Positions 1 through 64,000 of a stretch of 64,000 nucleotides of DNA are shown here, piece by piece. The translations under genes and the position numbers were made by a program. Position 1 is the stretch's first letter. Every line of letters starts with the position of its first letter. The notes under the pieces were generated by a model, which ran no database searches, was not told where the DNA came from, and saw only the letters and a list, made by a program, of their open reading frames with translations. This DNA comes from Pandoraea apista (GTDB lineage Bacteria; Pseudomonadota; Gammaproteobacteria; Burkholderiales; Burkholderiaceae): contig NZ_CP013481.2 in the NCBI RefSeq assembly GCF_001465595.2, positions 2,418,001 through 2,482,000 on the forward strand, written 5' to 3'.

Positions 1-29
1 GATCCGGCAGCATGCGCGCTCCGAAGTGA
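1..29 (+). CDS. Possible 3' end of hflX (partial)
   Basis: Only the last nine codons of a frame ending in TGA at 27-29 lie in the window, so no domain can be seen. The guess of HflX (ribosome-associated GTPase) rests only on the conserved order hfq-hflX-hflK-hflC in beta- and gammaproteobacteria. The frame could equally be chance. Confidence 0.3.
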
Positions 30-97
30 GGCGCGCCGGTCGCAACGCCAAGACCGCTTCAGTCACCACGCTTCTACCTATGCTTCCAAGAGCTTTG

Positions 98-1441
98 ATG
101 CGACGAGTTGGCTTGATTTTCTCCCTGAACGACCCGCGCTGGGGGCGGGACGGCGGCGGCGATACGCCGTCCGGCAATCAGGAACCGAACCGCCCCGACC
201 GCGCGAACAATCCGAATCCGCAAGATCAGAAGGAGCCGCAGCGCGGCCCGCAAGGCCCGCAGCAGGAGGGGCCGCCCGATCTCGACGAGCTGTGGCGCGA
301 TTTCAATCGGCGTCTTAACCGTATCTTCGGCCGCAAGGGCGGCGGAGGCGGTAATAACAATGGCGGCTCGAGTAATTTTTCCGGCGGCTCGCGCGGATCA
401 AGCATTGGCGTTGGCGTTGTCATTGCGCTGGCGTTTCTGATCTGGCTGGCCACGGGCATCTTCATCGTCCAGGAAGGCCAGGTCGGTGTCGTTACGCAAT
501 TCGGCAAATACAAGTACACGACGACTTCGGGTATCCAATGGCGTTTGCCGTACCCGTTCCAGTCCGTTGAGATCGTGAACATGTCGCAGATCCGTTCGGT
601 CGAAATCGGCCGCTCGAATACGATTCGCGATACCGATCTGAAGGACTCGTCGATGCTCACGGGCGATGAGAATATTATCGACGTGCGTTTTGCCGTGCAG
701 TACCGCATCAAGGATGCCACCGAGTTCCTGTTCAATAACGTGGATGCCGAATCGTCGGTGAATCTGGCCGCGCAAACTGCGGTTCGCGAGATCGTCGGCA
801 AGAGCAAGATGGATTTCGTGCTCTACGCCGGCCGTGAAGAAATCGCCAATGAACTGGTCACCTCGATCCAGCGCATTCTGGACGACTACAAGACCGGCAT
901 TCTGGTCACCAGTGTGACCATGCAAAGCGTGCAGCCGCCTGAGCAGGTGCAGGCCGCGTTCGACGACGCCGTGAAGGCCGGTCAGGATCTGGAGCGCGCG
1001 AAGAATGAAGCGCAGGCTTATGCCAATAACGTGATTCCGCGTGCCAAGGGTACGGCGTCGCGTCTGACGGAAGAGGCTGCCGGCTACAAGGCGCGCGTTG
1101 TATCGCAGGCGCAGGGCGACGCCGATCGCTTCAAATTGGTGCAGGAAGCCTATGCCAAGGCGCCGGGTGTCATCCGCGAACGGATGTACCTCGACACAAT
1201 GCAGCAGATCTACTCGCGTACCACGAAGATCATGGTGGATTCGAAGAACAACAGTCTGTTGTACCTGCCGTTGGACAAGATCATGGAGCGTACACGCAGT
1301 GGCGACGCGTCGTTGCCGGCGCCGGCCTCCGGTGCGGCAGCGAACGCGGCCACAGGATCGTCTGCTGCAGATGACAGCACGGATGCCGACCATGATCGAT
1401 CGCGCGCGGCATTGCGCAACCGCGACCGCGATTCACGCTAA
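98..1441 (+). CDS. hflK: HflK, membrane protease modulator (SPFH/band-7 protein)
   Basis: HflK pairs with HflC in the inner membrane and forms a cage around FtsH, modulating its proteolysis; the bulk of the protein faces the periplasm. The sequence has the family layout: a Gly/Pro/Asn-rich cytoplasmic N-terminus, one membrane segment about a third of the way in, then the band-7 domain opening with FIVQEGQVGVV, and a helical Ala/Glu-rich region before a low-complexity tail. hflC follows after 12 bp, so they form an operon. I place the start at the ATG at 98 because LIFSLNDPRWGR is the typical N-terminal text of the family. An in-frame GTG at 26, overlapping the preceding TGA, would add 24 residues. 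Confidence 0.93.
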   Translation: MRRVGLIFSLNDPRWGRDGGGDTPSGNQEPNRPDRANNPNPQDQKEPQRGPQGPQQEGPPDLDELWRDFNRRLNRIFGRKGGGGGNNNGGSSNFSGGSRGSSIGVGVVIALAFLIWLATGIFIVQEGQVGVVTQFGKYKYTTTSGIQWRLPYPFQSVEIVNMSQIRSVEIGRSNTIRDTDLKDSSMLTGDENIIDVRFAVQYRIKDATEFLFNNVDAESSVNLAAQTAVREIVGKSKMDFVLYAGREEIANELVTSIQRILDDYKTGILVTSVTMQSVQPPEQVQAAFDDAVKAGQDLERAKNEAQAYANNVIPRAKGTASRLTEEAAGYKARVVSQAQGDADRFKLVQEAYAKAPGVIRERMYLDTMQQIYSRTTKIMVDSKNNSLLYLPLDKIMERTRSGDASLPAPASGAAANAATGSSAADDSTDADHDRSRAALRNRDRDSR

Positions 1442-1453
1442 GGGGATAAGCGC

Positions 1454-2353
1454 ATGAACCGTATTGGAACTGTAATTGTTGCGCTGATCGTTTTGTTGAT
1501 CGTGCTTGCCTCGACCATGTTCGTGGTGGATCAGCGCCGTTTTGCCGTGGTGTTCTCGCTGGGCGAGATTCGCGACGTGTATAGCCAGCCTGGGTTGAAA
1601 TTCAAGTTGCCGCCGCCGCTCCAGACGGTGTTGTATCTGGACAAGCGCATCATGACCATCGATAACCCCGAGCCGGAGCGCTTTATCACGGCTGAGAAGA
1701 AGAACCTGATCGTCGATTCGTATGTGAAGTGGCGCATCGTCGACCCGCGTAAGTTCTACGTGAGCTTCAAGGGGGAGAGCCGTCTGGCTCAGGATCGTCT
1801 GACGCAGCAGATTCGCTCGGCGCTTCAGGAGGCGTTCACCAAGCGCACGGTGACGGAAGTGGTGTCGTCGCAGCGCGAGCAGGTGATGCAGTGGGTCAAG
1901 CAGAAGGTCGGCGAAGACGCGGCGCAGGTCGGCATCGAGATTGTCGACGTGCGGATGCGTCGCGTGGATCTGGCCGCTGGCATTAGCGATTCGGTATATA
2001 GCCGTATGGCTGCCGAGCGTAAGCGCGTAGCGAACGAACTGCGCTCGACCGGTGCTGCCGAGGCTGAGCAGATTCGAGCCGACGCTGACCGCCAGCGTGA
2101 TGTCGTCGTGGCCGAAGCCTATGCCAAGGCGCAGCAGGTCAAGGGCGAGGGCGATGCCACTGCGGCGGGCATTTATGCACAGGCATTTGGCCGTGACCCG
2201 CAGTTCGCTCAGTTCTATCAAAGCCTCGAAGCGTACAAGGCGACGTTCCGTGACAAGGCGGACGTCATCATTGCCGACCCGAACAGCGATTTCTTCCGAT
2301 TTATGCGCGGATCCGGTGGTGCTGGCGCGCCGGCCGGAAAAGCGGGAAAATAG
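1454..2353 (+). CDS. hflC: HflC, membrane protease modulator (SPFH/band-7 protein)
   Basis: This 299-residue partner of HflK has an N-terminal signal anchor (residues about 5-24, very rich in Ile/Val/Leu) followed directly by the band-7 domain starting at VVDQRRFAVVFSLGE. The C-terminal half is a charged Ala/Glu/Arg helix, as expected for oligomerising SPFH proteins. It acts with HflK on FtsH in the inner membrane. A GGGGATAA-like ribosome site sits just before the ATG. It is the last member of the hfl operon before a strong hairpin at 2376. Confidence 0.95.
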   Translation: MNRIGTVIVALIVLLIVLASTMFVVDQRRFAVVFSLGEIRDVYSQPGLKFKLPPPLQTVLYLDKRIMTIDNPEPERFITAEKKNLIVDSYVKWRIVDPRKFYVSFKGESRLAQDRLTQQIRSALQEAFTKRTVTEVVSSQREQVMQWVKQKVGEDAAQVGIEIVDVRMRRVDLAAGISDSVYSRMAAERKRVANELRSTGAAEAEQIRADADRQRDVVVAEAYAKAQQVKGEGDATAAGIYAQAFGRDPQFAQFYQSLEAYKATFRDKADVIIADPNSDFFRFMRGSGGAGAPAGKAGK

Positions 2354-2375
2354 CGTCTTTGACATCCGAGTAGCT

Positions 2376-2410
2376 GCCACCGCCCGCGTCAAACGCGGGC
2401 GGTGGCGTTT
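2376..2410 (+). terminator. Hairpin with short T run after hflC
   Basis: A perfect 14-bp inverted repeat (2376-2389 with 2393-2406, 3-nt loop) is followed by only GTTTT. It looks like a weak or partial intrinsic terminator of hflKC. The next reading frame begins within 20 bp of it, so read-through is probably needed. Confidence 0.7.
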
Positions 2411-2424
2411 TGGCCGAGCCCCCT

Positions 2425-2616
2425 GTGACCAGCAGCACGATAATTCTCGCTTTGGCCCTCATGCTGATCGTCGAGGGATTGTTTCCGTTCGTCGCCCCGG
2501 ACCGGTGGCGGCAGAGTTTTCGTAAAATAACGGAAATGCCGTCCGGCCAGATTCGCTTCTTCGGTCTGGCCGCCGTCTCGCTAGGGCTGATCCTGATGCT
2601 GCTGGCCGACTACTAA
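2425..2616 (+). CDS. DUF2065 family small membrane protein
   Basis: A 63-residue protein with two hydrophobic segments (about residues 5-22 and 42-60) around a short basic loop containing APDRWR and [10 protein letters not shown], the recognisable DUF2065 pattern (YjeT in E. coli). In enterobacteria it also lies between hflC and purA, so position supports the call. Function is unknown; an inner-membrane location is inferred. The GTG at 2425 gives the usual family length; a TTG at 2410 would add five residues but begins almost inside the preceding hairpin. Confidence 0.8.
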
Positions 2617-2654
2617 AAGGCGCTTCCCTGCGCCGTCTGAATACCGAAATACCC

Positions 2655-3815
2655 ATGCCGAACTGGCTACTTCCCGAAAATATCGCCGACGTGCTGCCGT
2701 CCGAGGCGCGCAAGATCGAAGATCTGCGTCGGCTCATGCTCGATCGTTTCCGCACCTACGGGTACGAACTCGTGATGCCACCGATGCTCGAGTATGTCGA
2801 GTCGCTGCTGACCGGCACCGGCCACGACCTCGATTTGCGCACGTTCAAGCTCGTTGATCAGCTCTCGGGCCGCACGATGGGCCTGCGCGCCGACATTACC
2901 CCGCAGATCGCACGAATCGACGCCCATTTGCTCAATCGCAAGGGGGTGACGCGTTTGTGTTACGCGGGGAGCGTGTTGTTCACTCGTCCGCGTAACCTCC
3001 TGGCGACGCGCGAGCCGTTCCAGATCGGCGCCGAAATCTTCGGGCATAGCGGGCTGGAAGCCGATCTCGAAATCCAGGAGCTACTGCTTTACTGCCTGCA
3101 ACTCGCGGGGTTGAAGCAGATTCGTATCGATCTGTGCCACGCGGGTGTTCTTGAATCGCTGATCGAGCGTGTGCCGGCCGCCGAGGCCATCGAAAGTCAG
3201 TTGTTCGGGGCGCTCGCGACCAAGGACGTACCGCAGCTCGAAGCGTTGACCCGCGATCTGCCGACGCATCTGCGCGATGCGTTGCTGGCGTTGACCACGT
3301 TGTATGGTGAACCTTCCGAGACGCTGGCCCGTGCCCGCGAGGTGCTGCCCGATCTGCCCGGGGTAAAGGCCGCGCTGGACGATCTGGCCTATTTGGCGGC
3401 GTCGCAGAGCAAGGATGGTCCGGCGGTGCTGTCCATCGACTTGGCCGATCTGCGTGGCTATCAGTATCACAGTGGCGTGATGTTCGCGGCATATGTCGAT
3501 GGCATTCCCAATGCCATTGCCCGTGGCGGCCGTTACGACAAGGTGGGGCAGGCGTTTGGCCGAGATCGCCCTGCAACCGGTTTTTCGCTCGATTTGCGTG
3601 AGTTGGCGGCAATTTCGCCGGTAGAAGCGCGTAGTAATGCGATTTTGGCGCCCGCGGATGATGTCCCTGGATTGCGTGCCAAAATCGACAGCCTCCGCGA
3701 CGCGGGCGAGGTCGTCATCCGCATGCTGCCGGGCCACGACCAGGATTTCGAGGAGTTCACGGGAGATCGTGTCCTTGTCGAGAAAGACGGTCAGTGGGTT
3801 GTGACACCCCGGTGA
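2655..3815 (+). CDS. hisZ: ATP phosphoribosyltransferase regulatory subunit HisZ
   Basis: HisZ is a catalytically inactive histidyl-tRNA-synthetase paralogue that combines with short HisG to make the first, feedback-regulated enzyme of histidine synthesis. The 386-residue protein starts [19 protein letters not shown], keeps class II synthetase motif 2-like text ([18 protein letters not shown]) and has [23 protein letters not shown] near the C-terminus. It lacks the anticodon-binding domain of true HisRS, which supports HisZ. It lies between DUF2065 and purA, an arrangement common in Burkholderiaceae; histidine genes proper are not in the window. Confidence 0.95.
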
Positions 3816-3859
3816 ACTTCGCTGAAAAAAGCGGCACTAGCGCCCGTCAACACGGGTAG

Positions 3860-5230
<1,371 letters not shown>

Positions 5231-5258
5231 AATACCAGTAGGACTGGCAAGGCACACC

Positions 5259-5795
5259 ATGAATCTGCCCCAAAACGACGATAAGAACCTCTGGGTCTCG
5301 TGGGAAGAGTACCACCGACTGATTGAGCGCCTGGCGCTCAAGGTCTACGAGTCCAACTGGAAGTTCGACAAGATCCTGTGTCTGGCCCGTGGTGGCTTGC
5401 GTGTGGGCGATCAGCTCGCACGCATCTACGACGTGCCCCTCGCGATTCTGGCAACCAGTTCGTATCGTGAGGCCGAAGGCACTATTCGTGGCGATCTCGA
5501 CATCGCCCAGTACATCACCATTACCCGTGGTGAGCTGGAAGGCCGCGTGCTGCTGGTCGACGATCTGGTCGATTCGGGGGTAACGCTCGAACGCGTGGGT
5601 AAGCACCTCAAGGAGCGTTTCCCGAAGGTGACCGATGTGCGCTCGGCGGTGTTGTGGCACAAGGCTTGCTCGAAAGTGGCGCCGGATTACGCGGTTGATT
5701 TCCTGGCAACGAATCCTTGGATTCACCAACCTTTCGAAGAGTACGACACGCTGCGTCCGCACAATTTGTCTGCGTGGATCAAGCGTGGTACGTGA
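5259..5795 (+). CDS. Phosphoribosyltransferase, probably purine salvage
   Basis: A 178-residue type I PRTase. The PRPP-binding loop VLLVDDLVDSGVTLE is intact, preceded by CLARGGLRVGD, the usual pyrophosphate-binding loop region. Family knowledge suggests a xanthine/hypoxanthine-guanine type salvage enzyme, and the position directly behind purA fits purine metabolism, but the hood that sets base specificity is not conserved enough to decide by eye. It is the last gene before a strong terminator. Confidence 0.85.
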   Translation: MNLPQNDDKNLWVSWEEYHRLIERLALKVYESNWKFDKILCLARGGLRVGDQLARIYDVPLAILATSSYREAEGTIRGDLDIAQYITITRGELEGRVLLVDDLVDSGVTLERVGKHLKERFPKVTDVRSAVLWHKACSKVAPDYAVDFLATNPWIHQPFEEYDTLRPHNLSAWIKRGT

Positions 5796-5852
5796 GCGAA
5801 TTAGGCAGGGCCGGGTACGCTGAGTAGCGTCGTTCGGTGGGGATACCCCAGC

Positions 5853-5896
5853 AAACAGGCGGTGACATCGGAAGATGTCCCGCCTGTTTTCTTTTT
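5853..5896 (+). terminator. Intrinsic terminator of the hisZ-purA-PRTase unit
   Basis: A near-perfect 17-bp stem (one mismatch) around the loop GGAA ends in CTGTTTTCTTTTT, a classic rho-independent terminator 58 bp after the PRTase stop. Confidence 0.9.
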
Positions 5897-6064
5897 GTGC
5901 GTACGTCTCCGACTTTCTCCGGTCATTTCGGCATGAGATGGCGTGACAGGGCCATTTGGCGGGCAAAACCCCCTCTGCTCGCGGTTTTATAGGGCCGTAT
6001 CGCATGATTTCATACGGAATCCGGTCACGACCTTTGCAGATTTCCAAGCTGCGACTCCGTCACG

Positions 6065-6703
6065 ATGAAGTTGAAGTGGTTGCGCCTCGTTCCCACGATT
6101 TTCTCCGTGTGGATTACCGGCGTGATGGCGCTGGCCAGCACGACGAGCTTTGCCGCGTCTGCGGTGGCGGGCGTGCGCACGGTGAATGGGCTTCGGTATG
6201 TGTATGTGACCAACCAGACATCGATGGCCAAGGCCAAACTGGCCGCATTGGACCGATGCAGAACCCGCCTCGCTCCCGGCAGCCGGGGCGGGCGGTGTGA
6301 GGTATTGATGGCCGGAAATGGCCCGGCGTACTGGGCCGTCGTGCATGCGAGCAACGGTGAGGTCGGAGTCGCGCTCGGGGATACGCAGACATCCGCCGTT
6401 CAGGATGCGTTTGTCGTTTGTCAGCGGGGAGGCCAATGTTCGACCGATGGCGCGTACATCTGGTTCGATAGCGGCCAACGGCCGGGTATGCGATTGCCGC
6501 CGCCTCAGGCGGCTCAGCCACAGCCCGCACAGTGCAAGATTCCGACGGGGCAGGTCATACGTATGCAGACCCGGTGTATCAACGGCGAGTGCACCCGGAC
6601 GTATGAGAACGGTTGTACGGTTCGCTTTCAGGCGGCGCGCTGCCTGGATCGAGAGACGAACAGCTACGTTTGGAAACCGAACGGTTGCGACGAGGAAAGC
6701 TGA
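6065..6703 (+). CDS. DUF4189 domain exported protein
   Basis: A 212-residue protein with a signal peptide (basic start MKLKWLR, hydrophobic stretch to about residue 27, likely cleavage after SFA). The middle part AYWAVVHASNGEVGVALGDTQTSAVQDAF matches the DUF4189 pattern of small, often cysteine-containing periplasmic proteins. The C-terminal third has a Pro/Gln linker and then about seven cysteines, suggesting a second disulphide-rich module. Function is unknown. It stands alone between two terminators, so it has its own promoter in the AT-richer stretch 5900-6060. Confidence 0.75.
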   Translation: MKLKWLRLVPTIFSVWITGVMALASTTSFAASAVAGVRTVNGLRYVYVTNQTSMAKAKLAALDRCRTRLAPGSRGGRCEVLMAGNGPAYWAVVHASNGEVGVALGDTQTSAVQDAFVVCQRGGQCSTDGAYIWFDSGQRPGMRLPPPQAAQPQPAQCKIPTGQVIRMQTRCINGECTRTYENGCTVRFQAARCLDRETNSYVWKPNGCDEES

Positions 6704-6770
6704 TGGAGTTGGCATTTCGCAGACGGGAACGTCCGTGGAATGCCATGTTATCCAGCCGGTTACGCCATCA

Positions 6771-6800
6771 AAAAATGGGCGCCCGAAGGCGCCCATTTTT
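6771..6800. terminator. Bidirectional terminator between DUF4189 gene and prlC
   Basis: A perfect 13-bp stem (6771-6783 with 6788-6800) with loop CGAA and A/T runs on both sides serves both convergent genes. Confidence 0.9.
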
Positions 6801-6820
6801 GTGAAACCTCAGCCGGGGCG

Positions 6821-8899
6821 TTAGCTTGCCGACATGCCGCTATGGCGTAGCAAGGCATCCACTTGGGGCGCGCGGCCGCGGAATGCGATAAACGATTCCA
6901 TTGCCTCGCGGCTGCCGCCTACGGCGAGAATCTCATCGCGATAGCGTGTCCCCGTAGCTGTATCGAGTACTGACCCGCTCACCTTCGCAGCTTCTTCAAA
7001 TGCCGCATATACGTCGGCAGAGAGTACCTCAGCCCACTTGTAGCTGTAGTAGCCAGCCGCGTAGCCACCGGCAAAAATATGGCTAAACGTATTCGGCCAA
7101 CGAGAGAACTCTGCCTGCGGTGTCACATGAAGCCGATCATTGATGCGCTTAGAGAGCTCCAGCACCGACTCGCTGCCACGCGGATCATAGTCGTAATGCA
7201 GATGCATGTCGAAGTCGGAGAAGACCAACTGGCGCAGCATCATCAAGCCGCTCTGGAAATTGCGTGCGGCGATCATCTTGTCGAAGAGCGCACGGGGCAG
7301 AGGGGCACCCGTATCGACGTGTGCCGTCATATGCTCCAGTACGTCCCATTCCCAGCAGAAATTCTCCATGAACTGAGACGGTAGCTCGACGGCATCCCAC
7401 TCGACACCATTGATGCCCGCTACGCCAGCATCTTCCACTTGCGTGAGCATGTGGTGCAGTCCGTGCCCAAATTCATGGAACAGCGTGATGACGTCGTCGT
7501 GGGGTAGCAGCGCAGGCTTGTCGCCAACGGGGGCTGGGAAGTTGCATACGAGGTACGCTACGGGCGTTTGCAACTTGCCGTCGTGCAAGCGCTTCCGGGT
7601 GCGCGCGCTGTCCATCCATGCGCCGCCCCGCTTGCCTTCGCGGGCGAACAGGTCCATATAGAACTGCGCGACCAGTTCGCCGTCACGCTCGATACGGAAG
7701 AAGCGCACGTCAGGGTGCCAGGTCTCGGCGTCTTGCGGGCGAATCGTGACATCGAACAACGTGCCAGCGACGCGGAACAGGCCATCGAGCACCTTGGGCA
7801 GCGGGAAATACTGGCGGACTTCCGTTTCCGAGAAGGCGTAACGCTGTTGGCGAAGCTTTTCCGACGCGTATGCTGTGTCCCAGGGTTGCAGCTTGTCGAT
7901 GCCGAGTGACGTGGCGGCGAACGCCTGTAGCTCTTCCCAATCCTTTTCTGCGTACGGCCGTGCGCGACGGGCGAGGTCTTCGAGGAATTCAAGGACTTGC
8001 GCAGGCGATTCGGCCATCTTGGGCTCGAGCGATACCTCGGCGTAGTTCTTGAAGCCAAGCATGTGCGCTTCTTCGCGGCGCAGGGCGAGCTGTTCGACAA
8101 TGATCCCGGTGTTGTCCCAGCCGGCTTCGCCATCGCCAAATTTCGGGCCGAGTTCCGACGCGCGTGTAACGTTCGCGCGGTAGAGCTTCTCACGCAGGGC
8201 ACGGTTATCGGCGTATTGCAGCACCGGGAAATAAGACGGGAAGTGAAGCGTGAATTTCCAGCCTGCAAGGCCGTCGCGTTCCGCTGCGGCGCGCGCAGCG
8301 GCCTTGTCGTCGTCTGGCACGCCGGCAAGCTCTTGCTCGTCGGTCACCACAAGGGAAAACTTGTTGGTGGCGTCGAGTACATGGTCCGAAAAATTCTTCG
8401 CCAGATGTGCCTGCTCTTCCTGAATTTCAGCGAATCGCGGTTTCTGTGCTTCGGGGAGTTCGGCGCCGCCCAGTCGGAATCCACGCATCTCGTTGTCGAG
8501 AATCTTCTTTCGCGCGGGTGACAGGCCTGCGAATTCAGGGCCTGCGGCAATGGCCTTGTACTTTTCGAACAGCGCCAGATTTTGGCCGACGCTGGCAGAG
8601 AATTCCGTGACGCGCGGCAGATTTTCACTGTACGCCGCGCGCAGTTCCGGGGTGTCGGCAACCGCGTTCAGGTGTCCAACGATTTCCCATGCGCGGCCCA
8701 GGCCTTCCGTGCCGTCTTCAACCGCGTCGAGAATGTTGGCCCATGTCGCCGGGGTAGACGGGTCTGCAGCCCGGTCAACCGCTGCACGCGCTTGCTCCAG
8801 CAGCACGTCGATGGCGGGCGTGACATGTTCGGGGCGGATCTCGGTGAAACGGGGGAGTCCTTCGATATCGAGCAGAGGATTGGTTTGCGGCGTATTCAT
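6821..8899 (-). CDS. prlC: Oligopeptidase A (M3A metallopeptidase)
   Basis: A cytoplasmic zinc peptidase that degrades short peptides, including cleaved signal peptides. The HEFGHGLHHML motif supplies the HExxH-type zinc ligands with the catalytic Glu, followed downstream by the family text GINGVEWDAVELPSQFMEN with the third ligand Glu. At 692 residues it has the usual full length. I chose the ATG at 8899 (MNTPQTNPLLDI), as homologues begin with NPLLD close to the N-terminus; a GTG at 8914 would add five residues. It is monocistronic, facing a shared terminator. Confidence 0.95.
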   Translation of the reverse strand: MNTPQTNPLLDIEGLPRFTEIRPEHVTPAIDVLLEQARAAVDRAADPSTPATWANILDAVEDGTEGLGRAWEIVGHLNAVADTPELRAAYSENLPRVTEFSASVGQNLALFEKYKAIAAGPEFAGLSPARKKILDNEMRGFRLGGAELPEAQKPRFAEIQEEQAHLAKNFSDHVLDATNKFSLVVTDEQELAGVPDDDKAAARAAAERDGLAGWKFTLHFPSYFPVLQYADNRALREKLYRANVTRASELGPKFGDGEAGWDNTGIIVEQLALRREEAHMLGFKNYAEVSLEPKMAESPAQVLEFLEDLARRARPYAEKDWEELQAFAATSLGIDKLQPWDTAYASEKLRQQRYAFSETEVRQYFPLPKVLDGLFRVAGTLFDVTIRPQDAETWHPDVRFFRIERDGELVAQFYMDLFAREGKRGGAWMDSARTRKRLHDGKLQTPVAYLVCNFPAPVGDKPALLPHDDVITLFHEFGHGLHHMLTQVEDAGVAGINGVEWDAVELPSQFMENFCWEWDVLEHMTAHVDTGAPLPRALFDKMIAARNFQSGLMMLRQLVFSDFDMHLHYDYDPRGSESVLELSKRINDRLHVTPQAEFSRWPNTFSHIFAGGYAAGYYSYKWAEVLSADVYAAFEEAAKVSGSVLDTATGTRYRDEILAVGGSREAMESFIAFRGRAPQVDALLRHSGMSAS

Positions 8900-9225
8900 G
8901 CGTTCGTTGTCCACTTGAAGGGGCTTACGAAGAGTGTGGGGGCATCTAGTCGAATTTTCCAGTCGTTTTTTTCAACCGGCACGATTAGGGCGGCGGACGA
9001 GGTATGCGCCGAAATGCCATATCAGGCATGTGTTTGCCACTTCTTCGAGGATACAGACGGGGGGGCGATGGCGGGCTTGTTACGCGATACGGGCGCAATT
9101 TTCGGGGCTTTCCGCCCCCTGCGTCGGCGTTTTCCGAAAGGGGGCGATGCGCCTAAGCGGCAAGGGCGCAACCGGCCTATCGGGGGTCGGCTGCGCCCTT
9201 GAGTCGTGCTGTGCTGTGTGACGGC
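8900..9225. other. Intergenic region between folD end and prlC start
   Basis: No gene is supported here. It should hold the prlC promoter near 8900-9000. A hairpin with 9-bp arms (AAGGGCGCA at 9162-9170 with its complement at 9192-9200), extended by an inner CCG/CGG, sits just after the folD stop. It lacks a T run on either strand, so it may be a rho-independent-like pause or an mRNA 3' stabiliser. Confidence 0.5.
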
Positions 9226-10080
9226 TTAAGCGCCGAGAGCGCGCTCGGCGGCTTCGATGGTGTTTACGAGAAGCATGGTGATCGTCATCGGCCCTACGCC
9301 ACCCGGAACCGGAGTGATGAAGCCCGCTACATCTTTGACGCCGTTGAAATCAACGTCGCCGCACAGCTTGCCTTCGTCGTCGCGGTTCATGCCGACGTCA
9401 ATCACGGCTGCGCCCGGCTTGACCATGTCGGCCGTGACGATGTTGCGCTTACCTACCGCTGCGACGATCACATCGGCATTGCGGGTGTGGGCGGCCAGAT
9501 CGCGCGTCTTGCTATTGCAGATCGTGACTGTCGCGCCCGCCTGAAGCAGCATCATTGCCATGGGTTTGCCAACGATGTTGGAAGCGCCGATCACCACCGC
9601 CACTGCTCCACGCAGCGGGAAATCCACTGATTCCAGCATTTTCATGCAGCCATACGGCGTGCAGGGGCGGAACAGAGGCGCACCGGTCATCAGGGCGCCG
9701 GCATTCGAAACGTGGAAGCCGTCAACATCCTTTTCCGGAGCAATGGCCTCGAGCACTTTGTGGCTGTCGATGTGCTTCGGCAGCGGCAGTTGCACGAGAA
9801 TGCCATTGATCTTCGGATCGCGGTTGAGTTCGTCGATGCGAGCGAGCAGGGCGGTTTCCGTCAGATCAGCCGGGTACCGGTCGAGCGACGAATGCAGGCC
9901 GTTGTCCTCGCACGCTTTGACCTTGTTACGCACGTAGACCTGACTGGCGGGGTCCTCTCCGACCAGAATCACGGCGAGACCGGGCTGGTGGCCGCGGGCG
10001 GTGAGGGCGGCAGCGCGTGTGGCGACTTCGGCGCGAATGCGTTTGGCGAGGGCGTTGCCGTCGATGAGGGTGGCGGTCAT
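9226..10080 (-). CDS. folD: FolD, methylenetetrahydrofolate dehydrogenase/cyclohydrolase
   Basis: A bifunctional enzyme converting 5,10-methylene-THF to 10-formyl-THF in one-carbon metabolism. The 284-residue protein shows the signature [21 protein letters not shown] including the catalytic Lys, QLPLPKHID, the NADP-site text [14 protein letters not shown], and the C-terminal [11 protein letters not shown]. Full length and intact. It is transcribed alone leftward. Confidence 0.97.
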
Positions 10081-10407
10081 GATGCGTGGGTATCTATGAA
10101 GGAAGGGGGCTGGCCCAACGGGCCGGATACTGCAGCGACGGTCGGGCGGGCGACCATGGCAAAGACCGTATTATAACGGTGTGCCGGAACGGGCGGGAGA
10201 GGGAGGAGAGCCCGGAATGGGCGTAGGTGGGCTTGCCAAAAAACTATCGTGCCCCTGAGGGCAAAGTGCCCCGTAGAGCTGGCGTTGCTCAATGAAGCGG
10301 GCGAGCAACGCCATGCGCAGGCGACCGGACGGCAATCGGCCGGTCGCTGATTCGCCCCCCGTCAGCGAGCCGACGCGGTGCACTGCATACGGTAGTCTAC
10401 GACCCGG
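10081..10407. other. Intergenic region upstream of folD and downstream of the response regulator
   Basis: No credible gene. An 8-bp inverted repeat (10321-10328 with 10340-10347, 11-nt loop) lies about 60 bp beyond the regulator stop and may be its 3' structure; no T run follows. The folD promoter should lie at 10081-10200, where an AT-richer patch (ACCGTATTATAACGG around 10167-10180) is the best -10 candidate for the leftward direction. Confidence 0.4.
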
Positions 10408-11052
10408 TCAAGGGCGAGGCGACCCGCTCGAGCGTTTGGATAGTGCAAGTCGGAGCAAGTCGGCAACGGTATTGACGTTGAGTTTCTCCATGATGTTGGC
10501 CCGGTGAGCCTCGACCGTTTTGATGCTGATGCCAAGATCATCGGCAATCTGCTTGTTCAGACGGCCGGCAATAATGCGCTCCAACACCTGATGTTCGCGA
10601 CTCGTGAGCTTGGAGAGCAGGTCTTCGGCGGCTTGTTGCTCACGTTGGCTGCTGGCGTCTTGCCGAGCCTTCGACAACATCCGTTCGACCTGAGCGCGCA
10701 ATTCCGCTTCGTCAAAAGGCTTTTCGATGAAGTCCATCGCGCCTTTTTTCATCGTGTCGACAGCCATTGGCACATCGCCGTGGCCCGTCACGAAGATGAT
10801 CGGAATGTTGAACCGGTTCTCAACTAGCTTTTCTTGCAGTTCCAGCCCGCTCATACCGGGCATGCGAACGTCGAGAATCAGGCAGCCAACCTGATGTCCG
10901 TTGTAGTGCGAAAGAAACTCCTCGGCGCTCGCAAAGCCTCGCACATGGTAGCCATTGGCCTCGAGAAGCCAGCGAAGCGAGTCACGGACCGCTTCGTCGT
11001 CATCGACAACGAAGACGGTTTCTTGGTCAATATTGGTGTTGGGTGTCGTCAT
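10408..11052 (-). CDS. FixJ/NarL-type response regulator
   Basis: A 214-residue two-domain regulator. The receiver has the acidic pair at VVDDDEAV, phospho-acceptor Asp61 in LILDVRMPG, the switch Thr in FVTGHGD and Lys in IEKPF. The C-terminal LuxR-type HTH reads LTSREHQVLERI then IADDLGISIKTVEAHRANI. This arrangement matches FixJ/TtrR-like partners of PAS-containing kinases. The ATG overlaps the kinase TGA by 4 bp (ATGA) and is preceded by GGAGGA, so the two genes are translationally coupled. Target genes are not evident. Confidence 0.93.
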   Translation of the reverse strand: MTTPNTNIDQETVFVVDDDEAVRDSLRWLLEANGYHVRGFASAEEFLSHYNGHQVGCLILDVRMPGMSGLELQEKLVENRFNIPIIFVTGHGDVPMAVDTMKKGAMDFIEKPFDEAELRAQVERMLSKARQDASSQREQQAAEDLLSKLTSREHQVLERIIAGRLNKQIADDLGISIKTVEAHRANIMEKLNVNTVADLLRLALSKRSSGSPRP

Positions 11053-13466
11053 AATCCTCCCCCGGATCCGGATGTCGTATCGCCTTCTAACGGTAACAGA
11101 ATACAAAATGTACAACCATTCCGCACGCCGTCGATTTCATTGTTTTCTACCCAAAGACGGCCGTGGTGCGATTCAATGATCGAACGGCAGATATTCAGGC
11201 CCATGCCCATGCCGTCCGACTTAGTACTAAAAAAAGGTTCAAACAATCGTTCGATGGTGGCTTCGTCGACACCGGGCCCGTGATCAGAGACCTGGAATTC
11301 GATCGATTTGTCGCGGCGCTCAACGTGCAGACGCACCGTGGAATCACGTCGCTGACCTGGCGGCGGCGTGTAGCCATGCATCGCCTCTGCCGCGTTCTTG
11401 AGCAGGTTCACGAGCACCTGTTCGATGAGCACCGGATCAACGTTGATCTGCGGCAGGCCCGCCGGCAACTCGGTCACGATACGAATGCGGCGTTTGCGTG
11501 CCTCGATCTCTGCGAGACCGACGGCGTCCGCTACGATCTCATAAATCGATGACGGTTGGCGCTTGGGTTCGCTACGTTTTACGAATGCCCGGATTCGCTT
11601 GATGATCATGCCTGCACGAACTGCCTGCTGAGACGTTTTCTCCAGCGCGGGCAGCAACGTTTCCGGCGAGGTGCGACCGGCGCGTACGAGCGCAGCGGTA
11701 CCCATGCAGTAATTATTGATGGCGGCGAGCGGCTGGTTCAGCTCGTGGGCGAGCGACGAGGCCATCTCTCCCATCGTCGTCAGACGCCCTGTGAACTGCA
11801 GGCGTTCCTCTTCCTGACGAGCCAGCTCTTCCGCGTGACGCCGCGCCGTAATGTCGGTTGCCACCTGCAACTGTGCCAGATGGCCGTCGACCCACTGAAT
11901 ATACTGACGTCGGACTTCGAACCATTTCTGGTGCGTCGGCAGGTAGATTTCCTGCGTCTCGGCCGCCGTATCGGTAAGCGAGGCGGCGGGCAGTCCGGCA
12001 AATGCGTCGACCATGTCGATATGGTCGAGCGAGGCCGGCGAGAGTTCGCCTCCGCCGGACAACTCCAGATGACCTTCAGGGCGCGTGCCGAACAATTGGC
12101 GGTAGTAGCGGTTGGCGAACAGCAGTTCAGCCTTGTCGACAGCAAGCACGGATACCGACGCGTCGAGACTTTCGAGCACCGTCGTAAACCGCTCGTGAGC
12201 TGCGGCGAGTTCCTCTCGGGCCCGCTTCGGCTCGCTAATATCGGTTAGCGACGACATCCAGCCCGTCTGACGGCCGTGCGCGTCCACGAGCGGCGAGACG
12301 AACATGCGTGCGTAGAAGATCGTGCCGTCCTTGCGTTGCACGCGGATTTCGAATCCATGTGAGGGCGCCTTGCCACGTAGCGTCATGTCGATGCGACGTT
12401 GCATCTCGTGGATATCGTCTTTGGGCCAGTACGGATAGGGCGGCGCCCGGTTCATGAGATCCGGTTCATCCCAACCCGTCATCCGGCAGAACGCAGGGTT
12501 CACATACGTGATATGCCCCTGAAGATCGAGTACGCGCATGCCGATCACGATGGAGTTTTCCATCGCTCGCCGGAATGACGTTTCATTGAACAGCGCTTGC
12601 TGCGCCTCGAACCTTTGCCGCGTATGCCGCCAAAGGCTCCAGAGACTCCAGAGGACAAAGCAGGACAATCCTGCGATCAGCCAGACCAGCGTGTTGTTGA
12701 CGAAATTGCCGACGGCCGGATACGAGTAAATCCGTACGGCAAGGCTGTGGCCGGGCGGGTCGAGCAGCAACTCGTACGAGACGTCGCGCGGGAGCGGTGG
12801 CCGGGTCGATGTCGTCGCTAACTCGTTGTTATGGGTGTCGATGAACGACACCTTGAATTTGTCACCGAGTTCTTGCGGCAACTCGTGAATAAGCAAACCT
12901 TCCACGGAATACACGGCGCTGATTGTGCCGAGGAACTCGCGCTCGCGCAGTACGGGGACCTGCACGACGATGTAGCTCGCCCCGGACGCGTCGTAGATCA
13001 GCGTGGAGTAGGCCGACCCCTGCAAGCGCGACGCGAACGGCGAGTCGGCCGGCACCGCCCACTTCGGACGTTGCGATGCGTCGAGCCAATTCATGAAGAC
13101 GATGTCCGCATGATTCTGCATCAGTTCGCTCGCGGTATTCTGGAAGTGCGCGACGTCCTGTGGTTTTGCCGCCGTATCGCGGGCAAGCGAACTGATCTGG
13201 TCCTGAATGGCCAGCATATTGAGGCGGATCTGCTGCTGCGCCCATGCCACGTTCCGATACAGGGTGTCCTGCTGCTGCTCCGTCTCGCGCCGATTCAGAC
13301 TCCACAGAATCAAACTCATGACCACCAGGAAGATCACAATGGAGACGAGCGGGACCAGCAGGTAATAGTGCGACTCCGCGAACCCCTGCAACCAGCGGTT
13401 GGAGCGGGCAGGTGGGGTGGCAGACCGGGACGGCGGAGCGGAGTTGGCAAGGCGTGGCGAAAGCAT
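11049..13466 (-). CDS. PAS-domain sensor histidine kinase (FixL/DctS-like)
   Basis: An 805-residue membrane sensor. After a short basic N-terminus come a first membrane segment (YYLLVPLVSIVIFLVVMSLIL), a periplasmic sensor region of roughly 220 residues, a second membrane segment (LVWLIAGLSCFVLWSL), two PAS regions (one with ITYVNPAFCRMTGW), the HisKA box SSLAHELNQPLAAINNY with the phospho-His, and an HATPase domain (NLLKNAAEAM, DHGPGV, GMGLNI). It resembles C4-dicarboxylate or PAS sensor kinases, but the signal is unknown. I start at the ATG at 13466 (MLSPRL), as residues further upstream do not look conserved. Confidence 0.9.
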   Translation of the reverse strand: MLSPRLANSAPPSRSATPPARSNRWLQGFAESHYYLLVPLVSIVIFLVVMSLILWSLNRRETEQQQDTLYRNVAWAQQQIRLNMLAIQDQISSLARDTAAKPQDVAHFQNTASELMQNHADIVFMNWLDASQRPKWAVPADSPFASRLQGSAYSTLIYDASGASYIVVQVPVLREREFLGTISAVYSVEGLLIHELPQELGDKFKVSFIDTHNNELATTSTRPPLPRDVSYELLLDPPGHSLAVRIYSYPAVGNFVNNTLVWLIAGLSCFVLWSLWSLWRHTRQRFEAQQALFNETSFRRAMENSIVIGMRVLDLQGHITYVNPAFCRMTGWDEPDLMNRAPPYPYWPKDDIHEMQRRIDMTLRGKAPSHGFEIRVQRKDGTIFYARMFVSPLVDAHGRQTGWMSSLTDISEPKRAREELAAAHERFTTVLESLDASVSVLAVDKAELLFANRYYRQLFGTRPEGHLELSGGGELSPASLDHIDMVDAFAGLPAASLTDTAAETQEIYLPTHQKWFEVRRQYIQWVDGHLAQLQVATDITARRHAEELARQEEERLQFTGRLTTMGEMASSLAHELNQPLAAINNYCMGTAALVRAGRTSPETLLPALEKTSQQAVRAGMIIKRIRAFVKRSEPKRQPSSIYEIVADAVGLAEIEARKRRIRIVTELPAGLPQINVDPVLIEQVLVNLLKNAAEAMHGYTPPPGQRRDSTVRLHVERRDKSIEFQVSDHGPGVDEATIERLFEPFFSTKSDGMGMGLNICRSIIESHHGRLWVENNEIDGVRNGCTFCILLPLEGDTTSGSGGGL

Positions 13467-13808
13467 GGCGAGATTGTAGCGCAGGCCGGGCGGTTTCCCT
13501 CTGCCGGAACGTGATGGGAATAGCTTTTCGGAGGCGTCCGATGTTTTCGGTAAGACAGCAGCGCAAATTGATACTGAGACCGATCGGTACGCGATCAAAT
13601 CGTGGTGTGATAGCGCCAGCAACCCCTTGATTTTATGTGCACTGCAACAGAATTCCGCATTATGAAATTTACTATCGTAATCTGAAATTTCGCTTGCGGA
13701 GGCTGGATTAACCTTCGTACAATGCCCCGGTAAAAAAGCCGGTGGGCCCGTCCATGAAGCGGGTATCGACCGTTACGCCAACCCGCTAACGACAGACAAG
13801 GAGACACC
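13467..13808. other. Divergent promoter region of the sensor kinase and the pyruvate dehydrogenase operon
   Basis: No gene supported in 342 bp. The stretch 13630-13740 is clearly more AT-rich than its surroundings, as expected for promoters. The aceE start is preceded by AAGGAGAC. Confidence 0.6.
13694..13723 (+). promoter_or_regulatory. Candidate sigma-70 promoter of aceE
   Basis: TTGCGG (13694-13699) and TACAAT (13718-13723) are separated by 18 bp, 85 bp before the aceE ATG. No PdhR-like operator was recognised. By-eye call. Confidence 0.45.
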
Positions 13809-16496
13809 ATGTCCGCCGTACCTGAAGAAGCCCTGAAGATCGTATCCCCTGCGGACGTCGATCCCCAAGAAACGCAAGAATGGCTGGCCTCGCTCGAAGG
13901 CGTGCTGGCTGCCGAGGGCCCGGAACGTGCCCACTACCTGCTTGAGAAGCTGATCGAGTTCGCGCGCATCAATGGCGAACATCACCCGTTCTCGGCAAAC
14001 ACCCCCTATATCAACACCATCCCCGTCGACCAGCAGGCCCGTATTCCGGGTGATCAGGACATCGAGCACAAGATCCGCTCGTACACGCGCTGGAATGCGA
14101 TCGCGATGGTGCTGCGTGCCGGCAAGGACACGAACGTTGGCGGTCACATCGCTTCGTTCGCCTCGGCTGCAACGCTGTATGACGTTGGTTTCAATCACTT
14201 CTGGCATGCCCCTTCCGAGAAGCACGGTGGCGACCTCGTCTTCGTGCAAGGTCACTCGTCGCCGGGTGTCTACAGCCGCGCTTTCCTGCTGGGCCGTCTT
14301 GAGATGACTCAGTTGGAGAACTTCCGTCAGGAAGTGGATGGTGGCGGCCTGTCGTCGTACCCGCACCCCTGGCTGATGCCGGACTTCTGGCAGTTCCCGA
14401 CGGTGTCGATGGGGCTGGGTCCGATCATGGCGATCTACCAAGCTCGCTTCATGAAGTACCTGGAGTCGCGCAACATCGTGAAGACCGAGGGCCGAAAGGT
14501 CTGGGCATTTCTCGGCGATGGCGAGACGGACGAGCCGGAATCGCTGGGCGCCATCGGCATGGCCGGTCGCGAGCAGCTCGACAACCTTGTGTTCGTTATC
14601 AACTGTAATTTGCAGCGCCTGGACGGCCCGGTGCGCGGCAACGGCAAGATCATCCAGGAACTCGAATCGGAATTCCGTGGTGCTGGCTGGAACGTGATCA
14701 AAGTCATCTGGGGCAGCCGTTGGGATTCGCTCTTGGCTCGCGACAAGAAGGGCCTGCTCATGAAGCGCATGATGGAGTGCGTGGACGGCGAGTATCAGAC
14801 GTACAAGTCGAAGGATGGCGCCTACGTGCGCGAGAACTTCTTCAACACGCCGGAACTGAAGGCGATGGTCGCCGATTGGTCCGACGAGGACATCTGGGCG
14901 CTGAACCGAGGCGGTCACGATCCGCACAAGATCTACGCAGCCTATCAGTCGGCCACCCAGCATAAGGGCCAGCCGACCGTCATCCTGGCCAAGACCATCA
15001 AGGGCTATGGCATGGGCGAAGCCGGTCAGGCCATGAACATTACCCACCAGCAGAAAAAGATGCCGGTGGAGTCGCTCAAGAAGTTCCGCGACCAGTTCAA
15101 GCTGCCGATTTCGGACGATGAGATTGCCGACGTGCCGTACCTGAAGTTCGAGGAAGGTTCGAAGGAACTGGAGTACATGCGTGCTCGCCGTATGGAGCTG
15201 GGCGGCTATCTGCCGCAGCGCCGCACCAAGGCGGCTTCGCTGCCGGTGCCTGCGCTGAGCGCATTCGACGCTCTGCTCAAGGCGACGGCAGAAGGCCGTG
15301 AGATTTCCACGACGATGGCGTTTGTGCGTATTCTCAACGTGCTGCTCAAGGACAAAGCGCTGGGTCAGCGTATCGTGCCGATCGTGCCGGATGAGTCGCG
15401 TACGTTCGGCATGGAAGGCCTGTTCCGCCAGATTGGTATCTGGAGCCAGGTCGGTCAGCGTTACATCCCGCAGGATCAGGATCAACTGATGTTCTACCGC
15501 GAATCAGAGAGCGGTCAGATTCTGCAGGAAGGTATCAACGAAGCCGGCGGTATGTGTGACTGGATCGCGGCTGCGACGTCGTACTCGACGCACGGCGAGA
15601 CGATGATTCCGTTCTACATCTTCTATTCGATGTTCGGCTTCCAGCGCATTGGCGATCTGGCCTGGGCGGCTGGCGACATGCGTGCCCGCGGTTTCCTCGT
15701 GGGTGGCACGGCCGGTCGTACGACGTTGAACGGCGAAGGTTTGCAGCATGAGGACGGCCACTCGCTGCTGTGGGCGTCGTCGATTCCAAACTGCCTGCCG
15801 TACGATCCGACGTTCGCATACGAACTCGCCGTGATCGTTCAGGACGGTCTGCGCCGCATGGTGCAGGATCAGGAAGACGTGTACTACTACCTGACCGTGA
15901 TGAACGAAAACTACGCACATCCGGCTATGCCGGAAGGCGTGGAGCAAGACATCCTGAAGGGGATGTACGCGTTCCGTCGCGGTGTGGACAACAGCAAGGC
16001 GCCGCGTGTGCAACTGCTGGGTTCGGGCACGATCTTCAACGAAGTGATCGCTGCTGCCGAAATGCTCAAGAACGATTGGGGTGTCGAATCGGATCTGTGG
16101 AGCTGCCCGAGCTTCACGGAGCTGGCTCGCGAAGGTAACGATGTTGCACGCTACAATCTGCTGCACCCGACCGAGACGGCGCGTCTGACGCATGTCGAGA
16201 AGTGCCTGAACGACACCCGGGGTCCGGTTATCGCATCGACCGACTATATCCGCACGTATGCCGACCAGATTCGTCCGTTCGTGCGTGGTCGTTATGTGGT
16301 GCTCGGCACCGACGGCTACGGCCGTTCGGATACGCGTGAGAAGCTGCGTCACTTCTTCGAGGTGGATCGTAACTGGGTCACGGTCGCTGCTCTGAAGGCA
16401 CTGGCCGATGAAGGCACGCTGCCGGCAAGCAAGGTCGCCGAAGCGATTGCCAAGTACAACCTGGATCCGAACAAACCCAACCCGATGACCGTCTAA
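13809..16496 (+). CDS. aceE: Pyruvate dehydrogenase E1 component, homodimeric type
   Basis: AceE decarboxylates pyruvate with thiamine diphosphate and passes the acetyl group to lipoyl-E2, feeding the TCA cycle. The 895-residue length is typical for the single-chain E1. The ThDP-binding motif appears as GDGETDEPESLG ending in INCNLQRLDGPV, and the N-terminus ETQEWLASLEGVL is the usual E2-binding segment. AAGGAGAC precedes the ATG. First gene of aceE-aceF-proteasome homologue-lpdA; a 97-bp gap with a small GC-rich hairpin separates it from aceF. Confidence 0.98.
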   Translation: MSAVPEEALKIVSPADVDPQETQEWLASLEGVLAAEGPERAHYLLEKLIEFARINGEHHPFSANTPYINTIPVDQQARIPGDQDIEHKIRSYTRWNAIAMVLRAGKDTNVGGHIASFASAATLYDVGFNHFWHAPSEKHGGDLVFVQGHSSPGVYSRAFLLGRLEMTQLENFRQEVDGGGLSSYPHPWLMPDFWQFPTVSMGLGPIMAIYQARFMKYLESRNIVKTEGRKVWAFLGDGETDEPESLGAIGMAGREQLDNLVFVINCNLQRLDGPVRGNGKIIQELESEFRGAGWNVIKVIWGSRWDSLLARDKKGLLMKRMMECVDGEYQTYKSKDGAYVRENFFNTPELKAMVADWSDEDIWALNRGGHDPHKIYAAYQSATQHKGQPTVILAKTIKGYGMGEAGQAMNITHQQKKMPVESLKKFRDQFKLPISDDEIADVPYLKFEEGSKELEYMRARRMELGGYLPQRRTKAASLPVPALSAFDALLKATAEGREISTTMAFVRILNVLLKDKALGQRIVPIVPDESRTFGMEGLFRQIGIWSQVGQRYIPQDQDQLMFYRESESGQILQEGINEAGGMCDWIAAATSYSTHGETMIPFYIFYSMFGFQRIGDLAWAAGDMRARGFLVGGTAGRTTLNGEGLQHEDGHSLLWASSIPNCLPYDPTFAYELAVIVQDGLRRMVQDQEDVYYYLTVMNENYAHPAMPEGVEQDILKGMYAFRRGVDNSKAPRVQLLGSGTIFNEVIAAAEMLKNDWGVESDLWSCPSFTELAREGNDVARYNLLHPTETARLTHVEKCLNDTRGPVIASTDYIRTYADQIRPFVRGRYVVLGTDGYGRSDTREKLRHFFEVDRNWVTVAALKALADEGTLPASKVAEAIAKYNLDPNKPNPMTV

Positions 16497-16593
16497 AGGC
16501 CGCTTCGCGCGGCGTGCGTAACCGTCAGCCGCTCTTGGGCGGCCGGCGGGTGCGCGCTGCACGTTAAGCGCAGCCTCGAGGAGACTGTGGAAA

Positions 16594-18264
16594 ATGAGTC
16601 AAGTGATCGAAGTGAAAGTCCCGGATATCGGTGACTTCAAGGACTTGCCCGTCATCGACGTGCTGGTCAAGGCGGGCGATAAGATCGATGCCGAGCAGGC
16701 CCTGATCACGCTGGAGTCGGATAAGGCAACCATGGATGTGCCGAGCCCGGCCGCCGGGACCATCAAGGCACTGAGCCTGAAGGTCGGCGACGAAGTATCT
16801 GAGGGGTCCCTCATTCTGACGCTCGAGACGGCGAACGGCTCGGGCGCACAGGCAAACGGTGCTGCGGCACCGGCACCGGCTGCGGCCCCGCAAGCCGCCG
16901 CCCCGGCACCTGCCCCTGCAGCAGCGCCGGCCGCACCGGCTGCTAGCGGCAGTACGAGCAAGATCGACGTGAAGGTGCCGGATATCGGCGGTTACGACGA
17001 TGTGCCGGTGATCGACGTGCTGGTCAAAGTGGGCGACACCGTGACGGCAGAGCAATCGCTCGTTACGCTGGAGTCGGACAAGGCATCGATGGACGTGCCG
17101 AGCCCGGCGGCAGGTGTGGTCAAGGAACTGAAGGTTAAAGTGGGCGACAAGGTGTCGGAAGGCACGTTGATCGTTGTGCTGGAAGGCGCTGCGCCGGCCA
17201 AAGCTGCCGCCCCGGCCGCTGCCCCGGCATCGGCACCGGCGGCCCAGAGTGCAGCCCCGGTCGCGCCGGCTCCCGTTGCAGCCCCGGCACCTGCTGCCGC
17301 CCCGGCTGCGTCTGCCGCAGTGAGCAACGCTGGCACTCAGCCGATCAGCCACGCCAGCCCGTCGGTGCGCAAGTTTGCCCGCGAACTGGGTGTCGACGTT
17401 ACGCAAGTGAAGGGCACGGGTCCGAAGGGGCGCGTGGTCGTCGACGACGTGCGCAACTTCATCAAGAGCGCGCTCGCGGGCAACCGTCCGGCAACGGCAG
17501 GTGCCGCACCGGCAGGTGGCGGCGAACTGAATCTGCTGCCGTGGCCCAAGGTCGATTTCTCGAAGTTCGGTCCGGTCGAACCGAAGGCACTGTCGCGCAT
17601 CAAGAAGATTTCGGGCGCGAACCTGCATCGCAACTGGGTCATGATCCCGCACGTCACGAACAACGACGAAGCGGATATCGGCGAACTCGAAGCGTTCCGT
17701 GTGCAGTTGAATAAGGAAAACGAAAAGGCCGGAGTCAAGGTAACGATGCTGGCTTTCGTGATCAAGGCCTGTGTCCTGGCCCTGAAGAAATTCCCGACGT
17801 TCAACGCGAGCCTCGACGGCGACAACCTCGTCTTCAAGCAGTACTTCCACATCGGCTTTGCGGCGGATACGCCCAACGGTCTCGTTGTGCCGGTCGTTCG
17901 CGATGCAGACAAGAAGGGCGTGTTCGAGATTGCCCGTGAGACGTCGGAACTGGCCAAGCTCGCTCGCGAAGGCAAGCTCAAGCCGGATCAGATGCAAGGC
18001 GGCTGCTTCTCGATCTCGTCGCTCGGCGGTATCGGCGGCACGACCTTCACGCCGATCATCAACGCACCGGAAGTGGCCATTCTGGGCCTGTCGCGTTCGT
18101 ATCAGAAGCCGGTGTGGGACGAGCGCAAGCAACAGTTCCTGCCGCAACTGACGCTGCCACTGTCGTTGTCCTACGATCACCGCGTAATCGATGGCGCCGA
18201 AGCCGCACGCTTCAACGCCTACCTGGGTCAACTGTTGCAGGACTTCCGTCGCGCAATGCTGTGA
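16594..18264 (+). CDS. aceF: Pyruvate dehydrogenase E2, dihydrolipoyl acetyltransferase
   Basis: The 556-residue core of the PDH complex. Two N-terminal lipoyl domains carry the modified Lys in LESDKATMDVPS (about residue 45) and LESDKASMDVPS (about residue 163). Each is followed by a long Ala/Pro swinging linker. Then come the peripheral-subunit-binding domain (ASPSVRKFARELGVDV) and the acyltransferase domain ending in SYDHRVIDGAEAARF with the catalytic His and Asp. Domain count (two lipoyl) is usual for Burkholderiales. Confidence 0.98.
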   Translation: MSQVIEVKVPDIGDFKDLPVIDVLVKAGDKIDAEQALITLESDKATMDVPSPAAGTIKALSLKVGDEVSEGSLILTLETANGSGAQANGAAAPAPAAAPQAAAPAPAPAAAPAAPAASGSTSKIDVKVPDIGGYDDVPVIDVLVKVGDTVTAEQSLVTLESDKASMDVPSPAAGVVKELKVKVGDKVSEGTLIVVLEGAAPAKAAAPAAAPASAPAAQSAAPVAPAPVAAPAPAAAPAASAAVSNAGTQPISHASPSVRKFARELGVDVTQVKGTGPKGRVVVDDVRNFIKSALAGNRPATAGAAPAGGGELNLLPWPKVDFSKFGPVEPKALSRIKKISGANLHRNWVMIPHVTNNDEADIGELEAFRVQLNKENEKAGVKVTMLAFVIKACVLALKKFPTFNASLDGDNLVFKQYFHIGFAADTPNGLVVPVVRDADKKGVFEIARETSELAKLAREGKLKPDQMQGGCFSISSLGGIGGTTFTPIINAPEVAILGLSRSYQKPVWDERKQQFLPQLTLPLSLSYDHRVIDGAEAARFNAYLGQLLQDFRRAML

Positions 18265-18346
18265 CAAGCGAACGCCGCCGGCTGCGCGTAAGTGCAACTG
18301 GCGGCGCTCGCGCGACAGCTTCAGGATCTGGACGGGGAGGGGCATC

Positions 18347-18928
18347 ATGACCACCGTGGTAGTCGTTAAGAAGGCAGGTGAGATCGCCATTGCCGCCGAT
18401 TCGTTAGTGACGTTCGGCGACACGCGGCTCTCGCAATCGTACGAGGAAAATCGCAAGGTTTTTCTCGTGGGCGATTCCTATGTCGGCCTCGCGGGCACGA
18501 CCGCACACTTTCCGGTCATGCGAGCGATTCTTTCCGGCATGGCCGACGAATGTCGTTTGCACTCGCGCGACGAAGTGTTTCGCACGTTCTGCCGCGTCCA
18601 TCAGAAGCTCAAGGAAGAGTATTTCCTCAACACCAAGGAAGAAGAAGACGATCCGTACGAGTCGTCGCAGATCACCAGCGTGATCGCGAATCCGACTGGC
18701 ATTTACGGGGTCTATTCCTACCGGGAAGTGTTTGTTTTCGATCGGTTCTGGGGGATCGGTTCGGGGCGCAACTTCGCGCTCGGTGCCATGTATGCCCTCT
18801 ACGACCAGGATCTGAGCGCTAGCGCCATCGCCGAAGCGGGCGTGAAGGCGGGGGCGGAGTTCGACAAGAGTTCCGCCGGCCCGTTTCAGGTGCATGCGTT
18901 TCCGATCGATCCCACCATCAAGTCATAA
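18347..18928 (+). CDS. Proteasome beta-subunit homologue, probably BPH
   Basis: A 193-residue Ntn-hydrolase. After Met removal the N-terminus is TTVVVVKKAGEIAIAADS, matching the proteasome/HslV pattern in which Thr is the nucleophile; the conserved Asp in AADS and Lys in RKVFLVGDSYVGLAG follow at the expected spacing. It differs from HslV (no hslU nearby, different C-terminal half). It fits the betaproteobacterial proteasome homologue (BPH), a self-compartmentalised double-ring peptidase family of uncertain role. GGGGAGGGG precedes the ATG. It lies 82 bp after aceF and 20 bp before lpdA, so is expressed with the PDH complex. HslV-like is the main alternative. Confidence 0.8.
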   Translation: MTTVVVVKKAGEIAIAADSLVTFGDTRLSQSYEENRKVFLVGDSYVGLAGTTAHFPVMRAILSGMADECRLHSRDEVFRTFCRVHQKLKEEYFLNTKEEEDDPYESSQITSVIANPTGIYGVYSYREVFVFDRFWGIGSGRNFALGAMYALYDQDLSASAIAEAGVKAGAEFDKSSAGPFQVHAFPIDPTIKS

Positions 18929-18948
18929 ATGCGACAGGGAGACCCCGC

Positions 18949-20727
18949 ATGAGTCTCATTGAAGTCAAGGTGCCGGACATCGGCGCAGAGGGCGTGGATG
19001 TCATCGAAGTGATGATCAAGCCGGGCGACAAGATCGCCAAGGAAGCGTCGCTCATCACGCTGGAGTCCGACAAGGCCTCCATGGAAGTGCCGTCGGAAGT
19101 GTCGGGCACGGTCAAGGAAGTGAAAATCAAGGTGGGCGACAAGGCCAGCCAAGGCACGCTGATTGCGCTTATCGAAGCCGACGATGCGGGTGCCGGCAAG
19201 GCCGCTGCCCCGGTAACCGCGCCTGCTCCGGCTGCGCCTGCGGCACCTGCGCCAGCGCCCGCAGCTCAGCCGAGCGCTCCGGCACCCGCCGCTGCCAAGC
19301 ATAGCGGTGGCGCAGACACCGAGTGCGACGTGCTCGTGCTGGGCGCCGGCCCGGGGGGATACTCGGCCGCTTTCCGTAGCGCTGATCTGGGCCGCAAGAC
19401 GGTCCTCGTCGAGCGCTATGCAACGCTCGGCGGCGTGTGCCTGAACGTGGGCTGCATTCCTTCGAAGGCGCTGCTCCATACGGCGGCAGTCCTGGAAGAG
19501 GCGCAATCGCTGGGTCATCACGGCATCTCGTTCGGCAAACCCGAAATCGATCTCGACAAGCTGCGTGCCTACAAGGAAAGCGTTGTCGGCAAGCTCACGG
19601 GCGGTCTGGCCGGCATGGCCAAGATGCGCAAGGTGGAAGTCGTACGTGGTGTGGGTACGTTCCTCGATCCGAACCACATCGAAGTGGTGGCCGAAGACGG
19701 CAGCAAGCGCACGGTGAAGTTCGCCCAAGCCATCATTGCTGCGGGCTCGCAAGCGGTGAAGTTGCCGTTCCTGCCGGAAGATCCGCGTATCGTCGATTCG
19801 ACCGGCGCGCTCGAACTGCGTCAACTGCCGAAGAAGATGCTGGTCATCGGTGGCGGCATCATCGGCCTTGAAATGGCGACGGTCTACAGCGCTCTGGGTA
19901 CCGAGATCGACGTTGTGGAAATGCTCGATGGTCTGATGCAAGGCGCCGACCGCGATCTGGTCAAGGTCTGGGAAAAGATGAACGCGAAGCGCTTTGGCCG
20001 CGTCATGCTCAAGACCAAGACGGTGGGGGCGGAGGCCAAGCCCGATGGCATCTACGTGAAGTTCGAAGGCGAAGCTGCCCCGGCAGAGCCGCAACGCTAC
20101 GATCTCGTGCTGGTTGCGGTGGGCCGTAGCCCGAACGGCAAGAAGATTGGTGCCGAGAATGCCGGCGTATCGGTGGGCGAGCGCGGGTTCATCTCCGTCG
20201 ATAAGCAAATGCGCACCAACGTGCCGAACATCTTCGCGATCGGCGACATCGTGGGTCAGCCGATGCTTGCACACAAGGCGGTGCACGAAGCGCATGTCGC
20301 CGCCGAAGCGGCTGCGGGAGAGAAGGCTTATTTTGATGCCATTCAGATTCCGTCGGTGGCCTACACCGATCCGGAAGTGGCATGGGCCGGCAAGACGGAA
20401 GACCAGCTGAAGGCGGAAGGCGTGAAGTACGGCAAGGCAGTGTTCCCGTGGGCAGCCTCGGGCCGCGCTATTGCCAATGGTCGCGACGAGGGCTTTACCA
20501 AGCTGCTGTTCGACGAAGAGACACATCGCATTGTGGGTGGCGCGATCGTTGGCACTCATGCCGGGGATCTGATCGGCGAATTGTGTCTGGCAGTGGAAAT
20601 GGGGGCAGACGCCGTCGACATCGGCAAGACGATTCATCCGCACCCGACGCTGGCCGAGTCGATTGGCATGGCTGCGGAGATCTACGAAGGGGTTTGCACC
20701 GACGTACCGCCGGCTCGCAAGAAGTAA
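18949..20727 (+). CDS. lpdA: Dihydrolipoyl dehydrogenase (E3) with N-terminal lipoyl domain
   Basis: E3 reoxidises the dihydrolipoyl arm of E2 with NAD+. At 592 residues it is about 115 longer than a bare E3, because an N-terminal lipoyl domain (LESDKASMEVPS, Lys near residue 43) and an Ala/Pro linker are fused to it, as known in Burkholderiaceae and Neisseria. Then come the FAD site VLVLGAGPGGYSAA, redox disulphide GGVCLNVGCIPSKALLH, NAD site VIGGGIIGLEMA, and the C-terminal His-Glu pair in HPHPTLAE. Last gene of the PDH operon before the terminator at 20839. Confidence 0.97.
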   Translation: MSLIEVKVPDIGAEGVDVIEVMIKPGDKIAKEASLITLESDKASMEVPSEVSGTVKEVKIKVGDKASQGTLIALIEADDAGAGKAAAPVTAPAPAAPAAPAPAPAAQPSAPAPAAAKHSGGADTECDVLVLGAGPGGYSAAFRSADLGRKTVLVERYATLGGVCLNVGCIPSKALLHTAAVLEEAQSLGHHGISFGKPEIDLDKLRAYKESVVGKLTGGLAGMAKMRKVEVVRGVGTFLDPNHIEVVAEDGSKRTVKFAQAIIAAGSQAVKLPFLPEDPRIVDSTGALELRQLPKKMLVIGGGIIGLEMATVYSALGTEIDVVEMLDGLMQGADRDLVKVWEKMNAKRFGRVMLKTKTVGAEAKPDGIYVKFEGEAAPAEPQRYDLVLVAVGRSPNGKKIGAENAGVSVGERGFISVDKQMRTNVPNIFAIGDIVGQPMLAHKAVHEAHVAAEAAAGEKAYFDAIQIPSVAYTDPEVAWAGKTEDQLKAEGVKYGKAVFPWAASGRAIANGRDEGFTKLLFDEETHRIVGGAIVGTHAGDLIGELCLAVEMGADAVDIGKTIHPHPTLAESIGMAAEIYEGVCTDVPPARKK

Positions 20728-20838
20728 GGCAGTTTTCGGCGTATCGACGCTTGCCATCGCGCAGTCGCGGTACGGGCGTCGAACGTTGGCAGACGCCGGT
20801 TCAGGTATTACGGCGTCACGGCATCGGCCTGAAAAAAG

Positions 20839-20871
20839 ACCGTCATCCCGACATGGGGTGGCGGTTTTTTT
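20839..20871 (+). terminator. Terminator of the PDH operon
   Basis: An 11-bp stem allowing G-U pairs (20839-20849 with 20854-20864) is followed by seven or more T residues. Confidence 0.85.
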
Positions 20872-21138
20872 ATGGACGCGAGTCCTTGGCGATATGCTCA
20901 TGCGCATTCCCTTGCCTCAAGCGTCGCGCCCGTCGCGCTTGATCTGTCTAGCCACAGAGAAATATGGGAAGGGAAGAGGGCGGGGCGTTACCGATACCCC
21001 AAAAGAAAAAACCCGGCGCCAGGCCGGGTTCGAAAGGTACTACGTTACCGAGGAGACTGGCTGTCGCTGCATCAACTGTGAGCCACAGCGACAAATTTTC
21101 AAGCGTCCCTGGTGACAGCGCTATCAAAGCGCTATCGA
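20872..21138. other. Intergenic region between lpdA and phasin ends
   Basis: No gene supported; it holds only the 3' regions of the two convergent units and the phasin terminator at 21001-21030. Confidence 0.6.
21001..21030 (-). terminator. Terminator of the phasin gene
   Basis: An 8-bp perfect stem (21010-21017 with 21023-21030). Read leftward, it ends in a T-rich run (the A-rich 21001-21010 on the plus strand). Confidence 0.85.
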
Positions 21139-21699
21139 TTACTTCTTGGCGCTGGCAGCACGCGAAGCCTGAGCCGCAGCCTTCGAGGCAACGTTAGTCG
21201 CGGCGGCAAAATTCGTCTCAGCGATTTCAACGGCTTGCTTGGTTGCCTTCTGCACGCTGTCAAACGCGCTGTTAGCTGCCGACAGGGCCGATTTGGCGAG
21301 CGCAACGGCCGACTCGGAACCTGCCGGGGCGTTCTTGGCCAGGTTGTCGAACAGCGCTTGCACGTTGTGCGAGCCTTCAGCCAATTGGGCTTCGGCCACC
21401 TTGGTCACTTCGGCTTGCGTCGACGAAGCGATTTCATACAGGTGACGGCCGTAAGCAAGTGCCTTTTCGGCAGCCGGCTGAACGAGGTTGGCTTGCAGGG
21501 CGAGCAGTTCTTGCGCGTCCTTCACAGCGAAAGCCTTTTGCGCGGTCGAAGCGGATTCGGCCAGCGATGCCTTGACGGCTTGCAGGTTCAGCTCGACCAG
21601 CTTCTCAACGCCTTCAAAGGCTTTGTTGGTCAGGCCAAACAGGGTTTCAAGGTTGGCTTTGTGGGCGGCAGCGAGTTGCTCGGGGGTCAGAAACGACAT
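21139..21699 (-). CDS. phaP: Phasin (PHA granule-associated protein)
   Basis: A 186-residue helical Ala/Lys/Gln-rich protein without membrane segments. The opening [37 protein letters not shown] is typical of the PhaP/phasin_2 family that coats polyhydroxyalkanoate granules and controls their size and number. The C-terminus is an Ala/Lys tail. AGGAG precedes the ATG. Phasins are usually controlled by PhaR according to granule content; two inverted repeats upstream (21816 and 21871) are candidate operators. No PHA synthase is in the window. Confidence 0.92.
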
Positions 21700-22179
21700 G
21701 GCGTTCTCCTATGGTGTCATATACAACATATCGACCCACTCCGTGTTCGCTGGTTGGTTCTCACCTTATGTCGGTGAAAACACGGTTGGGGCCTCTCAAA
21801 TGGATGCGATCTCTTTTGTGCATCGCACAATTGCAAGTGTAGAGATATTTTTGTGAGTGTCAAGTCTTTTTTGTGCGGCGCACCAATTCAACAAAAGCTT
21901 ACAAAATCAAAAGCTTGAGGTTCCTTGATTGGCGAATGACACTGCGTTGCGGCGTATTTTGCGCGTCGCCCGGAAATCCTTGATTGGTGCGGCTTTGCAC
22001 CAGGTTGGCACCCGGCGCACCATGCGTGGCGATGGTACTATCGACGAGTTCCGGCACTGGCGGGACGGTGGCGTGCAAGATTACAACACCTGCTCGAGGG
22101 GGTGGTGTGCGCCCCGTGCGCCGGTGCCGATGTCGTTCAACGCCTTTTTGTGTGCCGCACCCGCCGGCCCTCCGCGTCG
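21700..22179. other. Divergent promoter region, phasin / histone-deacetylase-like gene
   Basis: 480 bp without a supportable gene. The part 21700-21910 is AT-rich and carries two related inverted repeats; the part 21950-22179 is GC-rich and might extend the rightward gene, but shows no conserved-looking protein. Confidence 0.5.
21816..21886. promoter_or_regulatory. Two TTGTGC-N3-GCACAA type inverted repeats upstream of phaP
   Basis: A perfect copy lies at 21816-21830 and an imperfect one (one extra C in the right arm) at 21871-21886, with centres about 55 bp apart. Candidate binding sites for the phasin regulator PhaR or another repressor; assignment is inference. Confidence 0.5.
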
Positions 22180-23121
22180 ATGCAAGCGTTTTACAGCGAC
22201 CATTTCGTCCTGCCGTTGCCGCCGGGGCATCGGTTTCCCATGGAGAAGTATTCCCGTCTGCGCGAACGCGTCGCTGACGAGTTGCCGAACGTCCTCTTGG
22301 CCGAGGCATTGCCCGCCGACGACGTGATGCTGGGGCGCGCCCATTCGTTGGCGTACGTGGCGCGCGTGAGTGCTGGCGAGCTGAATCCGAAAGAGCAGCG
22401 AGATATCGGCTTTCCCTGGTCGCCGCAGATGGTTGAGCGTTCGCGCCGGTCCGCCGGGGCGACGGTGGCCGCCTGCCGCGCGGCGCTCTCCGATGGCGTG
22501 GCCGTAAATCTTGCTGGGGGCACCCATCATGCCTATGCCGATCGCGGCGAAGGGTTCTGCGTATTCAACGACGCCGCCGTCGCCGCCCGCACGATGCAGG
22601 CTGAACTTGGCCCCGGCACGCGTGTTGCGATCATCGATCTCGACGTGCATCAAGGCAACGGCACCGCCGCCATTTTCGAGCACGACCCGAGCGTGTTCAC
22701 GTTGTCGCTCCACGGCGAACACAATTATCCGTTCCATAAGGTGAACGGCGACCTCGATGTGGCATTGCCGGACGGTTGCGGCGACGACGAGTATCTTGTG
22801 GCACTCGGTCACGCGCTCACCGACCTTTTCGCGCAATTCACGCCCTCTCTCGTGATCTATCTCGCCGGGGCCGATCCGTTGGAGAACGATCGGCTCGGTC
22901 GGCTTGCCCTCACGCATGACGGGTTGCTCGCGCGCGACCGTCGCGTGCTGACGGCGTGCGCCGAGCGGGGGCTGCCGGTCGCTATCGCGATGGCCGGCGG
23001 CTACGGGCGCGACATCTCGCAGACGGTCGCCGCGCATTTCGCCACGATCCGCTTGGCCAGCCAATTCCTGCGTGTGAGCCGCCGTGTCCATCACGCGCCG
23101 GCGGGCGGCGTTCTCGTATGA
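22180..23121 (+). CDS. Histone deacetylase family protein (acetylamine amidohydrolase-like)
   Basis: A 313-residue zinc amidohydrolase of the arginase/deacetylase fold. The family motifs are intact: GGTHHAYADRGEGFCVFND (active-site His pair), DLDVHQGNGTA (zinc ligands Asp and His), YLAGADPLENDRLG (third ligand Asp). Bacterial members act on acetylated small molecules such as polyamines or acetoin-related substrates, or on protein lysines; nothing here fixes the substrate. I start at ATG 22180 because MQAFYSDHFVLPLP is the usual N-terminal text. Its TGA overlaps the next ATG by 4 bp. Confidence 0.9.
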   Translation: MQAFYSDHFVLPLPPGHRFPMEKYSRLRERVADELPNVLLAEALPADDVMLGRAHSLAYVARVSAGELNPKEQRDIGFPWSPQMVERSRRSAGATVAACRAALSDGVAVNLAGGTHHAYADRGEGFCVFNDAAVAARTMQAELGPGTRVAIIDLDVHQGNGTAAIFEHDPSVFTLSLHGEHNYPFHKVNGDLDVALPDGCGDDEYLVALGHALTDLFAQFTPSLVIYLAGADPLENDRLGRLALTHDGLLARDRRVLTACAERGLPVAIAMAGGYGRDISQTVAAHFATIRLASQFLRVSRRVHHAPAGGVLV

Positions 23122-24119
23122 GTGAACGTCAGACGACATCGCCGCATCCCGCGCAAACGGCCAGTGCGCCTTCAACGGCAGGCGTTGCCCGTCTCGGGAT
23201 CTGGAGCGCGACCATGCCATGGTGGTTCGTGCTGATCTGGAGCACCGGTTTTATCGTTGCCAAGTACGGCATGCCGAATGCCGAACCGCTCACCTTTCTC
23301 GCACTGCGCTTCGGCGGCACGTTGCTGGTCATGTTGCCCGTTGCATTATTGACGGGCACGCCTTGGCCCGTGCGACGCGTAAGCACGGGCGTGCACGACT
23401 CCGCGAAGCGAATCGACTGGCCGCTCATTGCCCACCTCGCCGTTTCGGGCATTCTGATTCAGGCGGTGTATCTCGGTGGCGTATGGGCTGCGATCAAACA
23501 GGGTGCGCCAGCGGGGCTGGCGGCGCTGATTGTCGGCATCCAGCCATTGTTGACAGCCCTCTTCGCACGCGTGGTCGGCGAGCCGGTTTCGCGCCGGCAG
23601 TGGCTCGGATTGCTGTGCGGATTCGTCGGCGTCGGCCTGGTCGTTGCCAACAAGGTTGGCGTTCGTGGCATCGGTGCTGGGGCGGTGGCGTTGTGTGTCC
23701 TGAGCCTGTTTGCGATCACGGCGGGCACACTCTATCAAAAACGTTTCTGCGCGCATTTCGATCTGCGTGTCGGTACGCTCGTGCAGTTCGGTGCTGCTTT
23801 CCTCGTGACGCTGCCCGCAGCGTTTGCGCTCGAGACCATGCAAGTGCGCTGGAACGCTGAAATGTTCGGCGCGCTCGCGTGGTCGGTGCTGGCGCTGTCG
23901 ATTGGTGCGATTTCCTTGCTGTTCCTGTTGATCCGTCATGGTGCTGCGACCAAGGTGTCCAGCCTCATGTATCTCACGCCCCCGACCACCGCCGTCATGG
24001 CCTGGCTGTTGTTCGGCGAAACGCTGTCTCCGTTGAGCGCAGCCGGAATGGTCGTTGCGGCCCTTGGTGTCGCCCTTGTGATCGAACGGCGCGCGGCGCC
24101 TGCCGCGCCGGCATCCTGA
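23118..24119 (+). CDS. EamA/DMT family transporter
   Basis: A 333-residue inner-membrane protein with about ten hydrophobic segments in two homologous halves, the layout of drug/metabolite exporters (RhaT/EamA). The first helix contains WSTGFIVAKYGMP and the first EamA unit ends near GFVGVGLVVANK; the second ends at ALGVALVIERR. The ATG overlaps the deacetylase stop (ATGA), so the two are translationally coupled; a shared small-molecule substrate is plausible but not shown. Confidence 0.88.
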   Translation: MSERQTTSPHPAQTASAPSTAGVARLGIWSATMPWWFVLIWSTGFIVAKYGMPNAEPLTFLALRFGGTLLVMLPVALLTGTPWPVRRVSTGVHDSAKRIDWPLIAHLAVSGILIQAVYLGGVWAAIKQGAPAGLAALIVGIQPLLTALFARVVGEPVSRRQWLGLLCGFVGVGLVVANKVGVRGIGAGAVALCVLSLFAITAGTLYQKRFCAHFDLRVGTLVQFGAAFLVTLPAAFALETMQVRWNAEMFGALAWSVLALSIGAISLLFLLIRHGAATKVSSLMYLTPPTTAVMAWLLFGETLSPLSAAGMVVAALGVALVIERRAAPAAPAS

Positions 24120-24164
24120 GGCCGATACCGACTTTCTTTCATCGATTGCCGCGAGCCCAAGTCC

Positions 24165-24983
24165 ATGAAACCAGAACACCCGCGTGCGCAAGCCGCTCAA
24201 CCCTCGCAAGGTAGCAACGCCGCGACGTCCGGCCTGCCTATGCAGCAACCCCTGGCTGGGGAAAGTACCCATCGACCGGTTGTCAACGATAACGCCGCGT
24301 TGCGCGTGGAATATGTTGACGAGGCGATTCGCAGCCGACGCTCGATTCGTGCTTACCTGCCAACACCTGTGCCGGAGTCGACCGTGGCGGACATTCTCTC
24401 GGTGGCGTCGCGTGCGCCTTCGGGCAGCAACATCCAGCCGTGGCAAACCTACGTGCTGACGGGAGGCGCGCTGAAGTCGCTCACGACGCGATTGCTGGAC
24501 GCGTTTAACGACCCGGCGCAGCGGTTGATGCACCAGGAAGAGTACGCATACTACCCGCGCGAGTGGAGTGAGCCCTATCAGGCAAGGCGTCGCAAGGTGG
24601 GTTGGGATTTGTACAGCTTGCTGGGCATCGGGCGCGCGGACAAGGAACGCATGCATGGGCAGCACGCACGCAATTTCACGTTCTTCGATGCGCCGGTAGG
24701 GTTGATCTTTACGATCGACCGGCATCTGGAGCAGGGCAGTTGGCTCGACTATGGCATGTTCCTGCAAAGCGTGATGGTGGCGGCGCGGGCGCGCGGGCTC
24801 GATACCTGTGCACAAGCGGCCTTTGCCACGTTCCATCAGGTGATTGCTGCGGAATTGCGGTTGCCGGAAACACGGATGGTGGTATGCGGCATGGCATTGG
24901 GTCATGCCGATCCAGAGGCGGTCGAAAACCGGCTCGTTACCGAGCGCGCGCCCCTGAGCGAGTGGGCGCATTTTTTGAATTAA
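24165..24983 (+). CDS. Nitroreductase family protein
   Basis: A 272-residue FMN-dependent oxidoreductase. The core starts after a roughly 45-residue extension with AIRSRRSIRAYLPTPVPE, continues with SRAPSGSNIQPW (FMN-phosphate contacts) and ends with VVCGMALGHADPEA. Such enzymes reduce nitro groups or quinones with NAD(P)H, or act as flavin reductases; substrate unknown. The variable N-terminal extension may be partly untranslated. It lies 45 bp after the EamA stop and may be co-transcribed. Confidence 0.9.
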   Translation: MKPEHPRAQAAQPSQGSNAATSGLPMQQPLAGESTHRPVVNDNAALRVEYVDEAIRSRRSIRAYLPTPVPESTVADILSVASRAPSGSNIQPWQTYVLTGGALKSLTTRLLDAFNDPAQRLMHQEEYAYYPREWSEPYQARRRKVGWDLYSLLGIGRADKERMHGQHARNFTFFDAPVGLIFTIDRHLEQGSWLDYGMFLQSVMVAARARGLDTCAQAAFATFHQVIAAELRLPETRMVVCGMALGHADPEAVENRLVTERAPLSEWAHFLN

Positions 24984-25170
24984 CGTATATCAAGAGGTTG
25001 GCGTAATTTGGCAATTTGTGGCGGTTGTGCAGTTTTCGCGTTGCGCTGCACAAAACTGCCAGATGCCGGTTTAAGTATTTCAGCTAAGTCATTCATATTG
25101 CTTATTTTTTCGGAAGTTACTAAACTTCTCCCAACCTCGTTGCCTGCCAACCTCACGCTACCCCCAATTT

Positions 25171-26436
25171 ATGTTCGCGATCACGACTCTTGCGCGTCTG
25201 TGCCGCTCCCGCCTCTGGGGTGCTGCCGTCGTGGCGATTTCGCTCGCCGCCGGTGCCCCGGCAGTCACTTACGCCGCTGGTAAGACGAGCGAATGCTCGC
25301 CCAAGACGGCCAAGACTGCTGCCCAGAAGCGCGCATGTGCCAATCCCAAAGCGGCGACATCCGCCGCTTCCAAATCCGGTGCCAAACGCGCCACTGCCAC
25401 GACCGCTGCTCGCGATAGCAAGAGCGTGAAGACTGGCGGCAAAGCCCGTAAGCTGGCCACCGTCGACGACGACGGACCCGCAGCCAAGCGAGTCGCCGTC
25501 AAACGCGTCGTCTACAAGAACGGAAAGCGTCGCGTCGTTACGTCGTATCGCACCGTGAACTTTGCGCCGCAGGCACCGGAACGTCTGTCGGCAGGTCGTG
25601 CGTTCGGTCTGCATGAAACGCCCGATGCCCTGGCGCTGCGCTCGTCCGTCGCTTACGTGGTCGACGAGCGTACTGGCGAATCGTTGTTCGACAAGAACTC
25701 GCAAGCGGTACTGCCGATTGCCTCGATCTCTAAGCTGATGACGGCGATGGTGTCGCTCGATGCCGGTATCCCGATGACGGACGTCATGGAAGTGACGGAC
25801 GAAGATCGCGATTACGAAAAGGGCACGGGCTCGCGCTTGTCAGTGGGTTCGCGTCTGTCGCGCGAAGACATGTTGCACATTGCGCTGATGTCGTCGGAGA
25901 ATCGCGCGGCGGCTGCACTGTCGCGTTACTTCCCGGGCGGCCGTCCCGCGTTCCTGGCGGCGATGAACCGCAAGGCGAAGCAACTCGGCATGAACGACAC
26001 GCACTTCAATGACCCGACGGGTCTGTCGAGCCAGAATGTGTCGAGCGCGCGTGATCTCGTGAAGATGGTCAAGGCCGCTTATCAGTACCCATTGATTCGC
26101 CGTTTCTCGACGGATTCCAATTACGACGTCAATACCGGCCGCCGTGAATTGCACTACGTCAGCACGAATCATCTTATCGGTCATCCGGGCTGGGAAATCG
26201 GCTTGCAGAAAACGGGCTACATCAATGAGGCAGGTCAATGCCTCGTGATGCAGGCCAACGTTGAGGGCCGTCCCGTGATCATGATTCTGCTCGATTCGAC
26301 GGGCAAGTATTCGCGCTTCGCCGATGCCACGCGTGTTCGCAAGTGGCTGCTCGAAGGCGGTGGCGCTACGCCGCAACGCACCGCAGGCACGACACCGACG
26401 GCACAGGTGGCAACCAACAGCGGACACGCGCTGTAA
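25171..26436 (+). CDS. pbpG: D-alanyl-D-alanine endopeptidase, PBP7 type
   Basis: A low-molecular-weight penicillin-binding protein that hydrolyses peptidoglycan cross-bridges in the periplasm. An N-terminal signal peptide (ending near TYAAGK) is followed by an unusual roughly 80-residue Lys/Ala/Thr-rich basic linker (residues about 36-115). Then comes the S11 peptidase domain with SISK (Ser185, Lys188), SEN (Ser242-Asn244) and KTG (347-349), all three catalytic motifs intact. The 421-residue length exceeds E. coli PbpG because of the linker. Monocistronic with its own terminator. Confidence 0.92.
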   Translation: MFAITTLARLCRSRLWGAAVVAISLAAGAPAVTYAAGKTSECSPKTAKTAAQKRACANPKAATSAASKSGAKRATATTAARDSKSVKTGGKARKLATVDDDGPAAKRVAVKRVVYKNGKRRVVTSYRTVNFAPQAPERLSAGRAFGLHETPDALALRSSVAYVVDERTGESLFDKNSQAVLPIASISKLMTAMVSLDAGIPMTDVMEVTDEDRDYEKGTGSRLSVGSRLSREDMLHIALMSSENRAAAALSRYFPGGRPAFLAAMNRKAKQLGMNDTHFNDPTGLSSQNVSSARDLVKMVKAAYQYPLIRRFSTDSNYDVNTGRRELHYVSTNHLIGHPGWEIGLQKTGYINEAGQCLVMQANVEGRPVIMILLDSTGKYSRFADATRVRKWLLEGGGATPQRTAGTTPTAQVATNSGHAL

Positions 26437-26469
26437 GTCGCCGCTGTCGGGCGTTATCAACGCCCAAGC

Positions 26470-26498
26470 AAAAGGCGCTCCCTCGGGAGCGCCTTTTT
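26470..26498 (+). terminator. Terminator of pbpG
   Basis: A GC-rich perfect stem (AAAAGGCGCTCCC with its complement) closes on a short loop and ends in TTTTTG. Confidence 0.92.
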
Positions 26499-26639
26499 GT
26501 TTTCCGCCGGCGTATTCGCAACGGTTAATGCCTGTGCTGTGCCGGCATCTGCCACCCTGCGTGATTCACGAGGGCGGCCGACATTACCTCCAACGCAGAA
26601 ATGCCGGCCGGCTTGACCATCTGCCGGGGGAGCCTCAAA

Positions 26640-27467
26640 TCACTCGGCTGCGGCGATCTGCGACAGGTTGCCACTCGTGTCCGGATTCGGCGAGTGAAAG
26701 CCGAGCGACGCTGAAATGAGCAACGCCGTCTCGTTCAGATTGGCGAGCCATGCGTCCTGCAAGCGGTCGGCGGGGGCGGAAAGGGAGAGCCCGGCAACGA
26801 GCTTACCGCTATCGTCGTAGATTCCCGCCGCAATGCACCGCACGCCCAGCTCGAGTTCCTCGTTATCGCGGGCATAGCCCGACTTGCGCACGTGGTTCAG
26901 TTCGCGCTCGAGCTTTTGCAGATCGGTAATGCTGTTGCGCGTATGCCCAGACAGCCCGGTACGCGTAGCGTAGGCACGCACGCGAGAGGCTTCGTCCGCA
27001 GCGAGGAAGAGCTTGCCGACAGACGTGAGATGCAAGGGCGCGTGCCCGCCAATGGCGCGTACGACCTGCATGCCCGAGCGCTCGCTGTAGGCGCGTTCGA
27101 TGTAGACGATTTCATCGCCCTGACGTACCGACAGGTTGACCGTTTGGCCGGTGATACGGTGCAGGCCACGCATCGGCGTGAGGGCGGCGTCGCGCACTGA
27201 CAGACGGGCTTTGACCAGATTGCCGAGTTCGAGCAGGCGCATGCCGAGACGGTAGGTTCCCGGGTCGCAACGATCGACAAAACGGCAAGCCACCATGTCG
27301 TTCAGAATGCGGTGCGCGGTCGACGGATGAAGTTCGGTGGCTTGCGCCAATTCCTTGAGACTGACGGGATCGGCATGGCCGGCAAGTGCATCGAGCAGAC
27401 GCATCATGCGCTCGATCACCTGAATGGACGTGCGCGACTCCGCGCCTTGACTACTTTCGTCTTTCAT
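26640..27467 (-). CDS. IclR family transcriptional regulator
   Basis: A 275-residue regulator with an N-terminal winged helix (LKELAQATELHPSTAHRILNDMV) and a C-terminal effector-binding GAF-like domain ending in the family text LGVRCIAAGIYDDSGKLVAGLSLSAPADR. IclR proteins usually sit divergent from the catabolic operon they control. Here the nearest such operon is lutAB at 29406, but an unrelated gene intervenes. An AT-rich promoter zone lies at 27480-27530. Confidence 0.93.
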   Translation of the reverse strand: MKDESSQGAESRTSIQVIERMMRLLDALAGHADPVSLKELAQATELHPSTAHRILNDMVACRFVDRCDPGTYRLGMRLLELGNLVKARLSVRDAALTPMRGLHRITGQTVNLSVRQGDEIVYIERAYSERSGMQVVRAIGGHAPLHLTSVGKLFLAADEASRVRAYATRTGLSGHTRNSITDLQKLERELNHVRKSGYARDNEELELGVRCIAAGIYDDSGKLVAGLSLSAPADRLQDAWLANLNETALLISASLGFHSPNPDTSGNLSQIAAAE

Positions 27468-27771
27468 GGGGTAGGGCCGAGTTTCGTATAGGGTCGATTC
27501 TATATCATATTGTGAAAAATTCGCAGGCTTCGCGTAGAGGAGTTATGCGAAAAATCCGGCCCGCCAATGAGGGCCGGCAAGCCAAGGCTGCCTTGTCCGG
27601 CGAGTTGGGAGCGTCGTGACGGGCGTGCCACGGGAAAGCGTTGCTGCCGCAGTAACCGCCGACCGAAACCGAAAGTGGTCTTCCGCTTCCGTGCCTATCA
27701 TTCCCTTGCCATTTAATTCGGTGTCCGGCCGGTTCGGACGTTTCGGCGGCACCATAAAGGAGGCGCTGGGA
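27468..27771. other. Intergenic region between iclR and the repeat-protein gene
   Basis: The first 60 bp are AT-rich (around 27490-27530) and should hold the iclR promoter. The rest could be the N-terminal extension of the next gene from a GTG at 27616, but lacks a ribosome site there. No clear operator was recognised. Confidence 0.45.
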
Positions 27772-29295
27772 ATGTATGGGTATGTTTATGCGCCGGCGGC
27801 GCCATTGCCGCGAGGGAAGTGTGAACTGAAGCACAAGGCCGCCACAAGCGGAGCGTCGATTGCCGAGAAGCACGCGGAAATCGTCCGGCAGTTTCAGCAG
27901 ATCGCAAATACAAAGGCGCAGTTGGGGTTGGGCAGCGAGTCGATCACCAGGCTGGAGAGCGCATTTTTTTCGACGTACAGAAAGGCGACCTCGGGCTACT
28001 GGGGGGGCGGCCTTTGGGATGGGTTTTACCGTTACGCATCCAATCCCGGTCGTCAGGGCTTGTACTTCCTGGTAGGCGAGCAGTTGAACGACCGCGATAT
28101 CGAACGCCTCACGCCGTCTGCCCGGCGGTTTTCGATGATCCTCGGGCATTTATCGGACGCCTTGCGTAAGGAGGAGGAGATCCTGCGCAAATGTGGCGAG
28201 GTGACTGTGCGCTCGGCGGCGTTCCGGAGTGCGACTTTCGAAGACATCAATTCGGAAAGGGCCGAATACGCGAAGATCGGGGCCGAATGCATGGAGGTTC
28301 TGGCCGAAATCGAGCAGTGTCTGGGGGATGTGCGCGAGACGATCCGGTGCGGATCCAAGGAGGTGTGGCCGGAGAGGAAACACTTCGGCAAGCGCTTTGC
28401 GCTCTCGGCGGCCCTTTACTGCATTGCCGGCGGCATTGCGGTCGCGGGACTGATTGCGTCGAGCGGCGCCCTCGCTGTTGTCGCGGTGGTTCTGACGATG
28501 TTGATTCGTGTCGTCAGTCTGGGAAGTATTCGCGGGTTTGACCGTGAGCGTGGGTGGAAGTCTGTTGAAAGTCTGTTGGCGAATACCAAGCAATTCATTG
28601 AAACGGAGGGGACAACGATGAGAACATATTTGGATATCAGCGACCGGCGTGCCGCGCTGGCACGTGAGGACATGATGTGGAATCTGCTGACGGACGTGAG
28701 GGCTCAGACACAGGGCCTCAATGGTCAGGTCAGCGCCATGGCGGAGCAATTCCATAGTATCGCTTCCGGCCTGGACTCAATGCGGAGCGATGTCGGGCAG
28801 CAGTTTCAGACAGTCGAGCGGCGCTTCGATACATTGGTCGGACAGCAGAGTCAGGCAGTCGAGCGGCGCTTCGATACATTGGTCGGGCAGCAGTGTCAGG
28901 CAGCCGAGCGGCGCTTCGGTACATTGGTCGGGCAGCAGAGTCAGGCAGCCGAGCGGCGCTTCGATGCATTGGTCGGGCAGCAGTGTCAGGCAGTCGAGCG
29001 GCGCTTCGATGCATTGGTCGGGCAGCAATGTCAGACAGTCGAGCGGCGCTTCGATACGTTGGAAAGCGGCCTCGATGCGACGATGACAGCGGGCTTTCGT
29101 GGCGTTGAAAGCAAGCTCGGCGATTTCAAAAGTGATCTCCAGCGTTTGTCGCGAGTGCAGGAAGAGATGTCGGCGCGACTGGCATCTGCGATGCCGATGA
29201 CAACCCCCAGGCAGGCGTCGCCCAGCAACAGGCCGGTGCCCGAGCGCGCGAACTCCTGGAGTCCATATACACATGCCAGCGCTCGCAGGGCTTGA
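27772..29295 (+). CDS. Unrecognised membrane protein with six 15-residue repeats
   Basis: A 507-residue protein I cannot assign to a family. Seen in it: a soluble N-terminal helical region (1-200), a hydrophobic hairpin of two likely membrane segments (about 209-250), a helical connector, then six tandem 15-residue units (343-432) of consensus QQxQxVERRFDTLVG. A further helical part and a Pro/Ser-rich C-terminus follow. The third repeat position is Phe, Ser, Cys, Ser, Cys, Cys. A single chain of amphipathic helix or coiled coil is likely. AGGAGG 9 bp before ATG 27772 decides the start. It sits between an IclR gene and lutA, unlike the usual adjacency. Confidence 0.75.
   Translation: MYGYVYAPAAPLPRGKCELKHKAATSGASIAEKHAEIVRQFQQIANTKAQLGLGSESITRLESAFFSTYRKATSGYWGGGLWDGFYRYASNPGRQGLYFLVGEQLNDRDIERLTPSARRFSMILGHLSDALRKEEEILRKCGEVTVRSAAFRSATFEDINSERAEYAKIGAECMEVLAEIEQCLGDVRETIRCGSKEVWPERKHFGKRFALSAALYCIAGGIAVAGLIASSGALAVVAVVLTMLIRVVSLGSIRGFDRERGWKSVESLLANTKQFIETEGTTMRTYLDISDRRAALAREDMMWNLLTDVRAQTQGLNGQVSAMAEQFHSIASGLDSMRSDVGQQFQTVERRFDTLVGQQSQAVERRFDTLVGQQCQAAERRFGTLVGQQSQAAERRFDALVGQQCQAVERRFDALVGQQCQTVERRFDTLESGLDATMTAGFRGVESKLGDFKSDLQRLSRVQEEMSARLASAMPMTTPRQASPSNRPVPERANSWSPYTHASARRA
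28798..29067 (+). repeat. Six tandem 45-bp repeats (in-frame)
   Basis: Units start at 28798, 28843, 28888, 28933, 28978 and 29023, each 45 bp with no length variation. Adjacent copies differ by only a few bases, so the array looks recently amplified or homogenised, and copy number could vary between strains. Confidence 0.95.
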
Positions 29296-29341
29296 TGGGC
29301 GGTGAACGTCTGCACGCCTCGCTGCGATATGCGGGAATCCA

Positions 29342-29373
29342 CGCTGGGCCGGTCGGGCCCAGCGACTTATAAT
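29342..29373 (+). promoter_or_regulatory. Palindrome and -10 element upstream of lutA
   Basis: A 9-bp perfect inverted repeat (29342-29350 with 29356-29364) is directly followed by TATAAT at 29368-29373, 33 bp before the lutA start. It may be an operator, for instance for the IclR protein, or the 3' hairpin of the repeat-protein mRNA; it has no T run. Confidence 0.5.
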
Positions 29374-29405
29374 GGCGCATTATTCCCGAATAGAGGATTC
29401 CCCCA

Positions 29406-30131
29406 ATGCGCGTCGGACTGTTTGTCACGTGTCTGATCGACATGATGCGCCCGGAGATCGGCTTCTCGACACTCAAGCTGCTCGAGACCGCCGGCTGCGA
29501 GGTCGTGATTCCCGATTCCCAGACCTGTTGCGGCCAGCCCGGCTACAACTCCGGCGAACGGGCCATCGCCCGCGATCTCGCCCAGAAATTTCTCGATGAA
29601 TTCGAATCGTTCGACTATGTCGTTGTGCCGTCCGGATCGTGCGGCGGCATGGTCAAGGCGCACTACGGCGACCTCTTTGCCGACGATCCCGAACTCATGG
29701 GGCGCTATGAACGACTGCGTCCGCGCGTGTATGAACTGACCGATTTTCTCGTCAATGTGCTGCATGTCGACGCAGTGCCCGGCGATTACAACGGCGAAGT
29801 CACTTATCACGACTCTTGTTCCGGGCTGCGCGAGCTTGGCGTGAAGACGCAGCCGCGCGCGTTGCTCGCGAAGATGCCCGGCGTGAAGATGACGGAGATG
29901 AAGGACTGTCAGGCTTGCTGCGGCTTCGGGGGCACCTTCGCACTCAAGTACGGCAACATCTCGACGGCCATCGTCGATGAGAAGTGCGCCAACATCGCGG
30001 CGAGCGGTGCGCCGGCGGTTGTGCTCGGCGACCTCGGGTGCATGCTCAACATCGAAGGGCGTCTGCGCCGCACCGGCGATACGAAGACGCGCGTATTGCA
30101 CATCGCCCAAGTGCTCGCCGGCGATGCGTGA
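29406..30131 (+). CDS. lutA: LutA-like (Fe-S)-binding protein
   Basis: A 241-residue protein of the LutA/YkgE family with two CCG-type cysteine motifs, CCGQPGYN (about residue 40) and CCGFGG (about residue 175), the signature of heterodisulfide-reductase-like subunits. In the LutABC complex it takes part in oxidation of L-lactate to pyruvate. lutB follows after a 79-bp gap on the same strand. Confidence 0.93.
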   Translation: MRVGLFVTCLIDMMRPEIGFSTLKLLETAGCEVVIPDSQTCCGQPGYNSGERAIARDLAQKFLDEFESFDYVVVPSGSCGGMVKAHYGDLFADDPELMGRYERLRPRVYELTDFLVNVLHVDAVPGDYNGEVTYHDSCSGLRELGVKTQPRALLAKMPGVKMTEMKDCQACCGFGGTFALKYGNISTAIVDEKCANIAASGAPAVVLGDLGCMLNIEGRLRRTGDTKTRVLHIAQVLAGDA

Positions 30132-30210
30132 GTTCACCGCAGCCTCCCCGACAATCACGTTCGTGTGCGCGCTGACGCGTACCGGCGGTCATTACCTCTC
30201 GTGAGTCGCG

Positions 30211-31620
30211 ATGCAAGTTCAATCGATGCAATTCAAGGCGCGCGCCGGGCAGAAGCTCGCCGATCAGCGTTTGCAAGCCAATCTCAAGAAGCTCTCGACC
30301 AAGTTCGTGACGGCGCGGGCGACCGCGATCGAGGAGATCGACTTCGAGGCGACGCGCGAGGCGCTCAAAGAGCGGCGCAATCGCGGCCTCGAGACGCTTG
30401 ACGTCTGGCTCGAAATCTTCGAGCGCGAAGCCACCCGGCGCGGGGCGACCGTGTTGTTTGCGGAGTCGACGCAGGACGCGGCGCGTCTGATTGCGGAGAT
30501 CGCTCGCAAACACGACGTGAAGAAGGTGATCAAGTCGAAGTCGATGGTCACCGAGGAGTTGCAACTCAACAAGGTGCTCGCCGACATGGGTGTCCAGTCG
30601 GTCGAGACCGACCTCGGTGAGTACATCCTTCAGATCAACGACAACGAGCCGCCGTCGCACATCATTGCGCCGGTGGTGCACAAGGATAAGGACGAAGTCG
30701 CCGACCTGTTCGCGCGCGTTCACCACAAGCCGCGTCTGACTGAAATCCCGGCGATGACGCGCGAAGCGCGTGAAATGCTTCGCCCACAGTTTCTATCGGC
30801 CGATATGGGCGTGACCGGGGGCAACTTCCTCGTGGCGGAAACCGGCTCCGTCGCCGTGGTGACGAACGAAGGCAATGAAGGCATGTGCACGATCATGCCG
30901 CGCGTGCATGTGGCGGTGACAGGCATCGAGAAGGTGCTGCCCACGCTCGAGGATCTGGCGACGGCGATGCGTTTGCTGCCGCGCTCGGCAACCGGGCAGG
31001 GCACGTCGAACTACTTCTCGCTGCTGACCGGTACGCGTGCCGAGGGCGAAGTCGACGGCCCCGATCATATGTACTTCGTGCTGGTAGACGGTGGCCGCTC
31101 GGGACTAATCGGCGGTGCGTTCCAGGAGATGCTGCGTTGCATTCGCTGCGGCGCGTGTATGAACCACTGCCCGGTCTATCAGAAGATCGGCGGGCATGCG
31201 TACGGCTGGGTGTATCCGGGGCCGATGGGATCGGTGCTCACGCCGAGTTATGTCGGGCTCGAGAAGACACTCGATTTGCCGCAGGCGGCGACGCTTTGTG
31301 GCGAGTGCAATCGCGTCTGCCCGGTGGGTATTCCGATCTCCGATCTGCTGCGCAAGCTTCGCGAGCGTCAGGTCGATCGCGGTCTGCGTCCGTGGCAGGA
31401 ACGGGCGGCACTCGCCGCGTGGGCCTTTGCCGCACGTCGTCCGCGCCTTTATGCCGCGATCTCGGGCCTGGGCTCGTGGGCGTTGAGAAGGATGGGGCGC
31501 GATCGTGGCAGCATTTCGAAGTTGCCTTTCGCCGGCGGCTGGACCGACACACGGGAGATGCCCGCACCGAGCGGGAAAACGTTCCGTGCCATGTATCGCG
31601 AGCGTCGTGTGCCGCGATGA
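30211..31620 (+). CDS. lutB: LutB-like iron-sulfur lactate oxidation protein
   Basis: A 469-residue protein with an N-terminal LUD domain (about 60-290, including TGGNFLVAETGSVAVVTNEGN) and a ferredoxin-like C-terminal part. Iron-sulfur ligands are Cys310, 313, 316, 320 (CIRCGACMNHCP) and Cys363, 366, 370 (CGECNRVCP). It belongs to the three-subunit L-lactate dehydrogenase complex LutABC. A strong terminator follows within 170 bp, and no lutC is present between them. Confidence 0.93.
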   Translation: MQVQSMQFKARAGQKLADQRLQANLKKLSTKFVTARATAIEEIDFEATREALKERRNRGLETLDVWLEIFEREATRRGATVLFAESTQDAARLIAEIARKHDVKKVIKSKSMVTEELQLNKVLADMGVQSVETDLGEYILQINDNEPPSHIIAPVVHKDKDEVADLFARVHHKPRLTEIPAMTREAREMLRPQFLSADMGVTGGNFLVAETGSVAVVTNEGNEGMCTIMPRVHVAVTGIEKVLPTLEDLATAMRLLPRSATGQGTSNYFSLLTGTRAEGEVDGPDHMYFVLVDGGRSGLIGGAFQEMLRCIRCGACMNHCPVYQKIGGHAYGWVYPGPMGSVLTPSYVGLEKTLDLPQAATLCGECNRVCPVGIPISDLLRKLRERQVDRGLRPWQERAALAAWAFAARRPRLYAAISGLGSWALRRMGRDRGSISKLPFAGGWTDTREMPAPSGKTFRAMYRERRVPR

Positions 31621-31742
31621 GTGTGGTGTGAGGTGGGTGCGTTGGGGGAATTGATGCTGCCTCGATGCGGTGCCAAAGCATCGTCAATGCACCGCTAATC
31701 CACCGTTAATACCCGCCGATATGCTGGTTTGGCAGTAAAAGC

Positions 31743-31790
31743 GCCGGGCCCCGAATGTCTGTGCCAGACAAGTCGGGGCCCGGCTTTTTT
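31743..31790 (+). terminator. Terminator of lutAB
   Basis: A 12-bp perfect stem (31743-31754 with 31773-31784) encloses a second small hairpin and is followed by six T. Read leftward there is a shorter T run, so it may also serve the convergent ABC permease gene. Confidence 0.92.
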
Positions 31791-31803
31791 ATGCCCGTGC
31801 GAC

Positions 31804-32463
31804 TCAGATTCGGGCGGGCAACGCGAGGCGTTTTTCAATGCGTCGCTGCAACGCCGACAATCCGGTCGACAGCACCCAGTAGATGGCAGCACACGCGAGA
31901 TAGAGCGGTAGCGGCTGATAGGTCGACGCAATGACCTCCTGTGCGGAGCGCAACAACTCGGTCACGGTGATGACCGAGACCAGCGACGTGTCCTTGATCA
32001 GGCTGATGAGGCTGTTGCCGAGACTCGGCACGGCGATACGCAGGGCTTGCGGTGCGATGACATAGCGCAGTGTCTGCCAGTACGACAGCCCCAGGCTGTA
32101 CGCCGCCAGCCATTGGCCGCGCGGCATGCCCTCCAGGGCGCCGCGCATGCTCTCCGACAGGTATGCGCCGACATTCAGACTCAGGGTGAGGACTCCGGCC
32201 GGTGTGGGCTCGAGCGAGATGCCGATGCCCGGCAGTCCGTAATAGATCACGAAGATCTGTACGAGCAGCGGCGTGCCGCGCATTACGCTGACGTAGGCGC
32301 GGGCGATGGCGCGCAGCACGCGGACCTTGCCGATGCCCATGATCGCCACGATGACGCCGATTGCCAGACCGAACACCATCGACATCAACGCGAACTTGAT
32401 CGTGAGCACTGTGCCTTGCAACAGCACTGGCATGGATTGAGCGGCGAGTTCGAATGGATTCAT
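31804..32463 (-). CDS. Polar amino acid ABC transporter permease
   Basis: A 219-residue inner-membrane permease with five hydrophobic segments. The HisM-type ABC signature is visible as GAYLSESMRGALEGMPRGQ with the EAA-loop ALGL-like text AYSLGLSYWQTLRYVIAPQALR. By similarity it belongs to the cystine/polar amino acid group (YecS-like). The ATG at 32463 (MNPFELAAQSMP) matches the family N-terminus. The binding protein lies upstream across a stable hairpin; no ATPase gene is adjacent. Confidence 0.9.
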   Translation of the reverse strand: MNPFELAAQSMPVLLQGTVLTIKFALMSMVFGLAIGVIVAIMGIGKVRVLRAIARAYVSVMRGTPLLVQIFVIYYGLPGIGISLEPTPAGVLTLSLNVGAYLSESMRGALEGMPRGQWLAAYSLGLSYWQTLRYVIAPQALRIAVPSLGNSLISLIKDTSLVSVITVTELLRSAQEVIASTYQPLPLYLACAAIYWVLSTGLSALQRRIEKRLALPARI

Positions 32464-32501
32464 GGGGGATTTGGGGTAGTGAGTCGTGAGCCGGAAAGAC
32501 G

Positions 32502-32539
32502 ACGGCCGGCACTCGCGTCGTTGGCGGAGTGCCGGCCGT
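32502..32539 (-). promoter_or_regulatory. Intercistronic hairpin between binding-protein and permease genes
   Basis: A perfect 13-bp inverted repeat (32502-32514 with 32527-32539, 12-nt loop) with no T run. Such structures often protect the 3' end of the upstream mRNA and lower expression of the downstream permease. Confidence 0.7.
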
Positions 32540-32575
32540 GATGCGACCGAAAGGTGTCGCTGCTCGGCGTGCGTC

Positions 32576-33373
32576 TTACTTCGCCGGTTTGGACACGTCC
32601 TCACCAAACCACTTTTCCGCAAGCTTGGTGAGCGAACCGTCCTGCTTCATGCTTGCGAGTGCATCGTCGATCGCCTTCGCGAATTTCGGATTGCCCTTGC
32701 GGAACGGGATGCCGACCGATTGGTTGGTGCTTTGCAGCACGGCGCCGGGGCGCAACGGCAGGTTCGACGTCTTGATCAGATACGCCAGCATCAAACGATC
32801 GTTGAGCGCGGCATCGACACGACCGGCGGCAAGATCGCGCAGGTACTCGGGCGCGCCCGGGTAGGTGCGCACGTCGATGCCGGGCACGGCTTTCGCGAGC
32901 TTGTCGTAGTTGCTGCCAAGGCTCACACCGAGCTTGTGCCCCTTGAGCGCTTCGAGCGAGTTGAACTCACGCTTGTCGTCCTTTCGCTGAATGAGCTGCG
33001 CGGCGGAGTAGGTGTACGGCTGACTGAAGTCGAGCGACTTCTTGCGCTCGTCCGTGATCGCGACCTGATTGACGATGACGTCGAACTTGCCCGCCACGAG
33101 GCCACCGATAATGCCGCTCCATTCCGTTGTCACGAACATGGGTTTCACGCCCAGACGTTCGGCCACGGCCTTGGCGACGTCGACATCGAAGCCGTCGAGC
33201 TGACCATCGGTGCCGCGATAGTTGAAGGGCGGGTAAGTGCCTTCGATACCGATTTTCAGCACGCCGGCAGACTTCACGGTGTCGAGCAGATCGGCGGCGC
33301 GGGCGGGCGACGCGCCGACGAGTGCGGCGGCGGCCAGCGGTACGAGGCACAGCGTCTTGAGCCAGGCTTTCAT
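32576..33373 (-). CDS. Amino acid ABC transporter substrate-binding protein, cystine-type
   Basis: A 265-residue periplasmic binding protein with a signal peptide (hydrophobic segment ending ASPARA, likely cleavage before ADLL). The family 3 solute-binding pattern is clear: GVLKIGIEGTYPPFNYRGTDGQLDGFDVDVAKA, then GLVAGKFDVIVNQVAITDERKK. These and the length suggest the FliY/TcyJ cystine group, but specificity is inference. It heads a two-gene unit with the permease, likely at higher expression because of the hairpin in between. Confidence 0.92.
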   Translation of the reverse strand: MKAWLKTLCLVPLAAAALVGASPARAADLLDTVKSAGVLKIGIEGTYPPFNYRGTDGQLDGFDVDVAKAVAERLGVKPMFVTTEWSGIIGGLVAGKFDVIVNQVAITDERKKSLDFSQPYTYSAAQLIQRKDDKREFNSLEALKGHKLGVSLGSNYDKLAKAVPGIDVRTYPGAPEYLRDLAAGRVDAALNDRLMLAYLIKTSNLPLRPGAVLQSTNQSVGIPFRKGNPKFAKAIDDALASMKQDGSLTKLAEKWFGEDVSKPAK

Positions 33374-33421
33374 GATGAGGAAGTCTCCGTGAGGCGGATG
33401 AGGGTTGCGACGTTCAGCCGG

Positions 33422-34450
33422 TCAGGCCGTACGCAGCGCTTGCACGCATTCTCGCACCAGCTCTGGGCCGCGGTAAATCAGGCCGCTGTAGACCTGAACG
33501 AGGCTGGCGCCGGCATCGAGCTTGGCCTTCGCGTCGGCACCCGACAGAATGCCGCCAACGCCGATGATCGGCAACGCACCGCCCAGCTCGGTTGCGAGTG
33601 CGCGGATGACGCGATTCGAGGCGTCGAACACCGGGCGCCCCGACAGGCCGCCCCTCTCGTTCGCGTACGGCAGCCCCGCCACCGCTTCGCGCGAGAGCGT
33701 CGTGTTGGTGGCGATCACGCCGTCGAAGCCATGACGTGTAAGGGTGCCGGCAATGACTTTGATCTGTTCGTCGTCGAGATCGGGGGCGATCTTCAGAGCG
33801 ATCGGCACGTACTTGCCATGGCGATCAGACAGTTGGCGTTGCTTGTCCTTGAGCTTGCCGAGCAGGGCGTCGAGTTCGTCGCCGCCTTGCAATTGGCGCA
33901 GATTCTTCGTGTTGGGCGATGAGATGTTGACCGTCACGTACGTTGCATACGGATAGACCTTCTCGAGGCAGATGAGGTAGTCGTCGACGGCGCGTTCGAT
34001 CGGCGTGTCGGCGTTCTTGCCGATGTTCAGGCCCAGCGGCCCTTTGTAGCGCGCCGACTGTACGTTCTGAAGAAACTGCTCCACGCCACCGTTGTTGAAG
34101 CCCATGCGATTGATGATCGCTTCGGCTTGCGGCAGGCGGAAAATGCGCGGCTTCGGATTGCCCGGCTGCGGGCGCGGCGTGACCGTTCCCACTTCGACAA
34201 AACCGAAACCGAGTGCGGCGAGGCCGTCGATGCAGCTGCCGTCTTTGTCGAGACCGGCGGCAAGACCGACAGGGTTCGGGAAGCGGATACCCATGACCGT
34301 GCGAGGATCTTCGGGCAGCGTTTGACCGACGAGACCGGCCAGTCCGAGCGACGCGGCGCCGCGCAGCGTGGCCAGCGTCAGGTGGTGGGCTTGTTCGGCA
34401 TCAAGACAGAACAGGGCGCGACGGGCCAGAGGATAGAAGGGCGCAAGCAC
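33422..34450 (-). CDS. pyrD: Dihydroorotate dehydrogenase (quinone), class 2
   Basis: PyrD oxidises dihydroorotate to orotate, passing electrons to membrane quinones. The 342-residue protein has the class 2 N-terminal helical extension ([21 protein letters not shown]) that reaches the membrane, [11 protein letters not shown], the catalytic-Ser region [14 protein letters not shown], and the FMN-binding [13 protein letters not shown] near the end. Gene order pyrD-bpt-aat on this strand is common in Burkholderiales. Confidence 0.96.
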
Positions 34451-34610
34451 GATGTCGGGGTTGGCAGAATCGGAAAGTCGCCATTTTACCGGTATCCCGG
34501 TCGCAGAGCGCGTCTTTTTCTACGCTCTGCGTACTCTTGTTTGGCGCGGTATCGGCCAGGAAATGAGCGCGATGCGCACTGCTGGCGTGGTGGGTGGGAG
34601 GGTCGAGGTG

Positions 34611-35387
34611 CTACTGGCCGGCGGCGTCGAGCATGGCTTCCGGCATGTCTTGCCATTGTCCGTCGAGCAGGCCCTGGAGTGGCCGGAAGTTGGCCTTGTA
34701 GACCATCTTGCGGCTTGCCTGAATCCAGTAGCCGAGATAGACATGAGGCAGTCCGAGCGCACGTGCCTGCTCGATCTGCCAGAGGATGTTGTAGGTGCCG
34801 TACGACGCGCCCTCGACGTCAGGGTCGAAGAACGTATAGACCGACGACAAGCCATCGCTCAGGATGTCCACCATGCTGATCATGCGCAGCGTGCCTGCGC
34901 CCTGATGGCCGGGCGGTTCGCGAAATTCCACCAGACGGGAATTCACGCGGCTTTGCAGCAGGAACTGCTCGTACTGCTCGCGGCTGTCGTGATCCATGCC
35001 GCCGCCTGCGTGACGCCGCGACTGATAGCGCATATAGAGCTGGTAATGCTCTTCGGTGTAATGCAGGCCCGAAACGTTGACGGCGAGGCCGGCGTGGCGC
35101 CGCCAGATACGGCGCTGCGTGCGGTTCGGGGCGAAGCGCTCGATCGGCACCCGCACCGGAACGCACGCACGGCAGCCATCGCAGTAGGGGCGGTACGTGA
35201 AGACGCCGCTACGACGGAATCCGGAGCGAACGAGTTCGCTATAGACGTCCGAGTTGATCAGATGGCTGGGCGTGGCGACCTGCGAGCGCGCCGTGTGATT
35301 GTCGAGATAGCTGCAGGGGTAGGGCGCCGTTGCGTAGAACTGAAGGGCAGACAGCGGAGAGAGCGGCAGTTCGTTCGGATGGGTCAC
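34611..35387 (-). CDS. bpt: Aspartate/glutamate leucyltransferase (Bpt)
   Basis: This 258-residue protein of the Ate1 arginyltransferase family in bacteria adds leucine to N-terminal Asp or Glu, creating N-degrons. The N-terminal zinc-like cysteine motif CSYLDN and [12 protein letters not shown] and the C-terminal [20 protein letters not shown] are typical. Its ATG overlaps the aat TGA by 4 bp, coupling the two aminoacyl-tRNA-protein transferases of the N-end rule pathway. Confidence 0.94.
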
Positions 35388-36148
35388 TGCGAAACCTCGT
35401 GAGCCTTATCTGCTGCGTTACCGTAGGCCAGTGCGCTGAGCATCTGCTTATCCAGACGCCAGACCGGCGCGGGGGCCATGACTGCCGTCTGCACATGCGC
35501 CAGAAATGTCTGACGGGGGATTTCGCCGCCGCCGAGCGATGCCAGATGGGCAGTACTTTGCTGGCAGTCTATCACCTCTATTGCGTGTGTGCGTGCAAAC
35601 GCGACGAGCGCGGCGAGTGCGATTTTCGACGCGTCTGTGCGCTTGGCGAACATCGATTCGCCATAGAACATGCGTCCGAGCGCCACGCCGTAAAGACCGC
35701 CGACGCGCTCGCCTTCGTAGAAGGTTTCGACGCTGTGGGCGAGCCCGGCGTCGTGCAGCGCGCGGTACGCCGCAACGATGGCGGGCGTGATCCATGTGCC
35801 GTCCTGACCGCGCCGGGGCGCTTGTGCGCACGCCTGCATGACTGCGGCAAAGTCGGCGTCCAGACGGATTTCCCACGCGTCGTCGCGCAGCACGCGGCGC
35901 AGCAGTTTGCGGAAGTTATGGCTGACGACGAAGTTCTCGGGCCGCAGCACCATGCGCGGGTCGGGGCTCCACCAAAGTACGGGCTGTCCCTGCGAATACC
36001 ACGGGAAGATGCCCTGCCGGTAGGCGGCGAGCAGGCGTTGCGGTGAGAGGTCCAGCCCGGCCGCGAGCAAGCCCGGCGCATCGCTCGAGGCGTCGAGCGC
36101 TTCGTCCACTGCCGGGAACGGATCGTTTGCTTCGAGCCAGACGACCAT
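35384..36148 (-). CDS. aat: Leucyl/phenylalanyl-tRNA-protein transferase
   Basis: Aat transfers Leu or Phe from tRNA to N-terminal Arg or Lys of proteins, marking them for ClpAPS. The 254-residue sequence shows [44 protein letters not shown] and [20 protein letters not shown], all standard for the family. It is first in the aat-bpt unit, 59 bp after the NUDIX gene on the same strand. Confidence 0.96.
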
Positions 36149-36207
36149 GGTGACGTTAGCGCTCCGGAGCGGCGGGCGACTTCATTCGATGCGCGATGCT
36201 CGTGCGT

Positions 36208-36840
36208 TCAGACACGCAGCATCGGCGTGAGGATGTCCTCGGTATGCGCCGTATTGACGGGCAGCGACGGGACGGGTACGCCGGGCGCGGCGGCGTCTTG
36301 TGCGGCTTCGAGGTGTACGCCGAATGCCCCTGCGCGGCGGTCTTCGAAGAAGAAGCGCAAGGTCTTGGCGACGGTCGGGAAAGCGATCTCGTCCCAGGGA
36401 ATCTCGTCTTCCGTGAAGAGGGCGACTTCGAGGCTCTCTTCCCCGGCGGCGAACTGCGGCTCGCGCATCTGTGCCAGATAGAAGATATGCACCTGATTCA
36501 CGTGCGGCACGTTGAGTAATGAGAAGAGGGCGCCGACTTCGACAACGGCGCCGGCTTCTTCGAGTGTCTCGCGTGCCGCAGCCTGCGACGTCGTTTCGCC
36601 AATTTCCATGAAGCCCGCCGGCAGCGTCCAGTAGCCGAGCCGCGGCTCGATGGCGCGCTTGCACAGCAGCACCTGATCGCCCCACACAGGCACCGTGCCG
36701 AGCACGTTGCGCGGGTTCTGATAGTGGATGGTGCCGCAATGCGTGCAGACATGCCGCTCGCGGTTGTCGCCGGGCGGAATGCGCAACTCGACCGGGTGGC
36801 CGCAGGCGGAACAGAATTGGATGGGAGGACGTCGGTTCAT
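36208..36840 (-). CDS. NUDIX hydrolase with N-terminal zinc ribbon
   Basis: A 210-residue protein. An N-terminal zinc ribbon (FCSACG then HVCTHCG) precedes the NUDIX domain with the box GFMEIGETTSQAAARETLEEAG, which keeps all the metal-binding Glu residues. The arrangement recalls NudC-like NADH pyrophosphatases but lacks the SQPWPFPxS motif, so it may act on ADP-ribose, NAD-type or another dinucleotide. The ATG at 36840 (MNRRPPIQFCSACG) puts the ribbon at the very N-terminus. Confidence 0.9.
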   Translation of the reverse strand: MNRRPPIQFCSACGHPVELRIPPGDNRERHVCTHCGTIHYQNPRNVLGTVPVWGDQVLLCKRAIEPRLGYWTLPAGFMEIGETTSQAAARETLEEAGAVVEVGALFSLLNVPHVNQVHIFYLAQMREPQFAAGEESLEVALFTEDEIPWDEIAFPTVAKTLRFFFEDRRAGAFGVHLEAAQDAAAPGVPVPSLPVNTAHTEDILTPMLRV

Positions 36841-36979
36841 GGTTGCTGCGAGTGTATCATCGGCAACGCACGCTGTGCGGCGACGCAAACGGGGTGTCGG
36901 GATAACCCGTGCTGCGGACGCACGTCGCGATTTTTCACCGGCACGTCTGCATGCCTAGAAAAAAATTCCGCGAGTCGTG

Positions 36980-37008
36980 TTGCACTGCGATGGCAATTGC
37001 CATATAAT
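36980..37008 (+). promoter_or_regulatory. Sigma-70 promoter of tRNA-fMet
   Basis: TTGCAC (36980-36985), a 17-bp spacer and a perfect TATAAT (37003-37008) end 13 bp before the mature tRNA 5' end. Confidence 0.8.
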
Positions 37009-37021
37009 CTAATTCTTCAGA

Positions 37022-37098
37022 CGCGGGGTGGAGCAGTCTGGCAGCTCGTCGGGCTCATAACCCGAAGGTCACAGGTTCAAATCCTGTCCCCGCAACCA
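37022..37098 (+). tRNA. Initiator tRNA-fMet (CAT)
   Basis: A 77-nt cloverleaf with encoded CCA. Initiator features are present: an unpaired C1-A72 at the acceptor end and three consecutive G-C pairs at the base of the anticodon stem, with anticodon CAU. Confidence 0.96.
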
Positions 37099-37104
37099 AA
37101 TTCG

Positions 37105-37137
37105 AAAGCCTGATTTCCACAAGAAATCAGGCTTTTT
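37105..37137 (+). terminator. Terminator of tRNA-fMet
   Basis: A 13-bp perfect stem (37105-37117 with 37123-37135) ends in a run of five T, directly behind the tRNA. Confidence 0.92.
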
Positions 37138-37222
37138 GCGTTTTACCCACGTCACTCTTTGTCCCTGGGGCGCGGCCCGATGCGCCGTGCGCGATGCTCA
37201 AGATATCCCATCACGAGTTTCC

Positions 37223-37687
37223 ATGTCAGGTATCTACACTACGAACGAGAACGAATTCGACGCTATTACCGAACTCTGGGAGGCGTCCGTGCGAGCAACA
37301 CACGACTTCCTGAGCGACGACGACATTGCGTGGCTTCGTCCGCGAATTCGCAACGATTATCTGGGGGCCGTCACGCTGCGTGTGTTTCGCGACGATGCTG
37401 GCACCCTTCGCGGTTTTCTCGGGGTCGCGCAGGGCAATGTGGAGATGTTGTTCGTTGCGCCCGATGCGCGCAGACAGGGCATTGGCGCCACGTTGCTGGC
37501 ATATGCCGTGCGCGAGCTCGATTGCACGGGTGTCGACGTGAACGAGCAGAACCCGCAGGCGCTGGCGTTCTATCGACGCGAGGGGTTCGAGGTGACGGGC
37601 CGCTCGGAATTCGACGGGCAGGGACGCCCGTTCCCGCTGCTGCACATGCGGCTGGCTAGCGGGTCGCCGGCAACAAACGCTGCTTGA
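37223..37687 (+). CDS. GNAT family N-acetyltransferase
   Basis: A 154-residue acetyltransferase. The acetyl-CoA-binding motif A reads VEMLFVAPDARRQGIGATLLAYA (Q/RxxGxG/A), followed by VDVNEQNPQALAFYRREGFEVTGRSE, typical of YjaB-like small-molecule or protein acetyltransferases. Substrate unknown. Start at ATG 37223 (MSGIYTTNENEF); the region before it belongs to the tRNA terminator leader. Its 3' end overlaps the convergent EamA gene by 32 bp. Confidence 0.9.
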   Translation: MSGIYTTNENEFDAITELWEASVRATHDFLSDDDIAWLRPRIRNDYLGAVTLRVFRDDAGTLRGFLGVAQGNVEMLFVAPDARRQGIGATLLAYAVRELDCTGVDVNEQNPQALAFYRREGFEVTGRSEFDGQGRPFPLLHMRLASGSPATNAA

Positions 37688-38540
37688 TTTTCGCGCCGAA
37701 GACATTCACTACGAGGCCGGTCATCACGAGTGCCGCCCCAGCGATTTGCGGTCCGGCGAGTTGTTCGTCGAGCAGTAGCGCGGCGGACGCAAGGCCGATG
37801 ATCGGCACGAGCAGGGAGAACGGCGCGACCTGACTCGCGGGGTAGCGCGTCATCAGGCGGCCCCAGAGGGAGTAGCCGACGAGTGTGGCGATGAAGGCGA
37901 GATAGGCGATCGCGAAGATCGATGCCGCCGAGATATGCGCGAGCGAGTTCGCGATTTGCTGCGGCCCTTCGAACCAGTAGGAGAGCAGGGCGAAAGGAAT
38001 TGGCGGAATCAGGCTGGCCCAGACAACGAGGCCGACGAGATCGACATTGCCGATCTTCTTCGTGACGATGTTGCCTGTCGCCCAGCTAAGCGACGCGCAA
38101 AGTGTGAGTACGAAGCCGAGCAGTGTCATTGCGCCGCCGCCCTGCATGCCGATGACGGCGAGGCCCGCCGCCGCGATCAGCAGGCCGACGACGTTCTGCG
38201 CGCGAAATCGTTCTCCGAGGCAGAGCACAGCAAGTCCGAGTGTGAAGAAGGCTTGTGCTTGCAGCACGAGTGACGCGAGACCGGCGGGCATGCCGACGTA
38301 CATTGCGGTAAACAATAGTGCAAATTGCCCGAACGAAATCGTTGCACCGTACGCGATCAGCCAGCGCCAGGGCACTTGCGGACGTTTGACGAAGAAGATG
38401 GCTGGGAAGGCGGCGAGCAGAAATCGGAGGGCGCCTAGCAGCATTGGCGGCACGCCGTGTAATCCGACCTTGATGACGACGAAGTTCACGCCCCAGGCGA
38501 GTACAACGATCAGAGCCTGTAACAGATCCTTCGGTGCCAT
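37656..38540 (-). CDS. EamA family transporter
   Basis: A 294-residue protein with ten predicted membrane segments in two EamA halves (first QALIVVLAWGVNFVVIKVGLHGVPPMLLGALRF, second starting near TLCASLSWATGNIVTKK). This is the typical layout of DMT exporters such as the O-acetylserine/cysteine exporter EamA; substrate is inference. AAGGAGAC precedes ATG 38540. Monocistronic, overlapping the convergent GNAT gene at the 3' end. Confidence 0.9.
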   Translation of the reverse strand: MAPKDLLQALIVVLAWGVNFVVIKVGLHGVPPMLLGALRFLLAAFPAIFFVKRPQVPWRWLIAYGATISFGQFALLFTAMYVGMPAGLASLVLQAQAFFTLGLAVLCLGERFRAQNVVGLLIAAAGLAVIGMQGGGAMTLLGFVLTLCASLSWATGNIVTKKIGNVDLVGLVVWASLIPPIPFALLSYWFEGPQQIANSLAHISAASIFAIAYLAFIATLVGYSLWGRLMTRYPASQVAPFSLLVPIIGLASAALLLDEQLAGPQIAGAALVMTGLVVNVFGAKIKQRLLPATR

Positions 38541-38769
38541 GCTGGCGTCTCCTTGTGCTGCATTGGTACGGTGGGGGGAAGGCGAAAGTGTACTCCCGGA
38601 GCGTCGACGTGTCGTGCGGAAAACCTCGCAGTGGCTCGTGGGGCTCGGCTGAGGCGGTTCGACCGGTCCGGGCGGGCGCGAGGGGCATGACGTATACTTT
38701 GTATTTTGTTTATCAAGAGACGTCGTCTTGTGAAGTACTAGATGGCGTTTGCCGTATCGAGGAATTTGC

Positions 38770-39783
38770 ATGAGCTTACCCGCCCGCCGCGTTAGCGTCG
38801 CACCGATGATGGATTGGACAGATTCGAACTGTCGTGTTTTCCATCGTCAGCTTTCGCGTCATACGTGGCTCTATACGGAGATGGTTACGACGGGGGCGCT
38901 GTTGCACGGCGACGTCGCGCGTCATCTCGACTTCGATTCGGTAGAGTATCCTGTTGCGTTGCAGCTAGGCGGCAGCGAACCGCAGGACCTGGCGCGTGCG
39001 GCGAAGCTCGGCGAGCAGTGGGGGTATGACGAGATCAACCTGAATTGTGGTTGCCCGTCGGAACGTGTGCAGCGCGGCGCGTTCGGCGCTTGCCTGATGG
39101 CCGAGCCTGAACTGGTGGCCGATTGTGTGAAAGCGATGCGTGATAGGGTGCAAGTGCCGGTCACGGTCAAACATCGCATTGGGATTGACGACGTCGAGTC
39201 GTTCTCGTTCGTCGAAGATTTCGTCGGCAAGATTGCCGAGGCCGGTTGCACCACATTCATCGTGCATGCGCGCAATGCGATTCTGAAAGGACTGAGTCCG
39301 AAAGAGAATCGCGAGATTCCGCCGCTCAAATACGACTACGCTTATCGCCTGAAGCAAGTCTTCCCGCAACTCGAGATTCTGATCAACGGCGGCGTCAAGA
39401 CGCTCGATGAAGTTGAGTTGCACTTGCAGCACGTCGACGGCGTGATGTTGGGCCGCGAGGCGTATCACAACCCTTACGTACTGGCCGAAGTCGATGCACG
39501 TTTCTATGGCGATACGTCGCCGGTGAAATCACGCGAGGAAGTGGAAGATGCGTTGATCGCGTACGCAGCGACGCAGGTGGAGCAGGGCAAGTATCTTGGC
39601 GCGATTACGCGCCATGCACTGGGCCTGTATCGCGGTGTGCCGGGGGCACGCGGATGGCGTCGTGTGCTGTCGGATCCGAAGCGGCTGAAGGCGGGTATCG
39701 GTGCCTTCGAAGAGGCGCGCGCGCAGTTGCGTGCAGGTGCATTTTCCGAGCGAGACGAGGCGGTGTCGTTCGCTGCTGTGTAA
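38770..39783 (+). CDS. dusA: tRNA-dihydrouridine synthase A
   Basis: DusA reduces U20/U20a in tRNA D-loops using FMN and NADPH. The 337-residue sequence begins RRVSVAPMMDWTDSNCRVFHRQLSRHT and includes the catalytic-Cys segment LNCGCPSERVQRGAFGACLM and the FMN-binding INGGVKTLDE, all DusA-type. GAGGAA precedes ATG 38770. tRNA-His follows 188 bp downstream on the same strand. Confidence 0.95.
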   Translation: MSLPARRVSVAPMMDWTDSNCRVFHRQLSRHTWLYTEMVTTGALLHGDVARHLDFDSVEYPVALQLGGSEPQDLARAAKLGEQWGYDEINLNCGCPSERVQRGAFGACLMAEPELVADCVKAMRDRVQVPVTVKHRIGIDDVESFSFVEDFVGKIAEAGCTTFIVHARNAILKGLSPKENREIPPLKYDYAYRLKQVFPQLEILINGGVKTLDEVELHLQHVDGVMLGREAYHNPYVLAEVDARFYGDTSPVKSREEVEDALIAYAATQVEQGKYLGAITRHALGLYRGVPGARGWRRVLSDPKRLKAGIGAFEEARAQLRAGAFSERDEAVSFAAV

Positions 39784-39898
39784 TGGCTTGCGGCAGCGAG
39801 CGAGCCTGGCCGGCGAGCGTTCGCCGCGCGAGATGGCGATGCGGCGCATCGATCGTGCACGAGAGTGAAGAAATATTTCGAAGAAGTGAAAAAAGTGC

Positions 39899-39928
39899 TT
39901 GGCAGCGCAATAAAAACGTCGCTATAAT
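39899..39928 (+). promoter_or_regulatory. Sigma-70 promoter of tRNA-His
   Basis: TTGGCA (39899-39904), an 18-bp spacer and a perfect TATAAT (39923-39928) lie 43 bp before the tRNA. Confidence 0.75.
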
Positions 39929-39971
39929 CTTGTTTCTGTTCAGCAAGCAAGTCAAGTTGCTGATCACGGCG

Positions 39972-40047
39972 GTGGCCGTAGCTCAGTTGGTAGAGTCCTG
40001 GATTGTGATTCCAGTCGTCGTGGGTTCGAGTCCCATCGGTCACCCCA
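39972..40047 (+). tRNA. tRNA-His (GTG)
   Basis: A 76-nt cloverleaf with anticodon GTG at 40005-40007 and encoded CCA. The base before it (G39971) can pair with C73, giving the extra G-1 typical of tRNA-His. Confidence 0.96.
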
Positions 40048-40267
40048 AAATTCCCCTTGTAGTTCGCAAGAAAGTCTCTCCCGGTCCGGGAAAAATTCAC
40101 CGAAATCATGTGTCGTGTTCTGTGCGGATCGCATCATTTTTGCGTCTGCTGCGTCTCGATCGGACGGTTTTCTGCTGCCCGGCGAATCGTCAAATTTTAT
40201 GCAGGTGGCGTTTTACCACTTCCCCCGCTTTGACTCGTTGATTCGCGTGCTGCTCCGTCTTTGATGT

Positions 40268-40573
40268 TCAGCTCTCGATCTCGGCGTGATGCCCCTGGGG
40301 GCTTTTGCAGCGTTCGGCGACTCCAGCGCTGGTCAGCGATTTGTCTGCGGTAATGACCCCATGCAACGCGTTGCTGGCTGCGTGCATTTTTGTTGTCAGA
40401 TGCGTGCGGTGTTCCCGCGTGGTGACGAACATTTTGATCACAATCGCCTGAATTCCTTCGCCGAGTTTCTGCAATCGTTCCTCCAACGTGATCGGCGCAT
40501 CCCCATTGGTGGCAATTTCAAGCAGATTCAGGCCGACTTTGACTTCCTCTTCGTATATGGGGTACCCCGGTAT
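40268..40573 (-). pseudogene. Possible decayed or atypical gene, no normal start
   Basis: The leftward frame stays open for about 100 codons with gene-like codon use and reads EEEVKVGLNLLEIATNGDAP near its N-terminal side and ends at TGA 40268. An in-frame TAA at 40574-40576 closes it upstream with no ATG or GTG in between; a TTG at 40486 is the only usual alternative start and would leave 72 residues. It may be a truncated remnant or a chance frame. No family recognised. Confidence 0.3.
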
Positions 40574-40644
40574 TTATGGTTAGGTACGGTTGGTCAAGAC
40601 TAAGGCCGACGGGGCGCCTGTGGCCGCAACCCGTGCCCCCATCG

Positions 40645-40836
40645 GGCCTTAGAGCCTTAGAGCCGTAAGGCCATAAAGTTTGATCTACATCTAATGCCGC
40701 GTTCGACACCCGCTACCAACGTAAGCGGGTGCGTCCATAATGAACTCGTCATGTTTTCATGACCCTGTCTTCCCGGGTGGTCATGGTGCCCCATGCGACC
40801 CGGTTTTGAGACCCACCCCTCAGGTGGGTCTTTTTT
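40645..40836 (+). ncRNA. Candidate structured small RNA ending in an intrinsic terminator
   Basis: Four hairpins follow each other on the plus strand: 40645-40672 (7-bp stem), 40707-40731 (8-bp), 40758-40785 (7-bp) and a terminator stem 40810-40817/40823-40830 followed by six T. No gene lies directly upstream for this terminator to serve. No confident promoter was seen, so the 5' end is unknown, and no known RNA family was recognised. Confidence 0.45.
40810..40836 (+). terminator. Intrinsic terminator with no upstream protein gene
   Basis: 8-bp perfect stem (40810-40817 with 40823-40830), 5-nt loop and six T. Confidence 0.85.
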
Positions 40837-40973
40837 CGTCTGCCGAGCGCGTCCGCCATCTGCCCGGCATAACGTCCGGCGTGACATCCGACGTCACCTA
40901 TTGAATTCGAACGTGCTACGATTTTTACGTGTGTAGGGCGTTTTTCGACTTTCAGAACACAGCGGAGGCGGCA

Positions 40974-41228
40974 ATGAGTTCCTTCCTGCACGGTGGCATC
41001 GGACTCGGCAACGACGGCGAGTTCGTGCGCTTTTACGTCAACGTCGACGGCAGCGTTTTCAACTGTCAGATCGGGCGGGCCGCACTCAATCGTCTCGCGA
41101 AAGCCGACGCCAGAGGAGAAGCGCTGTTCGATCAGTTCATGGACGCCGAAGACGAGATCGTCGACCTTGCGACCCGTGCGATTGCCAACGGCGCACGCAC
41201 TGAACCCATTGTCGTCGATGTTCCTTAA
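40974..41228 (+). CDS. Small conserved-looking protein, DUF1488-like
   Basis: An 84-residue acidic protein. The segment EFVRFYVNVDGSVFNCQIGRAALNRL resembles the DUF1488 pattern (beta-strand, VxCxI, then a helix), a family of small cytosolic proteins of unknown function; this is a by-eye likeness. GGAGG lies 7 bp before ATG 40974. No partner genes point to a role. Confidence 0.55.
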   Translation: MSSFLHGGIGLGNDGEFVRFYVNVDGSVFNCQIGRAALNRLAKADARGEALFDQFMDAEDEIVDLATRAIANGARTEPIVVDVP

Positions 41229-41330
41229 GTCGGTCCGAGGTGGCTGTCTCACCGGCCCCGTCCTTTCGCGCCGAACCCATGCAGCCTGTTCGCCGCGACG
41301 TTTCCTGCCTCTCGTCAACCGGAGTCTGTC

Positions 41331-41582
41331 ATGAGCTACGCATCGCATGAGCAGGTCTACGAATACCGCGCGGGTTATCAAATTCGCGTGCGCGCTTTTC
41401 AGAACGAGTACGCCGGACCATGGGACTATCTGGTGCAGGTCAGCAGGCACGGGACTCCGGAAGGACCGGAGGTGCGCTCTCCCGACGGGCATCGCGACAA
41501 CCGCATAGACGCCGAGATGGCCGGGCGTAAAGCGGGGGAGCGCATCGTCGACGAGTTGCTCGGCGAGGATACCTACGACTGA
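41331..41582 (+). CDS. Hypothetical small protein
   Basis: An 83-residue soluble protein, MSYASHEQVYEYRAGYQIRV at its N-terminus, rich in charged and aromatic residues, with no membrane segment or recognised motif. CCGGAG precedes the ATG. It lies 102 bp after the DUF1488-like gene and may be co-transcribed with it; its end faces the NUDIX/MBL gene. Confidence 0.6.
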   Translation: MSYASHEQVYEYRAGYQIRVRAFQNEYAGPWDYLVQVSRHGTPEGPEVRSPDGHRDNRIDAEMAGRKAGERIVDELLGEDTYD

Positions 41583-41655
41583 TGGATGGGAATGCCGCCT
41601 TGGTCAGGCGTCAATCGCTAGCGGCACTCCGTAAGCCCTCAGCGCCCAGCCTGTC

Positions 41656-43350
41656 TCAAATCCCGGTCGTGACACCCGTACGTGCCCATTGGCCGTCCGC
41701 CGAGACCGAGGCGAGACCATCCTCTGCCAGTTTCTCCAGATGGGCTTGCAACGAGCGACGAGCGACGGCATGGCGCGACGCCGGCACGTCTGCGTAGACC
41801 AACGGAATGAGCGCCTCAATCGTCGCCGGCCCCACCTGTGCAAGCGCATCGAGCGTGCGCGATTCTCGCGCAAGCCGGTGGGCAATGAGCCGCGCAATTC
41901 GCTGCGCCGGCTGATCCATCAGGAAGCCATGTCCCGGTGCAAGCCACTCGGGGGCGAGTGCAGCCAGCTTCCCGAGCGACGCGAGATACGTCGCCATGTG
42001 ACCGTCGGGCGGATTGATGACGACGGTCGATCCTTGCATGACATGGTCGCCGGTGAAGACCAGTTTCGTGTCATCCAATCCGTAGCAAAGATGATTGGCC
42101 GCGTGCCCCGGCGTATGAATTGCGCGTAGGACCCGGCCATCCGGCAACGTTACTTCATCGCCGTCCGCAAGCGTCACATCGGGCACAAAAGCTGTGTCCT
42201 GCCCTTCGTTGTGACGTGCGCGCATGCCATATGTCTTCGCTCCCGTCTTCTCTTTCAGCAGCCGCGCGCCGGGGGAGTGATCGCGATGCGTGTGGGTGAC
42301 GAAAATCTGCCGGATGGGGCCGGGGGCGGCGTGCAGGATGGCGTCGGTATGCGCCGGTTCATCGGGCCCCGGGTCGATCACGGCCCATGCATTTTCGGTG
42401 CCACCGCCCACGAGATACGTGTTCGTGCCGGGGCCGGTCATCATGCCGGGATTCGGTGCGGCGATGCGCAGCACGCCAGGCATCAACGTGACCATTCGTC
42501 CCGGCACAATCTCGTAGCTTCCTGAACCCTGTTCGTGTGGATCGGTCAAGCTCAGTTCGGCCCACGCCGGCTCGTCTGGCGTGACCGGCCAGCGGCCGCG
42601 CTTGCCATTGGCAATGCGCGGCTGAATGCGCGGCACGGCCTCAAGCGCTTGCGCAGCAGCTATCGCCCGCTGCGCCGTTCCCACGGCTTCCAGCCACTGC
42701 AACAGCTTGCGTGTGGGCGGTAACAGGCGAAGTTGATCGGCGTGCGCGAGCGCGTACTGAGGACGCATCCATCGATGGGCCGCCGTCTCGATTTCATCGA
42801 CCTCGACCTGTTGCCCCTCGGGCAGCATCGCCAGAAAGAAGCGCGTATCGAAGCGCTTGGGCAAACCCTGCGGCGTGACCCAATGACTCAGATAGTGCAG
42901 ACGTTGCGGCGTAAGGCGCACATGGAACGCGCGGCACAGTGCGGCGATATCGATCCGCCCGTCGTGCAACGCCTCGCGCTCGCCACGCATGGCGCCGAGG
43001 CGTCTGGCATCAACGCTGCGCTCTGCATCATCGCTTGCGAATAGCACTCCGGTTTCCTCGAAGCATTCCCGCATGGCGGCCACGTAGTAGTCGAGGCCGC
43101 CGGCAGGCAGTTGCAGCCGCTGACTGGCCGTCGCGTCGTCGAGGCCATCGCAGACGACGTGACCTTGCCGGTCGGCCGCATCGACCACGCCACCGGGGAA
43201 CACATAGGCGTCGGAACTGAAATCGGTCGCGCGTACGGCGCGTCGCAACAGCAGGACTTCCATGCCGCTGGCCCGCTCTCGCAGCATGACGAGGCTGGCG
43301 GCCATTCGGAGGCTGGGTGTCACCGGTGGAGCTTCGGAGCGATCGGGCAT
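41656..43350 (-). CDS. NUDIX hydrolase / metallo-beta-lactamase-fold fusion
   Basis: A 564-residue two-domain protein. Residues about 15-230 form a NUDIX-like domain (VFPGGVVDAADR, then AAMRECFEETGVL with the REx2EE core). Residues about 280-500 form an MBL domain of the LACTB2/glyoxalase II-like type with THTHRDHSPGARLLKE (zinc ligands), HTPGHAANHLCY and FTGDHVMQGS. A C-terminal winged-helix-like tail follows, as in LACTB2-type proteins. The substrate is unknown; a CoA-ester or nucleotide-linked pathway is conceivable for a NUDIX-MBL pair, but this is inference. Confidence 0.88.
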   Translation of the reverse strand: MPDRSEAPPVTPSLRMAASLVMLRERASGMEVLLLRRAVRATDFSSDAYVFPGGVVDAADRQGHVVCDGLDDATASQRLQLPAGGLDYYVAAMRECFEETGVLFASDDAERSVDARRLGAMRGEREALHDGRIDIAALCRAFHVRLTPQRLHYLSHWVTPQGLPKRFDTRFFLAMLPEGQQVEVDEIETAAHRWMRPQYALAHADQLRLLPPTRKLLQWLEAVGTAQRAIAAAQALEAVPRIQPRIANGKRGRWPVTPDEPAWAELSLTDPHEQGSGSYEIVPGRMVTLMPGVLRIAAPNPGMMTGPGTNTYLVGGGTENAWAVIDPGPDEPAHTDAILHAAPGPIRQIFVTHTHRDHSPGARLLKEKTGAKTYGMRARHNEGQDTAFVPDVTLADGDEVTLPDGRVLRAIHTPGHAANHLCYGLDDTKLVFTGDHVMQGSTVVINPPDGHMATYLASLGKLAALAPEWLAPGHGFLMDQPAQRIARLIAHRLARESRTLDALAQVGPATIEALIPLVYADVPASRHAVARRSLQAHLEKLAEDGLASVSADGQWARTGVTTGI

Positions 43351-43544
43351 GGGGCGTGCGGACGCAAGCCGCGATAAATCGGTAAGCGCTTAGTTTGCCA
43401 TTGGAATGCGTTGGCCGCAGGCGGGGCGACTCCCAATGGCCGCCGGGAGCCGGGTATGGGGGGAGACGTCAGGGCAGTGCGACCACGAGGCTCGCGTGCC
43501 CACGTGGCCCATACGGATCTCGTGGGGCGGGCGAGCGCAGCACC

Positions 43545-44561
43545 TTATTCCGCATCGTTCGCCGCATGCACAGACACCGTCATGCTGGGCTGCGCCGCGC
43601 CGTATTGCGGCGCCGACATGCGTGCGGCAACGTCCTGCAGCCATTGCATCGTCGCCTCGGGTTGCGTGACGGGCAGCATGTGGCCCCCATCCACGAGCGT
43701 TAGCTGCACGCGCTCGCTTGCGAGCGGCATGGTCTCGCCTTGCAAACGGTAATCGAGAATACGATCGCCGCGGCCGTACAGAATATCGACGGGAACCGAA
43801 AGCGAGGCGTAGCGCGCGGCCAGTCCGGGCATGTCGCGTTCGGCGGCGAGGATATCGACACTGCTAGCTTCGAAATTGCCCGGCCGGAAACCCAGCACGC
43901 CGCCGCCGCGAATGAGGAAGTCTTTCGGGGCGTCTTCGGGACCGAAGACATGGGTGAGTGTCGTGCGGCCGGTCATCATGCCGACGGGCACCGCGAGCGT
44001 GAGTCCGACCCAGCGGCGCCACCGCGCGCTGCGAATGGCCAACGCGCGAAACGCCGCGGGGACTTCGGACACCGGCTGCGTGAGCGGCGCAATCAGGGCG
44101 AGCGCCCCGACGCGCTGCGGGTGATCGAGTGCCAGCGCCAACGATACCGCACCGCCCAGCGAGTGCCCCACGACTAGCGGACGTTCCAGCGCAAGTGTGT
44201 CGATCAACCGGGCGATGGCGCTCGCCTGCGCGGCAATCGCGCCATCGCGATGCGGGGCGCGGGTCGAGTAGCCGGACCCGGGGCGGTCGACGAGCACGAC
44301 ACGATGCGTGCGCGCCAGCGCTGCCAGCGGCAGATAGGCGAAGTTGCGCAACTGACCGCAAAGGCCGTGAATGAACACGACAGCCGGACCTTGGCCGAAA
44401 TCGACGTAGTGCAGGCGTTCGCCGTCGATATCGAGATATTGGCCGTCGGGCGGCACAGCCGCTTCGGCGCGACGTGCAACGCGACGCGTGAATCGCATCA
44501 GCACGAACACAACGGCGGCAAACGCAATGACGAGGCAACCGAGCAAATAAGCAATGAGCAT
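43545..44561 (-). CDS. Alpha/beta hydrolase with N-terminal membrane anchor
   Basis: A 338-residue protein opening with a single hydrophobic segment (residues about 2-21), then a basic loop, then the hydrolase fold. HIHGLCGQL-type oxyanion text appears as VFIHGLCGQLRN, the nucleophile elbow as VVGHSLGGA, and the catalytic His in VDGGHMLPVTQP. An esterase activity fits its place 103 bp behind a Baeyer-Villiger monooxygenase, where it could cleave the ester product. I chose the ATG at 44561; another start at 44585 adds eight residues. Confidence 0.88.
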   Translation of the reverse strand: MLIAYLLGCLVIAFAAVVFVLMRFTRRVARRAEAAVPPDGQYLDIDGERLHYVDFGQGPAVVFIHGLCGQLRNFAYLPLAALARTHRVVLVDRPGSGYSTRAPHRDGAIAAQASAIARLIDTLALERPLVVGHSLGGAVSLALALDHPQRVGALALIAPLTQPVSEVPAAFRALAIRSARWRRWVGLTLAVPVGMMTGRTTLTHVFGPEDAPKDFLIRGGGVLGFRPGNFEASSVDILAAERDMPGLAARYASLSVPVDILYGRGDRILDYRLQGETMPLASERVQLTLVDGGHMLPVTQPEATMQWLQDVAARMSAPQYGAAQPSMTVSVHAANDAE

Positions 44562-44664
44562 GATGTCGTGTCGATCAGCAGGCAATGTCAGTCAGTCCGC
44601 ATCGTAACAACGCGGGGCGCGAGTTGGGCTTCGGGATGACATGTCGCATGTCGTCGCGTGCGGG

Positions 44665-46245
44665 CTAACGCGTCGCAGATACCACAGCACCCGGCGTGTT
44701 CGACGCATGCGGGGAGGTATCCGTTCCCGGCACGGTCGATCGCGTGGCACGACGCTCGAAATGCATGGCGCCATCGTCGACGCGGCCCCAGCGCATCAGT
44801 CGCAAATCGCGTAAATAGCTCTGATAGAACACCCACGGCTTGCGTCCGCCTTGCTTGGGCAGCGCCCCGGCGGCGCGTTGAATGTAGCCCGACGTCAGAT
44901 CGATGGCGGGCATCTCGCCATGCTCGCCGTCACGCAGACGCGGCACGCAGGTGTCTGCCCCCTGCGCATTCATATGATTGATGAGACGGCAGACGTATTG
45001 CGCGATCAACTCGGCTTTGAGCGTCCACGACGCATTGGTGTAGCCGAACACCGACGCGAGATTGGGCACGTCGCTGTACATCATGCCTTTGTAAGAGACC
45101 GAATCGGAGAGCACCACGGGCTTGCCGTCGACCAGCAGACGCGCCCCGCCCATCAACTGTACGCGCAGGCCGGTCGCGGTCACAACGATGTCGGCATCCA
45201 GTGTCTTGCCGCTCTTGAGGGCGAGGCCATTCGCTGTGAAGGACGCAATCTCGTCGGTGACGATGGCTGCCCGTCCGCCGCGCAACGCCTTGAAGATGTC
45301 ACCGCCCGGGGCGAGGCAAAGCCGTTGATCCCACGGGTTGTAGCGCGGTGTGAGGTCGCGCTCGACGTCCACATGTCCTTGCGCCTGCCGTGCTGCGCGA
45401 CGAATCAGCACGCGCCGAATCGCGTTCGGCCAACGCCGCGACGCAGTGTAAAAGCCGAGTGCGATGAGCACATTCTTCGCACGCACGATTCGGTGTGCCA
45501 TGCCCGCAGGAAGCCATGCGCGCAATCGTTCGGCCACGCCGTCGCGCCCCGGCATCGACAGAATGTAGCTCGGCGAGCGTTGCAGCATGGTGACGTGAGC
45601 CGCCGTCGTCGCCATGCTCGGCAGCAATGTCACTGCTGTGGCGCCGCTGCCGATGATGACCACACGTTTGTCGCGATAGTCGAGATCCTGGGGCCAATGC
45701 TGCGGATGGACGACGGTGCCGGCGAAGGCGTCCATGTTTGGCCACGTCGGTGCATGTCCCGCATCGTAGGCGTAGTAGCCGCTGCACATGAAGAGGAAGC
45801 GGCAGGTGAGCGATTGCGTGTCTCGACGGCCATCGGCGTGCGTGCGCTCGATGTCCAGCGTCCAGCGCGCGATGCTCGAATCCCACCGCGCTTCGCTGAC
45901 TTTGTGGCCATACCGGATGAGACCGTCGAGCCCCTCGGCGTGCGCCGTGTCCCTGAGGTAGTCGAGAATCTTGCCGCCGTCGGCAATCGCCTGATCGCTG
46001 GCCCACGGCCGGAAACTGAAGCCGAGCGTGAACATGTCGGAGTCGGAGCGCACGCCGGGATAGCGGAAGAGATCCCATGTGCCGCCGAGCGATTGGCGCG
46101 CTTCCAGCAGAGCGAACCGTGTCCCCGGGCAACGCTCGCGCAGGTAATGGGCGGCGGCAATGCCGGAGAGTCCGGCGCCGACGATGATGACGTCGAGATC
46201 GGTGGCGGCACTGGCGATCCCGGTGGCTGTCGTGGTGGCCGTCAT
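44665..46245 (-). CDS. Flavin-containing Baeyer-Villiger type monooxygenase
   Basis: A 526-residue flavoprotein. The FAD Rossmann motif is VIIVGAGLSGIAAAHYL, the NADPH motif is VVIIGSGATAVTLLPSM, and between them lies FAGTVVHPQHWP, an exact match to the BVMO fingerprint FxGxxxHxxxW. Such enzymes insert oxygen next to a ketone to form an ester or lactone. The N-terminal MTATTTATG leader is poorly conserved and the ATG at 46245 has only a weak ribosome site. It sits 23 bp after the SDR stop and 103 bp before the hydrolase, making an apparent three-step cassette. Confidence 0.93.
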   Translation of the reverse strand: MTATTTATGIASAATDLDVIIVGAGLSGIAAAHYLRERCPGTRFALLEARQSLGGTWDLFRYPGVRSDSDMFTLGFSFRPWASDQAIADGGKILDYLRDTAHAEGLDGLIRYGHKVSEARWDSSIARWTLDIERTHADGRRDTQSLTCRFLFMCSGYYAYDAGHAPTWPNMDAFAGTVVHPQHWPQDLDYRDKRVVIIGSGATAVTLLPSMATTAAHVTMLQRSPSYILSMPGRDGVAERLRAWLPAGMAHRIVRAKNVLIALGFYTASRRWPNAIRRVLIRRAARQAQGHVDVERDLTPRYNPWDQRLCLAPGGDIFKALRGGRAAIVTDEIASFTANGLALKSGKTLDADIVVTATGLRVQLMGGARLLVDGKPVVLSDSVSYKGMMYSDVPNLASVFGYTNASWTLKAELIAQYVCRLINHMNAQGADTCVPRLRDGEHGEMPAIDLTSGYIQRAAGALPKQGGRKPWVFYQSYLRDLRLMRWGRVDDGAMHFERRATRSTVPGTDTSPHASNTPGAVVSATR

Positions 46246-46268
46246 GGCGGGGGGGCTCCGTCGGTCGG

Positions 46269-47165
46269 TTATTTGGTCGCCGCGGCGCGAGCCGCGGCAT
46301 CGCGCGCATTCGATGAAGGCTTGCGGGCCATGGCAGTGCGACGGTAGAGCCAGATCACCATTGCCTGATAGCGCGCGCCGAGCAGGCGGGCCAGCTTGTC
46401 GACACGGCGGGCATCCGACCCGACGAGTACCCGTCTCGCGTTGCGCTCGACACCCGCGAGAATCTGCCGTGCGGCGGCGTCTGCGCTCGTCACGTCGATG
46501 AGCTTGTGGGCGCGCCGCCGATGCGTTTGAGCGTCCATGCCGGTGAGCGTGACGATGCTGTCGTCGATACGCGAAGTCTGCACGATGTTGGTCGCCACGC
46601 CGCCCGGATGCACGCAGGTGCACGAGACGGGCGCGTGCGCCAGATCGAGTTCCATCCGTAGCGCTTCGGTGAAGCCGCGTACGGCAAATTTGCTTGCGTT
46701 ATAGGCCGACTGGGTCGGCATGGCGATGATGCCGAACAGGCTCGACGTATTGACGATATGACCTTCTCCGGACGCGCTCAGGTAGGGGAGAAACGCCTGC
46801 GTGCCGTGCACGACGCCCCAGAAGTTGATGTCCATCAGCCACTTGATGTCCTCCTCGCGCATGGTCGCGACCGGCACCGACAGCGAGACCCCGGCATTGT
46901 TGAAGACGAGATTCACCTTGCCATGGGCGGCGGCCGTCTCGCGCGCCCAGGCGAAAACCGCGTCGCGATCGGCGACGTCGAGTCGCTGCACGGTTACGCG
47001 AACCCCCAATGCACGGCAGGCGGTAGCGGTGTTCGCTACGCTGCTTTCGTCGATGTCGGATAACGCGAGATGCGCCCCGCGGCGAGCCAGTTCGAGCGCC
47101 AGCGAGCGGCCCATGCCCGATCCTGCTCCGGTGATGGCGGCCACCTTGTCCGTGAACGTCTTCAT
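46269..47165 (-). CDS. Short-chain dehydrogenase/reductase
   Basis: A 298-residue classical SDR. The NAD(P) motif AAITGAGSGMGRSLA, NNAG in VFNNAGVSLS, and the catalytic Ser and YNASK (NTSSLF and SAYNASKFAV) are all present. A basic C-terminal extension of about 50 residues (ARYQAMVIWLYRR onward) may touch the membrane. As the first gene of the leftward SDR-BVMO-hydrolase unit it could oxidise an alcohol to the ketone used by the BVMO. Its start lies 61 bp from the candidate -10 of the divergent regulator. Confidence 0.93.
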   Translation of the reverse strand: MKTFTDKVAAITGAGSGMGRSLALELARRGAHLALSDIDESSVANTATACRALGVRVTVQRLDVADRDAVFAWARETAAAHGKVNLVFNNAGVSLSVPVATMREEDIKWLMDINFWGVVHGTQAFLPYLSASGEGHIVNTSSLFGIIAMPTQSAYNASKFAVRGFTEALRMELDLAHAPVSCTCVHPGGVATNIVQTSRIDDSIVTLTGMDAQTHRRRAHKLIDVTSADAAARQILAGVERNARRVLVGSDARRVDKLARLLGARYQAMVIWLYRRTAMARKPSSNARDAAARAAATK

Positions 47166-47223
47166 TGCGCTGTCTCCGATTGGGCGGCGTCGACGCCCAC
47201 TGGATGGCGAAGATCGCGCGGCC

Positions 47224-47248
47224 TATAATTTGGTGATGGGTGTCACCA
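47224..47248. promoter_or_regulatory. -10 element and palindromic operator between SDR and TetR genes
   Basis: TATAAT at 47224-47229 is followed at once by a perfect inverted repeat TGGTGA-N6-TCACCA (47231-47248). It covers the likely start site of the TetR gene and lies in the divergent promoter region, so it is a good candidate operator for the TetR protein. Confidence 0.65.
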
Positions 47249-47269
47249 CTTTAGTTTTCCGTCCGGGTG

Positions 47270-47995
47270 ATGTCAAATAGCGAAATGGAACAAGGACTCG
47301 AATCGATAGACGCCGGATCGACGGCATCGCCCTCCGGCGGGGCGGAGACGCCGTCCGTGTCATCCGCACCGCCGACACCCTCCGCGAGCGGCGGGCGGCG
47401 CTATGGCGGCGTGGCGCAGGCCCAGCGCGAGCAGGCACGCCGTGCAGCGCTTATCGATGCCGCTACGGAAGTCTTCGGCACGGTGGGTTTTCGCCGCGCG
47501 ACAGTGCGCTCCGTGTGCCGTATGGCCAAGCTCAACGATCGGTATTTCTACGCGGCGTTCGACAATATGGAACATTTGCTGCGAGCGACGTATGCGCATC
47601 ATGCGCAAGCCTTGCTTGGTCAGTTGCAGGCTGCCATCGCGTCGAGTGTGCCGACGCTCGACGCACGGGTCGACGCCGGTTTGCACAGCTTCTTTGCGTT
47701 TTTACGCCAGCCGAACGCGGCGCGTGTTCTGCTGCTCGAAGTGATGGGCGTGAGTCCTGAAACCGATCAGACCTATCACCGCTATATCTCGGAGTTTGCG
47801 AAGCTGATTCTGAGCATGAGCAACGCGCCGCCATCGGCAAGTGACGACGCGCAAGCGCAGGCCAGAATCGTGGGTGTGGCGCTGGTCGGCGCAATGACCA
47901 ATGCGGGCACCGCCTGGGTACTGATGGGGTATCAGGACAGCGAGGCGCGCATGGTGGCGAGTTGCCGTCGCGTGTTGCGAGGCGCGCTGCTTTGA
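47270..47995 (+). CDS. TetR family transcriptional regulator
   Basis: A 241-residue regulator. After a 45-residue Ser/Pro/Gly-rich low-complexity leader comes the TetR HTH (RRAALIDAATEVFGTVGFRRATVRSVCRMAKLNDRYFYAAFDNMEHLL). The C-terminal half is a helical ligand-binding domain. It diverges from the SDR-BVMO-hydrolase unit and probably represses it and itself. GTG 47267 and ATG 47270 are adjacent starts; ATG 47285 is a further option, and the leader may be shorter than drawn. Confidence 0.9.
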   Translation: MSNSEMEQGLESIDAGSTASPSGGAETPSVSSAPPTPSASGGRRYGGVAQAQREQARRAALIDAATEVFGTVGFRRATVRSVCRMAKLNDRYFYAAFDNMEHLLRATYAHHAQALLGQLQAAIASSVPTLDARVDAGLHSFFAFLRQPNAARVLLLEVMGVSPETDQTYHRYISEFAKLILSMSNAPPSASDDAQAQARIVGVALVGAMTNAGTAWVLMGYQDSEARMVASCRRVLRGALL

Positions 47996-48100
47996 CGTGA
48001 CCGACGGTGCAGCGGCGGTCATGCTCGCTACAATACGGTTTTCGCGTACAGCGCCAAGGTGCGCAGACGCTTCTGATTTCTCACTCTCCAAAGGTCGGAA

Positions 48101-49303
48101 ATGACCACTATCGGAACACCGCTGTCGCCGAACGCGACGAAGGTCATGTTGTTGGGTTCGGGCGAACTTGGCCGTGAAGTGTTGATTGCCTTGCAGCGTC
48201 TCGGTGTCGAAACGATTGCCGTGGATCGCTACGAGAACGCGCCGGGGCAGCAGGTTGCGCACCATGCGCGCACCATTGCCATGACTGATCCCGAGCAACT
48301 CAAGGCGTTGATCGAAGCCGAAAAGCCGGATCTCGTCGTGCCCGAAATCGAAGCCATTGCCACGCCGATGCTCGAAGCCCTCGAAGCGGACGGTGTGGTG
48401 CGCGTGATTCCGACGGCTCGCGCAGCACGTCTGACGATGGATCGCGAAGGCATTCGCCGTCTGGCCGCAGAGACGTTGGGGCTGCCCACGAGTCCGTATC
48501 AGTTCTGCGACTCGCTGGCGCAGTTGCAGGCGGCTATCGACGGTGGCATCGGTTATCCGTGCATCGTCAAGCCGGTGATGAGCAGTTCGGGCAAGGGGCA
48601 GAGCAAGATCGACGGTCCCGCCGATGTGAAGGCCGCGTGGGACTACGCGATGGCCGGTGGCCGGGTGAGTCATGGCCGCATCATTGTCGAAGGCTTCATC
48701 GACTTCGATTACGAGATCACGTTGCTGACCGTGCGCGCGCGTGGCGCCGACGCACAGGTCGAGACGCACTTCTGCGCCCCTATCGGCCACAAGCAGGTGA
48801 GTGGCGACTATGTCGAGAGCTGGCAGCCGCATCCGATGTCGTCGGTGGCGCTCGAGCGCGCTCGTCTGATCGCGCGAGAGGTGACGAACAATCTGGGCGG
48901 GCAGGGCATTTTCGGTGTCGAACTGTTCGTCAAGGGCGACGACGTGTGGTTCAGCGAAGTCAGTCCGCGCCCGCACGATACGGGCATGGTCACGATGATT
49001 ACCCAGTGGCAGAACGAATTCGAGTTGCACGCACGCGCGATTCTCGGTCTGCCTGTGAACACCACGCTGAAGACGCCGGGGGCGAGCGCGGTCATTTACG
49101 GCGGCGTGGACGCGAAGGGCATTGTGTTCGACGACGTAGATCGGGCGTTGCAAGTGCCGCAGACCGACATTCGCCTGTTTGGCAAGCCGGAGAGCTTCGT
49201 GAAGCGCCGCATGGGGGTGGCGCTCGCGTATGACAACGATCTGGATGTTGCGCGCAGCAATGCCCTTGAGGCCGCGAGTCGTGTGAAGCCGCGTGCGGTT
49301 TGA
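48101..49303 (+). CDS. purT: Formate-dependent GAR transformylase
   Basis: PurT makes formyl-GAR from GAR, formate and ATP, bypassing folate-dependent PurN. The 400-residue ATP-grasp protein shows [49 protein letters not shown] (ATP loop), and [13 protein letters not shown] with the Mg ligands. GGTCGGAA precedes the ATG. TACAAT at 48029-48034 is a possible -10, without a clear -35. Confidence 0.96.
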
Positions 49304-49390
49304 GCCGGGGCGGGGCTAAGGCCGTTTAAAGACCGCTCTCATACCAGCCGATGGGCTGATGCGCCGATGTGTAGGCGCATGAATCGCTGA

Positions 49391-49414
49391 CGCACTGGCG
49401 CACTGGCGCACTGG
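49391..49414 (+). repeat. Three tandem copies of an 8-bp unit
   Basis: CGCACTGG is repeated three times without interruption between purT and its terminator. It is noncoding and too short to suggest more than slippage. Confidence 0.8.
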
Positions 49415-49422
49415 CTCAGTAA

Positions 49423-49466
49423 GTGGGCGTTGCGGACTTCGGTTCGCAACGCCCGCTTTTTATTTT
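49423..49466 (+). terminator. Terminator of purT
   Basis: A 12-bp stem with one G-U pair (49423-49434 with 49445-49456) is followed by CTTTTTATTTTT-like sequence. Confidence 0.88.
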
Positions 49467-49469
49467 TGT

Positions 49470-49507
49470 GGTTGCGAAGTGCAACCATTAAGTTGTATTG
49501 TGCAACT
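49470..49507 (+). promoter_or_regulatory. Two phased 17-bp palindromes before marR
   Basis: Sites at 49470-49486 and 49491-49507 share the pattern RGTTGNN-N3-TGCAACY (7-3-7). Their centres are 21 bp apart, two helical turns. TATAGT at 49507-49512 is the likely -10, so the right site overlaps the promoter. This is the pattern expected of MarR autoregulation. Confidence 0.65.
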
Positions 49508-49552
49508 ATAGTGTGGTGCCTGGCACCGAAAGCCAATGGGAGAGTTTGCATC

Positions 49553-49984
49553 GTGAGTCCCGATCCGTCGTTGGTCGACGCCATTCGTGCCGTATCGCGC
49601 GAGATGGTCCGGGAGCTGGGTTTCATGGGCGGTGATTTTGCGGGCACCGATCTGTCGCCTTCCGCCGTTCATGCGTTGATCGAGATCGAGCGGGGTGGCG
49701 TCACCGCGCGTGAGCTCGGCGTCCGGCTTCGCCTCGAGAAGTCGAGCGTGAGCCGGATGCTGCGCAAGTTGGTGCAGTCCGGCGACATTGGTGAAGCGGT
49801 CTCGAAACACGATGCTCGCGTGAAAGTTCTGTTCCTGACGCCGGCCGGCAAAAAGCGCGTTGCGAAGATTCATGCGTTCGCGCGTGCACAAGTGATCAAT
49901 GCGCTGGGGCGTCTGGCGCATGGTCAGGAGCGCATCGTGCTGGAAGGGATGCGGCTTTACGCCGACGCGTTGATGCAGCGCTGA
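49553..49984 (+). CDS. MarR family transcriptional regulator
   Basis: A 143-residue winged-helix regulator: LSPSAVHALIEIERGGVTARELGVRLRLEKSSVSRMLRKLV is the HTH with recognition helix, and DARVKVLFLTPAGKKRVAKI the wing. The GTG at 49553 has GGGAGA 9 bp upstream. It is likely autoregulated through the two palindromes in front of it and may control the SDR gene 133 bp downstream. Relatives with a C-terminal GNAT domain exist, but none is attached here. Confidence 0.92.
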   Translation: MSPDPSLVDAIRAVSREMVRELGFMGGDFAGTDLSPSAVHALIEIERGGVTARELGVRLRLEKSSVSRMLRKLVQSGDIGEAVSKHDARVKVLFLTPAGKKRVAKIHAFARAQVINALGRLAHGQERIVLEGMRLYADALMQR

Positions 49985-50117
49985 CGGGCGCGTGTATGCG
50001 TGCATACCCGTGGATGCACGGGGTGACGCGTGGAAAACGTTGCGACCGTCCGTCGTTATCCGCGACATATTGCCCGGGTGAAGCCGTTCCGGAATAACGC
50101 CTTGTGAGGTCACAACC

Positions 50118-50930
50118 ATGAACGATTCCCCCTCTCTCGTCGAGCTTGCCGGACCGATACCCATCGGCGTGCCCGCCGCGCGACTCGACGGCCGCGTGTG
50201 CCTCGTCATGGGGGGTACCAGTGGCATAGGCCGTGCCACGGCCCTGCGCATGGCGCAGGAGGGCGCGCGTGCGGTGATCGTTACCGGACGCCGCAAGGCG
50301 CTCGGCGAGGCACTCTCCGATGACATCCGGCGCTTGGGGGCGGAGAGTTTGTTCGTGGCCGCAGACTTGACGTGCGAGGCGGATATCGTCAACACGATAA
50401 CGCAGACGATGACGCAGTTCGGCCGGCTCGATGCGGTGTTCAACAACGCCGGTTTTCAGGAGCCGCGGGCACGATTGGCCGACCAGACCGACGCCGTCTA
50501 TTCGCAGGTGTTCGATACCAATGTTCGCGCTGTCTTTCACGCGATGCGTCATGAGATTCCCGCGCTGCTTGCTTCCGGTGGCGGCACGCTCGTGAACAAC
50601 ACGAGCGTTAGCGGTGTGCGAAATCCGAATGCCGGCCTGGCGCTTTATGGGGCGTCCAAGGCGGCGCTCAATTCGCTCACTCGCGCGGCGGCGATGGAGT
50701 ATGCCCCCGCAGGCATTCGCATTAATGCGGTCGCGCCGGGGCGTGTGGTGACCGCCATGATGCTTGCCTCGGGCATTGCCGATATGCGCAGCGTTGCGGC
50801 TGGACTTCCCCTCAGGCGAATGGGACATCCCGAGGAGGTGGCTGCCGCCGTCGTATGGCTGACTTCCAGTGAGTCAAGTTACGTCGTCGGCCATGTTCTG
50901 GCGGCGGACGGCGGTTTTCTGGCGGGATGA
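50118..50930 (+). CDS. Short-chain dehydrogenase/reductase
   Basis: A 270-residue classical SDR with LVMGGTSGIGRATAL (NADP site), FNNAGFQEPR, catalytic TSVSG and YGASKAAL, and the C-terminal GHVLAADGGF. The substrate is unknown. It follows the MarR gene on the same strand, suggesting a small inducible detoxification or catabolic unit, and faces the glutathionyl-hydroquinone reductase gene 25 bp away. Confidence 0.93.
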   Translation: MNDSPSLVELAGPIPIGVPAARLDGRVCLVMGGTSGIGRATALRMAQEGARAVIVTGRRKALGEALSDDIRRLGAESLFVAADLTCEADIVNTITQTMTQFGRLDAVFNNAGFQEPRARLADQTDAVYSQVFDTNVRAVFHAMRHEIPALLASGGGTLVNNTSVSGVRNPNAGLALYGASKAALNSLTRAAAMEYAPAGIRINAVAPGRVVTAMMLASGIADMRSVAAGLPLRRMGHPEEVAAAVVWLTSSESSYVVGHVLAADGGFLAG

Positions 50931-50955
50931 AGGCAGTGGCGCGCGCGAGGCTGGA

Positions 50956-51951
50956 TCAGGAACTTTGCAGGGGAATCCTCTGCGTTCGCCCGTGCGGTGC
51001 ATCGAAATCCTGCAATGGGCCCTTGGGCACGATACCTGTCGGATTGATGGTCCGATGGCTTTCGTAGTAGTGCCGCTTGATGTGCTCGAAATTCACCGTG
51101 GCCGCGATGCCAGGCTGCTGATAGATGTCGCGCGTGTAGGCGGAAAGATTCGGATAGTCGGCAATGCGTCGCAGATTGCACTTGAAATGGCCGACGTACA
51201 CGGCGTCGAAGCGAATGAGCGTGGTGAAGAGCCGGATGTCCGCCTCCGTCATGCGTTCGCCGGTCAGGAAACGGCTCGTTGCCAGACGTGCCTCGAGGCT
51301 GTCCAACGTGTCGAAGAGCGGTACGACGGCTTCCTCGTAGGCGGCCTGCGTCGTGGCAAAACCGGCTTTGTAGACGCCGTTGTTCACCGTGTCGTAGATG
51401 CGGGCGTTCAGACGATCGATTTCATCGCGCAGCGCGAGCGGGTAGTAGTCTCCCGGCGTCGCACCGAGCGCATCGAAGGCGCTGTTGAACATGCGAAGGA
51501 TTTCCGAGGACTCGTTGCTGACGATCGTGGCGCGCGCTTTGTCCCACAGCACAGGAACGGTGACCCGCCCGGTGAAGTGTTTGTCTGCCGCGAGGTAGAC
51601 GTCACGCAGAAAGGGAGCGCCATGTACCGGGTCGCCGGTGACGCCGGGCGCGGGGTGGAATGTCCAGCCGTCGTCGAGCATCAACCAGTTCACGACGGCC
51701 ACGGGAATCATGTCCTGCAACCCCTTGAGGACGCGCATGATGAGCGTGCGGTGCGCCCACGGGCAGGCATAGCTGACGTACAGCAGGTAGCGATCGCGTT
51801 GCGCTGCGAAGCCGCCCTCTCCATCAGGGCCGGGAGCGCCATCCGGCGTGACCCAGTGGCGGAAGGTGGCGGGGCGCCGCTCGAAGCGGCCGCCGGTGGC
51901 GCGCGTGTCGTACCAGTCGGTGTGCCATTCGCCGTCTACCAGTAAGCCCAT
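50956..51951 (-). CDS. Glutathionyl-hydroquinone reductase (xi-class GST)
   Basis: A 331-residue Omega/Xi-type glutathione transferase. The active-site CPWA motif (Cys63 in YACPWAHR), the following LIMRVLKGL, and SNESSEILRMFNSAF and RFDAVYVGHFKCNLRRI further on match PcpF/YqjG. The family reductively removes glutathione from glutathionyl-hydroquinones. The start at 51951 matches the usual N-terminus with GRFERRPATFRHWVTPDG close behind. Confidence 0.94.
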   Translation of the reverse strand: MGLLVDGEWHTDWYDTRATGGRFERRPATFRHWVTPDGAPGPDGEGGFAAQRDRYLLYVSYACPWAHRTLIMRVLKGLQDMIPVAVVNWLMLDDGWTFHPAPGVTGDPVHGAPFLRDVYLAADKHFTGRVTVPVLWDKARATIVSNESSEILRMFNSAFDALGATPGDYYPLALRDEIDRLNARIYDTVNNGVYKAGFATTQAAYEEAVVPLFDTLDSLEARLATSRFLTGERMTEADIRLFTTLIRFDAVYVGHFKCNLRRIADYPNLSAYTRDIYQQPGIAATVNFEHIKRHYYESHRTINPTGIVPKGPLQDFDAPHGRTQRIPLQSS

Positions 51952-51990
51952 TGCAACCTCCGGATCGAAACATTCAGGATACCTGCAAAA

Positions 51991-52019
51991 ACGAAAAAAC
52001 CCCGCGCTAGCGGGGTTTT
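51991..52019 (-). terminator. Terminator of the cold-shock gene
   Basis: A perfect 10-bp stem (51996-52005 with 52010-52019, loop GCTA). Read leftward it is followed by a T run; read rightward it ends in four T. Confidence 0.88.
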
Positions 52020-52094
52020 CAGTTCGGGCAGGCTTTGCAGCGCTGCCCGAGGCGCGTCGATCGCGTGAGCGATCAGCAGCGAAGCATCCGTCGC

Positions 52095-52298
52095 TTACAG
52101 CGGCTGGATGTTGCTGGCTTGACGGCCCTTCGGTCCCATCTTCACTTCGAAGCTGACCTTCTGGTTTTCTTGCAGCGACTTGAAACCCTTCGATTGGATT
52201 TCCGAGAAGTGAGCGAAGAGATCTTCACCACCTTCGTCCGGCGTAATAAAACCAAAACCCTTGGCGTCGTTAAACCACTTGACGGTACCAGTTGCCAT
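52095..52298 (-). CDS. Cold-shock protein (CspA family)
   Basis: A 67-residue single-OB-fold nucleic-acid chaperone. RNP1 (KGFGFITP) and RNP2 (DLFAHFS) are intact, within the usual text [20 protein letters not shown]. It binds single-stranded RNA and DNA and melts structure at low temperature. The 5' leader 52299-52420 is AT-rich and could hold a regulated untranslated region; no cold-box was identified. Confidence 0.97.
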
Positions 52299-52578
52299 TT
52301 CTTAAATCCTTAAAGTTTTCAAATGAGCGAGCGAGAAGCTCAGCGAGCGCATGACATTAAAGCTGATCAGGTACAACCGAGTTGACGCAGAGGGCGACAT
52401 TAGATGACACAAGACTCGCCATACAACGTTCATGCACCCGTTTTTTTACGGGAAAGGTGGGAAGGTGTCAAGCAGGGAAACTTTAGATTGTTGATCCATG
52501 CCAGTTTCAAGCCACATTTCGCTGCGTTGCGACATGCTTCGGCGATACCGGGCGACTGGTCAGACCGACATCGCGTTT

Positions 52579-53115
52579 TCACCGCCGCAGCCATATTGTT
52601 TCGGGTTGCCAGACGTAACGCAGCGCCGGAACTTCAATGCCGGGCGATACTGCGATCGGATGAACTCTGCCCGCGCGACCCCCCAATCGATCATAGAACT
52701 GGCGCGCATGTTTATTGTGCGCGAGCACCCAGAGATAAAGCGCAGCCTCGGGATCGAGGGCGTTCGCCCAGTCCTTCACCTGCTGAAACAACGCCCGCCC
52801 AATCCCTTGTCCCTGCCAGGCAGCGGCCACGTGAAGGTTGTCGAGCAAGATGCCGTCGGCACCCGATAACGCACAGACGAATCCGGCGATGGGCCCGTTC
52901 TCTTTGTCGGGACATGCTTTCCATATACGCAGTGCGGGATCGTCGACGCGCATCAGGCGGTCTCGCCACAGCGCAGCGTGTTCCTGTAAGAGATGATCGC
53001 GCACATGTTCCCTCGGAAGTCTATGCGCATATGTCGCTTGCCAACTGTGGGCATGCAGCGCAGCAATAGGGGCTGCGTCTTGCATCGTCGCGGGCAAAAT
53101 GAAGGTCGTCGTCAT
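52579..53115 (-). CDS. GNAT family N-acetyltransferase
   Basis: A 178-residue acetyltransferase. Motif A reads LLDNLHVAAAWQGQGIGRALFQQV, with VLAHNKHARQFYDRLGGRAG behind it, as in RimI-like GNATs. The N-terminal half (ATMQDAAPIAALHAHSWQATY) is the typical entry strand and helix. Substrate unknown. Monocistronic leftward, 280 bp before the cold-shock gene. Confidence 0.92.
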   Translation of the reverse strand: MTTTFILPATMQDAAPIAALHAHSWQATYAHRLPREHVRDHLLQEHAALWRDRLMRVDDPALRIWKACPDKENGPIAGFVCALSGADGILLDNLHVAAAWQGQGIGRALFQQVKDWANALDPEAALYLWVLAHNKHARQFYDRLGGRAGRVHPIAVSPGIEVPALRYVWQPETIWLRR

Positions 53116-53402
53116 GCTCTCGTTCCCGTCGGCCGGGAAGTTTGCCGAACAAAATGAGACGCAAAACGACGCATCAAGCTGCCGAAAAAAACGCGCGAAA
53201 AAATAATGTCGAGCGGCGCGAACGAAAGCGTGTCTTGTGGCGTGGGCGCAACGCGAGCGCTGGCGTGCCGGGGTGTCATGTACGTGTCACCGCGCTATGC
53301 GGTCTGGAGGAAAGAGAACGAAAGAGAGGTAAAGAGCGTGAAAGGGTGAGGCGCGGTGCGCCGCGTTTTCACCCGGTGATCACTATAGCGCGGTATGCGA
53401 GC

Positions 53403-53756
53403 TTAGGCGTGGGAATGGGAGTGCGAATGGGGGTGTCGTTGGCTGGCCACCGTCGGGCGCGCCCGATGTGTCGTTTTGGGCGGCAACGTGTGATGTGCCT
53501 TCACGGTTTTCTTCTTGCCGTGCGCGGCCTTGCCGGCATGAGGCTTCTTGTGTGCAGATGCCTTCGTCGCCGACTTCATCGACGTTTTTTTGACGGCACC
53601 GTGATGGCGATGCTTCGCCGGTGACGCATGAGCTTTAGCGGGGTGGCCTGACGGGGCGTGGGCGGCGGGCGCCGCGAATGTTGAGGTCGAGAGCATCGCA
53701 AACGTTGCCAGCGCAATGGCGGCGCCGACGTTGCGCAGGGTGCGCGGATAGAGCAT
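53403..53756 (-). CDS. Exported His/Lys-rich low-complexity protein
   Basis: A 117-residue protein. A signal peptide (hydrophobic segment about residues 10-27, STFAAPAAHA cleavage region) is followed by a chain built almost only of Ala, Lys, His, Ser, Thr and Pro, with an isoelectric point far into the basic range. It ends in alternating His-Ser (PHSHSHSHA). No family was recognised. Metal binding by the His tail or binding to nucleic acid or cell wall by the Lys body are possible. GGAGA precedes the ATG at 53756. Confidence 0.7.
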   Translation of the reverse strand: MLYPRTLRNVGAAIALATFAMLSTSTFAAPAAHAPSGHPAKAHASPAKHRHHGAVKKTSMKSATKASAHKKPHAGKAAHGKKKTVKAHHTLPPKTTHRARPTVASQRHPHSHSHSHA

Positions 53757-54162
53757 GGACAACAGGGTCTCCGTAGATTTGAGTGCTGGCGTGTTCGGCG
53801 GATGCGCCGCGCTGCCGCTGGCCGATCGGCCGGATCGCGACACTGTTTTGTGACTGGGCAGTGCATGCGAGCGGCCGCGATTGTAGGGCGGCAAAAGTGA
53901 CTTGTCGAGATGGCCGACCGACCGTCCGAATGCTGTGCGGGAGGCCCGACGGATGAATTTGGTGCGCTGCCACATGGCTTACACATAAACTAGGTATTTT
54001 CCCTAGTCATGTAAAAAACCGCGCCACGACTCGATTTCGTGGCTGCAAAATTCAGCTCCGCTACCCTTCAATTCGATAGGCAAGTGCCGTTAACGGCCTC
54101 ATGACAGTCTCCTTGCAGACGTCATCATGACGGCCTCACCGTGGGTTTGACGAACGCGTTCG
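53757..54162. other. Divergent region between His/Lys-rich protein and diguanylate cyclase
   Basis: No gene supported in about 400 bp. An AT-rich stretch 53975-54020 contains the palindrome ACTAGG-N7-CCTAGT (53989-54007), a candidate regulatory site for either gene. Confidence 0.5.
53989..54007. promoter_or_regulatory. ACTAGG-N7-CCTAGT palindrome
   Basis: A perfect 6-7-6 inverted repeat in the AT-rich centre of a divergent intergenic region. The binding protein is unknown. Confidence 0.4.
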
Positions 54163-55374
54163 ATGCATTCGTTGCAGCCCCGTACTTGTCCTTCGGCGCG
54201 CAGCGCGGGCGCGATGCCGGAGCGTCAAGGCACGATGCCGGGCAAGCACGCTAGGCGGCCGCGAAGTGCCGCGTGTCTCTCGAGACCTTACGTGGCAACC
54301 AACCAGGCACCGACGCTCGACACATTGCAATCGCTGCTGGCGACCGTTCAGCGCAATGAGCGTTCGCTAAAACGTTTTCAGGACATCGAGTTGGCGCTCA
54401 TGGGCGCACCTGATTTCGGTCAGTTTCTGGAGGTCATGCTCAATCGTTTGCGCCACGACTTCGATCTGTCGGGCGTGCGGCTGATGCTCGCCGAAGTCGA
54501 CGACACGTTGCGAGATCTCATCGACACCGCCGAAGGCATCCGCGCGCTCGACGCCGGTCTGTGCATTGCGCAAGACGCCGGCACGTTCGCTGCCGTGTGC
54601 GGCGACGGACAGCTCTGGATCGGCGCTCCACGCGATCGCCACGCCTCGCTCTTCGGCCCGCGTCCTCCCGCCAGCGCTGTTGTCATGCCGCTCGCCCGCA
54701 ATGGCCGCTACCTCGGTGTCATCGCATTGGGCAGCCGGGACGCACGCCGCTTCTCTCCGGAAATGGCGACCGATTTTCTCGAGCGCTTTGGCGCGGTCGT
54801 CGCCGTGTGCCTGGAGAATATGTGGAACCGCGAGCGCCTCAAGCGCATTGGCCTGACCGATCCGCTTACCGGATTGTCGAATCGCCGCTATTTCGATCAG
54901 CGTTTGCGTGAAGAGGTGGTACGGGGCGCGCGTTACGGCGCGCCGCTCGCGTGTCTGCTGATCGACATTGACCATTTCAAGCGAGTCAACGACAGCCACG
55001 GTCACGCGACCGGCGACCGCGCGTTGCGCGCGGCAAGCGCCTGCATGCGCGCACAGTTGCGTGTGACGGATACCCTCGCGCGTTATGGCGGGGAGGAGTT
55101 CGCGGCGCTACTCGTGCAGACCGAGCAGAACTGGGCGGGGACCGTTGCCGAGCGGGTGCGTCGCGCTGTGGCGCGGCTGGAAGTTCCCGACGACGCCGGC
55201 ACGCTCGTGCCGCTCACGATTTCCATCGGCCTTGCCAGTGTGGACCCGCGTGACAGTGCCGATCCGGAAACGCTCCCGATGCGTTTGCTTGGTGCTGCCG
55301 ATGCGGCGTTGTACGCGGCGAAGCGCTCCGGTCGCGACCGCGTTGTCGTGGCGCCAGCGGCGACGTTGCGTTAA
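54163..55374 (+). CDS. Diguanylate cyclase with N-terminal sensor domain
   Basis: Up to 403 residues. A GAF/DUF484-like sensor (about 60-225) is followed by a GGDEF domain: DPLTGLSNRRYFDQRL, the Mg/substrate text LIDIDHFKRVNDSHGHATGD, and an active GGEEF at 309-313. RVTD five residues before it is the inhibitory RxxD site for c-di-GMP feedback. It makes c-di-GMP from two GTP in the cytoplasm. The first 43 residues look unconserved; a GTG at 54292 or an ATG at 54235 may be the true start. Confidence 0.92.
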   Translation: MHSLQPRTCPSARSAGAMPERQGTMPGKHARRPRSAACLSRPYVATNQAPTLDTLQSLLATVQRNERSLKRFQDIELALMGAPDFGQFLEVMLNRLRHDFDLSGVRLMLAEVDDTLRDLIDTAEGIRALDAGLCIAQDAGTFAAVCGDGQLWIGAPRDRHASLFGPRPPASAVVMPLARNGRYLGVIALGSRDARRFSPEMATDFLERFGAVVAVCLENMWNRERLKRIGLTDPLTGLSNRRYFDQRLREEVVRGARYGAPLACLLIDIDHFKRVNDSHGHATGDRALRAASACMRAQLRVTDTLARYGGEEFAALLVQTEQNWAGTVAERVRRAVARLEVPDDAGTLVPLTISIGLASVDPRDSADPETLPMRLLGAADAALYAAKRSGRDRVVVAPAATLR

Positions 55375-55444
55375 GGGCGTCGTCGATTCGCAGCGCGTTC
55401 CGTCGAAAGGACGTTCATTGGCGTTCGTCGCCGCGCATTCCGCC

Positions 55445-56392
55445 CTATCGCACGCTGAACCAACCGATCAGCAGCGACACCGTCACGACGGACAGCACCG
55501 TCGAAATCAGAATCGCGCGTGAAGCGACCGCCGCTTCACGCCCATAAAGTTGCGCGAGCATGAACGGACCGGTGCCGATGGGCAGTGCCGAGAGTAGCAG
55601 CGCGCTGTGTGCCCAGATCGCCGGCAGATCGAAGACGCGGAACGCGAGAAACGCCGTGATCGCGGGTTGAAACACGAGCTTGAGTCCGACGAGGCGTCCC
55701 ACTGCGCGCGCAATTCGGGGCTCCTTCGCAGCCCCCGCACTTTGCGCCAGAAACATGCCGATCGCCACTAGCGCGCACGGACTCGCGGCGCCGCCAAGCA
55801 GCGTTGTGAAGTGCAGCACGGGTGCCGGCAGTGCAATGCCGACGCCGGCAAATGCCATGCCGACGAACGGCGAGACAACGAGAGGGTTGCGCACCAGCGC
55901 ACGGGCCACGAAGCCTGCCGTGCGACGCCAGTTCGGCGTGGCCTGCAAATCCGTCTCGATGATCGCGATGGAGATGGCGAAGAGCACCGTCGCCGTGAGC
56001 AGCATGGCAACGACGACCGCCGGCACGCTCGCCGGACCGAAGGCCACGAGACACAGCGGCAATCCCATGAATCCGGCATTCGGGTAGGCCGCGCCCATGC
56101 CTTCGATACTGGCGTCGGTAAGACGTCCGCGCACCGTGCGATCGAGCATGAACGACAGGGCAAACGTCGCAGCCATGCCGCCACCGAACGCGCCCAGAAA
56201 CCCCGGGTTGACCAGCTCGGCCCATGTGATCTGTGCCATCGACTGGAACAGTACTGCGGGCAGCGCCAGATAGACGACGAAGCGATTGAGTGCGTCGAGC
56301 GCGGCGCCACCGAGCCAGGCCCGGCGCGCGCAAAGATAGCCGACGAAAATCAGCCCGAAGACGGGCAGGGCAGCGGAAATGACGGCTTGCAT
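55445..56392 (-). CDS. AEC family transporter (auxin efflux carrier type)
   Basis: A 315-residue inner-membrane protein with about ten membrane segments. LPVFGLIFVGYLCARRAWL at the N-terminus, AAYPNAGFMGLPLCLVAFG in the middle and LPIGTGPFMLAQLYG near the end are typical of AEC/Mdc carriers such as the malonate transporter MdcF; the substrate may be an organic acid. Its ATG lies 2 bp after the stop of the upstream GntR gene, so they are coupled. Confidence 0.92.
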   Translation of the reverse strand: MQAVISAALPVFGLIFVGYLCARRAWLGGAALDALNRFVVYLALPAVLFQSMAQITWAELVNPGFLGAFGGGMAATFALSFMLDRTVRGRLTDASIEGMGAAYPNAGFMGLPLCLVAFGPASVPAVVVAMLLTATVLFAISIAIIETDLQATPNWRRTAGFVARALVRNPLVVSPFVGMAFAGVGIALPAPVLHFTTLLGGAASPCALVAIGMFLAQSAGAAKEPRIARAVGRLVGLKLVFQPAITAFLAFRVFDLPAIWAHSALLLSALPIGTGPFMLAQLYGREAAVASRAILISTVLSVVTVSLLIGWFSVR

Positions 56393-56394
56393 GA

Positions 56395-57156
56395 TCAGCG
56401 CGACTCCGCCAGCCGCGCGAGCCACTCGCGGCGCGCGTTGCCTCCGTCGGCTTCGGTGTGCTCGCGGGCGGCGGCTTCGGCGCCGTTGGCGTCTCCCGCC
56501 GCGATGCGTGCAACGATTTCCCCGTGTTCGTGCCAGACCACTTCTTGCATTGGCATTGCCCCGAGCGTTGCAGCCATCGCCCGCATGATGTGTGGCCATT
56601 GCGGTGCGAGCGTCTGGGCGATCAACGGGTTGCCCGATGCATCGTGCAGGGCCGTGTGAAACGCCACCTCGATGCGCACCTGATGCGCGACCGGTGTGCC
56701 GCGCGTCATCGCCATACCCGCAGCGACGGTGTCCTGAAGCCGACGCAACACCGGCTCGCTCAACGTTCCTTGAGCCATGCGCGTCGCCGCAAGCCGCGCC
56801 GCCAGACCATCGAGCGCGGTACGCACCTGATAGAGCTGGCGCAGATGATCGGGGTCGATGGGCGCGACTTCCAGACCCTGACGTCCACTGTCGCACACCA
56901 GACCGTCGCGCTTGAGCAATTGCAGGGCATGGCTGACAGGCTGACGCGACACGCCCAGCGAGTCGGCTAGTTCCGCCTGTCGAATGCGCTCGCCCGGGGG
57001 CAGCGTGAGATCGGCGATGGCGTCGCGCAAGCGCGAGTAGACCTGATCGATCAGCACCGGCGTGCTGGCTAGCGGCGCGAGCGGAACCAGAGGCGAGGGG
57101 GGCGAGAGGGGGGCGTTAGTCGCCGGGGTATCAACGGAGACGGCAGGGGTCGACAT
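56395..57156 (-). CDS. GntR family (FadR/FCD-type) regulator
   Basis: A 253-residue regulator: Pro/Ala-rich leader of 35 residues, winged helix (GERIRQAELADSLGVSRQPVSHALQLLKRDGLV), then an FCD effector domain with the metal-ligand type segments IEVAFHTALHDASGN and WHEHGEIVARI. It is 2 bp upstream of the AEC transporter and probably governs it. Two TGGAATTCCG copies around the start (57156 and 57190) are candidate operators. Confidence 0.93.
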   Translation of the reverse strand: MSTPAVSVDTPATNAPLSPPSPLVPLAPLASTPVLIDQVYSRLRDAIADLTLPPGERIRQAELADSLGVSRQPVSHALQLLKRDGLVCDSGRQGLEVAPIDPDHLRQLYQVRTALDGLAARLAATRMAQGTLSEPVLRRLQDTVAAGMAMTRGTPVAHQVRIEVAFHTALHDASGNPLIAQTLAPQWPHIMRAMAATLGAMPMQEVVWHEHGEIVARIAAGDANGAEAAAREHTEADGGNARREWLARLAESR

Positions 57157-57199
57157 GGAATTCCGGTGGCTGCCGGCGTTGGTGATATCTGGAATTCCG
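57156..57199 (-). promoter_or_regulatory. Two TGGAATTCCG repeats at the GntR gene start
   Basis: Palindromic GGAATTCC cores at 57157-57164 (overlapping the start codon) and 57191-57198, 34 bp apart. Possible autoregulatory operators; inference. Confidence 0.4.
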
Positions 57200-57287
57200 A
57201 ATTCTACGCCGCCAGACGGACGCCGGGGGCATTTTTTTCAATCAACGGCAATCGCGAGGGGAAGAGGCACGTGGGGCGACGCGTATA

Positions 57288-57581
57288 TCAGTCGCTCGGG
57301 TCCAGTTCCGGTGGCGCAATGGATGCGACGCGGGCAGGCGTCTGAAGCAGTGCCTGAACGGTCGTACGGGTTCGCTGGAGGCGTCGGGCGAGCGCCCAGG
57401 CATCGGCCTCGCGCTCGAAAAGACCGACAATCAAGTGCGGCTCCGCGGCAAATCCGTCGGAAAACAGGCCGATGTTCTTGGCGATCATCTCGCTCGCCCG
57501 CTCCACCGAGACAGTGTACTGACGCGGTGAACGGTATTGATTGATGACAACGGCAAAGGCGCGGGAGAACGCGTCTGACAT
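57288..57581 (-). CDS. Hypothetical protein, 97 residues
   Basis: A small soluble protein reading MSDAFSRAFAVVINQYRSP at its start; the middle FEREADAWALARRLQRTRTTVQ is a likely amphipathic helix. No family recognised. A strong GAGGAGG-like ribosome site precedes the ATG at 57581, supporting translation. It lies alone between the GntR unit and a leftward terminator. Confidence 0.6.
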   Translation of the reverse strand: MSDAFSRAFAVVINQYRSPRQYTVSVERASEMIAKNIGLFSDGFAAEPHLIVGLFEREADAWALARRLQRTRTTVQALLQTPARVASIAPPELDPSD

Positions 57582-57993
57582 GCGGGAACCTCCTCTGACG
57601 GCGTTGCGCGAAAGCGCCGATGTCGAGCATTAGGGCTATGCGCTAGCGTTGCACTTCCGGAGATTGTAGGCGATGACGGCGCACGTGTCGGGACAAAACG
57701 ATGGCGTGGTGCGTTGACGGCGATCCTCTTCGGCAGCGGCATAAAAAAAGCCGCCGAGCGGGTCGGCGGCGCAACAGAGAGGGTGACAGCGCAACCGAAG
57801 TTGCCGGAAATCAGCATAGGTCGCGGCGATGACAACGTCGTGACCGCTGTTTCAGCGAAGCGGCCGGGATTCGTCGAGATCCACCGCCGGATCGCGAGGT
57901 GATAGGGACAGAAATTCTCGGAAAAGCCTCCCACTGTGCGCATCGCGCACGAAAGGCCCTCCGTTGTCTGATGCGACTGGGCGCGTGCGCCGG
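57582..57993. other. Intergenic region with a leftward terminator
   Basis: No gene supported. Besides the terminator at 57743-57770, it holds the promoter region of the 97-residue protein and the presumed 3' untranslated region of the small membrane protein. Confidence 0.5.
57743..57770 (-). terminator. Leftward intrinsic terminator
   Basis: A perfect 8-bp stem (57750-57757 with 57763-57770) that ends, read leftward, in seven T. It probably closes the transcript of the small membrane protein at 57994-58185. Confidence 0.85.
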
Positions 57994-58185
57994 CTACACG
58001 AGTACGGGCAACGCCTCCACGACAAGGAGTGCAACGAGCGCTCCGACCACCGCGCCGACGGCACGCAGACTATAGCGCGTGCCACGCGTCGCGACAGGAA
58101 TGCCGCCAACGAGTAGCGCACCGGCCACCGCCATTGGCAGGAACAGCGTCAGGTCGTAAAGATTGAAGTGGAATACGGGCATCAT
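57994..58185 (-). CDS. Hypothetical small membrane protein, 63 residues
   Basis: Two hydrophobic segments (about 12-32 and 41-61) joined by a short basic loop (ATRGTRYSLRAVG). A very strong ribosome site (GGAGAGGAGA) precedes the ATG, which is why I accept this short gene. No family recognised. Confidence 0.65.
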   Translation of the reverse strand: MMPVFHFNLYDLTLFLPMAVAGALLVGGIPVATRGTRYSLRAVGAVVGALVALLVVEALPVLV

Positions 58186-58294
58186 TCTTGTCTCCTCTCC
58201 TGAATCGCCATTCCACTATAGGACGGCGGCGGAGGATGCCCAAATTTGGTGCGACGCAGCATGTTGCTGCGCAGAGATTAGCGCGTTGGCGGTG

Positions 58295-58501
58295 TCAGTC
58301 TTCCTGGCGTACGGCGTGCATTTTTCGGCGTGCGTTCCACATCGCCATGTCCTTGCGGGTGCGCATACGATCGCTGACGTTGATCCCGGAGGGCTGTGCG
58401 TTTGGCGGGGAGGCAGCAATATCGTTGGCTTCGCTGCGTGCCTGCACCATCATGACGAGCGTAAACAGCGAGGCGGCAAGCGCCAGCAAGATCAGCTTCA
58501 T
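58295..58501 (-). CDS. Hypothetical small protein with signal anchor, 68 residues
   Basis: MKLILLALAASLFTLVMMVQ is a signal peptide or anchor; the rest is polar and basic (RTRKDMAMWNARRK). GGGGA lies 5 bp before the ATG at 58501. No family recognised and no clear partner. Confidence 0.45.
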   Translation of the reverse strand: MKLILLALAASLFTLVMMVQARSEANDIAASPPNAQPSGINVSDRMRTRKDMAMWNARRKMHAVRQED

Positions 58502-58958
58502 AGGGTCCCCGGGTCAATCTCTGGTGAATCTGGTCGGTGTATGCGTCGTCGTCATCGTCCTGACCGGTCTCCTCTATGGGGACCGTGCCGGCGCGGGTGG
58601 CGCGATGCTTCTGTCATGCTCTGCTTGACGGACTACGTTGCCGCAACTATCTGACGGGAGGGGGCTCCGGTGCGTCTGACGCTGACTTAGGCCGTGTCTT
58701 ATACAGCGCGGCACATCATAGCCTGCGATTATGACAACGCTTCGGGTGGGCGACCAAAAATCTTGCCGTGCGCCGCGCGGGACGTCGTATGCGTCACGCT
58801 GTCCCTGAGTTGACGTCCCATGAACGTCCCCATGTTTTCACGTCCTTTAACGTATAGCGACGGTTGCGGCGAAAAGTTTAGAATTTGTGACACTTTTTTC
58901 GACACGGGCCAAAACGCCGTGTCCCCACGATTCGGCCCGTGTCTCTCCGACGAAGTGC
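58502..58958. other. Intergenic region left of the holin-like gene
   Basis: About 457 bp with no supportable gene. A 7-bp inverted repeat with a 9-nt spacer (58901-58907 with 58917-58923) lies 36 bp past the holin-like stop without a T run. The zone 58680-58900 is AT-richer than average and could hold a promoter for the small protein at 58295. Confidence 0.45.
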
Positions 58959-59174
58959 TTACGGCTGATGCGACACGTCGTCTTGTGGCCCGCTGGCCCG
59001 ACCCGCCCGGCGGGCGTTGCGCTCAGGTAACGCCATTGCAGCAAGCGACGCCAGCGCGGCGCCCGCCTGGGCGACCTCGTGCATCACATCGGGCGAGGTA
59101 CCGAGCGCCACCGCGAGTCCGGTCAGCCCGGCCCAGGTCGAGGGCTCGAGTAGCCGTGACAGGAGAAAGCTCAT
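58959..59174 (-). CDS. Holin-like small membrane protein
   Basis: A 71-residue protein with two short hydrophobic segments (LLEPSTWAGLTGLAVALG and AQAGAALASLAAMALP) and a charged, basic then acidic C-terminus. This matches the small phage-type proteins found in lysis or tail modules (holin-like by topology only). Its ATG overlaps the TGA of the chitinase-like gene by 4 bp with AGGAG nearby, so it is translationally coupled to it. That coupling suggests a role in releasing the signal-less chitinase. Confidence 0.6.
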   Translation of the reverse strand: MSFLLSRLLEPSTWAGLTGLAVALGTSPDVMHEVAQAGAALASLAAMALPERNARRAGRASGPQDDVSHQP

Positions 59175-60757
59175 GAGCCACCTCCCGGCGTTGTGTCGTC
59201 GAGCGAGGTCTTGCCGCTGAAGTAGAACGGCGTCATGTCGATGTTCGATACCGTCGTCGTCTGTCCCAGCCCCTCGTGCGCCGCGTTGGCGAGCACGCCG
59301 TTATCCTGATCGATGGTCCAGGTGAAGAGCCCGCCGAGCCCGTTGCGGCGTACGTAGTCGCCCTTGGCGCGAACCGTGCGCGGCGTGTCGAGCGACATGA
59401 ACATGCCGCTCGACGGCTGAAACAGGAAGTCGGCATCGGCCACCGGGTCGGTGTAAAGAACGAAGCCGTTGCGTGCCGCGCCGTTCTCCAGATCGAGGTA
59501 GTTGAACAGCATGTCGTAGTACTCCGTGGTACCCGACTCGAATGTGCCGGTGGTGATGTCGTCGCCTGGCGAATAGGTGCCGGCGAGGGCCGACACTTGC
59601 GCGATGTCCGCCTGAAGGGCGTTACGGGAGTATGCCGCGTAGCCGATGTGCACCTTGGCGAACGGCACGCCAGCCTGACGCAGCCAGTTCACCGCCCGAT
59701 CGATGGAAAAGCCACTGGCGGCGGTTGGGTCCGTATCGTGCAGGTTCGTGTGATGCGCAAGCGCCGGTGCCCACGGGGTGCCGAAGAAGTCGTAGGTCAT
59801 GAGATTCAGACGCGACACGCCCGCCGCAATGAGACCGGGCAGATTGGCCTGGGTCATATCGGCGACGTTGGCCGAGGCGGCAATCGAGATCTCGACGTCC
59901 TTGCGTCCGGCCGCAACCAGCGCATTCTTCAGATCGCCGACGAGCGCCGCGTAGTTGGCGCCATCCGCGTCGTCGTACGTATTGCCCGAATCGCCGGGCG
60001 CGCCGGGATATTCCCAGTCGAGGTTGATCTCGACGAACATCGGAAATCGCTTGAGCAGATCGACCACGCTCGCGCAGAACGTCTTGCGTCGTGGGGCGCT
60101 CGCGGCCATGCCGTGGAACGCCCGACTCATCGTCCAGCCGCCAATGGCGAGCGCCATTTTCAGCGCGGGGTTCTTCGCGTGAAGCAGACGCAGGCCGCCG
60201 AGCACGCCCTGTGCACGCGACTGCTGGAACATTGGTGCGACATCGTTGCTGATCCAACCGTCGAATCCGCAATTACGATAGGCCAGCACGTCGCCCCAAC
60301 TGTCGACGAAAGTGGCCTGATCCGGCTGGCGCGTGAAGTCGGTGGCGGCGCGTGCAATCGTCTGCGCCTTTTCGCCCTGATCGCCGACAATGCCCGAAAA
60401 GCCCACGATCAGACGGTCGTAGGCGAAGGGGTCGAGCAACATGAGATCGACGCCACGCCCTGCGGCGTCGTTGCTGAAGTCGCCGTCGAGCCGTCCGTCG
60501 TATTGTGACCAGTCGGTGTAATAGCCCGAGACTTCAAATGCGTTCTTGGCGTAGCGGTTGTAGACGCGACGGGCCACGCGTGCCGACGTGTACGACAGTT
60601 GTGTCGTGCTGGTGGACGGATCGAAGCCGTTCTGTGCGTAGGTCGTTTCGGTGGCGCCGTTCTGCGGATCGGTCGGGTAGACGAGCTCGCTTTGCGCGGC
60701 GGGCGTGGTGGACAGGGTCGAGCCGGTCGAGGGACGTTGCGAAGTGGTATCGGACAT
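59171..60757 (-). CDS. GH18 chitinase-like protein without signal peptide
   Basis: A 528-residue glycoside hydrolase family 18 protein. An unstructured Ser/Thr/Gln-rich N-terminus (1-60) has no signal peptide. The barrel shows ALAIGGWTMS (the SxGG-like strand 3 motif), VEINLDWE at 242-249 in the place of DxxDxDxE, and LMTYDFFGTPW; Asp247 and the acid Glu249 are kept, but two upstream Asp positions are Val and Asn. The C-terminus FTWTIDQDNGVL is the usual last strand. CAGGAG precedes ATG 60757. It lies between a double winged-helix regulator and an overlapping holin-like gene. Confidence 0.88.
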   Translation of the reverse strand: MSDTTSQRPSTGSTLSTTPAAQSELVYPTDPQNGATETTYAQNGFDPSTSTTQLSYTSARVARRVYNRYAKNAFEVSGYYTDWSQYDGRLDGDFSNDAAGRGVDLMLLDPFAYDRLIVGFSGIVGDQGEKAQTIARAATDFTRQPDQATFVDSWGDVLAYRNCGFDGWISNDVAPMFQQSRAQGVLGGLRLLHAKNPALKMALAIGGWTMSRAFHGMAASAPRRKTFCASVVDLLKRFPMFVEINLDWEYPGAPGDSGNTYDDADGANYAALVGDLKNALVAAGRKDVEISIAASANVADMTQANLPGLIAAGVSRLNLMTYDFFGTPWAPALAHHTNLHDTDPTAASGFSIDRAVNWLRQAGVPFAKVHIGYAAYSRNALQADIAQVSALAGTYSPGDDITTGTFESGTTEYYDMLFNYLDLENGAARNGFVLYTDPVADADFLFQPSSGMFMSLDTPRTVRAKGDYVRRNGLGGLFTWTIDQDNGVLANAAHEGLGQTTTVSNIDMTPFYFSGKTSLDDTTPGGGS

Positions 60758-60843
60758 GGATGGCTCCTGAGGTTGAGTGGACACTTGCCGTCGCCGCGCG
60801 GTAGTGAGCGCATCGGCATTGGCGTAATCAGCGTGCTATCCGC

Positions 60844-61731
60844 TCAACGCCCGGGCCAGCGCAAATGACGTGTCAGGGTGACGAGGGCGCGTGGCAGCGT
60901 CGTTGAGAGCCACGCAAGGGCGCGTGGCATGCGGGGCGCGTGTGCTGGCGTCCGAGGGTTCGGCATCGGCGTATCGCAAGGCTCGAAGCGATAGCCGATT
61001 CGCGGCACGGTCACGATGTGGCGATGCAGGTCGAGAGGAATCAGTTTCCGGCGAAGACGCGAGACGACTTGCATCAGATTGGTGTCGTCCTGCGCGGGAC
61101 GTTCCGGCCACAGCAGCGCGATTAACGTACGTTTGTCATGTACCACGCCGGCAGGTGAGCGGAGGGCACATAGCAATCGATATTCGATCTGCGGAATCCG
61201 CACGACCACGCCATTGCGACGCACCTCGCCATGCCCGTCACGCGCAACGCCCTGGTGGGGCAGCGCGGCGTGCGACGGTGCGTCGGTGGCGTCGCGCACG
61301 GTCAGCGCCTCGGTCCGGGATCGTTCAGGCGACATAGGTACCGCATGCGGGTACGCCGATTCGCGCGTCCTTGAACGGTGTGTGGTGTCGTTTGCTGCGT
61401 TCTCCGTTGCTGCGTTCTCCGTTGGTGCGGCCGGCGCCGGTAAATCGAGGCGATATCCCACGCGCGCCACGGTCACAACCGCGCGTTGCAGTCCGAGAGG
61501 GGCGAGCGAGCGACGCAAGCGCGAGACGAGTTGCACGAGGGCGGTGTCTTCCATCCACTGTGCGCGTGAACCCCACAGCGCTTCCATCAACACGCGCTTG
61601 CCGAGCGCCGTGCCTGCGCGCGCGGCAAGCAGTATGAACAAACGTTTTTCCTGTTCCGATAGCCGTGCGGAAATGCCGTCGCGCTGCACGAGATTGGTGA
61701 CCTCGTCGAGGTCGTAAGGTGACATCGGCAT
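60844..61731 (-). CDS. Receiver-less regulator with two winged-helix domains
   Basis: A 295-residue protein containing two OmpR/PhoB-type DNA-binding domains, residues 10-97 and 168-250, with no receiver. The units are alike: LVSRLRRSLAPLG and VVSRLRRKLIPLD in the recognition helix region, and VARVGYRL and VPRIGYRF in the wing. A Thr/Ala/Arg-rich linker with a short repeat (TENAATENAAN) joins them, and a basic 45-residue tail follows. No membrane segment is evident, unlike ToxR or CadC. AAGGAG precedes ATG 61731. It lies 86 bp upstream of the chitinase-like gene on the same strand and probably controls it. Confidence 0.85.
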   Translation of the reverse strand: MPMSPYDLDEVTNLVQRDGISARLSEQEKRLFILLAARAGTALGKRVLMEALWGSRAQWMEDTALVQLVSRLRRSLAPLGLQRAVVTVARVGYRLDLPAPAAPTENAATENAANDTTHRSRTRESAYPHAVPMSPERSRTEALTVRDATDAPSHAALPHQGVARDGHGEVRRNGVVVRIPQIEYRLLCALRSPAGVVHDKRTLIALLWPERPAQDDTNLMQVVSRLRRKLIPLDLHRHIVTVPRIGYRFEPCDTPMPNPRTPAHAPRMPRALAWLSTTLPRALVTLTRHLRWPGR

Positions 61732-61977
61732 GGGGCGCTCCTTGTAACAAGTCAGAGTCGCCAACCCTAGCGACGCGCGTTCGCCTGTCACAAGGCGGCA
61801 AGCGCGACATAGATACCGTCATCGGCCGTACGTCGACAGGCGTTGCGCGTCCCGGGTGCCTTGGCAATGTCACGCGTCTCCCGGCGAGGTAAGATAGCTG
61901 CCGTATCTCGCAATGGTGGCCCGATAGCTGGCGGTGCGGCGCCATTGCCGACTTCCCGAACCCTCCCGGATTTCGTC

Positions 61978-62832
61978 ATGCTCGAACTCATTTCCGAACA
62001 CCGTTGTTTCGGCGGCGCGCAGCGCTTCTATCGTCACGCTTCGACCACCATCGGTCTGCCGATGCGTTTCTCGGTGTTCCTTCCGCCCCAGGCACGCGAC
62101 GGACGCGCTGTGCCCGCGCTGTTCTATCTCGCGGGGCTGACCTGCACGGAAGAGACGTTCATGATCAAGGGCGGTGCGCAGTGGCTCGCAGCAGAGCACG
62201 GCGTCGCGCTGATTGCACCCGACACCAGCCCGCGTGGTGCGGGTGTACCGGGGGAGACCGATGCGTGGGATTTCGGTGTCGGCGCCGGTTTCTATCTCGA
62301 CGCCACGCAGGCGCCATGGTCCGCGAACTATCGCATGTACAGCTATCTCGTGGACGAACTGTACGGATTGGTGACGCAATCGTTGCCCATCGACGCGCAG
62401 CGTATCGGCATCTTCGGGCACTCGATGGGCGGGCATGGCGCATTGACGCTTGCGCTGCGCAATCCTGACAAATTCCGTTCAGTGTCGGCGTTCGCGCCGA
62501 TTGCGGCGCCGATGCGTTGCCCGTGGGGTGAGAAGGCGTTTACCGGATATCTGGGGACGGATCGCGAAACGTGGCGGAAGTACGACGCCAGCGAACTGAT
62601 TGCGAGCGCCGGGCAGATGGTGTTTCCGGGCGGCATTCTGATCGATCAGGGCTTGAACGATCAGTTTCTCGAAGCGCAACTGCATCCGGACATCTTCGAG
62701 CGCGCCTGCCGCGACGCCGGCCAACCGCTTACGCTGCGGCGTCACAACGGTTACGACCACGGCTACTACTTCATTCAGACCTTCATGGCGGATCATCTCT
62801 CACATCACGCCGAGCATCTGCGCGCGTACTGA
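61978..62832 (+). CDS. fghA: S-formylglutathione hydrolase
   Basis: The esterase hydrolyses S-formylglutathione to formate and glutathione, the second step of glutathione-dependent formaldehyde detoxification. The 284-residue sequence shows LAGLTCTEETFMIKGGAQ, the nucleophile GHSMGGHGAL, and NGYDHGYYFI with the catalytic His. I start at the ATG at 61978 (MLELISEHRCFGG), the family N-terminus. The formaldehyde dehydrogenase gene is not in the window. Confidence 0.96.
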   Translation: MLELISEHRCFGGAQRFYRHASTTIGLPMRFSVFLPPQARDGRAVPALFYLAGLTCTEETFMIKGGAQWLAAEHGVALIAPDTSPRGAGVPGETDAWDFGVGAGFYLDATQAPWSANYRMYSYLVDELYGLVTQSLPIDAQRIGIFGHSMGGHGALTLALRNPDKFRSVSAFAPIAAPMRCPWGEKAFTGYLGTDRETWRKYDASELIASAGQMVFPGGILIDQGLNDQFLEAQLHPDIFERACRDAGQPLTLRRHNGYDHGYYFIQTFMADHLSHHAEHLRAY

Positions 62833-62874
62833 TCTGTCCGTTCCCTTCACCGGCGCGCGATTTTCGCCGCGCCG

Positions 62875-63732
62875 TCAGACCGCCTGCGCCTCATAACGGC
62901 GCGGCGGTGTGACGATCTCGTCTTGTGCCCGAACGATCTCCAACTCGTAACGGCCGGCGAGATGCGTGGCGCACAGCACCGCGTCGACCGCTGCCAGCGT
63001 GTGCTCGAACGCCGCACGCACCGTATCGCCTTTGAGCCATCGTGCGAGGAAGACACCCGAGGTCAGGTCGCCCACGCCCACGGGATGACGTGAGAACGGA
63101 TACAGCGGACGGTGGCCGTGCCAGGCCTCGTCGTTCGTCACGACCAGCATGTCGAACCGGTCGGCGGGCTTGCCGGCGTATTCCAGATGCTTGACGAGCA
63201 CCATCTTCGGCCCGCGCGAAATCAACGTGCGGCATGCTGCCACTGCATCGTCGAACGTGTCGATCGGATGCTGCGAGAGCTTCTCCAGTTCGAGATGATT
63301 GGGGGCCATGATGTCGGCGGCCGCCGGCATATATTCGACGAGAAATTGCTCGATGCCCGGCTTGACCTGACACCCCTTCTCGGGATGGCCCATCACCGGG
63401 TCGCACAGGTAGATCGCAGCGGGATTGGCCTGTTTGACGCGTTCCACCGCCGCGAGCACGAAGCCCGCCTGTTCCGGCGCACCGAGGTAGCCGGAGAGTA
63501 TGGCGTCGCAACTGCCCAGTTCCCCAATGTCGTCGATGCCCTCGACCAGCCGTAGAATTTCCTCGCTGGGCAGCGCCTGACCGGTCCATTTGCCGTACTG
63601 CGTGTGATTCGAAAACTGCACCGTGTTGATCGGCCAGACGTTGACACCGAGACGGCGCATCGGGAATTCGGCGGCGCTGTTGTCGGCGTGGCCGAATACG
63701 ACATGGGACTGAATGCTGAGGACGTTTTTCAT
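62875..63732 (-). CDS. pdxY: Pyridoxal kinase PdxY
   Basis: A 285-residue ribokinase-fold enzyme that phosphorylates pyridoxal to PLP in B6 salvage. [20 protein letters not shown] is the typical start, with [21 protein letters not shown] and the ATP/anion-hole motif [10 protein letters not shown] near the C-terminus, where the catalytic base Asp sits. It is single, between the fghA stop and the fusA terminator. Confidence 0.95.
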
Positions 63733-63762
63733 GTTGATGTGGTGCGCTTGGGCAAAAAGGAC

Positions 63763-63820
63763 AACGCCCGCGACCGGCACGATCCTGTCCGAAGAAGGAA
63801 GCGTGCCGGTCGCGGGCGTT
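63763..63820 (-). terminator. Long perfect hairpin downstream of fusA
   Basis: An 18-bp perfect inverted repeat (63763-63780 with 63803-63820, 22-nt loop). Read leftward it is followed by GTCCTTTTTG. It probably terminates the fusA transcript and insulates pdxY. Confidence 0.7.
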
Positions 63821-63882
63821 GATCGTCATGGCGGCGGCCAGCGTCCAGCGTCTGCTGCGCCGTCGCCATAACGTTTGCTGCG

Positions 63883-64000
63883 TTACTTCTTGGACGAGAT
63901 GATGGCGTCGGCCACGTTCTTAGGCGCCTCGGCGTAGTGTTTGAACTCCATCGTGTAAGTGGCGCGGCCTTGCGTGAGCGAGCGCAACGATGTCGAGTAG
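63883..64000 (-). CDS. fusA: Elongation factor G, 3' end (partial)
   Basis: The last 38 codons of a leftward gene run into the window edge. The translated end, with [17 protein letters not shown] and closing in ISSKK, is the C-terminus of EF-G domain V, the GTPase that drives ribosomal translocation. The rest of the gene lies outside. Because it follows terminator-to-pdxY, it may be a second fusA copy or the str-operon copy; the usual tufA does not follow it here. Confidence 0.85.

What the first reader, a model, noticed from the sequence alone, without database searches (positions are those of the whole stretch)
58959..61731. Regulator, signal-less GH18 chitinase and coupled holin-like peptide as one cassette
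Three genes on one strand: a double winged-helix regulator, a GH18 protein with no export signal, and a two-segment membrane peptide whose start overlaps the GH18 stop by 4 bp (seen). Known family logic: some Serratia chitinases leave the cell through a holin-based (type 10) route. Here the peptidoglycan hydrolase and spanins of that route are absent, so this could be a minimal or different release system. The function as a secretion unit is inference.
Basis: partly seen in the sequence, partly recalled or inferred. Interest (0 to 1): 0.75.

Follow-up and report, generated by a model that had tools for sequence, protein, structure and literature searches.

The report
Chitinase release cassette with phage peptide
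A Pandoraea bacterium carries a three-gene unit (a control protein, a chitin-cutting enzyme without an export tag, and a small phage-derived membrane peptide) that looks like a stripped-down version of a known enzyme-release system and could show whether such release can work without a wall-cutting partner.

Summary
On the minus strand lie a double winged-helix regulator (61731-60844), a signal-less GH18 protein (ATG 60757, stop 59171) and a 71-aa peptide (59174-58959) overlapping the GH18 stop by 4 bp. It is a real unit: 21 of 32 Pandoraea genomes hold all three genes; none of the other 11 holds the regulator. The peptide is under purifying selection (pN/pS 0.13).

Kin loci support the type-10 reading, through Salmonella ChiA rather than Serratia. 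The GH18 belongs to the Yersinia Tc-chitinase family. Some relatives carry a similar regulator plus holin and muramidase; 49 of 79 loci show no such partner. Pandoraea has no hydrolase beside the GH18; of five hydrolase families searched in its genome one gave a marginal match.

The peptide is new to this setting. Outside Pandoraea no relative was found beside GH18; some lie in PM2-like (corticovirus-type) phage contigs downstream of a lysozyme. Best reading: a chitinase-release cassette using a domesticated corticovirus-type holin-like peptide. Whether it exports GH18 or lyses some cells is untested. New variant of a known kind.

The parts
60844..61731 (-). Regulator, 295 aa, two winged-helix (Trans_reg_C) domains, no receiver domain found
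   Evidence: Pfam, two stretches; conserved upstream of GH18 in 21 of 21 intact Pandoraea loci
59171..60757 (-). GH18 protein, 528 aa, no visible export signal; Yersinia Chi1/Chi2 - Salmonella ChiA type
   Evidence: Pfam, solved-structure sequence search, hydropathy
58959..59174 (-). 71-aa two-helix peptide of a corticovirus-type phage family, holin-like
   Evidence: Coupling, selection, model, relatives in PM2-like contigs
59181..59186 (-). Ribosome-binding-like GGGAGG for the small gene, inside the GH18 gene
   Evidence: Sequence
60764..60768 (-). Ribosome-binding-like AGGAG for GH18
   Evidence: Sequence, conserved in the alignment
61760..61793 (-). Conserved non-coding element upstream of the regulator, possible promoter or regulator site
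   Evidence: Conserved over the 21 loci; one match in the own genome at up to 3 mismatches

Best explanation
It is a dedicated, self-regulated chitinase-release cassette that works like a type 10 secretion system but is reduced. The double winged-helix protein, a relative of the regulators of kin loci, switches on the operon, perhaps through the conserved element at 61793-61760 (inferred). The GH18 protein is made in the cytoplasm without a visible export signal (seen in the sequence). The translationally coupled 71-aa peptide, of corticovirus-type (PM2-like) phage kinship (shown by homology and by the phage context of relatives), then inserts in the inner membrane and opens or depolarises it (inferred). 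The GH18 leaves either directly through the lesion or by lysis of some cells, the wall being opened by host enzymes, because no hydrolase gene is in the cassette (inferred).
For: All-or-none presence: 21 of 32 Pandoraea genomes have the three genes together and 0 of the other 11 have the regulator at E<=1e-10. Near-clean empty sites in G020 and G011; absences scattered on a one-gene tree. Purifying selection on the small gene. GH18 closest to Yersinia entomophaga Chi1/Chi2. Among 74 usable named loci of this GH18 family a winged-helix regulator is the commonest neighbour (28), with a muramidase in 9 and a 3-TM protein in 9; Pfam names representatives GH108, Phage_holin_3_3, PF11860 and Phage_holin_8. 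The same order is secretion-proven in Salmonella (PMC10109510 passages). Relatives of the small protein lie in viral contigs, 14 of 42 with a PM2-like coat or packaging-ATPase cluster and 11 of 42 with an endolysin cluster. PM2 itself has no recognised endolysin (PMC1950889, PMC6356626 passages).
Against: No peptidoglycan hydrolase in the cassette; in the own genome no match to PF05838, PF11860, PF13539 or PF00959 and one marginal PF00182 match in a decayed-looking stretch, so a full type 10 route is not shown; the controls for PF05838 and PF11860 rang nowhere, so those absences are weak. 49 of 79 named GH18 loci gave no hit to any of ten partner queries in their flanks (many distant or cut short), so the GH18 family as a whole is not tied to holins. 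The small protein has no significant match to a named holin family (Pfam none; one PHROG of unknown function, E 0.012; best structural match 'Holin [Corticoviridae sp.]' at E 0.4). Relatives stand near lysozymes with a hydrophobic N-terminus, which would also fit a pinholin that passes no proteins. G013 keeps the small gene alone.
Confidence: 0.6

Rival explanations
1. Pinholin-type suicide release (one form of the best explanation): the peptide only collapses the membrane potential in a few induced cells; host autolysins, or a lytic enzyme encoded elsewhere, then lyse these cells and free the GH18.
For: In PM2-like contigs relatives lie downstream of endolysins whose N-termini look membrane-anchored (topology read by eye). 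PM2 P17 punctures the membrane while the wall is most probably opened by host factors (PMC6356626 passage). Y. entomophaga releases its cargo by lysis of a subpopulation (PMC10847048, title and passages).
Against: No experiment; the anchored endolysins may be virion enzymes of membrane-containing phages; no comparison with PM2 P17 or with known pinholins was made.
Confidence: 0.35
2. Endolysin-free direct export (the other form): the peptide makes lesions large enough for folded GH18, the cells survive, and normal wall turnover lets the enzyme through.
For: No hydrolase beside the gene, although two Burkholderiaceae relatives (L061, L064) have one; translational coupling ties peptide dose to cargo dose; Salmonella ChiA secretion is reported as non-lytic (PMC10109510 passages; PMC13284979 abstract).
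Against: A 2022 review states that in Gram-negatives only endolysins had been shown to cross by holins (PMC9527704 passage); Salmonella ChiA secretion needed the hydrolase as well; the peptide's helices are short.
Confidence: 0.25
3. Passenger gene: the peptide is a prophage leftover or membrane toxin that became coupled to GH18, and the GH18 has no dedicated release route.
For: In the sister pair G013/G009 the small gene survives or decays apart from GH18. Cupriavidus and Paraburkholderia BCC1886 loci have GH18 and regulator with no holin or muramidase that these searches could see, and 49 of 79 loci show no partner at all.
Against: Tight coupling in 21 of 21 intact loci and purifying selection across the genus.
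Confidence: 0.2

Closest known systems
Salmonella ChiA type 10 secretion locus (PMC10109510, passages)
   Same: Same GH18 family without visible signal (L102, S. enterica diarizonae, 50% identity), adjacent winged-helix regulator, a holin-like gene at the locus
   Different: No muramidase and no LysR gene; regulator has two winged-helix domains instead of one plus a membrane segment, and is co-directional; the holin-like peptide belongs to another family and is coupled to the GH18 stop
Paraburkholderia xenovorans / Trinickia loci (L061, L064)
   Same: Double winged-helix regulator and GH18 of the same tree group (100/99)
   Different: They carry a PF11860 muramidase and a Phage_holin_8-like gene, a divergent regulator, and a longer GH18 protein
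Yersinia entomophaga Chi1/Chi2 (Tc-complex chitinases)
   Same: Closest solved GH18 chains, 376-380 bits against 180 for the next
   Different: No Tc gene recognised nearby; no TcA_TcB_BD match in the own genome (control silent)
Serratia marcescens ChiW/ChiX chitinase secretion
   Same: A holin serving chitinase release
   Different: There the chitinases use Sec and the holin moves an endolysin (PMC9527704 passages); here no signal is seen and no endolysin is adjacent
PM2-like (corticovirus-type) phage small protein with EPSTWAG motif
   Same: Homologous small protein of about 50-75 aa
   Different: In phage contigs it sits near coat, ATPase or endolysin genes; here behind a chitinase gene, with a conserved C-terminal tail ending in QP

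Membership tests
Type 10 secretion system | Holin gene in the cargo locus | tested here: inconclusive
   Homology to a phage small protein found near endolysins, and a two-helix model, but no significant match to a named holin family
Type 10 secretion system | Peptidoglycan hydrolase gene in the locus | tested here: not met
   The block holds only the three genes; four hydrolase families without match and one marginal match in the own genome
Type 10 secretion system | Spanin genes | not tested
   No spanin gene was recognised in the block, but embedded frames were not searched for; the word spanin does not occur in the Salmonella ChiA paper
Type 10 secretion system | Cargo without another export signal | tested here: met
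   No strongly hydrophobic N-terminal segment in 21 loci (hydropathy only)
Type 10 secretion system | Holin-dependent release shown by experiment | not testable with these tools
   Needs bench work
Yersinia Chi1/Chi2 type GH18 | Sequence closer to this group than to ChiA-type chitinases | tested here: met
   376-380 bits against 180
GH18 with standard DxDxE motif | Both aspartates present | tested here: not met
   Asn at one Asp in 18 of 21 Pandoraea proteins, Asp in 3; of 74 named loci 66 have Asp, 5 (all Pandoraea) Asn, 3 other or not found. Activity not tested
ChiR/ToxR-like chitinase regulator | Winged-helix domain, gene next to the chitinase gene | tested here: met
ChiR/ToxR-like chitinase regulator | C-terminal membrane segment | tested here: not met
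   A second winged-helix domain is there instead, in Pandoraea and in the 9 other Burkholderiaceae loci (Pfam for the window, L064 and L070; the rest by reading)
Corticovirus-type phage small protein (EPSTWAG family) | Sequence homology, and phage context of relatives | tested here: met
   Profile matches outside the genus to E 1.9e-14 (G216); 14 of 42 viral contigs with a coat or ATPase cluster; coat representative Pfam P2_N/P2_C

The most novel reading that the evidence does not exclude
Pandoraea has evolved an endolysin-free protein-release system: a corticovirus-type holin-like peptide, translationally coupled to its cargo and run by its own double winged-helix regulator, lets a folded chitinase of about 57 kDa cross the inner membrane, so that the cargo itself rather than an endolysin is what the holin moves.
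Probability: 0.25. Interest if true: 0.85.

Novelty: new variant of a known kind. Interest (0 to 1): 0.62.

Why it matters
Whether holins in Gram-negative bacteria can move cargo proteins themselves, or only endolysins, was open in a 2022 review (PMC9527704 passage). Here a holin-like peptide is stitched to the cargo gene with no hydrolase beside it in 21 genomes, one per species, with natural empty sites for comparison. That makes the question testable with a single-gene removal. It also suggests that tailless, membrane-containing phages, and not only tailed ones, have supplied parts of such release systems.

Tried and rejected
Rejected or led nowhere: (1) Chance ORF or overlap: 21 of 21 conservation and pN/pS 0.13. 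(2) The small ORF 58295-58501 and its neighbours as extra lysis genes: they lie in flank DNA that also occurs in genomes without the cassette (G020, G011). (3) A Tc island: no Tc gene recognised near, and no TcA_TcB_BD match in the own genome, but the control was silent. (4) A widespread small gene-GH18 pair: of 366 family genomes outside the genus 12 match the small-protein profile, and none of the 12 stretches taken had a GH18 match; four of these stretches are short (6.0-6.6 kb, near contig ends). (5) Named phage records: 2 poor matches among 50,697. (6) Sigma-70-like promoters: none found; terminator-like sites 3, shuffles 2.9. (7) A regulon of the conserved element: one match, its own. 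(8) The same element in other genera: not convincing. (9) The first locus script ignored the strand of minus-strand loci and was replaced. (10) One search stopped with an error after 16 of 18 rows; only those rows are used. (11) Structural search in the viral library: 0 of 168 matches at E<=0.001.

Rows dropped before counts: 5 of 79 named loci had no usable GH18 frame; 1 of 210 pairs was left out for low pS, and 37 and 180 pairs in the two shifted-frame controls; rows beyond L111 and those without the anchor motif were left out of the tree. The regulator count of 28 is a lower bound: Pandoraea locus L059 was missed by ORF choice but matches. The neighbour clusters are not independent, as many loci are from related enterobacteria; two clusters with 9 loci are plain flank genes (DnaK- and DnaJ-like by my reading).

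Full report
What is there. On the minus strand, between 61731 and 58959, stand three genes in order: a 295-aa regulator with two Trans_reg_C winged-helix stretches, a GH18 protein, and a 71-aa peptide. The peptide's ATG overlaps the GH18 stop by 4 bp and is preceded by GGGAGG inside the GH18 gene. The GH18 start is most likely ATG 60757 behind AGGAG, not the GTG of the ORF list. The window is Pandoraea by its GH18 protein, which is 99% identical to one named P. apista; it lies at 2418001-2482000 of contig C1 of its genome.

It is one unit. Of 32 genus genomes, 21 hold a full GH18 match, 2 a fragment (G009, G013) and 9 none. All 21 intact loci carry the small gene at -4 (11), +2 (9) or +24 bp (1) from the GH18 stop and the regulator upstream. 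Searched on its own, the regulator is found in the same 21 and in 0 of the other 11 at E<=1e-10. The small protein is found in the 21 and in G013, where the regulator and all but 21 codons of GH18 are gone; this is the one case against strict coupling. In G020 and G011 the flanks that border the cassette in the window lie about 84 and 40 bp apart, without the block, so the unit lies within about 58.90-61.87 kb. In G007 the same flanks are about 1.2 kb apart, with other DNA between. On a tree of one flanking gene (29 rows, no support values shown) the absences fall in several places, Fitch count 4 with the outgroup rows, which suggests repeated loss of the block. The small gene's 50-codon core has a median pN/pS of 0.13 in 209 pairs, against 1.9 (173 pairs) and 2.2 (30 pairs) when the frame is shifted.

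Control element. Upstream of the regulator a 34-bp stretch (61793-61760) is strongly conserved over the 21 loci. With up to 3 mismatches it has one match in the own genome, itself. No sigma-70-like promoter was found by consensus. It may be a promoter, a regulator site, or both; this is inference.

The GH18. Its best solved relatives are the Yersinia entomophaga chitinases Chi1 and Chi2 (376-380 bits), well ahead of the next (180 bits). No strongly hydrophobic N-terminal segment is seen in the 21 Pandoraea proteins or in the 16 relatives printed. One aspartate of the DxDxE motif reads Asn in 18 of 21 Pandoraea proteins and Asp in 3; of 74 named loci 66 have Asp, 5 (all Pandoraea) Asn, and in 3 the motif was different or not found. 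Activity may be altered; this was not tested.

What the relatives show. A scan of named genomes gave 79 loci, the best of more that matched. Clustering the neighbour ORFs of 74 usable loci without a target in mind gave a winged-helix regulator as the commonest neighbour (28 loci), then a LysR-like gene (12), then several 9-locus clusters: a muramidase, a 3-TM protein, and two flank housekeeping genes. Pfam names representatives GH108/PG_binding_3, Phage_holin_3_3 (LydA), N-acetylmuramidase PF11860 and Phage_holin_8. By tblastn over all 79 loci: GH108 in 11, LydA-type holin in 12, PF11860 in 2 (L061 Paraburkholderia xenovorans, L064 Trinickia), Phage_holin_8-like in 3 (L061, L062, L064), and the Pandoraea peptide in the 6 Pandoraea loci only. 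All 9 Burkholderiaceae loci from other genera have a regulator of the double type. Against the reading, 49 of the 79 loci gave no hit to any of the ten queries; they include Photorhabdus, Xenorhabdus, Klebsiella, Vibrio and Streptomyces loci, and several are cut short. Erwinia L096 has a GH24 lysozyme and a LydA holin after GH18, so the hydrolase class has been exchanged.

Link to known systems. The enterobacterial gene set is that of the Salmonella chi operon, where removing holin or hydrolase abolished ChiA secretion and the regulator ChiR is ToxR-like with a membrane segment (PMC10109510, passages). In Y. entomophaga a PhoB-like regulator, RoeA, controls the lysis cassette (PMC10101115, abstract and one section). 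In a tree of 58 GH18 rows the group of Burkholderiaceae rows, with one Citrobacter and one Nocardia row inside it, has support 100/99 and Pandoraea 100/100; L022, whose small protein is identical to one named P. terrae, is at the base of Pandoraea. So the Pandoraea cassette is kin to loci of the type 10 kind.

The small peptide. Within Pandoraea it is 62-72 aa with an invariant RL.EPSTWA and a nearly invariant QP end. A profile search gave 35 matches at E<=0.1: 20 of the Pandoraea form (E<=4e-26) and 15 weaker ones. Of 366 family genomes outside the genus 12 match, none with a GH18 match in the stretch taken. A viral contig scan gave 42 loci. Of these 14 carry a coat or packaging-ATPase cluster and 11 an endolysin cluster, whose median place, prophage loci included, is 1.4-1.5 kb upstream of the small gene. 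Representatives were named by profile: P2 coat protein PF18628/PF25513, Phage_lysozyme, PHROG endolysin, and PHROG terminase for the ATPase. The AlphaFold model is a helical hairpin (mean pLDDT 73); its best viral structural match is annotated Holin [Corticoviridae sp.], 40% identical over 52 columns, but with E 0.4 it is not significant. The peptide is therefore of corticovirus-type phage kinship and probably a holin or pinholin; its activity is inference. PM2 itself has no recognised endolysin and is thought to rely on host lytic factors, while some PM2-like elements do have endolysins (PMC1950889 and PMC6356626, passages).

Missing hydrolase. The own genome gave no match to PF05838, PF11860, PF13539 or PF00959; the controls for the first two rang nowhere, so those are weak. 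One marginal PF00182 match (24.7 bits) lies in a decayed-looking stretch. So the type 10 set is not complete, and I do not file the cassette as a type 10 system; I say that it most likely works like one.

Mechanism. Best supported: regulated production of a cytoplasmic GH18 and a matched dose of a membrane-opening peptide, with release of GH18 either through the lesion or by lysis of some cells. Shown: gene order, coupling, selection, kinship, phage kinship of the peptide, no adjacent hydrolase. Inferred: membrane activity, release, control by the regulator. A 2022 review says that in Gram-negatives only endolysins had been shown to pass by holins (PMC9527704 passage), which is why a cargo-coupled holin-like gene without an endolysin is of interest.

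Novelty. Searches for Pandoraea with chitinase and holin (0 papers), type 10 secretion with corticovirus (0 papers) and type 10 secretion with Burkholderia (5 papers, listing only) showed no description of this cassette. (Pandoraea, chitinase, secretion: 18 papers, 15 listed) was seen as a listing only; none of the 8 rows listed, of 514 matching, holds the term T10SS. Most subscription papers are not covered.

Noticed in passing
window 60757-59171 and 21 Pandoraea loci: An aspartate of the GH18 DxDxE motif reads Asn in 18 of 21 Pandoraea proteins, while the other genera scanned mostly have Asp; catalysis may be altered.
   Followed up: partly
P0036, P0054, P0058, P0061: Dictyostelium purpureum and Heterostelium album (and one unnamed eukaryote entry) encode relatives of this GH18 at 54-57% identity over 87-91% of its length, which suggests gene transfer between bacteria and amoebae.
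   Followed up: no
L134-L140, L144 and viral loci L182-L223: PM2-like (corticovirus-type) prophages and contigs with P2 coat protein, packaging ATPase and endolysins with a hydrophobic N-terminus; one small-protein copy with a stop lies in a Pandoraea genome (G015, L144) that also has the cassette.
   Followed up: partly
L066, L063: A Nocardia panacis GH18 nests among Burkholderiaceae rows and a Citrobacter amalonaticus one is sister to Pandoraea in the tree: likely horizontal transfer.
   Followed up: no
L065, L067-L070: Cupriavidus and Paraburkholderia BCC1886 loci have a small lipoprotein-like gene behind GH18 and no holin or muramidase that was found; its role is unknown.
   Followed up: partly
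L142 (G013) and L143 (G009): Two neighbouring Pandoraea genomes on the one-gene tree show the cassette in decay with different deletion ends; in G013 the small gene alone stays open.
   Followed up: partly
L181 (own genome 4526000-4538000): Marginal GH19-like fragment in a stretch of short, decayed-looking ORFs.
   Followed up: partly
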